From Syncephalastrum monosporum B8922 (lineage: Eukaryota > Mucoromycota > Mucoromycetes > Mucorales > Syncephalastraceae): DNA of 64,000 nucleotides. How positions within the stretch are numbered: the first letter of the stretch is position 1; each line of letters opens with the position of its first letter. Shown here in pieces: positions 1 through 64,000 of the stretch. The notes beneath the pieces are model-generated. The model did no database searches and had not been told where the DNA came from. It was given only the letters and a program-made list of their open reading frames with translations. The stretch covers positions 1 to 64,000 of the forward strand of contig JNEN01001212.1 of the NCBI GenBank assembly GCA_000697355.1. The letters run 5' to 3'. A program made the position numbers and the translations under genes.

Positions 1-720
1 ACTATCTACTCTATCCTATCCTCCGCGTGCATGATACCACTACACCATCCGGGCGTCACACTTGCTTCTGCTGTGTTGTAAAAATCTACACTTATTCACA
101 GCGCGTGGGGATTTTTTTTTTTTTTTGTTCTTTTGTTTATTCTTTTGCTATCTTCCATAGTCTACCCACTATCCACTGTACTGTACGCTATCCTTCGCGC
201 ACATGATACCACTACACCATCCGGGCCTCACACTTTTTTTCGGGTATGTTGTCAAAGTGTATACTTACTCACAGTGCGTGGGGAGTTCATTTGTTTTGCT
301 CTTTTTTTTTTGCTATCTTTCACGTTATAGTCACTATCTACTCTATCCTATCCTCCGCGTGCATGATACCACTACACCATCCGGGCGTCACACTTGCTTC
401 TGCTGTGTTGTAAAAATCTACACTTACTCACAGCGCGTGGGGAGTTCATTTGTTTTGCTCTTTTTTTTTTGCTATCTTTCACGTTATATTCACTATCTAC
501 TCTATCCTATCCTCCGCGTGCATGATACCACTACACCATCCGGGCGTCACACTTGCTTCTGCTGTGTTGTAAAAATCTACACTTATTCACAGCGCGTGGG
601 GAGTTTTTTTTTTTTGTTCTTTTGTTTATTCTTTTGCTATCTTCCATAGTCTACCCACTATCCACTGTACTGTACGCTATCCTTCGCGCACATGATACCA
701 CTACACCATCCGGTGTAGGG
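1..720. repeat. Tandem satellite, about 5 units of 159-172 bp
   Basis: A conserved core containing CATGATACCACTACACCATC recurs at about 30, 202, 362, 521 and 691, so the unit length alternates between about 160 and 170 bp. The difference comes mainly from T-run length and from two unit subtypes: CTCTATCCTATCCTCC before the core, or GTACTGTACGCTATCC. The array probably continues to the left of the window and stops near 720, where the last core is truncated. Overlapping ORFs across it are simply repeat translated and are not proposed as genes. No unique spacers separate the units, so it is not a CRISPR. Subtelomeric or centromere-proximal satellite is possible but not shown. Confidence 0.9.
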
Positions 721-779
721 TGCGTAAACCGACTCCATATTTTTTTTTTACCTTCCTTTTCTTAATTTTTACACACCTC

Positions 780-3180
780 TTGTCGTGATGAAGACAGGAC
801 AGGACAGGACAAGACAAAGGGGGAAGGATTACAGGACTAAGACGGGGTGTTAGGCACTACTCTACGCCTCCAGACAAGGTACATACCGAACTGAGGATTA
901 TATAACAAAGATCGAGACAATACAAGGGATATATGCCACAGTAGACAGGAACTATTCTACAGGAGATTATATATCAAAATCCTTCGTCTTTACAAGGGTC
1001 CAGGGACATACGAGGCAACCAGAAACAAGAAGCAGTAAGCAAGTAGAGCGAGCGAGATGTGACTCTACAACTGGAAGCGAGGTAGACGGATACAAAGATA
1101 CAGACAGAGATTCAGGACTTGGCTTGCACGAGGATCCTTAAGGGACTTGACAGAGACAAGACACGAGACAGAGACAAGAGGGGACTAGGAGAGAGTATGG
1201 CAAGATAATCTGATAATATATTTGATACAAAATAGAAGACTATTTATACGGATGATGATGAATTGGAAGGTGGACGGAAAAGGTGCTTGCTGTGATATGA
1301 AAAAGGGAATGTTATGAATGGATGTGTAAAGGGGAAATGGTAAAAGAAAACAACAACAATGCAAAGGAAAGGAAGTATGCGTCGAAACGGGAAGGTGGTA
1401 CGACCATAGCTTGGTGATCGTGTTTTAGTCGTGACACCTCTTTACTTTCTTCACCCCTTTCTACTTTTTTACCAACCCTTCTAATTTTCTACGTACCATC
1501 GTACTTTTTTACAGACCATTCTACTTTTTCATCAGTCTTTTTACTTTTCTCAAATCTTTTCTTTTATTTCTTAAGCCAATACCGCAGTATCATATTTTTA
1601 TCCATTAGTTAATATAGGCTTCAGTTCTTGGCCCAACGAATAAATTCAGACTTGACTTATCAGACTTTCACTTCGACTTTACTTTCAGACTATCTTTACA
1701 TACTCTCTGATACGTTTTTGCGCCAAAGCCGCACTCAGTAATACGTCTCTGTTGGTTCTCATTGCAAGTCACCACCGAAAACACCAAGTTGCAACCTCGC
1801 CATTTCGACATTGCGAAACCTTTTTTTTGACAAATTCTGTCCCTTTGATTTATTTCTACGCTTCCGGACCTCTTCTACATCACCTCTTTCACTCTTTACC
1901 TTTGTTTTCTTTCACAAGCTCTCATATAGCTTGGTTTTACCCTTTTTCTTTTTCTTATCTTTGCAAAGCCACATTTATAAGTTTTGCTGGTGCTCATTGC
2001 GACATTATGTCATGACTACACCTCGACATGCAGGTCCTCATGCATGTATGCAGAGTGACATGTGCAAAGTATAGCTTCAGCACATGACCTGTATATTCTG
2101 CCTCTGACGTCCATGCTGTCCCTGTTTCTTTCGTGTTCCTCGCACATTGTTCCTCTCTGTTGTCTCTGCTGCCTTCCTGCCTCTCCAGCGTGTATTCAAC
2201 GCTCTTCCAACGTTGACCCGCTTCTCTGTTGCTTCTTCCTTCGCTTCCTGTTGTCTCTGCCCATGTCGTTTATTGTTCTATCGTAGTATAAATACCAGTC
2301 TAATTAAATAATAAACGACATCGAATTATCTTGTTATCATCCTTACTCGTACGTTGTCCTTTGTCTCTAGGTCCCTGTTACCTTTCCTCGGCGTCTTCCT
2401 GGTCTTGTCCTCGATCTTAGGATCATTCTTGTTTTAGACTCTTAGTCCTTTTGTCTCTAGTTCTCAGTACTAGTTCTGTTCTCCAGTCCCGTCTGGTTTC
2501 CCTTGATCCTACCTCGCTTGCATCCTTGCCTTCCTGTCTTGACCTCCCAGTCTTGTCTTGTTCCTGTTCTGTCCTGTCCGTTCCTATTCCCTGTTCCCAA
2601 CTTGGATCATCTCTCACCTCACATCACATCGCGCAACGCATTCCAACTCTTGCAACATATATAATAGTATCTATCCTCACACAACAAAAAAAAAAAAAAA
2701 ACCCCGCACCGCATGTTCCTCTTTTGTTACCTTATCACCTCTATTTCATTTTCTTCTCTTAACCTCGTACGCGTTAAACACATATCCTGTGGTTCGACTC
2801 GGTGATCATTACGAACGATTCCATATCTACCTATTCCTCTTTTTTAAAGCTTACCTACTACAAGACCACCGTCACACCATGTTTTTCAATTTTCCTGCAT
2901 CAAACACCACGGGTTGGATCTGGATATCTGCCTCCTGGAGCCGTATATCGGGATACAGAACGTGCCGCACATTTGGAGTGATAGTATTAATAATAGTAAA
3001 AGAAAAAAAAAAAAAAAAAAGGTCCTGCAGCCGTACCCTGGCAGGACGTGCAGGACAAGAGACAAAGGTGATCTACACAAAGAACACATATTGAAAGGCA
3101 GGTGGATATATAATGCCCAACTTCGCGACGGCTCAGGATGGATACGGCTAGCATACATATTACATGGTAAACCATGACAT
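780..3180. other. Strand-biased gene-free tract, possible long LTR
   Basis: From about 790 to 1210 the + strand is purine-rich (GACAGGACAGGACAGG and similar). From about 1430 to 2620 it becomes strongly pyrimidine-rich. Long A or T runs occur at 2686-2700 and 3002-3020. No ORF in it resembles a protein. It ends directly at a sequence that looks like a retroelement tRNA primer-binding site (3181), so part of it could be a long terminal repeat. The second LTR that would prove this was not found in the window. Confidence 0.3.
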
Positions 3181-3198
3181 TGGCGCCCGAGGATGGGC
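3181..3198 (+). other. Candidate retroelement primer-binding site
   Basis: TGGCGCCCGAGGATGGGC begins with TGG (complement of tRNA-terminal CCA) and follows ACAT. This is the arrangement expected just inside a 5' LTR ending in CA. TGGCGCC-type sites complementary to tRNA 3' ends are common in Ty3/gypsy and retroviral elements. No intact gag-pol follows, so any element here is decayed or solo. The matching tRNA was not identified. Confidence 0.4.
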
Positions 3199-3404
3199 TG
3201 AAAAAGAAGCCTTTTTACTTCGTTTGCGGTGACTCCATGGGTAAAGCTGGCAGAGGAGGCAAAAATATATTGCCAACAAGATATTCATGTGAGTAGACTA
3301 CATGCTACTTTCAGGTTTTGATGTGAAAGAGGCTATTCGTGAATAAAACTGGCACGCCTGTGACCAAAGATAAAAAGAAACGCAATAAATGAGATATACA
3401 TCCT

Positions 3405-3600
3405 AAAAGGCCTCAAAAGACAAAAAATGGCATGGGGAGCTGGCCCTACCTTTTGGGCCTCTAAAAGGCTATTGGGACCCTTTTGGACCCTTTTGGACCC
3501 CTTTGAAGCTTTTCGAGCCCTTTCATGCCTTTTGCAGCCTTTTGAAGCCCTTTATATAACCTCAATTTTTTTTTTTTTTTTGCGCCTTTTGCACCCTTAT
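3405..3600. repeat. Degenerate CCTTTTGNNN short-repeat cluster
   Basis: About ten irregular copies of a 9-11 bp CCTTTTGG/GCCTTTTG word are packed between about 3405 and 3560 (for example around 3451, 3478, 3489, 3500, 3527 and 3538), followed by a T run. The same word appears in reverse complement (AAAAGGCC/CAAAAGGC) at 4970-5170. The short ORFs over it encode only the repeat and are not called as genes. Confidence 0.7.
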
Positions 3601-3639
3601 AAATCAATTGGACCTTTTCAAACTTGTGAACATCTCCCT

Positions 3640-4960
3640 TGTCAGATAACAATTATGTATTGCTTTTAAAACCTCATCTCTGCTGGGTTTGCCCTCAGTT
3701 CTCCTCTTCTGCTGAGTCATTTGCATCGCTATCATTATTTCTATCGTCAGTGTGGATAGTAAACATGTCTTGAAGAGTCACGCTGACGATCGTGCCACGG
3801 CACAAGCGCTCAACCTCCTGCGGTTGGATATGGATGGCTCGTTTCCAATCGATGTCATCTGATACAGGACTTTCGAACAGACTTGGGTACTTGCTTTTCC
3901 ACGACTACCTAGCTGAAAACTCCATGTCCTTCTTCGGTAAATCATTTTGATACTCCTTCCGGATACAAAAATGCATCTACCATTTTCTCCATGAGCCTCT
4001 AGTCTATACTGACCGATGCATGAAAGGTACTCACCATAACGTATGTAAAAGATACGTAATGCGTGCGCCACTTTTTTGTCATCCGCTCCGCATGAAAGCC
4101 TTGAATTGACTGCACCTCGAAAAAAATTCTTCAACCGTTTGGCGCCCACCAGACTTGTCATCTTCATCTGCCCTTATGCTAACTGGACTATGTTCGTCTT
4201 CATATATTAGAGAGCATCTTGGAAGCGCATCACATAACAACTCTCTTTCAGAAAGAAGAAATACAAACTTTTGCGACACCGGTACACTTCTTTTCTTTCT
4301 CCTGGGAGTCTTATTGCTGCTTTTATCTGCAAAAGCGCGTTCAGTCGTCGAGGACCTCTAAACTATGAGTAGCCATACCTTTTTTATGTTTTTGCGAAGC
4401 TCCTCCTTCTCTTTTATGTTCATTTGTGTCTCTTGGCATCTTGATAGCTTGAAAGTGAAGGTGTTTGACGATAAGAAGAAAAGGATCAATAAAAGGAGTG
4501 GGAAAAAAAGAAGTACGTTGCGCTTTATGAAATCTCATGCAGCTGAACTGGGCTTGGGATGCAAGCGCGTGTCGGTCACGCGTATTTTTCTTACCATGAA
4601 CCGGCAGGACGGTAGTCTCCGTACCATACCTTTAGAGTAAAATACCACTGGTAAACTCTCTTGTCTCTTTAGAACAAGAATGTACGTACAGTATGTTCTA
4701 TATGTGAAAATAACTTCAAGGCATCCGCCAGCGTCGAATAGCATTATGACAAGCCCCACATGGATAGTCAAATATCAACCGGTATCACACAATGCCTTTG
4801 GAAGGCAAGACGCCTTGACAACGAGCCTTTTACGAATGAGCGAATCAGAATGGGCAACACGGGACGATCTATGAGTAAATTGTTCTCCACTGCCATCTTT
4901 ATATCAATCAATGCCGAAACGAGAGAACAAAATAGGCTTATATGGCTCGTCTCACATCGA
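3640..4960. other. Gene-free stretch with short ORFs only
   Basis: Both strands hold short overlapping ORFs (best: minus strand, 4167 to 3778, 129 codons), none with a recognisable domain, signal or convincing splice structure. The stretch lies between two inverted short-repeat clusters and is most likely decayed mobile DNA. I see no RNA gene or promoter here. Confidence 0.4.
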
Positions 4961-4969
4961 TAATGGGGT

Positions 4970-5170
4970 ACTGGTCACTTGGGCCACATCAAAAGGCATC
5001 AGAAGGCATCAAAAAGTATGAAAGGGCGTAAAAGGTACAAAGTGCCTCAAAAGATATTGAAAGGCCTTGCAATGCACAGTGGAACCTCCAAAGGCCACAT
5101 AAGGCCTGAAAAGGCCTGATAAGATGTATGGGGACCCAAATGGCAAGCGGTAGTCTTTTCAGGCCTTGAA
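4970..5170. repeat. Degenerate AAAAGGCNNN short-repeat cluster, inverted mate
   Basis: Words such as AAAAGGC, AAAGGCC and AAGGCCTG recur about every 10-20 bp from 4986 to 5168. They are the reverse complement of the CCTTTTG cluster at 3405-3560, so the two clusters bracket about 1.4 kb as diffuse inverted repeats. From here to about 5690 there is only AT-rich sequence without a supported gene. Confidence 0.6.
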
Positions 5171-5694
5171 ACGCTCTTACAGTTTTGCTATGTATCTGTT
5201 AGATCAGCCCATAATGCACAGGTCTACACAGGCCAAGACAAACTATAGATAAAGCTGCATAGACTTACATGGCCTACACAAATCCTTTTTTTTTCTTAAC
5301 TATCTAGGCCTATACGTATAAGCTTATCCAGGGCTTTCTAGACTAGTACATTTCCTAGCTGGCCTACGTCGCGTGTCCCTCGAAAGCCACGTCTTATCTA
5401 TTTAGAATATCAAGTCTCCTTGCTAGACCCATATAGAGAGAACCCATATCACTCATGGAGTGACTCAAGGAATAATAAAAAAGAATAAAAAACTTCAAGA
5501 GGGCATGTGGACCATTAGATAAAGAGCTCAAACCATTGCGGCGGAAACCAAGCGCCCAGCTTTGATTTATTATTACTCGAGCCTAGTTCGCCAAAATTTA
5601 CCCTGATGAGCTTTGTGTTCTCTCCCTGGCATAAGAGTATATTGTACAAGAGATATGCGAAGGGGTTACTTTACAATGTGCATACAATTGGAGT

Positions 5695-6391
5695 ATGGCG
5701 AACAACAACCGTGCCGCGCAATCTACAGAAAAGAAAAGAACGAACGCTGGTGAAGGCGACCTAAGCCGACGAGCCCTAGTTAAGTTCCTTAGGGAACCGA
5801 AAGAATATAACGGACGCAATGAGCGACATCCCCGTGCTTGGATTAATCACCAAATATTCGCGGAACACTGTCTCTGCCACGGATGAACAGACAATCGTTT
5901 TGGCGGCCTCACACCTATCGGACCGAGTGAAGACATGGTGGAGAGTCCACGCCGAGTCATTGCACGATGGTTCGTGGACTAACTTAAAGGCCACATTTTT
6001 CATGCAGTTCTCCCCCGAGGGAGAACACCAATCGCTGGTGGCACGAAATCGAAACCGAGTGGCAACAGGAAGGAAAATTGTTGACGGCGTCGCGCTGGCC
6101 TTGAGCGAGCTTTTTACTTTGATTACCATACCAAGTCTGGATTATCGTTTGCGCGCGTTTGTCCGTTCCCTGGAGCATGCCATCGGTTACGAACCGGAGA
6201 GGATTACTGTCCTCAAGGATTGGGGGGCGGTGACGTCCGAAGCGTGGCGCATCGAAAAGGTGCTGAATAAGTACAGCACTGTCACCACCACAGCAGCCTT
6301 ACCGCAATCCCCATCGGGCACCACCGCCCACATCGTTAAAGAAGTACGGGCGATCAACCTGAATTTGACCAGGTCATTCGCCTTAACTTGA
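5695..6391 (+). pseudogene. Retrotransposon gag fragment, frameshifted
   Basis: Two overlapping + frames (5695-5886 and 5819-6391) together read like the N-terminal and central part of an LTR-retrotransposon gag. The second frame has the gag signature: an acidic/hydrophobic helix, then VKTWWRVHAES, then a W..L...F....F stretch. A frameshift near 5820 separates the two pieces. No zinc knuckle follows on this strand; a CCHC knuckle lies instead on the opposite strand just downstream. No protease, reverse transcriptase or integrase is attached, so this is a relic. The family call rests on pattern recognition of Retrotrans_gag-like features. Confidence 0.6.
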
Positions 6392-6399
6392 TCCGGGCT

Positions 6400-6906
6400 G
6401 GCGTTGATCAGCGATGTGCGCCTCGCTTGAGACGCTTTTTCTCCTGCGTTGTTGTACACCTCTACAACGTGTTTGAAGGGCTCAGCGGACGAGACAACGT
6501 TCATCGATGCTTCGTTGTAATTGCTTGCACGAGGGTTCTAACGTAAAGCAGCGCCAGTGCCCTCCCTTACTGGCGCCGCTGGTCTTTTTCCGACTGGCCT
6601 TGTCTGGTGGGACACATCTGCGCGACGTGCCCCTCTTGTTGGCACATGTAACACCGGAAAAGCTCGTTTCCCCTTGGTGGTGCTTGTCGCCCGACTATAG
6701 GCGCGTTGCAACGTGGCGACAGACAATGGAGACCGAGAGTCAGCGATCTCAACAGCAAGTACCACAACAAGTATCGGAACAGAACCGGCCACGTAGAAGG
6801 ACACCCCCCGGCATCTACAAGTGCACATTTCACGGTGTAACACTTGGGATCGGCTCGTGCAGCCGGACTCAGGCCTCACGATGGCTGACTGGGTAGCCTT
6901 AGACAA
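6400..6906 (-). pseudogene. Inverted gag zinc-knuckle fragment
   Basis: On the minus strand the frame 6833 to 6567 contains CYMCQQEGHVAQMCP, a perfect C-x2-C-x4-H-x4-C retroviral zinc knuckle followed by a basic tail. A second minus frame (6504 to 6187) continues with charged sequence. The knuckle normally sits at the C-terminal end of gag, in the same orientation as the gag core. Here the core is on the + strand (5.8-6.4 kb), so the element was broken by inversion, or two different elements are nested. A + strand piece near 6795-6845 (PPGIYKCTFHG) also looks gag-like, which fits a composite relic. Confidence 0.55.
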
Positions 6907-7023
6907 GACAATGTACCGAGATGTCAGGGACGGATTACGCTTTCTTCACAGCCGCAAGCCTACCGCCGCGCAGAACGATGCACCTCACGATCCGACGGTG
7001 GTGAACGCCACGGAGACCCCCAC

Positions 7024-7114
7024 TTTCGACAGCTTTGGAGCATTCTCGGTGGATCCACATAGAGGAATAGTGTAGTCAGCATACAGAGGCAGAGAAAAAG
7101 TAACACGAGAAAGC
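7024..7114 (+). repeat. Left arm of about 90-bp inverted repeat
   Basis: The + strand here (starting TTCGACAGCTTTGGAGC, passing TGTAGTCAGCATACAGAGGC and ending AACACGAGAAAGCTG) is nearly identical to the reverse complement of 8077-8168. By eye only a handful of substitutions separate the arms. The repeat resembles a transposon or LTR end fragment. About 960 bp without a supported gene lies between the arms. Confidence 0.85.
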
Positions 7115-8076
7115 TGATCTTCAAAATGATCCTCCTTTGGAAGAAAATACGCGCCGGGAGGGGGTGAGCGCAAGACATGAAGGAGCATATCAACCCGTTG
7201 CCTTCAACGCATATTTCAGCGAACGCTTAACAGATCTGGGTCATATCTCATTAGACACTTATTAGATCACCAGCCTTTCACCGGCTCAACCTTGGTCCAG
7301 CTTTCAGCTCATAACTTCAGCAAAAGCTGATCCGGGAACGGCCAACGTGCACGACTTTCAAGTTGGACCACAGAGGGACGGCATTGACCAAAGCGAACAT
7401 GAGAATCTGTATGATTAGCCTGGCTATCACACATCGCTCCCTGTTTCCTTCTTTTTTTTTTTCTTTTTCTTTTTAATACATCATGTTTATCTTCCAAAAG
7501 TTTACAGAACTATAGAATTGCGTTTATTTTCGATTGCTGGCTACAATATATGTTGCAGTAATTCACGAACAAGAAAATACGAGTCATGCAGATCCCACCT
7601 GAGCGCTGCTTGTGTAGTCAATAAATGCTCTACTCACCATGGTAATGTCACTGCTATTCAAACATTTGAAAAGGGTTTTAAAAAAGGAGATTATACGGCG
7701 AACTCTGCTATTTTATACTTTGGCTGAACGAACGGTGTTGCCATTTGCCATGCCAAGGCCAGAATAGAGTGGTTTCTGCATTCTTGACCAAAGGACCAGA
7801 GAAAGGAAATGGATGTGGAACAGATGATTTAAGGATGTGCACATGGAACCGCTTAATTTTGTACTATGCTACCTGAGAAGCGAACGAAATGGCCTACATG
7901 AACCATGTGTTTCCAGCGGACTGCAGCTATAATGCATAATTGTTAATTGGGGCTCGCAAAGATAGGTATATCCAATTTTCATTCTTTTTTCTTTTGCTAA
8001 GTTTCTTTATACGCTTGTAAAGAGCAATTGCTCCGCTCAACCCCCTTGCGGCTACTATGCTCAGACTCGCTCCTGA
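7115..8076. other. AT-rich interval between inverted arms
   Basis: No ORF here has a recognisable domain. A T-rich run (7449-7474) and short ORFs on both strands are all I see. It may be the decayed interior of a small element bounded by the inverted repeat. Confidence 0.35.
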
Positions 8077-8168
8077 CAACTTTCTCGTGTTACTTTTTCT
8101 CTGCCTCTGTATGCTGACTACACTATTCCTCTACGTGGATCCACCGGGAATGCTCCAAATCTGTCGGA
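8077..8168 (-). repeat. Right arm of about 90-bp inverted repeat
   Basis: This is the reverse-complement mate of 7024-7114, with the shared core TCTGCCTCTGTATGCTGACT on the + strand. It is the younger-looking pair in this area, because identity is high compared with the more diverged direct copy at 8490-8700. Confidence 0.85.
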
Positions 8169-8489
8169 AGTGGAGTTTCATTTGACCTCACTCGGCAACT
8201 ATGCTATCGTGCTGCGCACGGTCTGTAGCCCGCTTTTGGCACCACATAAAGAAGTGTCATTCTTTATCAGCAAGGCCAGAGCGTTGGAGGTAGCGAATGT
8301 ACCCAGAAACCACTGCGTCCGTGTAATTTATTTTTTCTTTCGTGCTATGAGAAAGTGAGGAACTTACATAGCTACTCATATCTCATCATCTGTCTAATTT
8401 CACATTTGATATACTATGTCGTTTTCAAGGCCTGTAGTGAAGCAAGTCAATCTCATCTCGAGATATTTAAAAAAACCAATGCTTCGGGG

Positions 8490-8700
8490 ATGCGCACGTG
8501 GAGGAATGAAGTAGTCAGAGTATAGAGAGGCAGAGAACAGTTGCCCAAAAAGAATAATGTGCGACGTGACAACTTGCTATTGTTCAAATAGTCCCTTATT
8601 TTGCAATGGGTGAACGCAAGAGACAGGGTCGGGGAAGGCGAGCATATCAATTACCATCTCAAGAATACATGCATATTCTCTGACCACATATACTGCAGCA
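8490..8700 (+). repeat. Diverged direct copy of the 7024-7260 repeat
   Basis: CACGTGGAGGAATGAAGTAG followed by AGAGGCAGAGAA (8497-8545), then GGTGAACGCAAGAGACA and GAGCATATCAA (8607-8650), match in order and spacing the + strand at 7058-7200. The copy is clearly diverged. It extends the repeat family beyond the 90-bp inverted core and suggests that three remnants of the same element lie within 1.7 kb. Confidence 0.6.
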
Positions 8701-8719
8701 TCCAAAGTAGAAGGTCAGA

Positions 8720-10824
8720 ATTCTTCCTCTTACTGAATGAGCGTCCAGTAATATATCTCTCGGTCGATTCTGTTCTTTACTGAGTTGTCGGCATTGCTAT
8801 CACGAAACAGCTTTTGATAACGCACTAGGTAGCGCTCCTTATCTGAGCTGTTGCTGTAGTGGTTATTCGATGGAGAGAGCTGAAGAAGGACTGTGACGTA
8901 CACAAAGGCTTTTTCACACATTTGATCATGCGTAGTTACTCGTCACCGTAATGAAAAAATGAAGTAGAGGGGGGATAATGCTGAGCTGCGTAGACAAAGA
9001 CAGTTGATTTCATAGAATGCATATCATTCTAAAAATAATAAGACTAAAGAAGTCAGCATTTCTTCGTAACATATGTGTATAGATGCATATTTTCTTGATC
9101 AATGAGAAGGTGAGCTCTCGAAGGTAAGCGTGCCGATGATGATTTTCATTTCATAGACTATGAATACATGATGTACGAGAGCTTCAAAAGTAACACAAGG
9201 AAACCATTATGCGAAATCGCGTTGGCTGAGAAATGTCCTTTGCATAAAGAAAAAAAGTACTCAATCACATAGTGGGTAGCACATTGCGAAAAAAGTGACA
9301 ACCCGTTAGCTCTACCCATCTTTCATTATCTCGGCAGGCGTATTCTTTATAGCCCACCTATCATACAGAGTGAGATCCAATATTTCTTATAAAAGCAATA
9401 CCCGGCGGTGACCATATACCCACGTTTTTCCATATTTTAGAAGCACTACTTACGTGTACGTATATGATATTGCTATCTCGACCCGTAATGCTAACGTATG
9501 TTTCTACACATATTATTAGAAAATGCAAGCTCAAGAAATCAACCTTAACCGCATTGTCAATGAGACAATTAGAGCCCGTTTCATCGAGTTCAACAACACG
9601 CTTGAGCATTATACCGAGGATTCGACTCGCTTTCTCTTCCATGAAGACATCGAAGACTCAGCCGAGAACCTTGACCGCGTTCGCAGCATCATGGAGACCC
9701 ATACCCGTGTTACAGACCAGCAGCTCCAGGAAGTCCTCAATCTCCGTCCCGCCACCCAGGAAAACATTGACGATACAACCTGGATCCTCTATATGCGCAG
9801 CTGGACCATTCCTCCCAACACCATGAGCCGCCTCCTGGCAGAATGGGAGGATATGCACGAGTTTCCTGAGACTGAAGGCTGGCTCAACTTGGCCAGGGAG
9901 TTTGATGATGAGCCAATGCACCTTCGTTATGTTGGTGTCGTCACCGGCCGTGCAGCCATCGAGCGCCATGAGGAGGACTGCAACCAGGCCTACGGCATCC
10001 TTGGGCGCTTTTTGAATGGACTTCAGGCGATCGACCAAGCAGCCTTCGACGGCGCGCGCATCTATGAGTTCGCGCGCCGCAACACGACTGAAACGCCAAC
10101 GCACGTGCGCGAGCTTATGGAGCGAATCGGTATCGCTTTCTTTGGCGTCGAGCGAGTCCTGAATGTCCAGCACGGCGGTTATTTGAATACCTACGAGCCG
10201 GATATTGCCACTATTCGAGTCCTGCAATCGTATGGAGCCGGCTTTTTCGGTGACTTCCGTCGTCAAGCTCTCACCGACGACAACGAGTATCATCGACTCC
10301 CAGTTGCCAGTCTCCAACCTTGGCTCGACGCTATCCAGCAGCAGTGTCAGACGATGCACTTGCCGTTCACCCAAGACTATCGAGAGATGATCCAAGATCA
10401 AGGCCGCCCCTGTTTGGTTCATGGACATGCAGTGCTTGTGATAGTAGGCTGCGACATTACGCGAGCGGAGTTCCAGCACACGCGACGGTATTTTGGCGGT
10501 GGGCGTGCTGGGACCTACACGCAGACAATTCTGGCCCGCCAAGAACAGCAAATCGAGGAAGGCTTCGCCGAGTATGACCGTGGTGACTTGGCGCTTGAGT
10601 TGTTCCCATTTATGAATCTGTTTCCGTGGTACAAGATTCTTGACACCATCGATGCGGCAGTTGGTCAACTCTCGCTCTATATGACCGTCGTGCAGCCACT
10701 CGTGATCGCCACCTGCTCATCAATCACCACGTCTGTCGCCTTCGCCAATTTTGTACACGCACGAGGGCTCAAGGAAGACCGGACGCCGTTCCTCGATTAT
10801 GTTGGCGTTCCTCAACTGGCATAT
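8720..10824 (+). repeat. Left arm of large imperfect inverted repeat
   Basis: The 5' flank and first about 430 codons of the 990-aa ORF are repeated in reverse complement at about 12655-14130. Matching landmarks are GAATGAGCGTCCAGTA (8737) with the complement at about 14113, TTTGATCATGCGTAGTTA (8922) with 13915, TTCTCGTTGATCAAG on the minus strand near 9110 with + strand 13800, and the ORF start (9523) with 13438. The arms differ by many substitutions and several indels, so the duplication is old. About 1.8 kb of single-copy sequence (the 3' half of the ORF) lies between the arms. Confidence 0.85.
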
Positions 10825-12495
10825 CACTTGAGTCCCGAGTGGCCCGGCAGCGACAATCCCGAGCCAGACTTTAGCCTCGCTGTCATCGTCGTTCCGCATA
10901 TTGACCCAGGCTATGAGCGATACGGCCGGCGCAGCCAACTGCTCAACAAGATCATAGAGCTTACATGGCTGATCACGACGTTGGTGGCAGAGATCGCTAT
11001 CGCACAGACCGTTCCTCGGCGCGTCCATGGTCGACGATTGGCGAGCCGTGACCGTGCGGTTGTGATGCAACAGACCTGGGCTCGTGTCGACCCAGAGTCG
11101 CAGCAGCTGGACGAACGCCTGCACGATGCACTGCAGGACCTTGGCGACTTGAAGACCGAGTTCAAGAGTGAGCGGCGCCTTGCTCACGACAACCGCCCGG
11201 CTCCTGACGCCCCGCTCACCAACGCGACACGTCGAGCACTCGTCGCTGCCGGTGAAGCCAAAATGCGGCGATACGAGCGCGCTGCGGGACCGCCGCGATC
11301 AGAAGAAAGAGTGGCACAAGTGACGCGTCTCTGGAGGTCAAACTTCCCGGCGCTCCACATGCACATCGACCGGACCCAGGAGCAAGACTGGCGCGAGTGG
11401 GCGGTCACTCGACTGCAAGGCACCAGCTACCTTGCAGCAGCCATGAGGCACCTTGGTGCGCAGGCGCACCATCCTCTCTTCAACGCACTACGGCAGTACC
11501 GTCCACCCGGTGTGGATTCGCAAGACGAGAGCTGGCTCGAAGACGACGATCATCTGAACCGAGCCAAGGCCTTGTGGGGTGAGGACATGAGGCAGTATCT
11601 CGACCCCCAGTTCTACGGGCCGCAACAGCAACGAGAACGTGCCATCCGGCGCTGGGGGGACATTGACCCGGATCTCTACACGCCGCGAGCTGTACTGGAA
11701 GGTATGCGCATCCACTGCCCCGAGACGTCTCCAGCTCTTGTCCGTTGGCAGGACGGCAATCAGGTGCGCCTCCTGCATTACCACTTTCCGCGCGCCGCCA
11801 TCCAAGGTGAAGACTATGAGGAGAGACTGATGCACCTTCGGTTCCTGCAAGGCGGTCTCGGGCTCGACCGTTCGAACGGTGAAGAGGTCGTCCACGACGG
11901 CACACGGGTGATCGCCACACTTGGCCAACTCCAAGCATCGAGCGACGCGCAGCACTGGATGCGCGCCTGGCTGCGCGAACGGGAGCGACTCAACCCCGAG
12001 GGACCGGAGGAGCACCGAGGAGAGGTCGAGGCCGTTCTGGCAATGTTCGAGAATGTGCCTGCCAACCGGCTACGCAACGCCCCAGGAAATGCAGCCAAGG
12101 ATTCGGCATGGGACAAGTTTCGCGATGGGAATATTTTCCAGACCGATGCGCTCTGGTTGCTGCGAGCCTATTTGAATCAAGAGTTTCCTCAGGGCGGGCG
12201 TATTCACCTGGCACCCACGGATCAGCAATGGCTTATCGACAACCCGCATTGGGTGCCCGAAGGTTGCGTGTCCCTGAGGGACAGTTTTGGGGAGTTCCTG
12301 GAGGCTCATTTGCACCCCAAACGACCTTACTGGCAAGAAAAGCTCCGCAAACTTAGCCTCTCCGCCAAAGATTTTCCCAAGAACATTGCCTTTCTGCGCC
12401 CGGGCAGCGAATCGAGGAAGCTACGATTTCAGTACGGGCGAAGCAAACGGCAGTTCGTCGTTATGGATATCACTGCACTTCCTCAAGCTCCTTGA
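9523..12495 (+). CDS. Intronless 990-aa protein, possible GIY-YIG-like nuclease
   Basis: This is an uninterrupted 990-codon ORF starting at ATG 9523, preceded by an AT-rich leader. I do not recognise the family with certainty. Residues about 85-220 carry a motif series in the order expected of GIY-YIG endonucleases: a WILY strand (87-90), RYVGVVTGR (135-143), a basic/His segment ERHEE (147-151), then LMERIGIAFFG with a candidate catalytic Glu at 200, and VLNVQHGGY ending near 220. Spacing between the first two motifs is longer than usual. Residues 300-430 are well conserved in the inverted copy; residues 500-600 are charged and helical. No signal peptide or transmembrane segment is clear. It is visibly more GC-rich than its flanks and has no intron, unlike the conserved genes of the window. 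Reality as a coding gene is likely; the nuclease call is tentative. Confidence 0.7.
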   Translation: MQAQEINLNRIVNETIRARFIEFNNTLEHYTEDSTRFLFHEDIEDSAENLDRVRSIMETHTRVTDQQLQEVLNLRPATQENIDDTTWILYMRSWTIPPNTMSRLLAEWEDMHEFPETEGWLNLAREFDDEPMHLRYVGVVTGRAAIERHEEDCNQAYGILGRFLNGLQAIDQAAFDGARIYEFARRNTTETPTHVRELMERIGIAFFGVERVLNVQHGGYLNTYEPDIATIRVLQSYGAGFFGDFRRQALTDDNEYHRLPVASLQPWLDAIQQQCQTMHLPFTQDYREMIQDQGRPCLVHGHAVLVIVGCDITRAEFQHTRRYFGGGRAGTYTQTILARQEQQIEEGFAEYDRGDLALELFPFMNLFPWYKILDTIDAAVGQLSLYMTVVQPLVIATCSSITTSVAFANFVHARGLKEDRTPFLDYVGVPQLAYHLSPEWPGSDNPEPDFSLAVIVVPHIDPGYERYGRRSQLLNKIIELTWLITTLVAEIAIAQTVPRRVHGRRLASRDRAVVMQQTWARVDPESQQLDERLHDALQDLGDLKTEFKSERRLAHDNRPAPDAPLTNATRRALVAAGEAKMRRYERAAGPPRSEERVAQVTRLWRSNFPALHMHIDRTQEQDWREWAVTRLQGTSYLAAAMRHLGAQAHHPLFNALRQYRPPGVDSQDESWLEDDDHLNRAKALWGEDMRQYLDPQFYGPQQQRERAIRRWGDIDPDLYTPRAVLEGMRIHCPETSPALVRWQDGNQVRLLHYHFPRAAIQGEDYEERLMHLRFLQGGLGLDRSNGEEVVHDGTRVIATLGQLQASSDAQHWMRAWLRERERLNPEGPEEHRGEVEAVLAMFENVPANRLRNAPGNAAKDSAWDKFRDGNIFQTDALWLLRAYLNQEFPQGGRIHLAPTDQQWLIDNPHWVPEGCVSLRDSFGEFLEAHLHPKRPYWQEKLRKLSLSAKDFPKNIAFLRPGSESRKLRFQYGRSKRQFVVMDITALPQAP

Positions 12496-12654
12496 GCGTG
12501 TATTATTGCCTGCAGGTCTCTTTTCCCTTTTCTTCCCTTCCCTTCCCGCCCCCTCCTCATAGACCATACATATACTTTGAACATTTTGTTGTTTCAATTA
12601 AAATCAATACTCTCATCCACTGTATGTAACCGCGCAATATTATGAGTATTAATG

Positions 12655-13438
12655 CGAGTTGAGGAACGCCAACATAACCAAGAAACGGGATCCGGTCTTC
12701 CTTGAGGCCTCGCGCGTGTACAAAACTGGCAAAAGCGACCGACTCGGTAATTGACGAGTACGTGGCATCGATAGCGTCAAGAGTCTTGTACCATGGAAAC
12801 AGATTCCTAAATGGAAGCAGCTCAAGCGCAAAGGCACCACGGTTATAGTCGGCGAAGCCTTCCTCGATTTGCTGCTCTTGACGGGTCAAAATCGTTTGCG
12901 AGTAAGCCCCAGCACACCCACCGTCGAAAAAGCGACGCGTATGCTGGAGTCCCATTCGCGTAATTTGTTGCTCGTCATCATATTTTTGTAGTCCCTCTCA
13001 GAGAAGCACAGGAAGAAGGTACGGTCGGAGCAGACAACCACCCGCATGACCATGAACCAAACAGGGGCGGCCTTGGTCCTGGATCAATTTTCGATAATCC
13101 TGGGGGAGCAGTAAATTCATGGTCTGACACTGCTACTGGATAGCGTCGGGCCAAGGTTGGAGGTTGGCAACTGGGAGTCGAAGATACTCGTTGTCGTCGT
13201 TGAGAGCTTGACGACGGAAGTCACCGAAAAAGCCGGCTCCATACGATTGCAGGACTCGAATAGTGGGCGGGACGGAGACTGAGGACTTCCTCGAGCTGCT
13301 GATGTGTAATACGGGTATGAGTCTCCATGATGCTGCGAACGCCGTCAAGACTCTCGGGTGAGTCGAATCCTCGATATAATGCTCAAGACTGTTGTTGAAC
13401 TCGATAAAATGGACTCTAATTGTCTCATTGCTTGCATT
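12655..13438 (-). pseudogene. Deleted, frameshifted copy of the 990-aa ORF
   Basis: On the minus strand the start ATGCAAGC (13438) is followed by recognisable pieces of the left-arm gene: codons about 9-35, 50-76, 229-300 and 315-433. There is a 28-nt deletion after codon 3 and a 31-nt deletion between two GACTC words. A 456-nt deletion between GCCAC words (left-arm 9751 and 10207) removes residues 77-228, the whole GIY-YIG-like region. A CAG-to-TAG change sits near 13131. The part between about 12960 and 13060 is replaced by unrelated sequence. It cannot encode the full protein. It could still be transcribed and pair with the intact gene's RNA. Confidence 0.85.
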
Positions 13439-14130
13439 TTCTAATAATATATGTGGAAAGAGACGTTAGCATGACATATCGAGTAGTGCTTCTAAATTAT
13501 GGAAAAACGCGGGTATGTGGTCACCGCTGGGCATTTTTTTTTCTAAAAAATATCTGATCTCCTTCTGTTTCATAGATGGGTTATAATAAATTCGCCTCTC
13601 GAAATAATGAAAGTGGTGGTAGAGCTAACTGGTTCGTCGCTGTCTCGCAGTGCGTGACCCACTATGTAATTGCGTACCTTTTTTCTTTATGCATGAGACA
13701 TCCCAGCCAATTAGAATTCCCGCCGAATTTTCCTTGCAGTATGTACTCATAGTCTCTATATAAAGGCCATCATCGTAACGCTACCTTGGAGAGATCACCT
13801 TCTCGTTGATCAAGAAAGTATCCATCTTTATACATATGGTACGAAGGAATGCTGATTTCTTTATTCGTATTATTTTTAGAATGATACCCACTCTATGAAA
13901 TCAACTGTCTTTAACTACGCATGATCAAATGTGTAAAAAAGTCTTTTATGTACGGCACAGTTCTCTTCAGCTCTCTCCGGCGAATGACCACGGCAGCACC
14001 AGCTCGGATATGGAGCGCTTTCCAGCATCAAAAGTTGCTTCTCCGTGATAGGAATGCCGACAACACAGCAAAGAGCAGAACAGACCGAGACATATACTAC
14101 CGGACACTCATTCAGACCGAGAATAAGTGT
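12655..14130 (-). repeat. Right arm of large imperfect inverted repeat
   Basis: Read on the minus strand from about 14130 to 12655, this repeats the upstream flank and the 5' part of the 990-aa ORF. Homology stops at the sequence encoding VPQLA (left-arm position about 10,820). The flank (13440-14130) aligns with 8720-9522 through several shared words, so regulatory sequence was duplicated together with coding sequence. Confidence 0.85.
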
Positions 14131-14139
14131 AGACTGACA

Positions 14140-14984
14140 GATGGGGATGTGATAATGAAATAAGATTGGCAACAACAAAAGTAATTGAGGCTGTGACATT
14201 GAAAAAATCTAATTTAAGGTGATCAATCATGATAGTCTACAATCTATCTACTGTACAATAGGTGTCAGTCATGATAGATACAGTATCTAATAAGATAAAT
14301 ACAATGGAGAGTGTTTCGCATGAAAGTATGGGTATATACCGTACAAACAGGGATATAATAAAGTACCGAGACATATGAACGGTTTCGGATTGTCTGCAAA
14401 TAAGATAGTTTAATCGTGTATAGTGCATGTATAACATGTATTAAGCAACCGTGGATCCAATTACGACATAGTCATGATGAGGGCTCATTTGTCGAGGACA
14501 CGACTACTATAGAGATAATCCTATATCGCTCCGACGTTCTGCTTTGGGTGCATTTTTGAGATCTTATCTTATTTGACTCTTTGCCCCATTTTAACTTCTC
14601 TGGGTAATTCTTACCCACCTTTTTCACTCCAAGTCTACTTGAGTGCCTTTTTGAGATCATTGTCACAATATATTGGAAGGTAGTCCGGATTGCACGTGGC
14701 CGTAGGCTTCCTCTTGATCGTTTTTTCCGCAAGGGCCGGTATTTGTTTCATTTACAACATGCGATGATAGGTGGAATTGATGCGTACGGAACATAATCCA
14801 GGCCCCGCTAAACAGTCCGTTTCCCTGTCAATTCGGCTATTTGATCCTAATCGGATAGAGCAACTGGATTCTCTTTCACTTTTCTTTCGAGTCAAGTTCA
14901 TTCTCGCTACTCTTCTGTTGCCTCGCTCTACCCAACCTCTCTACTTTTTGCCTACCTGTCATTTCTTTTACTCGACTTACCAAG
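14140..14984. other. Intergenic, gene-free
   Basis: The stretch is AT-rich and has no supported gene between the inverted repeat and the gag-like gene. A pyrimidine-rich segment (14860-14960, containing TTCTTTCGAG and CTACCCAACCTCTCTAC) directly before 14985 is a plausible core promoter or leader for that gene. No LTR or primer site was recognised upstream. Confidence 0.4.
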
Positions 14985-16082
14985 ATGTCTCTTTCGACCC
15001 CCACCTCGCCTGCTGTCAGCACCGTTACCACCCCCAACCAAGCACAAGTCCCTCTGTTTTCCGGTTCTGTTCTGCCTCGGGCCAGCAAAGCCACCGAGGA
15101 CCCGGAGATGGGCGATGCCGCGCCTCTCCCCCCCAAGACTCGGGAGGATGACTCTGATGGTCACCACCCCACTTCCGTTCCGCAAATAGGCCAAACGCCT
15201 GCGGAAACTCTTGCTTTCCTTCAGGCCAAGACCAAGGAAGCAAGAGCAAACTTACAAATCTCCTTGGGTAGCCCCCAAAGTGAGTTCAAAAACGCTCAAA
15301 ATGAGTTCAAAAACGCTCAAAATGAGTACAAAAACGCTCAAAATGAGTACAAAAAGTGGAGCTCTCGTCTAGAGACGATGCAGCAACTAATGGATGAAGA
15401 AATATCCGAACAAAAAGAACCTGCTAAAGCAGAGACCCCGGGATTGAAGTTTGTCCCCGACAGTTTGCCTGTGTTTGTCCTAAGAGGTCAACCAGGTGTC
15501 AGAAAGCACCAAGCGGCTTATGATACGCCCGAACAATTTCTCGATGATTTTGAGATATCTGTCGAAGCGTACTTGGACATTGAATCCAACTGGCGCAGAC
15601 TGATTCCGTTGACGCACAATACAAAAGATCGCGTCATACTAAAAGATCTCCTGAAAGACGAAGATAAATCATGGGCGCAGTTCCGTAAGGACTTCTGTGA
15701 GCAGCATACGAACGTTTATCAAAAGCTACGCCTTTGGAGCGAGCACTGCAGGCTTCGCAAGAAGCCAGGCCAAACAATGCAGCAGTATATCAGACTGTAT
15801 CGCCAAAGTGCCGCACGCGCTGGTGTGCCTGACACTCCAAACCAAACCATGTTCTTCGTCTGCTCACTGGACGATGCGTGGCGAAAAGAAGCGTTCTGGA
15901 CAATGGGGATCCGTCTGGGTCCCAGATTGCCCCATAACTTTGCTGAAGCCTGTGAAATTCTTTTGGAGATGGTAAACGGAGGGGGAGGAGTCAGCCTTCC
16001 TGTTCAACAGTCCCAGCCGCCGAAGAGACCGCACGACAGCCAACACTCGGGCCCCTGCCAGCAGCGCCGCAGACTGAATTAA
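14985..16082 (+). CDS. Stand-alone gag-like protein, 365 aa
   Basis: This intact ORF begins MSLSTPTSP. The N-terminus (1-85) is Ser/Thr/Pro-rich. Residues about 95-130 form a heptad-repeat coiled coil built from KNAQNE units. Residues about 175-340 have the LTR-retrotransposon gag core pattern: AYDTPEQFLDDFE, then WAQFRKDFCEQH, LRKKPGQTMQQYIRLY, and a segment ending in FAEACEILLEM. The C-terminus is basic (QQRRRLN) and lacks a CCHC zinc knuckle. No protease, reverse transcriptase or integrase follows within 3 kb, and no LTRs were seen. It is either a truncated element or a domesticated gag gene. Its intact frame over 1.1 kb argues that it is recent or under selection. Confidence 0.65.
   Translation: MSLSTPTSPAVSTVTTPNQAQVPLFSGSVLPRASKATEDPEMGDAAPLPPKTREDDSDGHHPTSVPQIGQTPAETLAFLQAKTKEARANLQISLGSPQSEFKNAQNEFKNAQNEYKNAQNEYKKWSSRLETMQQLMDEEISEQKEPAKAETPGLKFVPDSLPVFVLRGQPGVRKHQAAYDTPEQFLDDFEISVEAYLDIESNWRRLIPLTHNTKDRVILKDLLKDEDKSWAQFRKDFCEQHTNVYQKLRLWSEHCRLRKKPGQTMQQYIRLYRQSAARAGVPDTPNQTMFFVCSLDDAWRKEAFWTMGIRLGPRLPHNFAEACEILLEMVNGGGGVSLPVQQSQPPKRPHDSQHSGPCQQRRRLN
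15284..15357 (+). repeat. 21-bp tandem repeat encoding heptads
   Basis: About 3.5 copies of a 21-bp unit (GAGTTCAAAAACGCTCAAAAT, with a TAC variant in the later copies) lie inside the gag-like ORF. Because 21 nt is seven codons, each unit adds one heptad, (F/Y)KNAQNE, to a coiled coil, and copy number can change without breaking the frame. Confidence 0.9.
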
Positions 16083-16359
16083 AGGCGCACCAAATCCCGC
16101 TTAGCCCCACTTTCATACTTGTACTTTCGTGTTTCCCTTTTATTTCTGAACTCATTCCATGAAGACTTGTCCACAAATACATGCTGCTAAAGCGGCTCAC
16201 TTGACGTCTATTTCATTACTTCACTCATCGTCGCTATAGTTGATCAGTCTATATACAAAAGTCACACATTATTCAAACCATGCCGTGTAAAGTTACAGGA
16301 ACCTCGATACCAAGGAGCGCAGTATTCAACAACCGCGCACCCAGCACCCAATGATATCG

Positions 16360-17393
16360 GTATGGCCGAAGAGTCGATATACGAGTGTCCCGAGATGCTG
16401 GAAGCTCGCCGCAAAGGCAGCATGCCTGTTATGGTTTCTCGCGTCACTGCCCGCACAAGCAACTTGCGCGTCGAAGATGGAGACTCCAAAGACCTTGACG
16501 ACGAAGCACATGGTCGGCTCTAATATATGCAAGCTCTTCGTTCATGCGCCGGCCTCTGCTGAACGACGTCGGCGTCTTATCACAGACGGTATACGGTACC
16601 CTACCCTATTTATTATATGGGTCCCAAAAGTCGCATTTTTGTTTCCAGGAACTTGCAAGTGTAAGTCTTGATTATGGTTACTCCTTGAATACATAAGAAC
16701 AAATACTAACGCTGAAGCATACCATTTAGAGATAACCTGGGTACATCAAAAGTATCGACCGACTATGGATATCTACGGAACACGTATCCAGAAAATGGTA
16801 AAGTCACCAAGACTTGCGCTTGGATTGAGGTAAAACAGCGCACGAGTGACCCTATTTTCCGGTCTTGTCCACAAGCACCTGGTGCAGGTCAAGTCCAGGA
16901 AGCGGGGCCATCAATGTTGGCCAATACGTTGGCCGCCAGTCTACCTGAGTAAGTGCTATCAGCTGACTGAGTATGCTTTTTTTTTTGCACTGATATACTG
17001 ACTTTTGACTTTTATACAGTCAAAATCATCGCGACGCTGAGCTTGTATCTCGTCGCGCACGCTTCCCAGTTGTCACCTCTCACGACCACTCACGACCTCT
17101 CACGACCTCTCACGACCTCTCACGACCTCTCACCCACCTCTCACCACCTCTCACCACATCTCGCCATCTCTCACCACCTCTCACCACCTCTCACCACCTC
17201 TCACCACCTCTCACCACCTCTCACCACCTCTCACCAACCTCTCACGACCTCTCACCACCTCCCACGACCACTCACCACCTCTCACCACCTCTGTCCACCT
17301 CTCACCACCTCTGTCCACCTCGGACCACCTCTGACCACCTCTTGCCACCTCTTGCCACCTCTTGCCACCTCTTGCCACCTCTCACCACTGTGA
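16360..17393 (+). CDS. Possible spliced gene running into minisatellite
   Basis: A protein-like frame starts at ATG 16360 (MAEESIYECPEMLEARRKG) and is open upstream to about 16187. It stops at 16522 unless spliced near 16511. A second open exon, about 16731-16948 (DNLGTSKVSTDYGYLR to ANTLAASLP), follows a good acceptor with a TACTAAC branch site just upstream, and ends at a GTAAGT donor. The intron 16949-17019 joins it to QNHRDAELVSRR, which then enters the 10-bp minisatellite. The middle junction is unresolved. I do not recognise the protein. It may be a gene interrupted by repeat expansion, or a relic. Confidence 0.35.
17071..17391. repeat. 10-bp minisatellite, TCTCACCACC type
   Basis: About 32 near-perfect tandem copies of a 10-nt unit (TCTCACCACC, with variants TCTCACGACC, TCTGTCCACC and TCTTGCCACC; a few units are 9 or 11 nt). 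Variants are grouped: TCACGACC units at the left end and TTGCCACC units at the right end, which shows local homogenisation. Ten is not a multiple of three, so each + frame reads the same 10-residue cycle (SPPLTTSHHL) offset in phase, and all three + frames are stop-free. Confidence 0.95.
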
Positions 17394-19517
17394 GGCTGCT
17401 CCGGGCTATCCCAGCTTCCCTTTTGGGGGAACTCGCCTTCCTTTTCCCCGCCAGAGTCAACCCAATCCGTCAGGTCGACCCAATCCTCTTTCTACCCGTA
17501 AGCCGCAAAGACAGACATCGCCTAATCAAATGACGTCTGCACTGGCTCTCGCCGTCCCCCCTCAGCCCCTGCCGCTGTGGATCTACTCCAGCCGTGACAC
17601 GCTCCCACTATCAGACTTGCCCCAAGCTCCAGCCTCAGCTGTCGGCACTTCTCGACGCTTTCTGCCACACTCGACCCAACCGCCCCGACATTCCCTTAAA
17701 CAACAACTCACCCCGCCACCCTCTTCGACGAAGAAGACCCTCTCTTCGACCTTTCCGCAGCTCTAGCGCTGTCTCCATCCTCCTCCCGGACATTGCTCCC
17801 ATCCCCAGCCCACTAATCATCCACTTAGTCCCATTTAACATGGGGTTTTAATGGAAATTCCTCCCACACCCGACCGCGAAGGAATTGCAAAATATCTACA
17901 CGGTCATTGCATCTCCATTGCCCCTTTTTAAATACATAATAAACATTTGAACTACATAATCAAGACCTTCCATGGGCTTACCAATGACTTTGGGGCAAAC
18001 CCATGTCGTTGGATCATGGTGCTTAAGAAGGTTTATGGAACCTCTGACCATAGGTGAGGGAATTACTGCACTCTATGATGCCTTGATAGGCGATTATAAC
18101 GACGCGCTTTTTTCAGCCTTGGCTAATCAAAACTCGGTACTACGACAAAAGACGTAAGTGCTGCCGATGGAGCACATTACGGGTGCGCGTGCAACTGAGA
18201 ACCGTTTGGGGGGGGGGGTTAAGTGATATAAAGACCAAGTTGATGAAAAAGAAAAAAAAAAGAAAGGAAGATTGACATGAGTATCTATGATAGATCGTCA
18301 CTTGGCAATTATGACGTCCTGTGGCAACATCATTTGTATTTAGTAAACATGAAAAAAAAAAAAAAAGAATCGGTTCTCGATGTACTGCAAAAAGTACTCG
18401 GTGCTCTTACGGGCAGTCAAATAGCAGAAGGGTTAGTCTTGTATTATGTTCAGTTTATGGATATACACAATCCATTACATGTTTAGATGCTGCGCTAGCT
18501 ATCGGATCAAAATGTCATATTATTGAAAATAGGATAGCTAACAGTTTCACTATATGGGACGTGCACCATCGTGTACGTCAGGATGACCAGGGTGTTGCTC
18601 ACTTTCTCCTCGCCTGTTTGGTCGAAAGTCGCGAGTTTGGGGTGCCTTGGTAAGTCATTTCGACGATCATCCATATCAGTCGTACTGAGAGTTTTACCTA
18701 GAGCAATGAAAGAGGTACTTGTACTGCGAATTCGACCGCAATTGATGCTTCTTTTTGAGAGCTCTGAATTCAGACGCGATCCCAAACTGACTTTTCGATA
18801 CTAAATCGTAAGACAAGTTAACCTAATGAAACGTACATCTTCAAGGTAGCTCGTATACCGCCTGGCAAAGATGATGGGTCACCTTGACACGATCATTAGC
18901 GTTTTTCGGAGGGTACTTTAGGTGGGAATACGACTTTGCTTCGTCACCTCGTCCCATGTCTTGCAATGCACCATCGAGACACACCAAAAGCGACAGGCCT
19001 CTGTATGTCAAAGGAATACGAGAAGGATGCTTCGAAGAGAGAAGATAGAAGAGAGACCAGGTTTTTTTTTGCAAATCAAAATGGATAAAAACGTATGCAC
19101 AGCTCCTTATGTATTCCGATAACCGCATGCGTACAAAAGACACACAGCTCCCAGTGACCAGGAGCGGAAGTAAAATGTCATACTGCCAAGGTATGCGACT
19201 GACAGCACTCAGATATCAATGAGACGAGAAGAATACTCTGCCGACGGACGAATAATAAGGGCTGTGAATCTAGGTCATGTTGCTGTGTTGGCATGACGAG
19301 ATACGAATACGCGAAAAAAAAATTCAAGACGAAGGCATGTCGTTTCTTTGATCCAGCCAGTCTGTGTCCGTGGTATCGTGATATCGTCGCATCGTCCTGT
19401 CAATATAATAACGTCGTGTTCGACAAATAGGTTGTCCGTAAAGTCTGCTGAGGTGAACAAGGACAAGAGTGGATTGTCTACAAACGGAGAGGGTGGTTTA
19501 TTGCGCAAAAGATGTAA
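17394..19517. other. Intergenic, no convincing gene
   Basis: After the minisatellite come proline-rich short ORFs on the + strand (to about 17850), AT-rich sequence, a G run (18209-18217) and A runs (18249, 18353). Short ORFs at 17972-18157, 18321-18653 and on the minus strand 19143-18841 lack domains. I see no RNA gene. Confidence 0.4.
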
Positions 19518-19930
19518 TTATTGGTTGGTTTGGTCCTTGTACTGCTTCGCCCACTAGAGAGAACACGATACAAATGAGCAAGTCGGCCTAATAACAGTTT
19601 GTTCGCATAGTATTACCATCATGGAGGGGATCCAGCGCTTGGGTTGTTGATAACGTTGCTCCTTCTCAGCAGAGACGTTCCAGACGAGAGCAAGAGTAGC
19701 GGCCATGCCGAGAGCAGCAACGGCCGTGTTGGCCTTCCAGTTCTTGGGCTGCGCCCACCAACCACCAGCAGGGGACCTACATCATTGCAAAAATGAGTCC
19801 AATTGAATCAGGTAATTGCGAGTGCTGTACGTACCAGACTTCTTTAGGGTAAGGATAACGGCTGACGGCACCCTATATGTAAAGTGTTATACAAGAGAGC
19901 ACGCGAAGAACAAGACGAGGATCGTACCAT
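19518..19930 (-). CDS. Conserved small single-TM, mitochondrial-type protein (78 aa)
   Basis: Reconstructed by splicing: complement of 19928-19930 (the ATG alone), 19835-19872, 19617-19776 and 19518-19553. All introns are GT-AG and the frame closes. The protein starts MGAVSRYPYPKEVWSPAGGW, continues WWAQPKNWKANTAV, has one hydrophobic helix (about residues 34-52) and ends RWIPSMMWAKQYKDQTNQ. The SPAGGWW/PKNWK pattern and size resemble a family of small fungal inner-mitochondrial-membrane proteins, but I cannot name the subunit with confidence. Exon 1 holds only the start codon, which is why no long ORF marks the gene. It is transcribed away from the LAMTOR4-like gene. Confidence 0.8.
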
Positions 19931-20433
19931 GTTGCTTGTGTTGATTTAAAGATGTGTATGTACCGGGCCGCTTATCCACAGTTTCGTTTGGTTTGTGTCG
20001 CTGTGACTGCCAAATCAACAGGCTGGCACTTTTGAAATTGCCCTTGAACAGATACAGACATTAGAGCCGCATTAACTCTTCGTCTTACGCGATATACATA
20101 TTCATCATCATTCCCTGTCAAGAGACTTACCTGTTCTATTTAGGATGCTTTGGTGGAGCACGTAGATCGATGCAAAATATGACCTTGTTGACTTTTGACT
20201 GATCAACGAATAAGGACAGCGTAAGAACAAAAATTCAGTAATGTCAGCCCTCACTAGATTACCACGCGTCCGTCCGCTCTGAGGCAATGTATGAATTGTG
20301 GAGTGTTACTTTAAACGAGAGTACGTTAATGCGTCCTGTACGTTGGAGAGATAAAAAATGCGTGTGGAAATGGAGGGCAGCTATCTCGGCAAAAATTGGG
20401 TTACAGTACCGGCGATTTTTCTATCCTTTCACC
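19931..20433. promoter_or_regulatory. Divergent promoter region
   Basis: About 500 bp separate the start codons of the 78-aa gene (minus) and the LAMTOR4-like gene (plus), so both promoters must lie here. I see no strong TATA box or repeated motif. Confidence 0.5.
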
Positions 20434-20879
20434 ATGTCGTCAGAGACACAGTTTGAACAACTGAGTGGTTTACCTGGGCACATTAGCTCGTTTGCAGCAG
20501 CAACCTCGGACGGTCAGCTTCTTCATGTAACATTACTGAGAGTAATGCTGTACTTGCTCTTGCTCAATCGTTACTGCGATCCTGTATAGTCGACAAAAGA
20601 GGACAGTGAGGCAGGCGCCAGGTCGTCCTTTCACCTGCTCAAGGATGCAACTCGCCTGGCACACGCACTCCCTGACCTTGCCAACGAGAAACTAAGAACA
20701 GCCACAGGTAGACCAAAGAAAAAAAGTATAGCAGCCATTATGTATATGGTGCTTATGAACCTCTCCTCCCTTTACTCCTCCTTCTACTATCCTTAGTTAC
20801 CTTTCCTGATACCTATCATACCCTCACCGTCTCTGGTAACGCCATCTTTGGTGTCGAACGTCAAGGAGCCGATAAATAG
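20434..20879 (+). CDS. Ragulator subunit LAMTOR4-like (97 aa)
   Basis: Reconstructed from three exons, 20434-20526, 20590-20707 and 20797-20879, with GT-AG introns and a closed frame. The 97-residue length matches animal LAMTOR4 (about 99). The N-terminus has LSGLPGHISSFAAATSDGQL, equivalent to the LAMTOR4 strand that ends in a 'G' turn. The C-terminus has YHTLTVSGNAIFGVERQ, closely resembling the LAMTOR4 pattern of TVSG, then a hydrophobic residue, then F.V.RQ. LAMTOR4 is a roadblock-fold member of the Ragulator complex, which anchors Rag GTPases to vacuole or lysosome membranes in TORC1 signalling. It lacks a signal peptide, as expected. The assignment is from sequence memory and fold logic. 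Confidence 0.8.
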
Positions 20880-21571
20880 TCGACCCATTACATGAGAAGG
20901 CTACAGTGACTTCTTGCTCAAGAACGCACAATCGTTATATACATAAAACCTGATCTTAAGTTAAGCATCGCCCGACAAGAGGATGGAAAATAGGAAACAG
21001 ACGAGACGTGGCGCACAAAAGTCCCTGACGTCTCGCTTGCTTCTCACTTCCGTAGCTTCTTGCTCACCTTTAAAGGCGCCGTTTTATGCGGCCGGTTTGC
21101 TTCTTGCTCTTTACATGGCACCCTGTTATCGTCCTCCTTTAGTTCCATGCCGTGCAAGGTCTCTCTGCTTTTGTTTGCGCGATATATGAAGGGAGCCATG
21201 AAGCTCTATCAGCAGTGATCGCAGCATCCGTGGTCAACTTTAAAGGTGTGAAGAGTACACCGACCGCCTCAGAGTGATCTTCCTGCCTATAAAGGCCAGC
21301 CGCACAAGATCCATCATTAGATCACAAATGCACAGTCGGTAATCCGCGAAATAGGGCCGCTAAGACTGGCAAGGACCCTACAGTGTGAGACTCGTACAGT
21401 AATAAGATGTTGTCATAGAATTGAGTTGAATGCATCGGTACGTCATGTGACCACCGCAATGATGCCACGAATGGAAGGGCCATCTGAGTTCCCTGACAAA
21501 GCGTGAGGGAAATGGGCCCGCACTCGCGTTGGCCTTGCACCCCCTTTTTTCTTTCGTTTAATCCTCTCAGC
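20880..21571. other. Intergenic between LAMTOR4-like and STE24
   Basis: There are no supported genes. The segment just before 21572 is pyrimidine-rich (CCCCCTTTTTTCTTTCGTTT), as is common before fungal start sites. Confidence 0.5.
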
Positions 21572-23209
21572 ATGTCGATCCAGGAGGCCACGGCTTTTCT
21601 GGACGAAATCAACTACAAACACTATGTCCTCGGCTTCAGCTTTGCCGTCTATGGTTTTGAGCAGTACCTAAAGTAAGATTACTTTGTGTTCTTTTCTAGA
21701 TCGTGTTTGATCTTGCAACTCATCTGTATTTTCAGCCTACGTCAGCATCGTCGCTACTTGATACGCGAACGTCCCAAGGAGCTGGCTGATATTGTCAGCG
21801 AGACCGATTTCCAAAAGTCCCAACAATACAACTTGGACAAGTCCCGCTTTGGTTTCATTGAAGGCGCCTACAAGCAACTGGAGATGGCCCTGCAACTTCA
21901 TTATGATGTCCTGGCTATCCTTTGGTCTCTCTCTGGCAACCTCATGCAAAAGTATCTTGGCTATGGTCCCGAATACGAGGTACATGACATGACGTGGCAT
22001 AATTTCCCATGTCATGCTGCGCTAGTTTGGTTTCCGTTTGACTGACCCCAATACAGATCACCCAATCCATGCTGTTCACCGCCTTCTTCGTCCTCATGTC
22101 CACCGCCACCTCGCTCCCCTTTTCCCTGTACTCGACCTTCGTCATCGAGCAACGCCATGGCTTCAACAAGCAAACCCTGGGTCTGTTTTTTGGCGATCTT
22201 GCAAAGTCCCAGCTCGTGTTTGCAGCCGTCGTCCTGCCTTTCCTTTCTGCGTTCCTTTGGGTCATCAAGTCGACCGGCGATCAGTTCTATTTCTACGTTT
22301 GGGTCACAGTGTAAGAAGGTCCAAGTCCGCATATTATCAATGTTACTGACAGAGTGCGATAGTCTGGTCTTCCAATTCTTCTTCATCACCATCTACCCTA
22401 GCGTGATTCAGCCCCTCTTCAACAAGCTGACTCCGCTCGAAGATGGCGAGTTGCGCACCCGTATTGAGGAGTTGGCAAGCCGCATCAGCTTTCCGCTCAA
22501 GAAGCTTTACGTCATTGATGGTAGCAAGCGCTCGAGCCACTCGAACGCGTACTTTTACGGTTTCGGCAAAAACAAGCAGATCGTCCTCTTTGATACTCTA
22601 CTCGAGCATTCGGACACGGACGAGATTTGCGCTGTTCTGGGTAAATCACATAGATTATATGCGCTATATATCCTACTCACATCTTGGCTTGGATAGCTCA
22701 CGAGCTGGGTCACTGGTCCATGAACCACACCTTAAAGATCCTTGGTACCACCCAAATCTACATGCTGAGCATGTTTTGGCTCTTCTCCTTCTCGATCCAC
22801 AACACTCGCCTCTACACCGACTTTGGCTTCAACACCATGCCGACCCTGATTGGCTTCTTGTTGTTCCAGTATATCTACTCGCCTGTGGACAGTGTCATTA
22901 ACTTTTTGATGCACGTCTATCAGCGCAAGAACGAATACGAAGCAGGTAACAAAGAAGAAACACCTTAGCTCATCTCTGTGTGTTTGCTGAGTCGTTGCTT
23001 TAGATGCCTTTGCCCTGAAGTTGGGCTATGCTTCGACCCTGCGTAGCGCCTTGATCAAGCTCAGTGTCAAGAACCTAGGCGGCTTCAACGTGGATCCCTG
23101 GTATTCGGCCTGGAACCGATCTCACCCGAGTCTGACCGAGCGACTGGATGCGCTCGGCCTGGAACCCACCTCCGACAAGCCCATCGTCGAGGATAAAAAG
23201 GCACAGTAA
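21572..23209 (+). CDS. STE24: CAAX prenyl protease STE24 (443 aa)
   Basis: Six exons: 21572-21672, 21736-21979, 22057-22310, 22363-22640, 22697-22945 and 23004-23209. The frame closes exactly. This is an M48 zinc metalloprotease that removes the C-terminal AAX from farnesylated proteins and trims a-factor-type precursors in the ER membrane. Evidence: several membrane segments; the zinc motif HELGH (residues 294-298) within AHELGHW; the second-half signature [15 protein letters not shown] carrying the third zinc ligand Glu; and the C-terminal region [12 protein letters not shown], typical of STE24. Length is close to yeast Ste24 (453) and human ZMPSTE24 (475). No residue expected for catalysis is missing. 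Confidence 0.97.
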
Positions 23210-23999
23210 AGTGACAGTTCATTATTCCCGCAATAGATGCACAGTCATTGCTTTCTTCCTTTCCAAATGTTCTTCGCGAGATGGTAAAGAGAGGGGTTAG
23301 TGTGGTTTAATCGGATGAAAAAGGGAAGAGGAAAACGATCCTGAGGGACCGAGGGACAAAAGAGAGGTAAGGCCATACAGGTATTCAGCAGATGTGGGTT
23401 ATCAAGTGGACAGTAAAGGAGGATGGGGCATACATATAGATTTAGTTTTTGCAAATGGGACACGTAACAAGTAGTGGTTCAAGGCATAGGATTAGGTACT
23501 CTGGGTATGTAAGATAGATGAGTGAAGAGGGATAGAACGAGTTATTCACGGTTGTTTGGATGACATGTTGGGAAAGGAATGGAGAAAACAAAACAAGAAA
23601 GATGGCGGGAAAGAAAAAGGATATCATGGTGCCCTACCTTTATATAGATAAACGACATCGCATCTCGCGGGTAGTGATAATCTTGCGTTCTCAGCCTTTG
23701 CATCGCCCCTTTGCTCCACATCAATAGTCACATCACGGTGGATGCTTCCATGTGCTTAAGCAAAGGAAAATGGAAAAAGAATGTCTCTGTGGTTAAAGAC
23801 TCAAATTCTCATTGGCCTATGTGTCTATGCACACATTCTGTACTTGAAACGAGAATTACGAGAAAGGGCGGGCTGCCTGAAAGATGATCCGTGTCATCAG
23901 GCACGTATATTAAAAGTAGAAACGTGGGGAATCTTATACACTGTGCGACAAATATTTAGTTTATACAGCTCCTCCTTGTAAGACAAATACAGGGTCGAC
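23210..23999. other. Convergent 3' region
   Basis: The stretch lies between the ends of STE24 (+) and the SENP8-like gene (-). It is AT-rich, with short hydrophobic ORFs on the minus strand that look like chance. I see no gene. Confidence 0.5.
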
Positions 24000-24861
24000 T
24001 CAAGCCCTTTTTTGCAGCGTCTTGATGAGGCGTCGCAGGTTCTTGCGTTGTTGTTTTGGCGCAATAATTTCATTTAGATGGACTTGCATAAGTGCGTTTG
24101 CGTCTACGGGTCGACCGCGTACGCTCAGGAGTTTAGAGACCAGTCGATCCATAATAGCGATTACAAAGACTGGTTCGTTGTATGTGCTTAGTAGGGATGA
24201 CATGATATACGCACAGCACCCTACCTCCGCAGTCTGCGCCATTGGTTTGTTGAGGCGTGGGCATGGTGATCAAATGACGGTTTGCCTGGAGTAGGGGAGC
24301 AATGCGGTCGGTGGTCATGCGCGCTTCATTGATATTACCATGGTGAAGACTGTCATAGTGATAAAAGGCGGCGGCGGGTCGCACAAAGACGAGAAGGGAC
24401 CTGGCGAATGAATGAGCATCCGGGTTGGCATACAAACGGTGTTAATACCAGTGAGAGCCCATGTTGCCCAGTTGAGGGCGAGAATCATTGACGGGTATAA
24501 AGATAGCCTGATATCGGTCGAGGTGAGGTGGCAGTGCGGAGACCAACTGAGAAGTATCTTTGTTGGGTTGGCGAGTGATACGTGATATAAAGCGTTTTAG
24601 GCGCGAACCTTGACTATGCCGTATGAGCTGAACCATTCCAGGTCGAAGTAAATGTATCCTTGCATCCGGTGGTATCACATTCCGTTCAAGGTACTCCATA
24701 TAGAACTCAATCATTGTGTCATTCAACCACTCATTGTCTTGGAGCGTGTCCAAGTCCTACGTTCAGGGTCTATTTATTAGTTTAGCATCGTAAGATATGT
24801 AATACTGTACATATTGTCTGAGGACGACATCGTGGTAGTGGAGTAGAGTTTTAGAAGACAT
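24000..24861 (-). CDS. NEDD8-specific protease, NEDP1/SENP8-like (234 aa)
   Basis: Four exons, complement of 24811-24861, 24449-24756, 24225-24400 and 24000-24169; the frame closes. It is a C48 (Ulp1-type) cysteine peptidase. The N-terminus SSKTLLHYHDVVLRQ and the following LQDNEWLNDTMIEFYMEYLE match the SENP8 substrate-recognition region. The triad is visible: His in SHWSLLVF, Asp in YHYDSLHHGN, Cys in GADCGVFVIA, with the oxyanion Gln in PQQTN. The short length and the HYDS..GN signature fit SENP8/Den1, which processes pro-NEDD8 and deneddylates non-cullin substrates, better than SUMO proteases. All catalytic residues are present. Confidence 0.85.
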
Positions 24862-25019
24862 GATGATACCATTGAGTCCTAATTTGGAGACGATATTTAT
24901 TCGACACTTCTGGCAGTTCCACCAGCTTCTTTGGTTGTATGTTATCCAGATCTGAAGATGTCACTTCTCTCTCAGATGGATCGCGTTATTCGCGGTTATT
25001 CGCCCCGCCCGAATCAAAG

Positions 25020-25925
25020 TACGCCAAAGTCCATGCAATCTTTTTTTTTTTTTTTGCCTACAAAGTCGAGTCGAAATGACATACATATTGTGTCATAAAT
25101 TGCCAGACACAGACTAGCGAAAGGATCCACGCTGATGGACCATGTACACCAGCAACCTACAAAATTAATTGGGTACCGACCTAGAGAGGTGGCTCGTAAG
25201 GCAAGGCGTTCCGAGTGCTGACCCATTGAAAGGGATAGGTGACGTTTTTGGGTGACGAGGCCTGAGCGGAATGCACGACCATCGACAGTAAACACTTGCA
25301 AAGGGCCGCTTGCTGTCGACGTGAGGAATGTTGTGACGTTGTACGAAGGATAGATCGACAAAGTCTTCCATGGCACCCGAGTCTATCATTGCGGTTGTTT
25401 GTATGGTCTCCCCGTGATACTAGAGGACAATGGGCATTTTCAGTGGCTCAATAGGTGAGGCCCCTTTTATGCGAAGTACAGTAGGTATGGCATGACAATG
25501 GACGCAGAGGCAGAGAGATTTGGTTGTAACATCGTTTTTATTACGTGATAGGAAACCCAACGGCAACTCTCTTACTGACCTTAGGTGCACCTTTTTCTCC
25601 TGCTTTTTTCGAACAGGTGGGCGCTGAATGGCCCTGTGTCGCACAGTGCATACAGAGGCTGTTGGCGCGCTTTTTTATGCTAAAGAGAGCGGCCCGAAAG
25701 CTTTGGCCTTGGTCGCGTCGATCTCCATTGACTGAACATCGGGCTCACGTGGGACGGGCGGATGAAACGAAGGCGGGGAACGAAAAGCGCATGGCTGCGG
25801 TTTCGGACGTCGCTCGCCTTTTCTTTCTCGAATGCCATTGTCGAGCTCGCCATACTCTAGCAAACGAATTCTTAAAGATGGTCTGGCATTTCACGCGTGG
25901 GAAGCACGTCCTTGAGCCTTTATGA
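25020..25925 (-). pseudogene. Ty3/gypsy gag zinc-knuckle and protease relic
   Basis: Reading the minus strand from 25925 to 25020 across frames gives a gag C-terminus with a CCHC knuckle (LCMHCATQGHSAPTC, C-x2-C-x4-H-x4-C) and a basic linker. Next is the retropepsin-type start AMIDSGAMEDFVDLSFV, in which D-S-G is the catalytic triad, followed by VDGRAFRSGLVTQ and ATSLGRYPINFVG. The order (knuckle, linker, protease) is that of Ty3/gypsy gag-pol. At least two frameshifts and an A/T run (25040-25055) break it. No reverse transcriptase follows. It sits between two conserved genes, so it is an isolated insertion remnant. Confidence 0.75.
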
Positions 25926-26044
25926 ACGAGCTTTCTTCAAAGGTCTCCAGAAGTGAAAGGTCGCAGAATTCAGAACACATCTGGTACAAGACAGAAGGAA
26001 CTACATATACGGGTCATCCAATCCTTGCGTTATCAAGTGGTGAA

Positions 26045-26489
26045 AAAAAACAAGCAAGGTGACAAGAGCAGCCCGTGAATTGCACGGCAAGTTCCTAGGC
26101 AAGCATCACAAATTGAACGTGTATGGGCGTAAAGTTGACATGTTGCTCTCCGTTTGCGATATGGAGCTTTGCGCAAACGAGTGGAAAGCCACATCATCGC
26201 AGAATACGCTAATTCGACAGCAGTCGAAAAATATCCGCGTCAACAAGTGTCTGCTGGACAATCTGCGAAAATCTCTCGAGGATAATGACATGAACAATGG
26301 AACGTCTATTATGCATGGACTGGAACGGTGAGTTAACGGCATGTCATCTAGCTTCGTGGTTTAATGGGTGTATTTTTTCTAGCATTCAACGGTTACATGT
26401 ACATGGTCAAGAAAACGGATAGCATAGCAGTTGCTTCACTGGTTCAGCAATTGATAATTCCGATTCATTAAAGAAGTACCGGCTTTCAG
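26045..26489 (+). pseudogene. PD-(D/E)XK-like domain relic of repeat-associated family
   Basis: The ORF 26059-26331 contains GRKVDMLLSVCDMELCANEW followed by K, then QQSKNIRVNKCLL. An Asp, a spacer and E-x-K in this setting is the pattern of PD-(D/E)XK nuclease folds. Paralogues with this phrase, including QQSKN.R.N, are abundant in Mucoromycota genomes as I recall them. After an intron-like gap (26332-26383) another frame gives AFNGYMYMVKKTDSIAVASL ending at a stop near 26472, which resembles the family's C-terminal end. The frame shifts between the two pieces, so the copy is probably broken. Nuclease activity is a hypothesis. Confidence 0.45.
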
Positions 26490-27591
26490 CATAACACTGT
26501 CATGCCTTTTATAATTCAAGGTTTGTAGGATACAATGAAAGACCGATCAATTGATTAATTGCTCTTGGAAACATTATTCCATGCTAGCGATGCGACTCGC
26601 TTCGCTGCGTCCAAGTGTGACACTTCGATTGCGTTTTGGGTGTGAGTGAGCCCCTTCGCCTGCTTCGGGTCATTACAGCCTCCACTCAATCTTCGGTCAC
26701 TCTAGTTCGCTCCCACCGCTAGATGGGGCCAGTCCCCCCCCCGGGCCCGGTTTACGCTTCGTGTGTGCGGGAAGCTGGTTAATTCAAGATTAGCCGACGA
26801 GTTGGAACACGCCAAATTACTCGAATCGACAATATTGTCGCGGGTTTGTCAGTTGCTGCTGCTAACCGCAGCCCATCCCCAACGGTATATCTATCGCCGA
26901 AAAGAGACTGATAATATACATGACTGGCATCTCCAAAATCATTTATATTTATGCTCTGTGTGGGCGACATTGCTTGTTGGGAATCATTATATGTATATTT
27001 TATCTGGCTGACCTGAGATCGCAGGCGACCGCAGGGCTTATCTCCTGAAGACATGTTGGAGCGATCAGTTGAGAATACAAGCTAAATTACACAGAGCAAG
27101 CAGCTGTCTCCAGAAGCTTTCACCGTCATTTGAAGATTATGCTTGTTACGAGTCTGGAAAAATTTTACGCTTTCGTACTTTACAGTAAGAGCCTTCTCAG
27201 CAGTATCGGATCCCTTCAGCACACTAGAAAGACGCAACAAGCGATAATGGTGCGTGGGATGTTATAGCGAGATAATAGAAAGCTTACGACATTGGCTCCA
27301 ACACGTGCAGCTAATCGATCGAAACGTGCGGAAGGTGGAAACATCGCAACTGTCAAGCCACCTGCTCAAGGTATTTTAAAAACACGATATCAAGGAACGC
27401 CACGATAAAACAACAGACATATAGCTTTTTTTCTTTCATAGAAATATTTTATTGCAAAAGTACACAAGTAGCCTAACTTGCAAGTTTCCAGAGTTGTAAC
27501 CTATTAAAACCAACGAGGGTTAGAGTCCAGTGTCTTGTGGCAGGCAAGAAAAAGGTAGAAGAGAAAAAAGTAAAGGTTTTTTTTCCAGTGT
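26490..27591. other. Intergenic, mostly featureless
   Basis: A C/G-rich stretch (26725-26757, with a run of Cs) and short ORFs occur. A + strand frame at about 27283-27405 (APTRAANRSKRAEGGNIA to RYQGTPR, then a stop) looks protein-like, but I find no convincing start or splice model. No RNA gene was recognised. Confidence 0.35.
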
Positions 27592-27744
27592 TCAGAGGTT
27601 ATTTGTAAGGTAGCTTGGAGTTTTTTCATCATCCTTGGCGAACCAAGTAAAGCCAAATGCCTGAGTCATCATGGAAAGAGAAAAAAAATGGTGGGGAATA
27701 CGAGGAAAGGTAGGAAAAGGGTAGCAAATGAGTGTATACGTACC
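27592..27744 (-). CDS. Possible small spliced gene, 3' end
   Basis: On the minus strand an exon 27660-27592 (AFGFTWFAKDDEKTPSYLTN then NL and stop) follows a good TGACTCAG acceptor. It could join in phase to an upstream hydrophobic stretch ending at 27745 with a GTACGT donor. The predicted product would be a very small protein with one hydrophobic segment. The start codon is not resolved, because the in-phase upstream frame has no clear ATG and the ATG at about 27787 is in another phase. This is tentative. Confidence 0.25.
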   Translation of the reverse strand, partial: GTYTLICYPFPTFPRIPHHFFSLSMMTQAFGFTWFAKDDEKTPSYLTNNL

Positions 27745-27829
27745 AAGTGTGAAAGATCAACGTGAAGAAATAGAAAAGCATCGCCACACAGTTTATATAC
27801 GCAGAAAAAAAAAATTTTTTTTTCGTGAT

Positions 27830-29585
27830 TCATGTCCCGCTTCGGCACATACACGCTCGTCCAAACAGCGACCGGGAAGGGTTAGGTCCAGGGTAAAGAA
27901 AAAAAAAGTATGCTTTGACAGCACCATGGTATTCTGCTCAGTTTGGTGGCCACGATAAATCTATTGTACACGGTGGGAGATATAGCGAGGCATCCACAAA
28001 ACAGTTCTTTTGTAAAAGTTACTCTTGTACCAATATATATAATCGGCCTTCACAGACCACGTTTGAGAATCTGGCTGTCAGTGGACCACCCCCGCTCAAC
28101 AAATCAGTGAGCTATTAGACAAAAGGGCTTGCGTCAATGTATCTTAATATATGACTTTAGCGATACACCACATGGCTGCTCTCCTCTGCGTTGTAGCTGG
28201 CGCTGATAGACGCGTCAGCAAGGAAAACTCTGACAAAAGGAGCAGTCGGACTGAGTGTGGAGAACATTGGTGTCGAGAGTAGGAGGCTTAGGAGACGAGT
28301 GAAGCCGTGGAGCACCACACCAACCATACACATAACCTCTATAGCTTATAGGAGACTTGTGGAGCGCCTTGACGTGAAGAGAGAATCAGATTACACCTAT
28401 TGAATTTCTTTCGCCGTCGTGCACGAGATCCTGCCGTGGAGTAGGTGTCCGTTCGCTGAGTAATGGGATATAAGAAGTCGCCATTTTCCTCATTCCTAAG
28501 TATTCAAAGGCGGAAGCAAAGGATGTGGTGGAATCAGCACGTTATTGTGCTACAGCATTTGCTGCATTGATATTCAGGTGACTCTTGTTGACCGTGTCTA
28601 TCCTGCTATATAAATATGCCAGTTCTTCATGCATTGCTTGTGTATTACACGTACACGCTCCAGTATATATATTCCGGTCATGGCGCTCGTCTTATTGTTA
28701 TCCTGTCCATCATTACTGAGAATATTCTACCTAAAAAGAAGGCCCAATGATGCAGAGCATGACGCGTTATTGACGCAACTCCATAAGACGGCGGCCAACC
28801 TAGTCTGCAAAATGTGTCTTACTTACGTCGGCTGTCTGGGTCTAGGGTGACCTTCGACACTTTCGTGCCTTGCTACCTGCACTAAACAAAGCTACTCTTG
28901 CTCACCTCAGCTGATATCGAAGTATCATCGAGGTTGTCTTGCAGGAAGCATTTACCGATACCATTGGCCTCAAATTCCATATCATCAGCCTTACATGTAC
29001 ATCAATATGGCGTTGCCCATATCTCTACCTAATTGACACAGTACTCCCTAGGTTCACGTACACCGCATCTACGGAGATGGATCCCTGTCATATAGCGAAA
29101 GATGGGATATCAATGACTATGTGACGTCCTGAGTGGATTACGGTCCTCGCGGTCGTCAAAGGAAGCAACTGCACAATCAGAAAACTTAAGCTGCTTAATA
29201 AAAATGATTGCACGTCAAAGACGTTGACTATGTCTTAAAGCTCCTTAGTAAAGGTAGACACAATCCCAGGTTACGAACTCTCAGCATGGTAGGTACCAGC
29301 GTTCGATAGTACTGACAACACCGCTCGAGCAATTAACACAAAAACCTAGCACTATTTAAGTATGGGAAAATTGAAAGAGAAGCCAATGCTGCACCGCATA
29401 TAGTATTCTACTGGGGCGGCTGAAGACATCATCCGAACAGACATGCCCATATCTATGCTTAGAATAGAGCTGATTTTCTCCCATTTGGGAAGAACTGAAC
29501 TGGGTTTCAAACGAGGAAGAATCCAACCCTTTCTGCTTTGTGAGTCTAGAGTCGAGCGTGTCCATAACACCCCCCTTCGAATACC
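27830..29585. other. Long gene-poor interval
   Basis: About 1.75 kb with only short ORFs (for example 28629-28850 + and 29124 back to 28939 +) that show no domain or splice logic. A runs lie near 27810 and 27900. I see no RNA gene. The last about 200 bp before 29586 should hold the Tlg2 promoter. Confidence 0.4.
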
Positions 29586-30809
29586 ATGGCGACGCGCAGC
29601 AGGACGCTTCTCTTTCTCCAGTTTCGGAACTCATACGCGCGTACCCAATCAACTAGCCATCCATGGGCAGAAAACGAAACAGAAGGTCTCATTGAAAGCT
29701 CAGACAGCGTCATTGAGATGTCTGTCTTGCCCCCGCAATGGTACGCTTGGCACCTTGTTTCGCTGTCTGAAGACGATAAACTCACGGCAGGATAGGGTGG
29801 ATGTGGTCGACGAAGTAGACGAGACCTTGGACCAGATCAAAGACAAGAGTAAGCTAGGACTGTGGGAGCCACCATCATCTCACACAAACCCGTAGTCTCC
29901 AAGCTGGAGGGGATGCATCGGAAACACTTGCTCCCGGGATTCGACGATCGCTCCTCCGATGAAGCTGCCATTGAACGGCTCACCTCCGAAATTACCGATG
30001 TATGCTGCATTAGAAAAGGAATGAGGACAACTGGATAACCTTGGCAAACAGGAATTTTATAGAATCAAACGCGATATTCAGCGCATCAATGCAACCAATG
30101 CCGCCTCCGAGCAGGATCGACTGCTTGCCCGCAATATCCAAACCAGTCTTGCCACCAAAGTCCAGGATGTCTCCTCTTCTTTCCGAAAGATGCAATCCTC
30201 TTATTTACAAAGTATGAAGACGAGTAGCATTTCTTTGACCGGGTCTGACGCATCTATCTAAAGAAATGCAGGGTCAGGAGAACAAAAAGGCCAATATTCT
30301 CGGCCTCGAGTCCAATCTGAGCAGCGAGGCCGCCGAGCTCTTGCTGGATGAGGATGCACAAGTGGTAAGCTCAAAGAAAAAGGAGAAGGACAAAGGAGAA
30401 GCAGGCTGCTGATGGACTTGAAGGGCTTCACGGAATCCCAACTTGCGGTGATCGAGAGCAGCGACGCCATTATTGATCAGCGGGAACGCGAAGTGACTCA
30501 GATCGCAAAGTCAATACATCAGCTGGCAGAAATCTTTAGAGACCTGCAAACACTCGTGATCGATCAAGGGACCATGCTCGACCGTATTGATTATAATATC
30601 GAGCAGACGGCCGTCCAAGTCAAGGAGGCCACCGTGCAATTGGACCAAGTAAGTATGCAATTTCTTATCTTGAATAAGTCCATCTCATCCCAAACGCCCA
30701 GGGTGCCAAATACCAAAGCAAGACCCGGAGACGCAAGTTGATCTTGCTGCTTATCCTTGTCATCTTTTTGCTCATCATGATTCTCATTGTCAAGGCACAA
30801 AAGTCTTAA
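29586..30809 (+). CDS. TLG2: Syntaxin-16/Tlg2-type t-SNARE
   Basis: Exons 29586-29740, 29796-29848, 29896-29999, 30052-30223, 30264-30364, then about 30412-30648 and 30702-30809 (about 309 aa). The start MATRSRTLLFLQFRNSYAR is the Tlg2/STX16 N-peptide, which binds the Sec1/Munc18 protein Vps45. A Habc region follows, then the Qa-SNARE helix (DQREREVTQIAKSIHQLAEI, with the zero-layer Gln in LVIDQGTMLDRIDYNIEQ) and a C-terminal membrane anchor (LILLLILVIFLLIMILIV) ending KAQKS. It acts in endosome-to-TGN fusion. The junction between exon 5 (ending at GTG/GTAAGC, 30364) and exon 6 cannot be made in frame with any GT-AG pair I tried; see findings. The remaining exons join cleanly. Confidence 0.92.
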
Positions 30810-30951
30810 TACCTCGATCCTCTATGCGCTTTTTTCTCTTTGCTTCCTCTCTCTCCTCCTCCTCCTCCTTCTCCTCGCTTGTTTATCTTTATACGTCCTA
30901 TTTTTTCATACACAAATTTATATACGCAACCTCGCACAACCCCCCCTAGTC

Positions 30952-31003
30952 ACACACTCACACACATATACACACACACATGCACACATGCGCACGCACG
31001 TAT
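30952..31003. repeat. CA-rich microsatellite
   Basis: An imperfect (CA)n tract, interrupted by TC, TG and CG, lies in the 215-bp gap between the convergent Tlg2 and GH27-like genes. Confidence 0.9.
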
Positions 31004-31024
31004 ATCTTGTACTTTTTTAATATA

Positions 31025-32594
31025 TCATGGCCTCGTGAGAAACAAGACTTGGCATTGACCGGGCCGTAGTGTGACCGTATAAGCATCCGTGTAGATTCCT
31101 AGGTCGTCGCCTGTCCAGGCATCCTTGATCCAAGCAACCTCTAGCCCAACGTCGTCGAGCTTGACCGTCACGTCGCGGGAGATGCCCAGCATGAATGGGT
31201 AAACGTGTGTGTTGAAAAGGCCGCAACAGATACGACCGTCCGGGAGAATCTTCCACCACACTTGGCCGCGATTCAGCAAGGCGTTCCCGGACCCCACCGG
31301 TTGCGCCATGCCGCTGCTTTGATGGATTTCCAGAATGCTGGGATGGTTGAGGAGACATACATACTTATCAGGCAGCCGGCGCGGATCGGCGCCCAGACAA
31401 AACACCGAGCTCACAAGGGCCCAAAAACTAATGTACGAAAGACGAATATCGTCATTTTCAAGGCCGTCAATCAGGCTGCCCTGGACAGTCATGCCCACCA
31501 TGACCGCATCCAGATCGATATAAAAGCCTGCGCCGACCGCGGGGGAGCGGCACCACTTGGCGGCCTGGGTGATACGCTCAAAGACGCGGTACGGCGACGT
31601 CATCGTCTTGGTGGAATAACTCTCGATATCGACAAAGATGCGCGCGCCGTTCGAGACCTGAGCCCACTCATCGGCGTACGCAGCATCGAGGTACCACGAG
31701 AGCTCCATCCAGATACCATGCCGCGCGAACGCGTTGTGCATCATGCGCAGACACGGTCGTGTGTCCGGGCTCTGGCCGGGGTGGATCGCGTCGCCGCCGC
31801 CTGGGCCACACCCATCAATTTTGACATAGCGCACGTTCCAGCTCGCAAGCAGATCGGCGATCGAGTCATAGTAAGCCTGGACGAGGTCATTGTGCTCGTC
31901 TGGCATGTAGGTTGTGCCTTTGAACCCGTTACCCTCCTTTTTGAGCTTGACGAGGTCGCCCAAGCGGTGGCCTGGCCGGCCATAGATGGGCAGGTTGGCC
32001 TCAGCCGCGTCGCGCCGAATACCGGGTAATAGATAGACACCGAGTTTCTGATGATTTTGCGTGACATGGTCACCAAGGGCTTTGAGGCCGTTGGGAAAGA
32101 GGTCGGGGCGGAATGTCCAGCGGCCGTATTCGTCGCATGTGTTGCACCTGAGAAAAAAAAAAAAAAAAGCATGGATTAGAGGCCGAACTTGGTACAAATG
32201 GAATATAAAGTGCGTTGTACCATCCAGAGTCAATGTTGATGTATTCATACTGCGGCATTTTTTGCCGCATAACATTGGATATTTCCTTGAGTGCACGCTC
32301 ATCAAACCTGAAACATACACACAGCGTCGTTTTGAGGGTCAGCCAAAGCCTGCTCTGATAAGATCAGCGTAAAAGAAAAAAAAAATACCAGGGGGACTCG
32401 ACCTTGCCGCCGTATCCAGGCACATCGTCGAGAATCTGGGTTGACCAGGTCGAGAAGCCGAGGACGGGTTTCGTCGCCCACACCGGTGTTTCTTGTCTTT
32501 TCTTTTCCACGGCAGGAAGAGTCGGCGCGAGCGTGCTTAAAGAGAGATCAATGAGCATCAGCATTCTGAGACCTTGCAATGCTGAGGACGACAA
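31025..32594 (-). CDS. GH27-like alpha-galactosidase (up to 471 aa)
   Basis: Three exons, complement of 32389-32594, 32221-32307 and 31025-32147; the frame closes. This is a glycoside hydrolase of clan GH-D type, family GH27-like. Evidence: PVLGFSTWSTQI near the N-terminus; YEYINIDSGWC, which starts the beta-alpha barrel; and YVKIDGCG with the nucleophile Asp (equivalent to YLKYDNC in classical GH27). RIFVDIESY has the likely acid/base Asp, and WALVSSVFCLGADPR lies near the barrel end. A beta-sandwich C-domain follows. A start at the later ATG 32564 (MLMLIDLSLSTLAPTLPA) would give a weak signal peptide, fitting secretion. Substrate is inferred as alpha-galactosides, but related GH27 members use other sugars. 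Confidence 0.85.
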
Positions 32595-32983
32595 GGGGAA
32601 TCTACCTGGTAGGTGAGGGCGGCTCAGAGCTCATAAATAGTAATCACGGAAACAAAGAAGAAAAAGGGTGAGAGCGCGCAACACATAGTCTCGTCTCTCT
32701 CTTACTCTTTCATCCGCCCGCCCACCTGGCGTGGGGGCGCATGAATGTGACACAAGAACGTACGCCGCAGATCATGATGGATTCAACTGACGCATGTCTA
32801 ATACGCATACACAAGGTGAAGCAGAAACCACATGGGGTATATATATATATGTCTATATATATATATATAATGTATAAAGAAGCCAGTTCTTTTCAGTCTA
32901 TAAAGGTACTCACTAGGATTATAGTACTACTGCTATTGTTACTACTGGTACTACTAGTACTACTATCAATGCTGCTTGTACTG
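32595..32983. other. Intergenic with TA microsatellite
   Basis: The tract contains (TA)n at about 32838-32868 and an ACTACTACTAGTACTAC-type triplet run at about 32925-32970. The promoter of the GH27-like gene (transcribed leftward) must be in this stretch. No ORF is supported. Confidence 0.6.
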
Positions 32984-33344
32984 TTAATTTTTGCTTTGTT
33001 TGTTCATGAATGCTTTGATCTTTGACTTGCGCGCGGTCGGAAGCCATGTCGATGCGGATCGTACGATCCTAGAGGATGATGGCTGCTGCTGCTGCGGTTG
33101 CGCTTGCGGCTGGTGGGGATGCGGTGTCTCTGTCTCCTGAGGCGGTGCCTGGGCAAGCGAAGATGGCATCGTGGTAGACCGTGCCATACCGGATGTGTTG
33201 TAGACAGACGCGTTGGTATTCAGATCATACTGTCGCAAGAGCTGTGATAGAGGCTGATGTGAGACAGAAGGCGAAGGGGATGCGCTGCGATCCAGGACAG
33301 GCGATGCCGTCCGATTTTGCTGTAGCTTCTGCTTCTGCTGCATT

Positions 33345-33376
<32 letters not shown>

Positions 33377-35065
33377 CTGCTGTTGCTGCTGTAGCTGTTG
33401 TTGCTGAGCAGCTGCAGCTGCCGCAGCCGAACGCTGCATCATTTTTTTGGCGTTTAGCATGACGCGAAGCGAGCGAACTTGGAGCGAGGGGCAGTTTGCA
33501 AGCGTGGTGGTCTCGTAGATCATAGGGGCCGTCGCGATATGGAGCATTTGGTGGAGGGCATGGGTGGCAAGCTTTTTGAGGCGAGGGATATCAAACATGT
33601 CGGCCAAGATCAGCAGCCGGGACAAGACGTGGGGCTGGTGCTGCTGCACCGTAGCGAGATGGTCGGTATAGAGAAACTGGAGAAAGGCAACAAGGATATC
33701 ATAGCGGTCGGGGAATGTGAGCATGTAGCTCATGCCGAGGGTGTCTTTGGTAGGCGAGAGCAGTGGTTGGAGGTGGGATTGCACAGACGTCCAGCGGCGT
33801 GCAACAATGGCCGAGTTGGCCTTCATGCTCTGGTTGTCGATGGTGACGATGGTCAGGTCGGACAGCATCGACAGCTCGTTCATGAGCGCGAGTCCAACGT
33901 CCTGCATCATCGGCTCGACTGCGGTCTCGGGGGGTTCATACACGCCAAAGGCTTCGGTGTCGATGCTGAGCATGTAGTCGTAATGCATGAGGCGCTGGGT
34001 GTGGTCCTCCTGCATCGACCGCTGCGGGTGGCCAAAGACGAGGAAGCGGTCGTGGCCGTCATAAGGGAGACCGCGCATCCATGACCCACTGGCGAGGATG
34101 GGACCTGCATCGAGACGTGTCCATGTGCGCGAGACAACATTGAGGGCCCAAATGTGCATCTGCTGTATCTCCGGGGTGATGCAAGGGCCAGACACGAGCA
34201 GGTGATGGCCAGACGCACTGGCGGCAGGGAACCGAAGGGCGGGCGGCGTTGTCATGCCCGGTTGCATGAGCGTCTCTGACAAGTCAGTGACATCGACCAC
34301 GTGGCCCTTGGCCGAAATAGTAATCTGATGCAAGGTGCGCTTCAGGTCGTAAAAATTATAGTTTGAGTAAGCAAAAATGGTGGTGTACTGCGTCTTGTCA
34401 TCGTCTGGGGTCTGTTCAAGCAGAGAGTCATCGTCGTGGATCATGATATGCTGCGCGGGGCGGTAATGCACAGGCGACATGGCGGCTGCGGCTGTGCGAT
34501 AAGTGCAATAGGGGGCATTGTGGACTGGAAACGGCCGACGCCATCGCATGCGCTGGATGTCATACACATTAATCTCGTCGATATAGCCATCACCGACGTC
34601 CTGTCCACCGAGAATGACAAGGTGGTCGTTCGTAACGCTAGCCAGGTGCGAGTAACGGGGGTGCGGCACATGCTTTGGGCTAATGTCCGGGTACTGCCAG
34701 CTCAGATTCTCGAGATCGAGTTCGACGACGTCCCCGAGCGACACTCCTTCAGCTGCTTCGGCGTCCAGGGTCAATCCACCGTAGAAAAGAATACGATTCT
34801 TGTAGAGATTGGCCGAATGAAAGTAACGAGGCAACGGAGGCTCGTTGTGAGGCTCGACAACGGACCAGGCTAATGTCTTTAGACACAGAACATAAAGTCT
34901 GTTGGAAATCGTGGTGGAAGAAGACTTGAGCCGGCCTCCAAAGAGGAACAGACGGTCACCCACAACCGTCGTCGAAGCGCCAATAAGAGCAGGTGGTACC
35001 TCTCCGTGCGTCCGCGAGAGCTTCGTTGTCAGTTCCGCGATCGACTGTCCGGCCGGGGTGGGCAT
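32984..35065 (-). CDS. Kelch-BTB protein (693 aa)
   Basis: Intronless ORF starting MPTPAGQSIAELTTKLSR. Residues about 25-370 contain kelch repeats, seen as RLFLFGGR, RILFYGGLTLD, HLVILGGQDVGDGYIDEINV and HHLLVSGPCITPEIQQMHIW, each followed by a W about 20 residues later. Residues about 400-520 form a BTB/POZ-like domain (LSDLTIVTIDNQSMKANSAI, then ILVAFLQFLYTDHL and LLILADMFDIPRLK). The tail is Gln/Ser/Pro-rich with a poly-Gln run (about 545-575) and ends with basic KSKIKAFMNKQSKN. The kelch-then-BTB order resembles fungal Ral2-like and LZTR1-like proteins, which act in Ras signalling or as Cul3 adaptors; the exact role is not known. It lies upstream of the GH27-like gene on the same strand. 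Confidence 0.9.
33335..33430. repeat. CAG/CAA repeat encoding poly-Gln and poly-Ala
   Basis: On the + strand this is a (TTGCTG)n/(CTG)n tract. Read on the minus strand it encodes a run of about eight Ala followed by about twenty Gln in the Kelch-BTB protein. Mixed CAA/CAG codons and one interrupting Leu and Met suggest it is an older, partly stabilised tract. Confidence 0.9.
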
Positions 35066-37295
35066 AAGAAGGAAAAGGAAAGGACCTCCAAAAACTGGTA
35101 AAAACAGGTAGGAAGAAAAAAAAACGTGGAATTAACTGCAGACATTGTTATACGCGCGCGCAGACAACCCTTCGTGCAACCACGTAAATTGTCCTACATG
35201 AATACATTCGCCTCCCTTCAGTGTATCCCCTTATTCTGCATCAATCGTTTGTATTTGTATCTGACTTTGGTTTTCCTCCTCATTGTTTCGTCCGCCTTTG
35301 CATGGCTTCTCGATGGGTTAGTAATCTCAGAATTTTATCCTCCCAGCTTGACTGATTGATCCTCTTTGTTGTACTATGCTGGTAGGGAAATAGCATTACA
35401 TATCTTTGTTCCACAGATCGGCAAGTATAACCACAACATGTTACGAATGCACAAGTTTTAACCACGGATTAAGCGTTATAGCCTAGAAGCCTGGTGTCAT
35501 TCTTTTTTTTTTTTTTTTTTTGCAGCCGCCTACTCAATTTGGAAGCTTCCTGGCCTTCCCTCTTTTAAAAGACCGGGCTGCCTACACTCAGAGTTGAAGA
35601 ATATCTTGTGAGATCATTTCTCTCCATTACTTGACTAAAAGCTTCTATTTCATATACGGCCCTATAAGCACTCTGACTCTCGCGTCGTAGTTTAAGCACA
35701 ACAGCGACAGCGATGGACCTAACCACAGGGTATGTCATGCTGTTCTTCATATATATACTTCCCTAGACGGTTCGAGAGACTGAATGGTGTATCTACATTT
35801 ATGTGATACGAGTCACCCAATATTGCAACCAGAAGAGAGTATATGGATGTAGCACAGAATAGACATCTTCAACAAAATTATATTTTATACAAGTGTGTAT
35901 ATGCTGTTGAGATCCGTTAGCATTATTCAGTCGATCTTATATTCCCTTTCTGAGCTCCAAGATTCTATCTTTGGTGAATTTGGAGTGTATCGGCACAAAT
36001 AGAAGGGGTAAAATTGACCCGAAACAATACCCCATCATCGTCCCCGGCTCGTACTATTTAGCATACCTGCGCGCTCTAGTGCAGTATACGTATGATATGC
36101 AGATAGTTGCATAGGTTCATAAGAGACTTACCATTATGCCGGAAAGGAGACGTACTACTATGTGATCCTCGTTTGTCCATGGAGGCAAGAAGTGGGTTTA
36201 AAGGTCATAAACAACGATGACGCTTTACAAGGAGAAAAACCTTATTAGTCAAATACGTAAGTCGAAAGGCTGGTCGGCTGAGATGAATGAGTGGCGGGAA
36301 TCACGTTATCTGGGGGTGATGTTTCCTATGCCATGAATTGCGCCAAGACGCGTATTTCGTTTTTCCTTGCGTTATCCTTCAACCATATGACACGGAGCTC
36401 GGGTAGACCGCATCCGGTCACAGGGTCTAACACATTGTAATTTAAGGTTATATGGTCTTTCGCTGCACAGGAGATAGCAGCTGTTGTAGCAGGACGGACG
36501 GCGATCAACATGCATATGCAAGATCAAAAGCTTCTCGTATAAACAAATGAGCCTTGCATCATATCATTATGAAGCGGATGGTGCGAGAATGGTTTTCCCT
36601 TGCTTTGAGCGCATATGGAGGATGACAGCCGATAGTTTCATTACGGGACGTGAAACAAACCCTATATCAGTGCAAACATTTACCCATGGGTTATGTGTTC
36701 ATGCAATGGGTAGAATTTGTGTCAGCTCCCCATAAAAGGTGGAAATGGCAACTTTTTGATGGGATTTCGTTTACGCAGCCGCCAGGCGTCAGGTTTCTAC
36801 CTTGGACATTTTGTTCTAATTTTCGATGCATGGCAATGACACCTACATTCTTGGAAACCAATGAATGGGCTGCCCTTAACCCAGAAGGGATGCAAACAAA
36901 CAAAAAAGGAGATCAGAAAATTTTTCTAATATAGTAATTGATGCTTCGCTACGTCTTGAAAATTGTAAAGTATAATGGATTACCTGGACTGGCGCAAAAG
37001 CGTCATTCTCCAAAGACGGCTGGTGTAACCACCCCGCTGCCCAAGGGTTCGTGGAAAACGGGGGTCACCGAGGGCGGGTCAGCCTTTAAACCGAGAGGCT
37101 CAAGCACATTGAAAGAACGGTCCGTTCCGAGGATTTGATCTCGGGAAAAGAAAAACCCATTGTTAGGTTTCTCCCCCAAACGTCGATCGGAGCAAGGCGC
37201 GCTTACTTATCGACTGATCTGAGTAATACTGGCTGCGGGCGCGGTGTCTGTCAGACCATCCATCTCCAACCATTTTTGCGCGCACTAGGAAAACC
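35066..37295. other. 2.2-kb gene-poor interval
   Basis: Divergent promoter space between the Kelch-BTB gene (-) and the MFS carrier (+), with a T run at 35504-35521. A minus frame from 36511 to 36326 (containing DHITLNYNVLDPVTGCGLPE and RKNEIRVLAQFMA) looks protein-like, but I cannot place it in a family or find flanking exons. It may be a transposon relic. No RNA gene was seen. Confidence 0.4.
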
Positions 37296-37301
37296 TATAA
37301 A
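37296..37301 (+). promoter_or_regulatory. TATA-like box of MFS carrier gene
   Basis: TATAAA lies 59 bp upstream of the chosen ATG (37360), with a T/C-rich segment (CTCTTTTCTCTTCCTTTCAC) between them. This is a plausible core promoter. Confidence 0.5.
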
Positions 37302-37359
37302 TGCCCGTCGGGATCATGACTTTTTTGTTACTCTTTTCTCTTCCTTTCACTCTACGATA

Positions 37360-39233
37360 ATGGCATCTTCTGTCGATCGCCAATCGACACATACCGTTGA
37401 CTCTGAACGACGACATATCGACGACAATGATCTGACTGTCACCGTTCGTATGAATCTCGATAAGGCCAATGTGCCTGACGACGAGGTGGCCACCCGGAAA
37501 GACGAAGAAGTGGGAGAAAAGATGTCCGAAACGCTCGAGCGCATTTCTACCGTTCCTACTCGTAAGTGGTACCAACCCAACTTCATTAGCAGAACATGGA
37601 GTACATGGGAAAGAATGGAAAACTCATACGGACATGTGATATTTTGCGTTTGTAAAGGCATGGATGAAGCAAGCATAATCGAACCGCCCGAGAACATCTT
37701 TGAGACCATCCCCGACGGAGGATATGGCTGGTAAGCTCAACTGCATCAAAACGAATCGCATTTGGCTGATTCATTTTTTGTGTGGCGCTCAGGGCCATTG
37801 CCGTTGCGGGTTTCCTGTCCAATTTTGTCATGTTTGGTTCTGCTTCTATTTGGGGTATGTACACTGCATCTCTTCTATCTCGAAGATTCCGACTCACTTC
37901 TTTTGATAAATTCTGAATAGGTGTCTTCTCCGAAGCTTTCGCTAATGGTGTATTGAAAGGCAAGGCTACCACCATCCAGCTGATGGGTGTCGGCTCCGTA
38001 GCCAACGCTTGTATGAACGCTTTCACCCCCTTGAGCACGTTGTTGACCGCCAAGCTGGGTGCGCGCATGACATTTTTGATGGGCTCCGTCCTGATGTGTC
38101 TCGGCATCATTCTTTGCGGTTTCAGTTATGAAGTTTGGCACGTGTATTTAACGCAAGGTCTTCTTTACGGCATTGGCGCGTCCTGGATCTACATGGTAAG
38201 GAAAAACTAAATAGCCATGTACACTAGCTCCGTTGGCTAAAAGGAATATTCCTTTTTTTCAGTCTGTTATCTCCGTCATTCCTCAATGGTTTACGACCCG
38301 CAGAGGTACTGCAATGGGTATTAGTTCGGCCGGTACCGGTCTAGGTGGCCTTGCCCTTGCCCCCATGGTATGTGCGAATATTTTGTACGAAGAACTTCTT
38401 CCTCATTTTTTTTTCAAACTTTGTAGGCACGCTCGCTGATTGACAAGTACGACCTACCCTGGGCCTATCGCATTATCGGCCTCATGTCTGTCGGTGTGTG
38501 TGCTGTCAGTGCGGCTATGCTCCAGGAGCGCTTGCCCAAGGGTTACCGTAAGAAGGCCAAGTTCAAGTCGCCGATCAAACTGTCTACGTTTAAGATTGTC
38601 GACTTCAACATTTGGCTGGTAGGTGCGGTCATCGCACTGACGGGTTACCTTTCGCCTCTTTTCTTTGTGCCCAGTAAGTGATACCTTGATTTTGTATGAG
38701 AATATTTTTCACTCACCGAGATTGTTACACATAAAGAGTACGCTGCCCACATTGGTCTCTCCACGACCGATTCCGCCAACCTTCTCAGTATCCTCTGCGC
38801 CTTTAACGCAATCGGCCGTATCGTGTTTGGCTTTATCGCAGACAAAATCGGACGTCTCAATACGTACTGCATCGCCTCGACACTCGCCGGTCTGTTCTGC
38901 TTTGTCATCTGGCCATTCGCCAACAGCTTTGGTGTCATGGTCGCCTTTGTGGTCCTGTGGGGCTTCACCTGTGGTATCTACTATGCTCTGGCCGCACCTA
39001 TCACCGGTGGTATCGTCGGCATGGAAGAGATGTCGTCCGCGTTCGCCATCCTTTTCCTCGTCTCGTCCATCTCGGCCGTTGGTCCCCCGATTGCTTCGGC
39101 TATCCAGACTGCTACACCAGGTGGAGGTTACATTGGCATCCAAATGTTTTGTGGTGCCCTTTATGTCTGCGGTGCCTTCATCTGCTTTGGTCTGAAGATC
39201 AAGCGCACCAAGAGCGTTTTCTCCGTCCTTTAA
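37360..39233 (+). CDS. Monocarboxylate-transporter-type MFS carrier (about 486 aa)
   Basis: Seven exons: 37360-37561, about 37658-37730, 37793-37854, 37921-38195, 38263-38367, 38427-38673 and 38737-39233. The acceptor of exon 2 could be 37658 or a downstream AG in the same phase. The N-terminal about 80 residues are hydrophilic. PDGGYGWAIAVAGFLSNF is the conserved start of helix 1 in the MCT/Mch family (D-G-G-[WY]-G-W). QWFTTRRGTAMGISSAG is the classic loop after helix 4, and GRIVFGFIADKIGRLNTY the central MFS loop. About twelve membrane helices fit the length. Fungal members move monocarboxylates, riboflavin or unknown substrates; the substrate here is unknown. Confidence 0.92.
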
Positions 39234-40076
39234 ATGTCGATTTTAGAGTCGGAAAGCATATACCACTTGCATGTACATAGAACAAACATACTACACTCTT
39301 ACTTGTACCCTTAGAATCACATTCATATTAAATCAATGCATGGGCAGTGCTCCGCCCTTTCACATGTCATCATGTTTAAAAAAAAAAGTGCCGGATAAAT
39401 GTATTGTCGACACAGAGGACCCGGTCTATGGAATGAGCGCACTAACGGTACCACTGACATCACCGAGATATGGGGTGAGATGTTCGGGACTGTTGACAAC
39501 TTAAGAAGGGGGCTGTAAGAACTTGTACTTTTGAATGGTGTCTTGATAAACAAGTAATCGACCAGTGACAGATGATAATAGAGGCTTCTATAGCGTCAGA
39601 AAGATAATTGTCTTCAAAAGAAAATAGAATCTGCGAATTTTATCTGTCTAAGGCCAATTGTTGAGGGCCATTCATATGATTTAACTGCTTAATGATATGG
39701 TATATAAAATAAAGAAGATAATTAGAGATGAGGTTTGTCGCTTGTGTGGATACTTAGGCCAGAGTTCAAATGCTTGGCTGGTTAATCAGGAATAGCCTCA
39801 AATGCTCGTGGAGTAGGTGGTGCCGTTTATGTTAATGGGTCAGCACCTTACATCGGCACCATCGACACCATTGAAGCCAAATACTAATATTGCGGATTAT
39901 CAAACAACTTTAACCCAAAATTATAACTTGACATCAGCCGGCATTTATTTGTTTTGCGCTTGAGAGTATGAAAGAGCATGATAAAAAAGATGAATGGAAA
40001 AAGCAAAGGTACATGGTTATACATTGCAAAGATAGGGAAAAGGAAGAACTAATGACATTAATCATATGATGTCTAT
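39234..40076. other. Convergent 3' region
   Basis: AT-rich gap between the MFS carrier (+) and the Myb/SANT-like gene (-). It contains no ORF with a recognisable domain and no RNA gene that I can see. Confidence 0.5.
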
Positions 40077-40867
40077 TCAAGAAGATGCATTGTTCGCTTG
40101 CTTGGAGTCACGCTTTCGACTTTTGTGATACTGGACTTTCAAGCTGTGGTGGTTGATGAAGTCCTTGAAAAGGCCTTGTTGCTTTCCAAATTTGAAACAA
40201 GCTGCCCAATTCATGCGGCCAAAATTGTTTCGTTTGAATGTTTCGATATACTCCCATTCCCTGTCATGATTTTCTTGATCAGTTCCGTCAGATAAGCGAT
40301 CTGTCTGCGTCAGCTGGATGTCGCCTGGAACTTCCATTGGTGTGACGCTATCAAAGAAATACACTGATCAGCACACGTTACAAAACGTTTCCCTATAGAG
40401 CTACCTGACGGATACGGTATTGCTTGCATACTTGCGCTCGTATGAGGCGCAGTATGCTCTGCCATTCTTGGCATACTGCGTAGCCCAAACAGCAGCGCTA
40501 ATATTTTGACCACCGGTAATAATCGCTGTCGCCAAATACTTGCATAGCGGTCTGATACAGCTGGATCGTCATAGGATCGTTGGCTGTGGCCGATTGCCAC
40601 GATGCTTCTTTGACCGCGACTGAAAAAATTGGTGATGGCCGCAGTAAGCGGCAGCACCTCGTTTATCAGTACTTCCTTGATACTGCCGCCAGCACGAGAA
40701 CGACCTCTTTCGCGAAATGCTCGCACTTGGTCTGTAAGCCTTATTTGTAAATGTCGAGATAAGCGATAATAGTTAAAATACCGTGAGACTCGAGCTGGCG
40801 GCGTCTTAGATGTTCCGGGCCGCGCGCGCACTGCACTGACGAAGACAACGAGTTCCGTTATCGACAC
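40077..40867 (-). CDS. Myb/SANT-like protein, 5' end unresolved
   Basis: Splicing four introns of 42-66 bp gives one open protein: complement of 40782 to about 40867, 40684-40739, 40540-40619, 40405-40475 and 40077-40347. Phases agree at every junction. The middle reads VKEASWQSATANDP, IQLYQTAMQYAKNGRAY and SYERKYASNTVSVSVTPMEV. The C-terminal part (WEYIETFKRNNFGRMNWAAC, then FKFGKQQGLFKDF and HSLKVQYHKSRKR) has the three-aromatic, helix-turn-helix spacing of Myb/SANT modules and a basic tail, suggesting DNA or chromatin binding. The true start is missing. The frame begins after a CACAG that may be an acceptor, so an upstream exon is expected. I do not recognise a named orthologue. Confidence 0.55.
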
Positions 40868-43295
40868 TGTGTCTTTTTATAATGTTTTCTAGAATACAGT
40901 CACACGTATTGGCCATCACATGATTTGCTCTTTATGAGAGTAGGGGGTTGGCGCTGGGCTCACTTATTACACGAGAGGTTTGCTGACGGCACCGTAAAAG
41001 TGTAAGAACCTGTTGTGCCCCGAAAAGACATGCGGTAGCCTTTTCGCCCCCATAAGGGGGGGGGGTGCCCGCACCTGCATCATTTAATTCGCTGCATCAT
41101 ACAGTACCGTAGCAAGAGTGAGAACAAAGAAGATGCACATAAAGAGCAATTTTTTTCCGGAATGACTTGTGGCAAACGCCTCATCCATATCATGGGTCGT
41201 TTGCCACTACTTTCGTCCTTGAACAGCTTTCCGTATTATGAGGAGGCGCGAAATGGGAAGACAGAGCTTACTGTATTACAGTATGTAGTAGATGTCAAAG
41301 TCATGTAGTATCTATGTGTACACACATTTTGGGATAGAAAACATGGTCATTATGCTACTATCTTCTCCTTAATTCTTGTGTCCGAAAAAGTAACATACGG
41401 CCCCCAGCCGATATGATGCAGTCTCTCTATGATGGGTTTTCCGAAAAAAGTAAGTTAAAACGGAAGTCTCGCTGACGACGCTTTCTTTCACGATACTTGA
41501 GTAATATGCTACGCCCCCTTCATATAACGAGCATAGCATATCCCTGTTGTTTCATATAGAGCCGTTCGCAAAGATAGATACATTCATATGTCAACTTATT
41601 ACCGCGCGTCCTGAATATACAAATGCGTCGATACCAACATTATTATTCTGATCGAGCGTAGGACGTATTCTATAAGAAGACAAGGTTTCTACGCGTTGAT
41701 CAAGTGCTAGATACGATAAGGTAAATAAAACCTTCACGTGAATAGCTAGACAGAATGCCAATGCGAACGCAACAGAAACGTGAAACAGTAGAAGAAAAGA
41801 AGGTGATCTATGTTACGGCACTTTCTGAAAGGAGAAATTATTAAGACCGACACCTGATGAATCTTGTTTGTTTCCTCATAGTAGACAAAACTAGAAGATG
41901 TACTAGCAAGACCACGTTTCACAAGAAAGAAAGAGAGGATCATTGATGCCATTCAATTCCATTATACACCAGTGGATGGGTCGTACACGTCTATTGAGAC
42001 ATATGAATCAGCCTTGCAAGAAATTCTGAATGCACGGACAGCAGTAGTAATATTTACGTTTCAGAAAAGACTGACAAGCAAGGTACGCACAGACTTTTGA
42101 ATACGTATCTAGTCTGTGCAGGGATTTCTATATGACATGCCTATCCTGACCTTGTCGCACCCGGATGGAAGCTTCGTTATTTACACTGAGTAATATCGAC
42201 AGCTATGTACTACTGCATACATATCCCTGAACTTTAAAACGTCTAATCATTTTTAGTTGTCCTTGAAAATCACTATCTGTATCGGCACCCAGTGACCCTC
42301 CTAAGCAGGAGACAGTCCCAGCAATACTCTAAATATAAAGTAGCTATCTCGTGAATATATACAGTCGCAAGGAAATGAACTTGTCTGTTTCGCAAATGAC
42401 TTTCAGGGACCTTGAGCGCTTGAGTACCAGAAAAGCAGTAACGATCCGGGATTGCCTGGTCGTTGATGAAACATAAACAAAGAAAAAAATATGCTTTGTA
42501 CACATATACGATAGCTCACTTTGAACAACTATTTTGATCATCTGGTATATTTGCTAGTCCCGTTGGTAATTTCTTAAAAAAAAGGTCCACGTAGCAATAA
42601 TGGGGTCGATTGGTTGGGTAGGATGAAGAGGTGAGCTTTTAACAAATAAAAGCTGAAACCATGAAAAACGACGCTGCCAGTGAGATGCTGACCCACAAGC
42701 TGAAAGTATTTCAAACTGCACCTCCCTCCGTAATGTAAATTAAACTTGCATATATTCGATATTTTGATGAGATCGCCAAGGGAATCATGATGATGGCTCT
42801 ATCGATAAAAATTTTTCTAACCAAGGAATGGTAGTGGGGATCGTCTAAAGTGACTGTGATGAAAACCCAAGAGGTATTACAGGAGAAATGGCGGGTAAAT
42901 GTTACACGTGAAACGGGGGGATCGCAGGGATATGGTGGAAGTCCAGAGTGGCGTTCCTATTTGTGTGTGACCTGAACTCTATATCCGTCGCTGCAGAATT
43001 GAATCAGTAAAATCATGCACAATCTGTCCGAAATGTAGCAGGTGAAATCAAGAGGGAGAGAGAGAGAGGGAGAGAGGCGCGTGCGGAAGCAGAAAAAAGG
43101 TGCCCTGTTCATTCGAGCCAAGCACATGTCCCACCCTTGTACATGACGGATGAAAGGAAAAAAAAGACAGGGTTATGTATCCTTTATTCAATGTCGCGCG
43201 CGTGTGTGTATGGGGAGGGACCCTCCGCGAATTAGCGTGATTGTTATGAAAAGGAACGGAAGGAAAGTATATCGGAGCTGATCGGCCAGGCCGGT
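40868..43295. other. 2.4-kb gene-poor interval
   Basis: Short ORFs only (such as minus 41952-41746 and 42541-42273), none supported. A G run (41056-41064) and a GA-rich microsatellite (about 43051-43077) are present. The interval separates divergently transcribed genes and probably holds the NRAMP regulatory region. Confidence 0.45.
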
Positions 43296-43303
43296 TATAA
43301 AAA
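43296..43303 (+). promoter_or_regulatory. TATA box of NRAMP gene
   Basis: TATAAAAA occurs 96 bp upstream of the start codon at 43399, within CCGGTTATAAAAAGGATC. This is the most canonical TATA box in the gene-dense half of the window. Confidence 0.6.
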
Positions 43304-43398
43304 GGATCTTTTGAAACGTTGCCATTTTCCTTCGTTTCTCTTCCTGATTCTTTGAGCCCTGCTACTCTACTTTGTGGGTGCATGTTCGATATACCACC

Positions 43399-45268
43399 AT
43401 GGGAAATCTCCATCATGTTGGCCGTTACTTCACCAAGCTGGCTAGATACGTTGGACCCGGCTTCATGATCGCTGTTGGATAGTATGTACAAAATCGATCG
43501 TGGTGCATTTAATCAGGGATTAACAACCCATGGGTTCATTAGCCTTGACCCCGGAAACTGGGCAACGGACATGGAGGGCGGCTCTACCTTTGGCTACCGA
43601 CTACTCTTCATCCTCCTGCTGTCCAATATCATTGCCGTTTTCCTGCAAAACCTGACGATCCGATTAGGCACAGTCGCTGGACATGATTTGGCATCCGCTT
43701 CGCGTGCCTATTTTCCGCGTTGGCTGAATCTGTTCCTATACGTACTCGCCGAGATAGCGATTATCGCGACCGACATGGCCGAGGTGATCGGCAGTGCGAT
43801 TGCGCTCAATCTCTTGATTCCGAGCTTGCCATTGCCCGCCGGGGTTGCCATCACGGCTGCAGACGTATTTATTATCCTGTTGCTCTACCGAGCCGAACCG
43901 GGCGACTCGCAGACAGCATCGCTCCGTATGACCCGCATGTTTGAGACGTTTGTGATGGGCCTCGTCGCGGCCGTGGGCGTGTGTCTCATGATTATTTTGG
44001 CCTATTCGGACGCCAATGCGATTGACGTGCTGAAAGGTTACATCCCTACGCGAGAAATTTTTGCGGATCCGCAATGTCTTTATGTCGCCATTGGTATCAT
44101 TGGTGCTACAGGTAAATTTATATGTCAGATAAAGGGTGCCTAAGCTCATGCGGTGTACCCAGTGATGCCCCACAATCTGTATCTGCACAGCTTCATTGTG
44201 CAAACGCGGTGCTTCGAGTGGCGCAACCGGCGGCCCCAGGTGGTCGCCTCTGGCTTTGGCGACGAAAAGCTGTATACCCTTGTCCAAAACCAACTCGCCA
44301 GGAAGGAATCCAAAAAAGAGGATCTCGCTGTCCAGATGAACGAGAACGAGCATGAAAAGGGCGGGATCGATGAGACCTCACTGCGGCACTACGTAGTCTC
44401 CGAGATGCGCAACAACCTGCATTACTGTTTTGTTGATTTGCTCGTCGCATTGATATTTGCCTTCTTTGTCAACTGCGCCATCCTCGTCGTCGCCGGTGCC
44501 AATTTTTACTATGGCTCGGACCATGTCACAGTCGTCAGCGATTTGTTTGACGCCCATTCGCTCCTTTCGCAGTACCTCGGCCCGGCGGCTGGCGTGGTGT
44601 TTGCGCTCGCCCTCCTGTTCGCCGGCCAATCCTCCACACTGACAGCGACTCTGGCGGGCCAGGTCGTCATGTCCGGCTTCCTTGGCATGAGCGCACGGCC
44701 CTGGATCCGACGTCTCGTGACGCGCCTGGTGGCGATCATCCCGGCTATGGTGGCAGCCTGTATAGCAGGCCGCACCGGTCTGAGCCAGCTCCTGGTCGGC
44801 AGTCAAGTCGCGCTCAGTATCCAGCTGCCCTTCGCGGTCGTGCCTCTGGTGTACTTTACCATGCGCAAGAAGGTGATGCGACTCGATCTGGTGGTCGAGC
44901 AGTCCCCGGCGGAAAAAGGCGCGAGCGAGGCGCAGGCGGCCGACCATCAGCCATCGATGGACGAGGCAGTGCCTTGGGTTGATAGGCTGACCCAAAAGTG
45001 CAGCGAAAATGCGACGGTGCGCCGTCTCTTTGGCCGGTTCTCTTCACCCAAGCCAAAGCCACCCCAGCCTGCGTCGATAGCTGAATCATCCACAGACGTC
45101 CAATCCACCTGCGGGTCGCTGCAGAGTGACGTTGTGCTGCGATCCCTTCCAGAGCCGGTGACGTACGCCAACGGACTGATCATGAACGTGATCGCGGTGC
45201 TGGTGTCACTCTTGCTGGTGGGATTAAATATATACCTCGTCATATCGCTGGCTATGGGCCAAGCATAA
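43399..45268 (+). CDS. NRAMP/Smf divalent metal transporter (585 aa)
   Basis: Three exons: 43399-43481, 43543-44111 and 44163-45268; the frame closes. It is a proton-coupled Mn2+/Fe2+ importer family member. YVGPGFMIAVGYLDPGNW contains the metal-binding DPGN of helix 1. VMPHNLYLHS contains the helix-6 MPHN motif, and the two together form the metal site. A conserved transport signature lies around LFAGQSSTLTATLAGQVVMS. Eleven or twelve membrane helices fit. A hydrophilic stretch of about 100 residues (near 450-560, Pro/Ser-rich) lies before the last helix. The charged loop around KESKKEDLAVQMNENEHEKG is longer than in bacterial members. Vacuolar or plasma-membrane location cannot be decided from sequence. 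Confidence 0.95.
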
Positions 45269-45486
45269 CTCTATGTAACCTTACACTGTCTCTCTTTTTC
45301 TTTTTTTTTTTTTGTTGTGTGCAATAATAATATTTTCTAATTCATGCTTTGGATGAACCAAAATCCAATCGGTCCTTGAATGGCGAATATCCGCTCTTGC
45401 TGCTGCTGTGTTGTATATCGACATTTTAGCCTTCGTCTGTGGGGGTCTGAATCTTTCTATTTTCTTTCCAACTCTATCCTAATACT

Positions 45487-46609
45487 ATGCCCATCCCCTC
45501 CTCTCACTCTTCGTTGAGACAATTACGACGATCGATACCCGATGCCGAACAGAAACCGACAGCACAGTGCCCGGACTGTGGCTCAGAAGATTGCTCTTCC
45601 TGTCGCCGGAATGCTAAACGGCACAAGGCATGGAAAGAACATGAACAGCAGGACGCACTCAATCCAGAGGAGGGAGAAGATTGCAACGCAAAACCAGTAC
45701 AGCACGAGGCCCTGGTCGAAAGACGCAACCCACACCGACTTTTCACAAGTAGAGCAGAAGACGAGGCTTGGGTCGATATTTCCACCCAGCGACTGCCCAA
45801 TTCTCGTTTAGGGTCACTGTATCCCGGCTCCAGGTTCAGAGGGAAGCAAAAGTGTGGCATCACAACATACGATGTTCTCGTTGATATTCAGGTAATTCTG
45901 AATACGGTGCGTCAAATGGACCCGATACTGACTTCTCTTTTATCCACCACCACCACCTTGTAAATTTTATAGCATGTCAACTTAAAAGAAAGCACCTTGA
46001 GCGGTTATCTCAACATCAAAGGCCTCACCACAGAGTTCCCGGAATTGACGGTACGGACATCTTTTTTCCATGTAACGAAGCTCGCTTACCTTGTTTGATG
46101 TAGACCTTCTTCGAGGGCGAGATCATCGGACCCAAGTACTCTTTTCTCACGCGAAAATGGCAAGCCCAGTTACTTATTGATGAAGCCCATTGGGTAACCT
46201 CCCCCCTTCCATGCTCGCTTGCATAAACGAAGCACTAACGCAAGAGTCTTTGATGGACAGAAACGGTTCCCGTCTTTCCTTCCATACCTTCAGATCTTCA
46301 ACCGGGACGACTTTACGTACGATCCGACCGACAACGACTTTATCTACATGCGCTGGAAGGAGCGGTTTCTGGTGCCTGACCATCGAGTGGACACGCTGGA
46401 AGGAGCAAGCTTTGCTGGTTTCTACTATATTTGTTACCAGCGATCGACAGATCAAATCAAGGGGTACTACTTTTTCAGGCATCATACCCAATGGTAAGTG
46501 GGTCCAACCTCCCTCTTTATTGGTTCTCTAACCGGGTTTTTAAAGGTATCAAGAGCTCTCACTTGAGCACGTAAAGCAAAACTCTTTTGGGAACTTTGAA
46601 TTAAGATGA
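45487..46609 (+). CDS. GID4: GID/CTLH E3 ligase substrate receptor GID4 (289 aa)
   Basis: Five exons: 45487-45891, 45973-46050, 46104-46193, 46261-46493 and 46546-46609; the frame closes. GID4 (Vid24) binds proteins with an N-terminal Pro degron and presents them to the GID/CTLH ubiquitin ligase, for example gluconeogenic enzymes in yeast. Residues 1-110 are variable and contain a Cys cluster ([14 protein letters not shown]). From about 116 the protein follows the GID4 beta-barrel: [74 protein letters not shown]. It ends in NFELR, the conserved tail of the family. The Cys cluster is not part of the core fold and may be lineage-specific. Confidence 0.96.
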
Positions 46610-46818
46610 ATTGTAAATAAGAAAACTTTTTATCCCAAGCACACATTCCCTTTTTTGATCTGCTATGCTCTCTGGTGGGCGAGTGCGAGAGAGAGGTGTG
46701 CGGAAGTTGCTTAATTAGGAAACAGACGTCACATTGAGCTCCAAGAGGATTGAAAATTGGAACTCGCGGGGCAAGAGTCAGCCAGACACGATACCATTTG
46801 TGCAACGAATACTGAAAG

Positions 46819-48006
46819 ATGGGCGATCGAGCAGATTTAGACTTGTCCTTAGATGACATTATCAGCGCCAACCGGTCTAAAGGTGGGCGAGGAGGAAGCA
46901 ACACACGTGGAAGAGGCAGCCCACGAGGTGCAGCACCCGGTGGCATGCGTCGTTACCAGAATAACAACAGCGGATCCACGGTACGTCATCGCCACTTTCT
47001 ATTGCGCACGCATCCCTGCGCGTCTGCCCACCCTCGGATGCACAGCTGGCAAAGGCACAAGTGACGAGCGGATGCGTGATGCACATGCAGCTGACATTGG
47101 CTTTGCCAAAACGAGTAGTCATGACTACACGTGTCTTCGTGTCTGTGCTGCTTTGCGCTGCGTATTATGTGTGCGTTTGCGTGTGCATGGGTTGGCATCG
47201 TTATCGCTCGCTGTGTGTATTACCAAACGATAGAATATTCACTCTTCACTGTTTATCGTAGCGCTCGGCGTCGCCGTATGGTAACAGACCGCCGCGACAA
47301 GGATTTCAAACGCAACATTTCCAGCAGCAGCAACAGCAACAGCAACAAGTAAACACGCCGCGGCCTTCTCGCAATAACCTGGTTGTAACAAACTTGGACT
47401 ACAATGTGTCAGAGGAGGATCTCTATGTAAGTTGCCGTGAATCCGATGGACGTGTTTGAGGTAACACGAAGCGTAGGAGCTCTTTGGTCAGATCGGTCCG
47501 CTGAAGCGTGCGTATCTGCATCTGGGTCCCAACGGAACTTCGTCTGGCGTCGCCGATATCTTTTACACAAACAGCCAGGATGCCGAACGTGCAATCAGAA
47601 CATACAACCACGTCGAGCTCGATGGTCAGTAATGAACGAGAGAGAGAGTGTGTGTGTGTGTGTGGGGTGGTTTCGCGTGGTCACTTATACCATGCATGCA
47701 GGTCGTCCTATGCGTATCAGCTTTGCCAACTTAAACTCGGGCTCGGTCGACTATAACAACCGTCCGATGCGTGGAGGAGGACGCGGTGGCTACCACCAGC
47801 AGTCGCATGATAGCCCGCGGGGAGGTAGAGGAGGTGGCAGCTTCCGCGGCACGGGCCGGCGCCAACCCAACCACAGCGAGGATCGGCCTCAGACAACACA
47901 GGAAGACTTGGATGCAGAAATGGACAAATACATGACAAACACCGGTACGTCGATGTGATGTGTACTCTGGCAACGCAACTGAGATTTAACGTTTGAAACA
48001 GATTAA
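46819..48006 (+). CDS. mRNA export adaptor ALYREF/Yra1 (240 aa)
   Basis: Five exons: 46819-46980, 47262-47426, 47477-47624, 47702-47944 and 48002-48006. The last exon supplies only two nucleotides of the final Asp codon plus the stop; reading through instead gives a slightly longer tail. The N-terminus LDLSLDDIISANR and the C-terminus LDAEMDKYM are the two UAP56/Sub2-binding motifs. An RRM lies at about 90-166, with RNP2 LVVTNL and RNP1-like SGVADIFY. RGG-rich linkers flank it (GRGGSNTRGRGSPRG; GGGRGGYHQQ), and there is a poly-Gln run before the RRM. The protein couples splicing/TREX to mRNA export. The first intron (281 bp) is unusually long for this window and could be regulatory, as is known for yeast YRA1. 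Confidence 0.95.
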
Positions 48007-48375
48007 ACGCTCAACATGCATAAGCTTCCTTATTGTTCTGCTCCTTGCCATTTTCTAATTCGAATACAATAAATCGATTCCCCTAGTCGTGGCGTGTATG
48101 AAAGTAATGGCTGTTGTAGTCTGCATAGAACAGTGAGGATGTGGTACAGATTGCTAGCGCTTGAACTATCCATGCGTTTTGACGTGTGAACCAGTGCAAA
48201 AAAAAAAGAAAATAATAATAAAAAAAGGATGAAAAGACTAGGTGGCTAAAAATAGCAACGAACCGTATCCCGGTTTCCTTTCGAGCCACCTCTTCCACGT
48301 TTGGTGTCACTTTTCCTTCTTTTGTTTCTATTCCTTTCTCACTCTGGTCATTCCTTCTTCGAAAGTGTACCCTTG
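48007..48375. other. Intergenic, ALYREF to F-BAR gene
   Basis: The sequence is AT-rich, with an A run (48199-48208) and a pyrimidine-rich leader (48301-48360) before the next start. No gene is seen. Confidence 0.5.
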
Positions 48376-51300
48376 ATGGCGACCGACGTAGCTGCTCCTC
48401 CTGGCGCAGTCCACCCGCCGCCTCCTGGCGCGCGTTTCGCCGACTCCTTTTGGGTGTGTTTCCGCACTGACCAACCGTTCGACTTTCAACCTATTGACTC
48501 CTTCTCTCTTCATGACAGGATGCCAACGATGCCGGCGTCGACGTTCTCGTAGAGCGCTTGCGCAAATCGAAGCAGACCTGCGAAGAAATTAGAAAGCTTT
48601 ACGAGATTAGGTACGTTCAGCCACACACACATACACAATACTACACACGGACCCCCCTCTCCTACTCCCTGTGGTGTGCCCCTGGTATAAAACTCACGAG
48701 GAGACAACACTAGATCCCAGATTGAAGAGGACTATGGCGACCGCCTTTTGAAGCTCTCGCAGCTCATCGTCGGCCAAGAAGAGGAAGGCACGCTGTATGA
48801 ATCGCTGTCGCACATCCCAAGCGCACTCGAAACCACAGGGCGAGCTCACCTCGACCTTGCACAGCAACTGAAACATCATCTCGAGGCACCGCTTGACAAC
48901 TTTGTGCGCGAACAGCGAGAGAAACGACGCACTGTAAGACTCTTTCTTTCTTCCTTTTTTTTCTCTGGTTTTATTTGCCAAGAGTATGTGGCCTGATATA
49001 CATCTGTCTCTCGTCATGAATCTAGCAACACCAACAGATTGAGAATGCACGGCAGCTTAAGAACATGCACCTCACCAACGCCGTCAAGGTACACGCACAC
49101 TCAGGGCGCCCTTCTATTCGTAGCGCACTCACATCGACTGTTAGGCCAAAGAATTCTATACAGCCGAATGCACCAAAGTCGCAGGCATGGAGAAATACCT
49201 ACGGGAGCGTGGCAAAGACATGGCGCCAGACGAAGTGCAGCAGGTACGATTATAATCTGATAGATTTCGCTACGGCCCGACCTGGAGGATAATAACCCTG
49301 TATTAATTTTATTTTTATTCCACCAGCTTGAAGAGGAAATCGATGAGGGCAAAAAGATGCTCGCTGCAGCCGGTACGTATTCGTCAATGAAGCAAAAAAA
49401 AAAAAGGGTTCAGGACGGTTATATTTAGCGTGCATTCTGTAGACCAAGAATACCGGCGTGCGATTGAGGTGCTGACCACAGTAACCACAGACTGGACGAA
49501 TACGTGGAAATCGTCTTGCGACACCTTTCAAGAGATGGAAGAGAAGCGAATTGACTTTGTCCACAACAGCCTGTGGTCGTTTTCGAGCATGATGTCGAGC
49601 GTGTATCTCGTGGATGACCAGGTATAGGATTGTTTATTGTTTTGTCCTACCTACCATGATTGACTCGTCTTTGTTCTCTTTCAGTGCTGCGAACGTATCC
49701 GCACTGCTCTGGAGCACGTCAATGTCCAGAAAGACGTGGAAGACTTCATTGCGAGAAACACGACCGGCACGGTGATACCAGGTAATGACATATTAGGTTT
49801 CGATTCCGTATATTCTGACCCGGAAACATTAGAAACAATGCGATATGAACCGTTTTCGACTCTTGACATTCAAAGACCTCCTTCCCAAAGCGAGAGCGAA
49901 ACGAAGGTGCCGACACCCAAAGACAACGTTGTCACGTTGCCCGAAGCTGCCGTCGCCGCAACAGCTGTGGCATCAGCAGCCGTTGCGAATACGAATGCGT
50001 CCCCCACCAAGAGCATCGAAGTTCATGAACCTACTGTGCCCAGCGACGTCGATGCCAAGCAGTCACCGAGCACACACATACCCGCTGATCAGCCAAGGGA
50101 GGAAACTACTGCTGCACACGTCGCACCCGACGTTATGACCTCCGCGTTTAAGGAAGTGGAAAACATGCTTGGCGACGACACGGCCAAGAAGGATTCAGCC
50201 GACACCAACTCCGAACAACGTGCCAAGGCAACGTCGCCCAAGGCGAGTTCGCCTGTCCACCAACAGTCAACCCCACCCATTGTTCCTCCTGAGCCTGTTG
50301 CCGCCACTCCCAAGAAGAATGGCGATGCCACGCCCGCCACGACGACCGATCACTCACCGTTAGACACCGCACCCGAAGCTGCTGCCGTGGCCGCTGCACC
50401 TGCAGTTATCGCGTCGAGCGCTGTGGATCATGCGCCTCCTCCTTACGACGCGCCGACTGACGAGAAGCCTGTCGCAGAGTCACGAGATGTTCCCAAGGAA
50501 GGCGCGTCGCACATCACGGGCGCCGACAAGGCGCCCTCTCTTCCTACCGCGAGCGCTGCTGTTGCATCCGCCGTGGCTGCCACGGCGGCAGCAGGCGCCC
50601 TCGCTGAGCCTGAGCCGCGTCCGTCTTCATCCTCGTCGGAGCGCATGCGCTTCAAGCCCATACCGAACCCAGCCTTCAACGGCGACCGGTCACGGGCGAG
50701 CATGGACACCCAGGAGCGCCAGGTGTCCCGCGTGGATTCGGGCAGCGACATGCAGGTGAAACTCGCAGAAAGTGCACCAGCAGCAGAGACGGCGCCGGAG
50801 CAGGCTCCGGCTCCGGCTCCAGCTCCAGCCCCTCTGTCTGCGCCTGTCACCCTCAAGGACGAGCGCCCAGACGCAAGCAGCGAAGACGAAGACGACGAGG
50901 ACGCGCTACCACGGCAGGTTCGCCCGCCCCCCAAGGAGGAAAAATGGGTCATTTCGAGCATTCGCCGGCCGGGCCAGATTGCGGTACGTGCGCAAAACGC
51001 ACGCATGTACGACCGCCAGTCCATGTCCATCACACCCCGGCCGGGCGCGCTGTCGTCCCCGACAGAAAACCACAACGATCACAGCAGCAACCACAGCAAC
51101 AGCGCAACGCACGTGGACGCGACGATGCAGTATTTGCGCGACCCGGAGCCGCAGCCGTCGACCAGCTCGGGCAACAAGTTGCAGCGCAATGGACCGCCCC
51201 TCAAGATTGATATACCCCATAAAAGTAACCCTGCGCCGCGCCCGGACCAGACGCAGGCGGCCGCCCAGCAGGTGATCGCGGCCGGCCGTGCGCAGGCACA

Positions 51301-52141
51301 GACCACGCCTTGGCAACTCGAGAGCAACAATCGGTTCACGCAACGCGACGCGCTCGTCCAAGAGGAACACATGTCGCCGCCACAGCAACATCAGCAGCAG
51401 CAGCAGCAGCACGCACAGCAACAGCCATTGGATGTGCCGCCTGCGATGGATGCCATGGAGCCGAGCAGCAGCACAGGACGCAAGAACAAGGACTTTGGCT
51501 CGTTTGTCAAGGGTGTCCTGAAATCCAACTCGTCCCACGACGTCGTAGGGGCATCCTCCACCCGACCCGCGCCTTCGGCCTCGCACGATAAACGGTTCTC
51601 CACGCTGCCGATGAGCGCAGGGGCAGACAAAAAGGACAAGGGCAACCGGTTTTCGCTCGCCCTCTTTGGCAACAAGAAAGACAAGCGTCACCCAAAGGAA
51701 GTCGAGGAGACGGCGGACGAGATCTTTGCCCAGCAGGCCTCGGCGCGTCCGTTGAGCACCGCCATCTCGCCTGCGTCCCGCCAGGCCCCCAGCCGTCGCC
51801 CGATGAGTTATATGCCGGCCTCGAATGCGTCTCAACCCTCCTTCCAGCGACACCCTCCACAACAGCAGCAACAGCCTCAGCAGCAGCCTCAGCAGCAGCA
51901 GCAGGGTTGGATACCCGCTGCAGCCGAACCTCAGCAGGACAGCAGTAGCCGGACACCCATAGAGCGTGTACGGGCGATCTGGTCGTACGAGGCCAAGATA
52001 CCCAGTGAGATGAGCTTCATGGCCGGCGACCTCTTGGCCGTGTTCACCAAGCAAGCCGATGGATGGTGGGAAGCCGAGCTGATGGACCCACAGCGTCGGC
52101 AGCGTGGCCTTGTCCCGGGCAATTACATGGATCCAGCCTAG
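48376..52141 (+). CDS. F-BAR and SH3 membrane-cytoskeleton protein (1077 aa)
   Basis: Eight exons: 48376-48453, 48519-48610, 48714-48933, 49026-49088, 49145-49243, 49327-49372, 49443-49621 and 49685-52141; phases all agree. Residues about 20-290 form an F-BAR domain: FADSFWDANDAGVDVLVERL, then KLYEIRSQIEEDYGDRLLKL, and a coiled region with AKEFYTAECTKVAGMEKYL. Residues about 300-1010 are disordered, rich in Ala/Pro/Ser/Gln with several Gln runs. The C-terminal SH3 domain (RVRAIWSYEAKIPSEMSFMA to GLVPGNYMDPA) has the ALYDY-equivalent, a WW pair and the NY end. This layout is that of Cdc15/Imp2/Hof1-type cytokinesis proteins, which organise the actomyosin ring and septum. Confidence 0.93.
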
Positions 52142-52343
52142 TCTAGTATCTTTAGTTTTGTTAATCGTATCCTATTCTTCTTTTTGTTCCTTATTATTCT
52201 TCCATTCGTTTTGTTGTAACAGTGTCAAATTTCCCTCTCCAAAATTTAAGCACTCATGAAAATCAGGTCCGAAGGTGGGATTTCAGAGACCCTCATTCTT
52301 TCCGTATCTCTCTCCTCTCTCTCTCTCTGTTTGTTGTGTGGTC

Positions 52344-53165
52344 ATGCAGTTGAAGCATCTACTCGGGCTGATTACGCTCCTGTTTGCCATTAGCAGTTAT
52401 GCACAGGTGGTGCAAGTCACGGATGATAATCTAGACACCTTGATCAAGAGTTCGGATGAGTGGCTCCTGGACTTGTAAGTGGAAGAGATGCACGAGGCAT
52501 TCTTGTCTCTCTCTCTCACACATGCACACTCACACTCACACCCTTGCAAGTTATGCCGACTGGTGCGGTTACTGCAAGAAATTCGCACCGAAATATGAAG
52601 CGGCCGAGCGCATCCTCGCGTCAAACGCGCAGACGAGCCATGTCCGAGTAGGAAAAGTCAACGTCGACACCGCCCCTTCGCTGGCCGCGCGTTTCTTTGT
52701 CTCGCGTCTGCCGACCGTAGTCCACATCAAGGAACACGAAGTCCGCGTCATTCCTCCCGCACAGACCTCCAACCTCGCCTCGCTTATTGCCAACGAAGAA
52801 TGGCGCGCGATTGAGCCCGTCAAAGGCCTCACCTCGCCCTTTAGCATATTGTAAGTTGCAGAGAGAGAAAAAAAAGGAGATGGATACACTGTAGCAGCGA
52901 CACTCATGCTGGCATCGTGGGGCGCAGTGGATCGCTGGTAGGCACCACCGGTCGTCTGGTCAAATTCATGACCAAGTTATCACCGGTGACCATCGTGGTC
53001 GGTATGTTTGGCTTGCTGGCTCTCGTCGTGGTGCTGCCCATGTACCTGCCTGCGCCGCCCAACGATGAGTCGGAAGAGACGGTGAGCGGCTCCGATGCGG
53101 CGGGTGCATCCAGTGCCAGCGCGCAGGAAGAGAAGAAATCCAAGGAGGAAAAGAAGAAGGATTAA
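52344..53165 (+). CDS. TMX-type ER transmembrane thioredoxin (233 aa)
   Basis: Three exons: 52344-52474, 52551-52850 and 52895-53165; the frame closes. A signal peptide (about 1-21, LLGLITLLFAISSYAQ) precedes a thioredoxin domain with active site DWCGYCKKFAPKY (Cys 49 and 52) and a cis-Pro at RLPTVVHI. A single membrane helix (VTIVVGMFGLLALVVVLPMYL) follows, then an acidic/basic cytosolic tail ending KKKD, which fits a dilysine KKxx ER-retrieval signal. This is the plan of TMX1-like oxidoreductases acting on disulfides of membrane proteins. The CGYC site is typical of reductases or isomerases with TMX/PDI folds. Confidence 0.9.
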
Positions 53166-53902
53166 GAACCCGGGACGACATGATGGGTTGGTCCTTTTAT
53201 CGTGAAATCCATGTGATATATATCCATCTATATTGATAATGTGTCCTGTCTCTTGTATACAATAATTGCATTAAGCGAGCACTTTTCGACAGGGTCCAAA
53301 TTATGTTTTCTGTTTGTTACTTGTGCGTGATATAATGAGGGGTGTCCAGGGGTTGGGGGTTGGGGTGGGGCAAATGGGCGATGGTCACCACAGCCCATTA
53401 TTATGCTAGGTAGTATTGCACCAAAAGGAGGGCTTACCAAAAGCACGACGCTGTGAGCTCCTCCTGTGATCAGACTACAGTGTTATCTGCCGACGCGCGA
53501 TTACAGTAACAGCGCATATGATAAAAAAAACCGAAGATTCCTGCAAACCTAATGTCAAATAACTTGTGCAGTCCTGCAGCAGAGCGGCCAGAACCCAGGG
53601 CTGGACAAAGCAGCTGCACCAAGATGAGATACACTCTCAGCTACTCATCTACTGACTGTCGCAGGAAAGATCTCATCTCGGAGGGGCCTTTCATTCAAAC
53701 CTCAGGACAACAGCTGCACCTCGCTGCGTGCCTGTCGGGTAGCCAAAATAGTCCATTTCAACACCCGACGAATTTAACCACACGTCTCTTGGGTTCGGTC
53801 AAGCCGTGCAACCCATCAAGGTTTTCCCTTTTTCTTTTCTCTCTCTCACTCTCACTCTCTCTTACTCTTTTTATATTTTTGTGTCGCCTGGATGGGACGC
53901 TG
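53166..53902. other. Intergenic and probable 5' UTR of TBC gene
   Basis: The TBC frame is open back to an ATG at 53552. That extension is low in conservation features, and a strong CT-rich tract (CTCTCTCTCACTCTCACTCT, 53841-53870) sits immediately before the ATG at 53903. I therefore treat this stretch as promoter and leader. Confidence 0.5.
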
Positions 53903-56091
53903 ATGCTTATGACGGCAGATAACACGCCATCCACACAAACGCAGGCACATGCCGTGCATGAAGAGGATAACGCACCAACGGCGACGCCTCTGATGCGGTC
54001 CGAGAGTTCCATGTCAACCAACGCCGACAGCAAGTTCTCGCTTGACGAAACCAAAAGCCAGACCTCATCCATCGATACCAATGCCACCGAGCGTGAGCTT
54101 GCAGAACATACCAACAAGACCAAGAAGCCCAAGGGCCGGCGACGCGGGCAGACGATCACCTTGAACTCACGCCCCAACGACGACGATACGCATGACGCCA
54201 GCGACGCCGAAGAGGATGAGGAAGAAGAGGATGGGGAGGACGGTGCTGCCCAAGAAGAAGACCCAGATGAAGAAGACTTTGAAGAGGCACCCGAAGCACC
54301 CGCAGGGGAAGCGTCTCCTGCACTCGAGAAGAAAGACCCGACAGCCGAGTTCCACGACCAGATCCAAGGCCTTCAACAAGTCCATGATTCAGACTCAGAA
54401 GATGAGGATGTGGCACCCAGCCCAAAGAGCCATCGTTCCACGGTATCGTCTCTGCACTCGTTCGTGTCGAGCGCATCCAACTATGACTTCCTCTTGGCAC
54501 GCCTCGGATCGGGGCCCACAGACGACGCGCCAGCTGCTGTCGCCGACACTGTGGCCGACCCGGAAGACGCGGACGACGTCGTAGACTGGGGTGTGTGTTT
54601 GCTTTGATTTTCTTTCTCTTTGCCTTTTATTCATGCATGATCTATCTTCTTTAGAGTTTTGGTCCAAGGTCGTGTCCGACTATAACGGGTTTGCCAAGGG
54701 GAATCCAAAGGCCATCATCCAGCATATCCAGCGCGGCGGGATCCCACCGACACTCCGCGGCATGGTCTGGCAGCTGCTCGTGAAATCCAAGGACTCGGGC
54801 CTCGAAGAAAAGTACCTCGAGCTGCTCAAGAGCGAGTCTGTCTACGAGAAAGCCATCTGGCGCGACGTTCCACGCACGTTTGCCGACCAAGAGTACTTTT
54901 CGCGCAAAGAAGGCCAGGACGCATTGTTCAACATGGCCAAGGCGTATTCCCTCTACGATACCCAGGTCGGCTACTGCCATGGCATCGCCTTTGTGGCCGG
55001 TCCCCTCTTGCTCAATGTAAGACAACATCATCGAAAAAAGAAAAAAAAAAAGGAAAATGGGAGTTCTCACTCGGGAGTGGCATAGATGCCGGAAGAAGAA
55101 GCCTTTTGTGTGCTCGTCAAGTTGATGCAGCGCGACGCGCTTCGGGAACATTATACACCACAAGGGACTCTCTTGTCTCAACGACTGTACCAGCTGCAAG
55201 GCCTGGTGGGCGACCATTTGCCCCATATCCAGCGCCATTTTGAAGCTCACAATGTCGATCCTGCTGCCTATGCGTCCAACTGGTTCCTGTCCCTCTTTGC
55301 CTACAAATTCCCTCTCGATCTCGTGTACCGCATCTACGACCTGCTGCTCGCCGACGGGATCGAGTTCATCTTTAAAATAGTCTTGGCTTTGCTCGAAAAG
55401 AACCAAGCAACCCTTTTGTCCCTCGAAAGCGACCGCATCACGCATTTCTTGCGTAACGATGTCCTTTCCGTCTATCGGGTAAGCATTCGAAAAACGTAGC
55501 ACGCATAGACTATCATTGTTTTTGACGCATGCTTCTTTTTGGTTTTTGTTTTGCGAATAGACTTCGACACATCAATTGATCCGGGATGCGCACCAGATCC
55601 AGTTTGCTCCAAAGCGACTGGCTACGCTCGCCAAGCAGTTTCAGGCCAATGCGGCCAAGGCCAATACCGAGCTCGAAGCCATGACGGCGCTCAAACGTCA
55701 AAACAAGGCGCTCGGCGAGACGGTGAAGCGGCTCGAGGCCAAGCTGGCCGAACTCAACAAGGAACATGACAAGGTCGCGCAAGAGCTGATCCAGTCCAAG
55801 ATGGAAGTGGCGCGTATCCATGACGAGAACGACGCGTTGCGCCAGCAGTCCTTTGATTTGAAACGGGCGCTGGAGCTGCTGCCGAACGAGGTCGAGACGC
55901 GCGTCAAGGAAGAAATGGAAGTGCTCGGCACCAAAAACGCGGCCCTCGTGCAGCGGAACGTAGCACTGGAGGATCAGCTGGGGTATATGGAGAACTTGGT
56001 GATAGAAATGAAAGTCAAGTTCGCGGAAAGCGAGAATGAGCGGGAGACCCTGCAGCGGCGACTGAGCGACCTCAAGAAGCTCGTGGGCTGA
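53903..56091 (+). CDS. TBC-domain Rab GAP, Gyp5/EVI5-like (657 aa)
   Basis: Four exons: 53903-54590, 54655-55016, 55086-55478 and 55561-56091. The N-terminal 225 residues are acidic and disordered (EEDEEEEDGEDGA). The TBC domain (about 255-470) has RGGIPPTLRGMVWQLLV, the arginine finger IWRDVPRTF (Arg 303) and VGYCHGIAFVAGPLLLN. Next come TLLSQRLYQLQ and ASNWFLSLFAYKFPLDLVYR. The C-terminal 180 residues are a long coiled coil (ELEAMTALKRQNKALGETVK onward), the layout of Gyp5/Gyl1 and EVI5. These proteins stimulate GTP hydrolysis by exocytic or endocytic Rabs. Oddity: the catalytic glutamine of the usual YCQG is His 338 here (codon CAT, 54978-54980). Confidence 0.93.
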
Positions 56092-56512
56092 TTGATAAAA
56101 AAAAAAGAAGGAAAAAAGAAAAATGCCCAGTGTTTGAAAATAAGATACCTTTATTTAGTCTGATAATACGACACCCTATGAATGGCTCAGTGTGAATAAT
56201 AAGATCCAGATCGCATTCTACGTGGAGGAGAAAAGGGCGGTGTAGGTTGGATGACTCTGAAAATATTAATAATGAGCGACAAGTAGGATGGCCTTAATTC
56301 CCACGAAAGGGCAAGTCCTCTTGAGTGAAACCAGCCAATGGACTTTGTGAAAACACTGGCTGGGTCGACATGATGACAATTGTGTGTAATAGAGTTCAAA
56401 GCCCGCGCTTGTTTTCCCTGCATTCTGCCTCCCGATGCTTCCGATCCTCATCTTTTTGCTCTCTCCCTTTATATTTCGCGTCTCTCCACTTTTTCATCAT
56501 TTTTCTTTACTC
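56092..56512. other. Intergenic, TBC to SSADH
   Basis: Contains A-rich sequence downstream of the TBC stop and a pyrimidine-rich leader with TTTATATTT (about 56468) some 45 bp before the SSADH start. No gene is seen. Confidence 0.5.
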
Positions 56513-58322
56513 ATGCTCAGAGCAGCTCTGCCCACTTCTTACCTCCGTGCTTGCCTGAACCCCAACCGTGCCTTCTCCAAGAAATACGTGATCATGTCTT
56601 CTGCCCGTACAATTACCACCGTTCCCATTCCCGAGGTAGGCTGATATCCTATCTATCTTCCACTGTTATGCTAACTATGAGACACGCACATCCTTTTTAG
56701 CTCAAGGACAAGACCTTGCTTCGCGACAAGGCCTATGTGAATGGCGAGTGGGTCACCTCCTCGAACAAGGACACTTTCGCCGTGTATGGTAAGTTTTGTT
56801 TACTCTGCGCATGAGAAAAAACGCGTTACAGCAAGCTGACACATCATAAATATCACCATAATTACAGACCCTGCCACCAACAAGGAGATCGGCCAGCTCC
56901 CCGAATGCACTGCCGAGGATACCCGCCAGGCTATCGTCCACGCCTCCGAGGCCTTCAAGACCTGGAAGACCACGACGGGCAAGCAGCGCCACGACCTGCT
57001 CAAGAAGTGGTTCGACCTGGTGAACCAGAACACAGATGACCTGGCCACCATCCTGACCATGGAGAACGGCAAGGCCCTCGCTGAGGCCAAGGGTGAGGTT
57101 GCCTACGGTAACAGCTTCTTTGAGTGGTTCGCCGAGGAGGCGGTCCGCACCTACGGTACCGTCATCCCGTCCCACATCCCCAACCAGCGCTTCGTCACGG
57201 TCAAGCAGCCCGTCGGCGTCGTTGGCATCATTACCCCCTGGAACTTCCCCATTGCCATGATCACCCGCAAGGTCGGTGCCGCTCTGGCTGCCGGCTGCAC
57301 CGTCGTCATCAAGCCCGGTGCCGAGACGCCCTACTCTGCCCTCGCCCTTTGCGAGCTTGCTGAGCGTGCCGGTATCCCCAAGGGTGTCGTCAACGTCGTG
57401 ACCACCCACAAGCACGTCGCTGACGTTGGCAAGGAGCTCTGCACCAACCCCACCGTCAAGAAGATTTCCTTCACTGGCTCGGTAAGTTTTTCTTTTTTTT
57501 TTTTTTCGGGTTTTTGCTATGCCAGTATTGCTATGGGAATTGGATGGGATTTCTCTTACACATTTTTTTTCTTTATAGACCGGTGTCGGTAAGCTCCTGA
57601 TGTCCCAGGCCTCGGGCACGATGAAGAAAATCTCCATGGAGCTCGGCGGTAACGCTCCCTTCATTGTCTTTGACGATGCCGACTTGGACGCGGCTGTGGA
57701 GGGTGCGCTTGCCTGCAAGTTCCGTGGCACGGGTCAGACGTGCGTGTGCGCCAACCGCATCTACGTCCAAAAGGGCATCTACGCCGAGTTTGCCTCGCGT
57801 CTGGCGGAGCGCGTCGGCCAGCTCCGCATCGGCCACGGCTTTGACCCCAACACCACAACTGGTCCGTTGATCAACGACCGCGCGGTCGAGAAGATCCAGC
57901 GCCACATTGACGACGCCGTCTCGAAGGGTGGTGAGCTCCTGATTGGCGGCAAGTCGGCCGGTGGTAACTTCTTTGAGCCTGCTGTCGTGACGGGCATGAC
58001 CCGCGAGATGGCGATCTCGACGGAGGAGACGTTCGGACCCATTGCTGCCCTGTTCGAGTTTAGCACGGAGGACGAGGTGCTCCAGCTCGCGAACGACACC
58101 GAGTTTGGTCTGGCCAGCTACTTTTACTCGCGCGACATTGGCCGTATCTGGCGCGTGGCCGAGCGTCTGGAGGCCGGTATGGTGGGTGCCAACTCGCCCA
58201 TCCTGTCGAGCTGCTACACTCCCTTCGGCGGTATCAAGGAGAGCGGTATGGGTATCGAAGGTTCGCTCCACGGTATCGATGAGTACATGAACCTCAAGTA
58301 CATCAACATGGGTGGCATCTAA
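56513..58322 (+). CDS. Succinate-semialdehyde dehydrogenase, mitochondrial (522 aa)
   Basis: Four exons: 56513-56635, 56701-56788, 56868-57481 and 57579-58322; the frame closes. It is an NAD(P)-dependent aldehyde dehydrogenase converting succinic semialdehyde to succinate in the GABA shunt. Evidence: VGIITPWNFPIAMITRK (cofactor and oxyanion Asn), SFTGSTGVGK, catalytic Glu 296 in MELGG and catalytic Cys 330 in GQTCVCANR. Cys 332 is the second cysteine typical of SSADH and known in human enzyme as a redox-switch partner. TPFGGIKESGMGIEGS ends the core. The N-terminus MLRAALPTSYLRACLNPNR is a mitochondrial presequence. A second in-frame ATG at 56594 (MSSARTITTVP) could give a cytosolic form. Confidence 0.94.
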
Positions 58323-58631
58323 GTTTGATACACCTGTTGCACTTCCTCTCTCTCTCTCTCTCTCTCCCCCCCCTTTCTATATATTCCTGTACAGTTTCAT
58401 TTCCCATCGATTTTCTTTTTCTGTTCCATGCGTCATCTTCTTTCCACCATATAAAACCATTTCTACGACCTTTTATCCACTAGAACTGCCTTAAGTATAG
58501 AGTGTGATAGTGGGCTACGAGACGCGTCTGCTGATTGGAATCATACTTATCAAGTTCAGAGCAAGCGGGAGAGAACAACGCTTTCTTTTTTCCTTATTTT
58601 TCTTTTTCTTTTCGTTTTCGGACATGATGGT
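58323..58631. other. Convergent 3' region with CT microsatellite
   Basis: A (CT)n tract (about 58347-58366) follows the SSADH stop; T-rich sequence lies before the end of the MAPR gene. No gene is seen. Confidence 0.6.
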
Positions 58632-59112
58632 TTAGCCGGAAGCGACCTTGCCGACGATATCGTACTTTTTGGCAAAGAAAGCGTGCCACTGGTTGAGCGT
58701 CTCGAGTTCCTTCTCGGTCAGCACGCTGTAATCAGCCACGCAGTCCTCGAGCTTGAGCGAAGACTTGCCGAGGGCCTGATTTGCGTAGAAATAGAATAGA
58801 ATAGAAAAGAAAAAAGGCATTGCGTTTTAGCCCAGTGCAAGCTTGCTTATTCTGTGGTGCTTTACTTACGCGGGAGGCGTCCTTGCCAGCAAAGCAGTTG
58901 TATCCCTTGCCAACGGTGCCATAAGATTCCCGGTTCTCGGAAACATCAAACACATCGCCCTTGATGGCGACATAAATGGGCAGGTCGGGATTAGAGCCGT
59001 CGTACTTCTTCAGCTCGGACTCGGGGATGGGGGTGTCCTTGGGCTCAGCACTATCAATAAAAGAGGTGAGTTACCGTGATTACGCAAAAGCTACAGCGAA
59101 AGCTTACGGCAT
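58632..59112 (-). CDS. MAPR/cytochrome-b5-like haem-binding protein (109 aa)
   Basis: Three exons, complement of 59108-59112 (only ATG plus two bases), 58870-59050 and 58632-58775; the frame closes. The fold is the cytochrome b5-like domain of membrane-associated progesterone receptor components (Dap1/PGRMC). ELKKYDGSNPDLPIYVAIKG opens the domain, and GDVFDVSENRESYGTVGKGY and NCFAGKDASRALGK follow. The tyrosines expected to ligate haem in this family are at the YG and GYN positions. YSVLTEKEL and LNQWHAFFAKKYDIVGKV end the domain. Unlike Dap1 it has no N-terminal membrane anchor, so it is a short soluble form. Role: haem-dependent support of sterol or P450 chemistry, by analogy. Confidence 0.88.
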
Positions 59113-59533
59113 GGTGGAAATATATACAAGAGTAGAAAAAAATGTATGTGAAAGTGTGTGTGTGAGAGTACCTGGGACCTGACCCCGTCCGAGCGCGCAC
59201 GCGTGTAATGTTGCGTATGTAATCACTTGAATCACCGCAAACTATATTCTGAACATGTGACGGATTCGTCGTCGCAATACCGTAGATTCGATATATCACG
59301 CCTAAAGCCTTTTACAAGAAAAATATAGATTACGTATATTACATTCATGCGACGCCTTTTTCTCTTTTACTTCATGTTATATCACGGCAGGCTCTACTAG
59401 TGTATACGTAGTTGCTTCCTCAATGTATGCACATGATGCGTTCAAAGTTGACGTGGTATCCGTATGGATCACACATACGTAGAAATATAAACACATAGTA
59501 GATCGTAATACATTATTGAAAATACATGTTTGC
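59113..59533. other. Intergenic, upstream of MAPR gene
   Basis: Contains the MAPR promoter (transcribed leftward) and the 3' end of the CAP-G gene, with a GTGTGTGTGAGAG tract at about 59152-59168. No ORF is supported. Confidence 0.5.
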
Positions 59534-62500
59534 TCATTCTGCATTGCTACTGGCAGTGGCAACCGTACCCGTGTCGCCTGTCGCAGCCGTGGCCGTCTCG
59601 TCCTCGTCATTTGCGACAGATGCATTCTCATATCCTTCTCCTTCCGCTTCCGTCTCTTGCTCACCCTCGGTGGCGTGTTCTGTTTCCTCTTCTGTGGGCT
59701 GATACAGCTTGTCGAGCGTTTTGCTAAAGCGATTGAACGAATTGCGGACCAGTGTTTCTTTGATGGGTTTCTCCTATTATAATATTGAGCATAAAGCCTG
59801 CCTCATAGACGAAAAAAAGGACTGACCTCTTGGATGTGTTTCACCATAAGCTGCATTTTCTGGAACCGATCTTCGCCCGCGTCATCCAAGTGGAACTTCA
59901 GGAGCATATGTACCATCGTTTTCCGTATTACTGCAAGTAGACTTTGGTTTAGCATCTCCATGCTTCCTGTTCCATATACCACTCACACCCGGTCTGACGG
60001 TAGATGTTTTTGAGTGCCAAAAGCGCCATGTTGGCGTGAATGCCCTTGTCCATGTCTTCCACTTCTCGTGCAGAGATTTTGGCACTTCTCATTTACGTTA
60101 GAACAGACCGGTTCATAAAAAAAGCAGGGCGATCTTACATTGCAATCTTGCGGGTATCTGTCCAGTCTGCGAGCATGTCAGATATCTGTGAGGGGTTGAC
60201 CATTCTTTCATCTTTTTCTAGGTCCAGGTAAATTTCGCAAAGTTCATACAGCGCAGAAATGGCGATCTAAAGAATATGACGTGAGCTACGCCTGAGATGT
60301 AGAGAAAAAGGGCTTGCTTACCTCCGCCATAATGGCTTGGTTAGACGGGGATGAGTAGCAGAATGCCGGGAAAAAGTAGCTGAGGCACTGCTGGATCTTA
60401 ACATTATCGATGGTCGAGGGGAAGAAATAAAGGAGAACGAGAAGCTTCAAGGTCTGTAGGGCACAGTGAGCTATTAGATATCGTCAGTTGTCTTGGCTTA
60501 CCTCGGAGCCACGGTACATGCGGGTCAGCATCAACTTGGAAAGACCTTGGACGGCAATGGCCTGAACTTCGGGGCTGTCGTTATCAAGACAATATTCAAA
60601 GAGGTTCGTCAGTTCGTTCTCTTTCTCAAAGGTGGCCTGGATGGCGCTGAATCCGTAGGTCATGATGAGATCAAATAGGATCTATCGGAAGGAGGTCAAT
60701 TTACCGTTTTGCTTGCATAATTCAACATACCTTGAGGGCTCTTATTTGTAATTCTTCGTGTCCGTCTCGAATACAGTGCACAAAGAGGTGTATGTTGTAG
60801 AGGCAGAGAGTCTGAGGAATGATTAGCATATATACCGTAGTGTCTTTTTCGTATACTCACTTTGTCAAGCAAGCAGCATAGACCCAGGCATTGCAAACCT
60901 TCCTCACGAAGGACGATCTCTTTACTTCGTACGGAGGGCACAATCAAATCATTTAATAAGCCATAGAGTGTCGAGTTGTCCTGTAACGACTATAAAAGGA
61001 GCATTGGTTACATTGAATGCGAAAAAAAAAGTGTATCTATTACCTCTTGACTTTGCTCCAACATGTATTTACATATGACGAGACACTTGAGCTGCGACAA
61101 CATCTTTTGAAGTAACCGAGTGTCATTCAGATCTTCATCTTCTCTCTTGATATATGTGTCATCATCCATCTTTTGCCGTTTGCCTTGACCTTGTGAATCC
61201 TGAACGTCCTGCTCCCATCAGAGATCAGACTAAAGGTATCGTATAGGGAATCCCTTACCGTTTGCTGCTCATCGGTCTCCGGAAGTTCTTGAATATCAGA
61301 AATGATTTCGATCATGGTTCTATACATTTCATGAGTAAAGTGGATCTAGATCAAAGGGGAAAAGGTACCTGGTAAAATCACGTTCGTCCAGCGAAATGAT
61401 TTTGAAAAGTTCAATGGCGCTGACCAAGTGGGCATCGGGTATATCGGGAGCAACCAGTATTTCGCCTGGTTCTTCTATTAGTACTTTTGGTTGTTTTTAG
61501 ATTTCCGCTGTACTTACGGAGCAGAACAAACATCTTCCGCCGGCCCACCTCATCGGCATAATCGAGACATTTGGCGATATCGAGCAGCTGGGCTACGATG
61601 AATTCGTAATCGCCCTCAGTCTCTTTGGGTGCTTGCTGCCAAAGCTCATTGTAATGTTGAATAAAGAAGGCATGACGTGTCACTTCTGGTAAAATCGTAT
61701 CGAGTTTGTCGTCATACTCCTATAGTTTGGGGTGAGAAGATGCGCAAGCCATCAAAGCCTCTTGCTTGACCTACGTTCTTGGATTTGAGGAATTTGATAA
61801 AGACCTTGGCAAGGAACGCGCTCTCCGGTGACAAGTTCTCCCAGAATTGACCTGTCGAACGGAGTTATGAGTGGCGTGTTTTCATAAAGGCTGGTTCATT
61901 ACCTTCGAACTTGATCAAGCTGACAATGTCCATGCGGGCAGTGAGGATTGCGATCAGGATATCTTCAGCCGCTTCGCCTTCGACGACATCCATGCGTTCC
62001 AAGAACTCGAGAAGGTTGTAGTCTGCATGGCGGATCCACTGGGTGGACACGAGTTTACCCGCTGCTCGTCGTACGAGAGGATCTCTGGAAAGAAGAAACG
62101 CGGTGTCAGACGAAACTACAAAGAAGAGTGGAGTCCGTATGTACCTGTCATTCAGGCCCCACTTGAGCAACTGATGGCGTTGTTTCATATCAATGAGACG
62201 GAAATCCTCAATTTCCGCCATGGGCTTGAGATACACAACGCGTCGATTAATGGCATCGACGTCGCGTGCTCGCTCAAGGATACGAGGAAGGGTAGCCGCG
62301 TTGAGTTCGAGGTTGAAAAGTACCACGCGACGCACCTCACTAAATGCAAGCTTAGTTTTTGTATATCGTACTGATGCGTGTTTGTAATAGCTTACGCGCT
62401 CTGGTCGTATTGAAGAAGCCACAGAAGCTTCTCGGTTATGTTTTTTCCATCTTGTTCATCAACGTCGTCGTCCGCGCTTTGTAACCGTGAGAGGGCCGTA

Positions 62501-63205
62501 GCTGCTTGAATACGCACCGAGGCCTCCTTGTCCCTGATACGCTCAAACAGAGCCTGACGTAGTTCTTGATAGAGTGCCTCGCTACAATGTGGATCTGATA
62601 AGCCAACCCTCACACACAAAAAAAAAAAAAAAAGAAAAAGGGCCGAAAAAGCGACTTACTTAATCTCACCAAGTGAGTTCATACAAAAGGCGATAATCTG
62701 GCAACAGCGCAGCCGCACGGGCTTGTGCTTGGCTGGCATGCCCCTCAGCAAATGGCGCATGAGCTTCTCAACAAAACGCGAAGAAATGGTGTCCTCGGGT
62801 TCTTCGTCTGCCTCGCTCGGTTCTTTGGCATCTGTCGTGTGTGTGTGTGTGTGGGGTCAGTAATGGTGGGCATGCACAAAAAAGATCCATGAAACCTTGT
62901 TGCTGCGAGTACTGAACAAATGTGGCAATGAAGCGCGTAACGCGATCTGCGTGGGGCTCGCGTCGTCGTATCATCAAGATTTTGTTGACGTTGCGAATGA
63001 ATTCGTTGATAAAGAGCTCCTCTTTTTCAAAGTTGATGTCGTGTGCCTGATCGTCTCGGATAGGCGAGTTGAGGCAGATTTGAGTTTGTATCTTTCGCAT
63101 GGCAATGGCGTTCTTGCGCTGGTTTGCGTTTGGTTTCTGCGCATCCTCAAAGACCTGAGCCACGTTGGTCGATAGCGATTCTAGGGCAGTCGCTCTCTGT
63201 GGCAT
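59534..63205 (-). CDS. Condensin subunit CAP-G/Ycg1 (916 aa)
   Basis: Eighteen exons reconstructed, all phases consistent. From the 5' end, complement of 62896-63205, 62660-62831, 62396-62581, 62145-62339, 61903-62084, 61775-61851, 61518-61719, 61369-61465, 61259-61319, 61044-61208, 60861-60989, 60731-60811, 60502-60681, 60322-60453, 60139-60266, 59989-60087, 59827-59941 and 59534-59773. It is the HEAT-repeat non-SMC subunit that, with the kleisin CAP-H, clamps DNA during mitotic chromosome condensation. Signatures are HLLRGMPAKHKPVRLRCCQI, the repeat around DKEASVRIQAATALSRLQ, and EVRRVVLFNLELN with the later DPLVRRAAGKLVSTQW, the CAP-G core. The C-terminus is acidic. The 59941 acceptor is the least certain. 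The length lies between S. pombe Cnd3 and human CAP-G. Confidence 0.92.
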
Positions 63206-63343
63206 CGCGTAGTAAAGAATATGTTGAAAAAAGAGAAAAAGAGACAAGTCAGGCGCGTATGTCAAGTCGAAAATGGCGGGGCGGAGTCCTTCTTGCCGGG
63301 ATGTGCCTCGCCTCTTCTTCCTTTTACGTACGCACTTGTCCAT
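63206..63343. promoter_or_regulatory. 138-bp divergent promoter, CAP-G and ATE1
   Basis: Only 138 bp separate the start codons of CAP-G (minus) and ATE1 (plus). Both promoters and leaders must fit here. No TATA box is evident; CCGGGATGTGCC and a pyrimidine tract (63310-63325) are the only notable segments. Confidence 0.6.
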
Positions 63344-64000
63344 ATGACTTTCGAATCGGTTGTCGGTGTCGTTGGTGACAACTGCAGTCATTGTGGCTAC
63401 TGTGACTCGGACGACACCTCATACACGTATGGCTTATGGGCTGAAACTCTCACGTGCGACGTATGTCCTTGCTTTCCACGCGGCGATCCCTCGCGCTGAT
63501 CCTTCTTCTTTTTGCACAGGACTACCAAGCCCTTATTGATCGCGGATGGCGAAGGTAGCCTAGCTGGATCGTGCCTATAGCGGTCGACTCATACGAGCAT
63601 AGGTCCGGATGCTATTTATATAAACCCAACTTGCGCAAGAGCTGCTGTCCTCAATATACCATTCGGTAATACCCATCTATTCATGCTGATATCGAAGCAC
63701 AGCTCACGTCATGCTCTCCAGACTCGATGCTAGTCGATTCAAGCCCACCAAATCGCAAAAGAAGGTTCTCAATAAGTTTAGCCGCTATATAGAAGGAACA
63801 TGGCGGCCATCCACACCGGGCGCAGGTGGGACCGAAGATGATATGGACGCGTAAGTGGAGCCCTTTTTCCTTATTTCCACTTATTCTCACCAAAGTCATG
63901 CGAGATCAGCGCCCGTGAGAGGCCATCCGCCGTGAATTATGATAACGGAAAGACACTCGTCGACAACCTGCACATCGTGGAGGACGCAAGTCTGGATCAC
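63344..64000 (+). CDS. ATE1: Arginyl-tRNA-protein transferase ATE1, 5' part
   Basis: Exons 63344-63460, 63520-63554, 63603-63665, 63722-63850 and 63910 to beyond the window. ATE1 adds Arg from Arg-tRNA to N-terminal Asp, Glu or oxidised Cys, creating Arg/N-degrons. Evidence: CSHCGYCDSDDTSYTYGLWA, the conserved N-terminal Cys motif (C..CGYC); DDYQALIDRGWRRSGCYLYK; then KSCCPQYTIRLDA with the CC pair, and FKPTKSQKKVLNKF. These Cys residues bind an Fe-S cluster or are otherwise required in characterised family members. The ATG gives the usual short lead before the Cys motif. The catalytic GNAT-like C-terminal half lies outside the window. Confidence 0.94.

Follow-up and report, generated by a model that had tools for sequence, protein, structure and literature searches.

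A 64,000-nt stretch of the Syncephalastrum monosporum B8922 genome (contig JNEN01001212.1, positions 1 to 64,000; called here the window) carries a long intronless ORF, which raises the question of what kind of protein it encodes and whether it belongs to a selfish element. The ORF is the intronless and uninterrupted member of a multicopy family, and the proteins of this family probably have a divergent, insertion-bearing nuclease domain of GIY-YIG type at residues 86–226. Motifs in the sequence are the basis for calling it a nuclease domain.

The ORF and its inverted partial copy

The ORF is located at 9523..12495 on the forward strand, exactly where an earlier note had placed it, and encodes 990 aa with no intron or other interruption. 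An in-frame stop lies 3 bases ahead of the codon preceding its ATG. The start codon is supported by a hypothetical protein of S. racemosum (P0001, see below), as both proteins begin with MQAQ. The common start and the codon-position bias against the C122 copy indicate a full-length family member. Differences from the C122 copy are distributed 43:27:80 on codon positions 1:2:3, and therefore selection has acted on the family protein; differences from the C183 copy are distributed 10:11:32. The C-terminal region, residues 227–990 (10201..12492, forward strand), was examined by sequence alone and has no recognised domain, as no family scored above cut-off in the searches.

The G+C content of the ORF is 0.576, versus 0.399 in the left flank and 0.485 in the right one. 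The excess over the flanks pointed out previously is thus real, but it is no peculiarity of this gene: in a comparison set of four other coding ORFs, G+C is 0.554–0.613 and GC3 0.655–0.719, comparable to the GC3 of 0.644 here, so the value marks coding DNA. Foreign origin by G+C content was rejected on the same match. Long open stretches also occur elsewhere, at lengths of 715 (Kelch/BTB) and 825 (SH3) codons.

Inverted flanks, also mentioned before, do exist. The left arm at 8733..10822 (forward strand) comprises about 790 bp of upstream flank and codons 1–434, and the right arm at 12652..14115 (reverse strand) matches it in 11 pieces totalling 1,181 nt with 86.5% identity. The right arm, however, repeats part of the same gene in inverted orientation: it is an incomplete second copy of the 5' end and the upstream flank, broken by stops and frameshifting indels.

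The GIY-YIG-like domain

A GIY-YIG domain is typically about 100 aa long, with its two boxes close together. The candidate domain of the window protein (residues 86–226; 9778..10200, forward strand, as all features below) was delimited by invariant residues, their spacing, and the order of elements in low-confidence models. The strings WILY, RYVGVVTGR, ERHEE, LMERIGIAFF, and VLNVQHGG, read earlier from this one sequence, are present at residues 87–90, 135–143, 147–151, 198–207, and 212–219, respectively. The candidate GIY-box tyrosine is Y90 (9790..9792), followed by I/M-R-S/T, with Gly absent. A predicted helical insert of residues 97–131 (9811..9915) separates it from the YIG-like box Y136-V137-G138 (9928..9936), which reads RYVG or RYAG in the family. 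The length of the insert differs between groups, the distance between the two tyrosines being 46, 49, or 82 residues and the domain about 140–175 aa. R148 (9964..9966) is the candidate motif-B arginine; R143, the alternative, varies between copies. E200 (10120..10122) is the candidate metal-binding glutamate of motif D, and N214-x3-G218-G219 (10162..10179), all invariant, represents a candidate motif E with a GG tail, N214 standing 14 residues past E200.

The six signature positions Y90, Y136, G138, R148, E200, and N214 are invariant in the window, C150, and C24 proteins, in an alignment where this holds for 83 of the 651 three-way columns; N214 is the sole invariant Asn among 23. When residues of the same types were drawn, six invariant positions were obtained in 9 of 200,000 draws from residues 1–260 and in 1 of 200,000 from the whole protein. 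The spacing E-x3-I-x9-N-x3-GG resembles that of Seg proteins, and of 18 genuine GIY-YIG domains, 5 have the N-x3-GG tail at the family's spacing, every one of them from phage T4. In a spacing pattern composed after the sequences had been inspected, the loose form was matched by 25, 20, and 7 per 100,000 shuffles of the window, C150, and C24 proteins, respectively, and the strict form by 0 per 100,000 of each. The pattern matched 11 of 887 open stretches: seven of the family, two being identical duplicates, and four T4 GIY-YIG proteins. In PMC1564403, the Asn of motif E is described as optional in the superfamily, and members with insertions are included (Table 1).

The curated profile PF01541 matched neither the nine proteins scanned nor anything in the fungus's own genome, while it recognised its targets in all 6 records and in 12 of 14 controls. 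The family domain aligned in hhalign with 18 GIY-YIG domains (all together and as Seg/I-TevI, YhbQ, and UvrC sets) no better than shuffles did, and gave no GIY-YIG match with the insert columns dropped. Two AlphaFold models of low confidence (mean pLDDT 45.6 and 57.2) agree in their order of elements: a first strand is followed by helices, a second strand, a helix, a third strand, and a final helix that contains E200. This order is expected for the GIY-YIG fold of three strands and three helices described in PMC1564403. No GIY-YIG protein was among the matches listed when the models were compared with known structures. The layout suggested at first gains support from the invariance of the chosen residues and their Seg-like spacing, but not from profiles or from models of such quality. 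Neither of the two findings that the earlier note set against its own proposal was made: no confident structure lacking the core was obtained, and no unrelated conserved family was matched.

Relatives outside the genome

A search with the N-terminal alignment recognised one outside relative, the hypothetical protein BCR43DRAFT_299891 (P0001) of S. racemosum (Mucorales). It is 75% identical to the ORF product over residues 1–242 and has all six signature residues, including the glutamate at E200. The candidate domain is the best conserved part, with 123 of 155 residues identical at 81–235 versus 48 of 75 at 6–80. P0001 is annotated with 275 aa, of which the final 34 are unaligned, so that either the gene is truncated or its model was drawn differently. 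Scans of the ORF with Pfam, NCBIfam, and PHROG gave nothing above cut-off, the best sub-threshold matches being Pfam Mod_r (E 0.44) and a PHROG family of unknown function (E 0.06). The PDB sequence search had no match for the ORF, and two profiles reached chance level at most (E 2.1 and 1.1). Two protein searches, which scored candidates of 0.55–1.75 times the query length (the 7,996 and 7,988 with most words in common with the query), returned no match, a weak ground for absence elsewhere in fungi. No family match was found in viral contigs or plasmids. PMC text searches on GIY-YIG in fungi, Mucorales, and transposable elements, on Syncephalastrum, and on the P0001 locus tag gave no paper on the family among those listed. 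The family appears narrowly distributed, with no relative recognised beyond Syncephalastrum in the protein, viral-contig, and plasmid searches made.

Copies in the genome and alternative explanations

Thirteen distinct copies of the family, in four divergent groups, were counted in the fungus's own genome, and 11 of them appear broken or truncated. The C150 and C24 proteins are only 24–28% identical to the window protein. That the likeness to GIY-YIG is coincidental, the family being lineage-restricted and fast-evolving with another alpha/beta fold (e.g., ferredoxin-like) and no nuclease activity, is unlikely. All six signature positions are invariant with Seg-like spacing, all 11 pattern matches fall in family or known GIY-YIG proteins, and the models are too poor to speak for another fold. 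Reverse transcription of an intron-bearing family gene would explain the window copy differently, as a processed one, and this is conceivable though hardly probable. For the C24 and C150 paralogues, members of two other groups, reading frames and GT-AG ends favour gene models with introns, and the window ORF has none at the sites where they seem to lie in C24 copies (near the start, and at PHFHPG before Y). However, about 790 bp of upstream flank is common to the ORF and its inverted copy, and lack of introns may be the ancestral condition. The intron positions inferred for C24 are not those inferred for C150, which can be read either way. The expectation that relatives share the intronless structure is not borne out by these paralogues.

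A selfish genetic element, whose protein would further the copying of its own gene by cutting DNA in a homing-like or transposase-like manner, is possible but doubtful. It would fit 13 scattered and mostly broken copies, the pairing of inverted copies both in the window and on C24, and the C76 and C49 copies, which share 95% identity along 2.77 kb but differ in their left flanks. Copies also lie less than 20 kb from the contig end in 10 of 13 contigs (C94 being scored as not near the end) or in 8 of 11 once identical contigs are merged, with chance estimates of 4.5e-4 and 0.0032, respectively, which assume random ends, wrongly for repeats. Since repeats break assemblies, this clustering may be an assembly effect. 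Four consecutive TTAGGG units, as a sign of telomere position, were absent from a genome search by a method that skips simple repeats. Neither terminal repeats nor a target-site duplication were identified, and Pfam and other family scans found no reverse transcriptase or transposase domain in the ORF. The decayed C76 and C49 copies both have no readable Glu at the E200 position, beside a frame break, so an already broken-looking copy was duplicated and its own activity was not needed. The suggestion of a selfish or transferred element is not substantiated, as the G+C argument fails, not all relatives appear intronless, and ordinary duplication could explain the movement of copies. Still less probable is a class of selfish nuclear endonucleases of about 1,000 aa in Mucorales, in which a helical insert divides the GIY-YIG core and a 760-residue module is joined to it, and which spread by cutting DNA in repeat-rich chromosome regions without a reverse transcriptase.

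In the preferred reading, that of a multicopy family with a GIY-YIG-type nuclease domain, the window ORF belongs, as the intronless and uninterrupted member, to a family of nuclear genes in a Syncephalastrum-like mould. A helical insert of variable length would lie between the GIY-like strand (Y90) and the strand of the YIG-like box (Y136, G138), with R148, E200, and N214 further along the chain. The predicted domain would cleave or nick nucleic acid using a single metal ion bound by E200, with both tyrosines and R148 in the putative active site, and the 760-residue C-terminal part may choose the substrate or a partner. Copies would have spread as DNA segments were duplicated in repeat-rich regions. 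Should the domain be a nuclease, it would be a GIY-YIG-type domain missed by curated profiles, in a large nuclear fungal protein with no detected reverse transcriptase, RING, ankyrin, or helicase domains, and a concrete enzyme candidate for genome plasticity in Mucorales. If it is not, the family is still deeply diverged, narrowly distributed, and multicopy.

Comparison with known systems

The following likenesses to large or extended GIY-YIG proteins are drawn from PMC1564403. Penelope-like retroelements with a GIY-YIG domain also encode a large eukaryotic protein in repeat-rich DNA, but these proteins carry a reverse transcriptase, and none was detected in the 990-aa ORF. Tlr8p of the Tetrahymena Tlr elements is likewise a large protein of repeated nuclear DNA; its GIY-YIG domain is C-terminal (aa 1240–1340) and accompanied by a helicase region, while that of the family is N-terminal with no helicase detected. 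GIY-YIG restriction enzymes carry insertions and terminal extensions (Table 1) and resemble the family in having a domain stretched by insertions; these enzymes are bacterial, the family is fungal, and the comparison covers the presence of insertions.

Pfam reported no RING, ankyrin, LEM, helicase, or NUMOD family in the ORF. Slx1, by contrast, has a RING finger C-terminal to the GIY-YIG domain, the COG3680 and ankyrin-LEM GIY-YIG proteins have N-terminal ankyrin repeats and LEM, and the Seg/I-TevI homing endonucleases have NUMOD-type DNA-binding modules.

For phage T4, loci L144, L145, and L147–L149 were retrieved with PF01541, and we take them individually to be those labelled Seg. These free-standing endonucleases are about 140–230 aa long with no long insert between the boxes, whereas the family proteins are nuclear, fungal, and of about 1,000 aa, and there is no profile-level similarity between them. 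Both have, however, the YIG-like box, the Glu, the Asn, and N-x3-GG, in the same order and with similar spacing.

Window ORF and its copies in the genome

The ORF at 9523–12495 on the forward strand is uninterrupted and codes for 990 aa, exactly as the earlier note had placed it. It is real and coding, has an in-frame stop just upstream of its start, and shares an N-terminal MQAQ with the Syncephalastrum racemosum protein BCR43DRAFT_299891. Its G+C content is 0.576, and the 1 kb on either side has 0.399 and 0.485. The high G+C content noticed before holds against these flanks, but not against four further coding ORFs from the window (0.554–0.613), two of which are long open stretches, one of 715 codons that encodes Kelch and BTB domains and one of 825 codons with SH3.

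The genome (27.5 Mb in 198 contigs, with the window as the first 64 kb of C142) was searched with three family members as protein queries, and 13 contigs proved to carry copies. C24 begins with the same 10 kb as C171, and across 9,793 bases C150 and C158 share 99.99% identity. With these duplicate contigs merged, there are 13 distinct copies in groups A (window ORF, its inverted partial copy, C122, and C183), B (two copies on C24, C181, and C163), C (C76, C49, and C94), and D (C150 and C44). As far as seen, the window ORF and, once its predicted introns are removed, C150 are open from end to end, and the remaining 11 of the 13 are interrupted or truncated. The C150 protein would be 1,076 aa long once five predicted introns are spliced, and a C24 copy probably has two introns within the stretch analysed, one falling just where the window ORF has an unbroken PHIDPG-Y. 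With such introns, the intronless structure would not be shared among relatives, a point that the earlier note had proposed to check.

Compared with the C122 copy, the window ORF differs 43:27:80 times at codon positions 1:2:3; the changed codons are 69 synonymous and 69 nonsynonymous (four to stop), and five indels shift the frame. The corresponding counts are 10:11:32 against C183 and 26:25:41 against its inverted copy. A similar bias is present within group B (15:12:31, 44:38:83, and 67:56:140), and a weaker one between C150 and C44 (33:26:47 and 12:6:13). According to this bias, which is lowered by decay of the partner copies, the window ORF has been constrained as a protein.

Whole-protein searches for relatives outside the genome gave no match. 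The N-terminal alignment search matched one protein, the 275-aa BCR43DRAFT_299891, which aligns with the window ORF over 242 residues and is identical at 181 of them. Syncephalastrum belongs to Mucorales, and this one protein points to a Syncephalastrum-like fungus as the source of the window; within the searches made here the distribution of the family is narrow.

Inverted arrangements and repeat setting

Inverted flanks were found around the window ORF, where 11 inverted pieces (1,181 nt, 86.5% identity) pair 8733–10822 with 12652–14115. One arm holds the 5' part of the gene and roughly 790 bp upstream of it, and the other is an inverted, broken copy of this stretch; the 3' half of the ORF sits between the arms and has no partner. 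C24 has a comparable but divergent inverted pair, with 92% identity across 2.08 kb. C76 and C49 are 95% identical across 2.77 kb and differ in their left flanks; at E200 no Glu can be read in either, beside a frame break, and thus an already broken-looking copy was duplicated.

The first 10 kb of C24 (1–10000) is an imperfect palindrome of about 10 kb that holds two divergent family copies, with a short central palindrome at 4942–5131. A 612-base inverted repeat in C181 (1–612 and 5450–6061, 99.7% identical), which begins at contig base 1, brackets a family copy; the nearby ORF at 1358–1882 is similar to Tc1/mariner-type transposases, as judged by eye only. In the window, a 97-base inverted repeat (7020–7116 and 8077–8173) is 95% complementary with 960 bases between, and an array of direct repeats in steps of 10 bases is located at 17033–17427. 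The repeat-rich contig start (1–5000) matches at least 71 other places in the genome, many of them close to the end of a contig.

On 10 of 13 contigs, or 8 of 11 after merging, a copy is no more than 20 kb from a contig end. One repeat close to the C24 copies recurs at a minimum of 40 places in the genome. Gag-like ORFs at 5819–6391 and 14985–16082 flank the window copy (Retrotrans_gag, E values 5.6e-5 and 0.013, respectively, both below the Pfam curated cut-off). Scattered and mostly broken copies, contig-end placement, gag-like flanks, and repeats are consistent with a home in repeat-rich DNA. For the family itself, no terminal structure was found, nor any integrase, transposase, or reverse transcriptase. 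The evidence does not favour the possible selfish or transferred origin suggested in the earlier note.

GIY-YIG-like domain

PMC1564403 characterizes the GIY-YIG superfamily by GIY and YIG boxes, a central Arg, a Glu, and often an Asn; the fold has three strands and three helices. The window protein was aligned with the C150 and C24 proteins after splicing, with which it shares 24% and 28% identity, respectively; of the 651 columns that have a residue in every protein, 83 are invariant. Residues Y90, Y136, G138, R148, E200, and N214 are all invariant, and R143, the other Arg of the string originally pointed out, varies. Random draws of the same residue types had all six invariant in 9 of 200,000 cases for residues 1–260 and in 1 of 200,000 for the whole protein.

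Every pattern was composed after the sequences had been inspected. An earlier, looser core was matched by 75, 98, and 74 of 5,000 shuffles of the three proteins, so the core alone is not rare; a longer pattern was matched by 25, 20, and 7 per 100,000, and a stricter form by none of 100,000 for each protein. Applied to 887 open stretches (80 aa or longer) drawn from the window, ten family regions, E. coli, and T4, the longer pattern matched 11, namely seven of the family (two of them identical duplicates) and four T4 GIY-YIG stretches. This loose pattern is matched by 4 of 18 real GIY-YIG domains, and the tail E-x3-I-x9-N-x3-G-G is also present in five of the 18, all from T4.

The layout proposed earlier stands in its six invariant signature residues, but PF01541, which works on controls, and profile-profile comparison of the family domain with GIY-YIG domains gave no match; with the segment between the two boxes removed, 4 of the 60 column shuffles reached the score of the latter. 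Mean pLDDT of the AlphaFold models is 45.6 (one sequence) and 57.2 (two sequences), and fold searches with them were weak, mostly ferredoxin-like among the matches listed; the predicted element order in both would agree with the GIY-YIG fold. The distance between the two tyrosines is 46, 49, and 82 residues in the three proteins, and the domain is acidic in the window and C24 proteins, but not in C150. Because of the profile, model, distance, and charge results, the family is not classed as a confirmed GIY-YIG member. Judging from sequence, the N-terminal domain has the look of a GIY-YIG nuclease domain and probably acts as one; on this large protein, it is probably a stretched domain of the GIY-YIG type.
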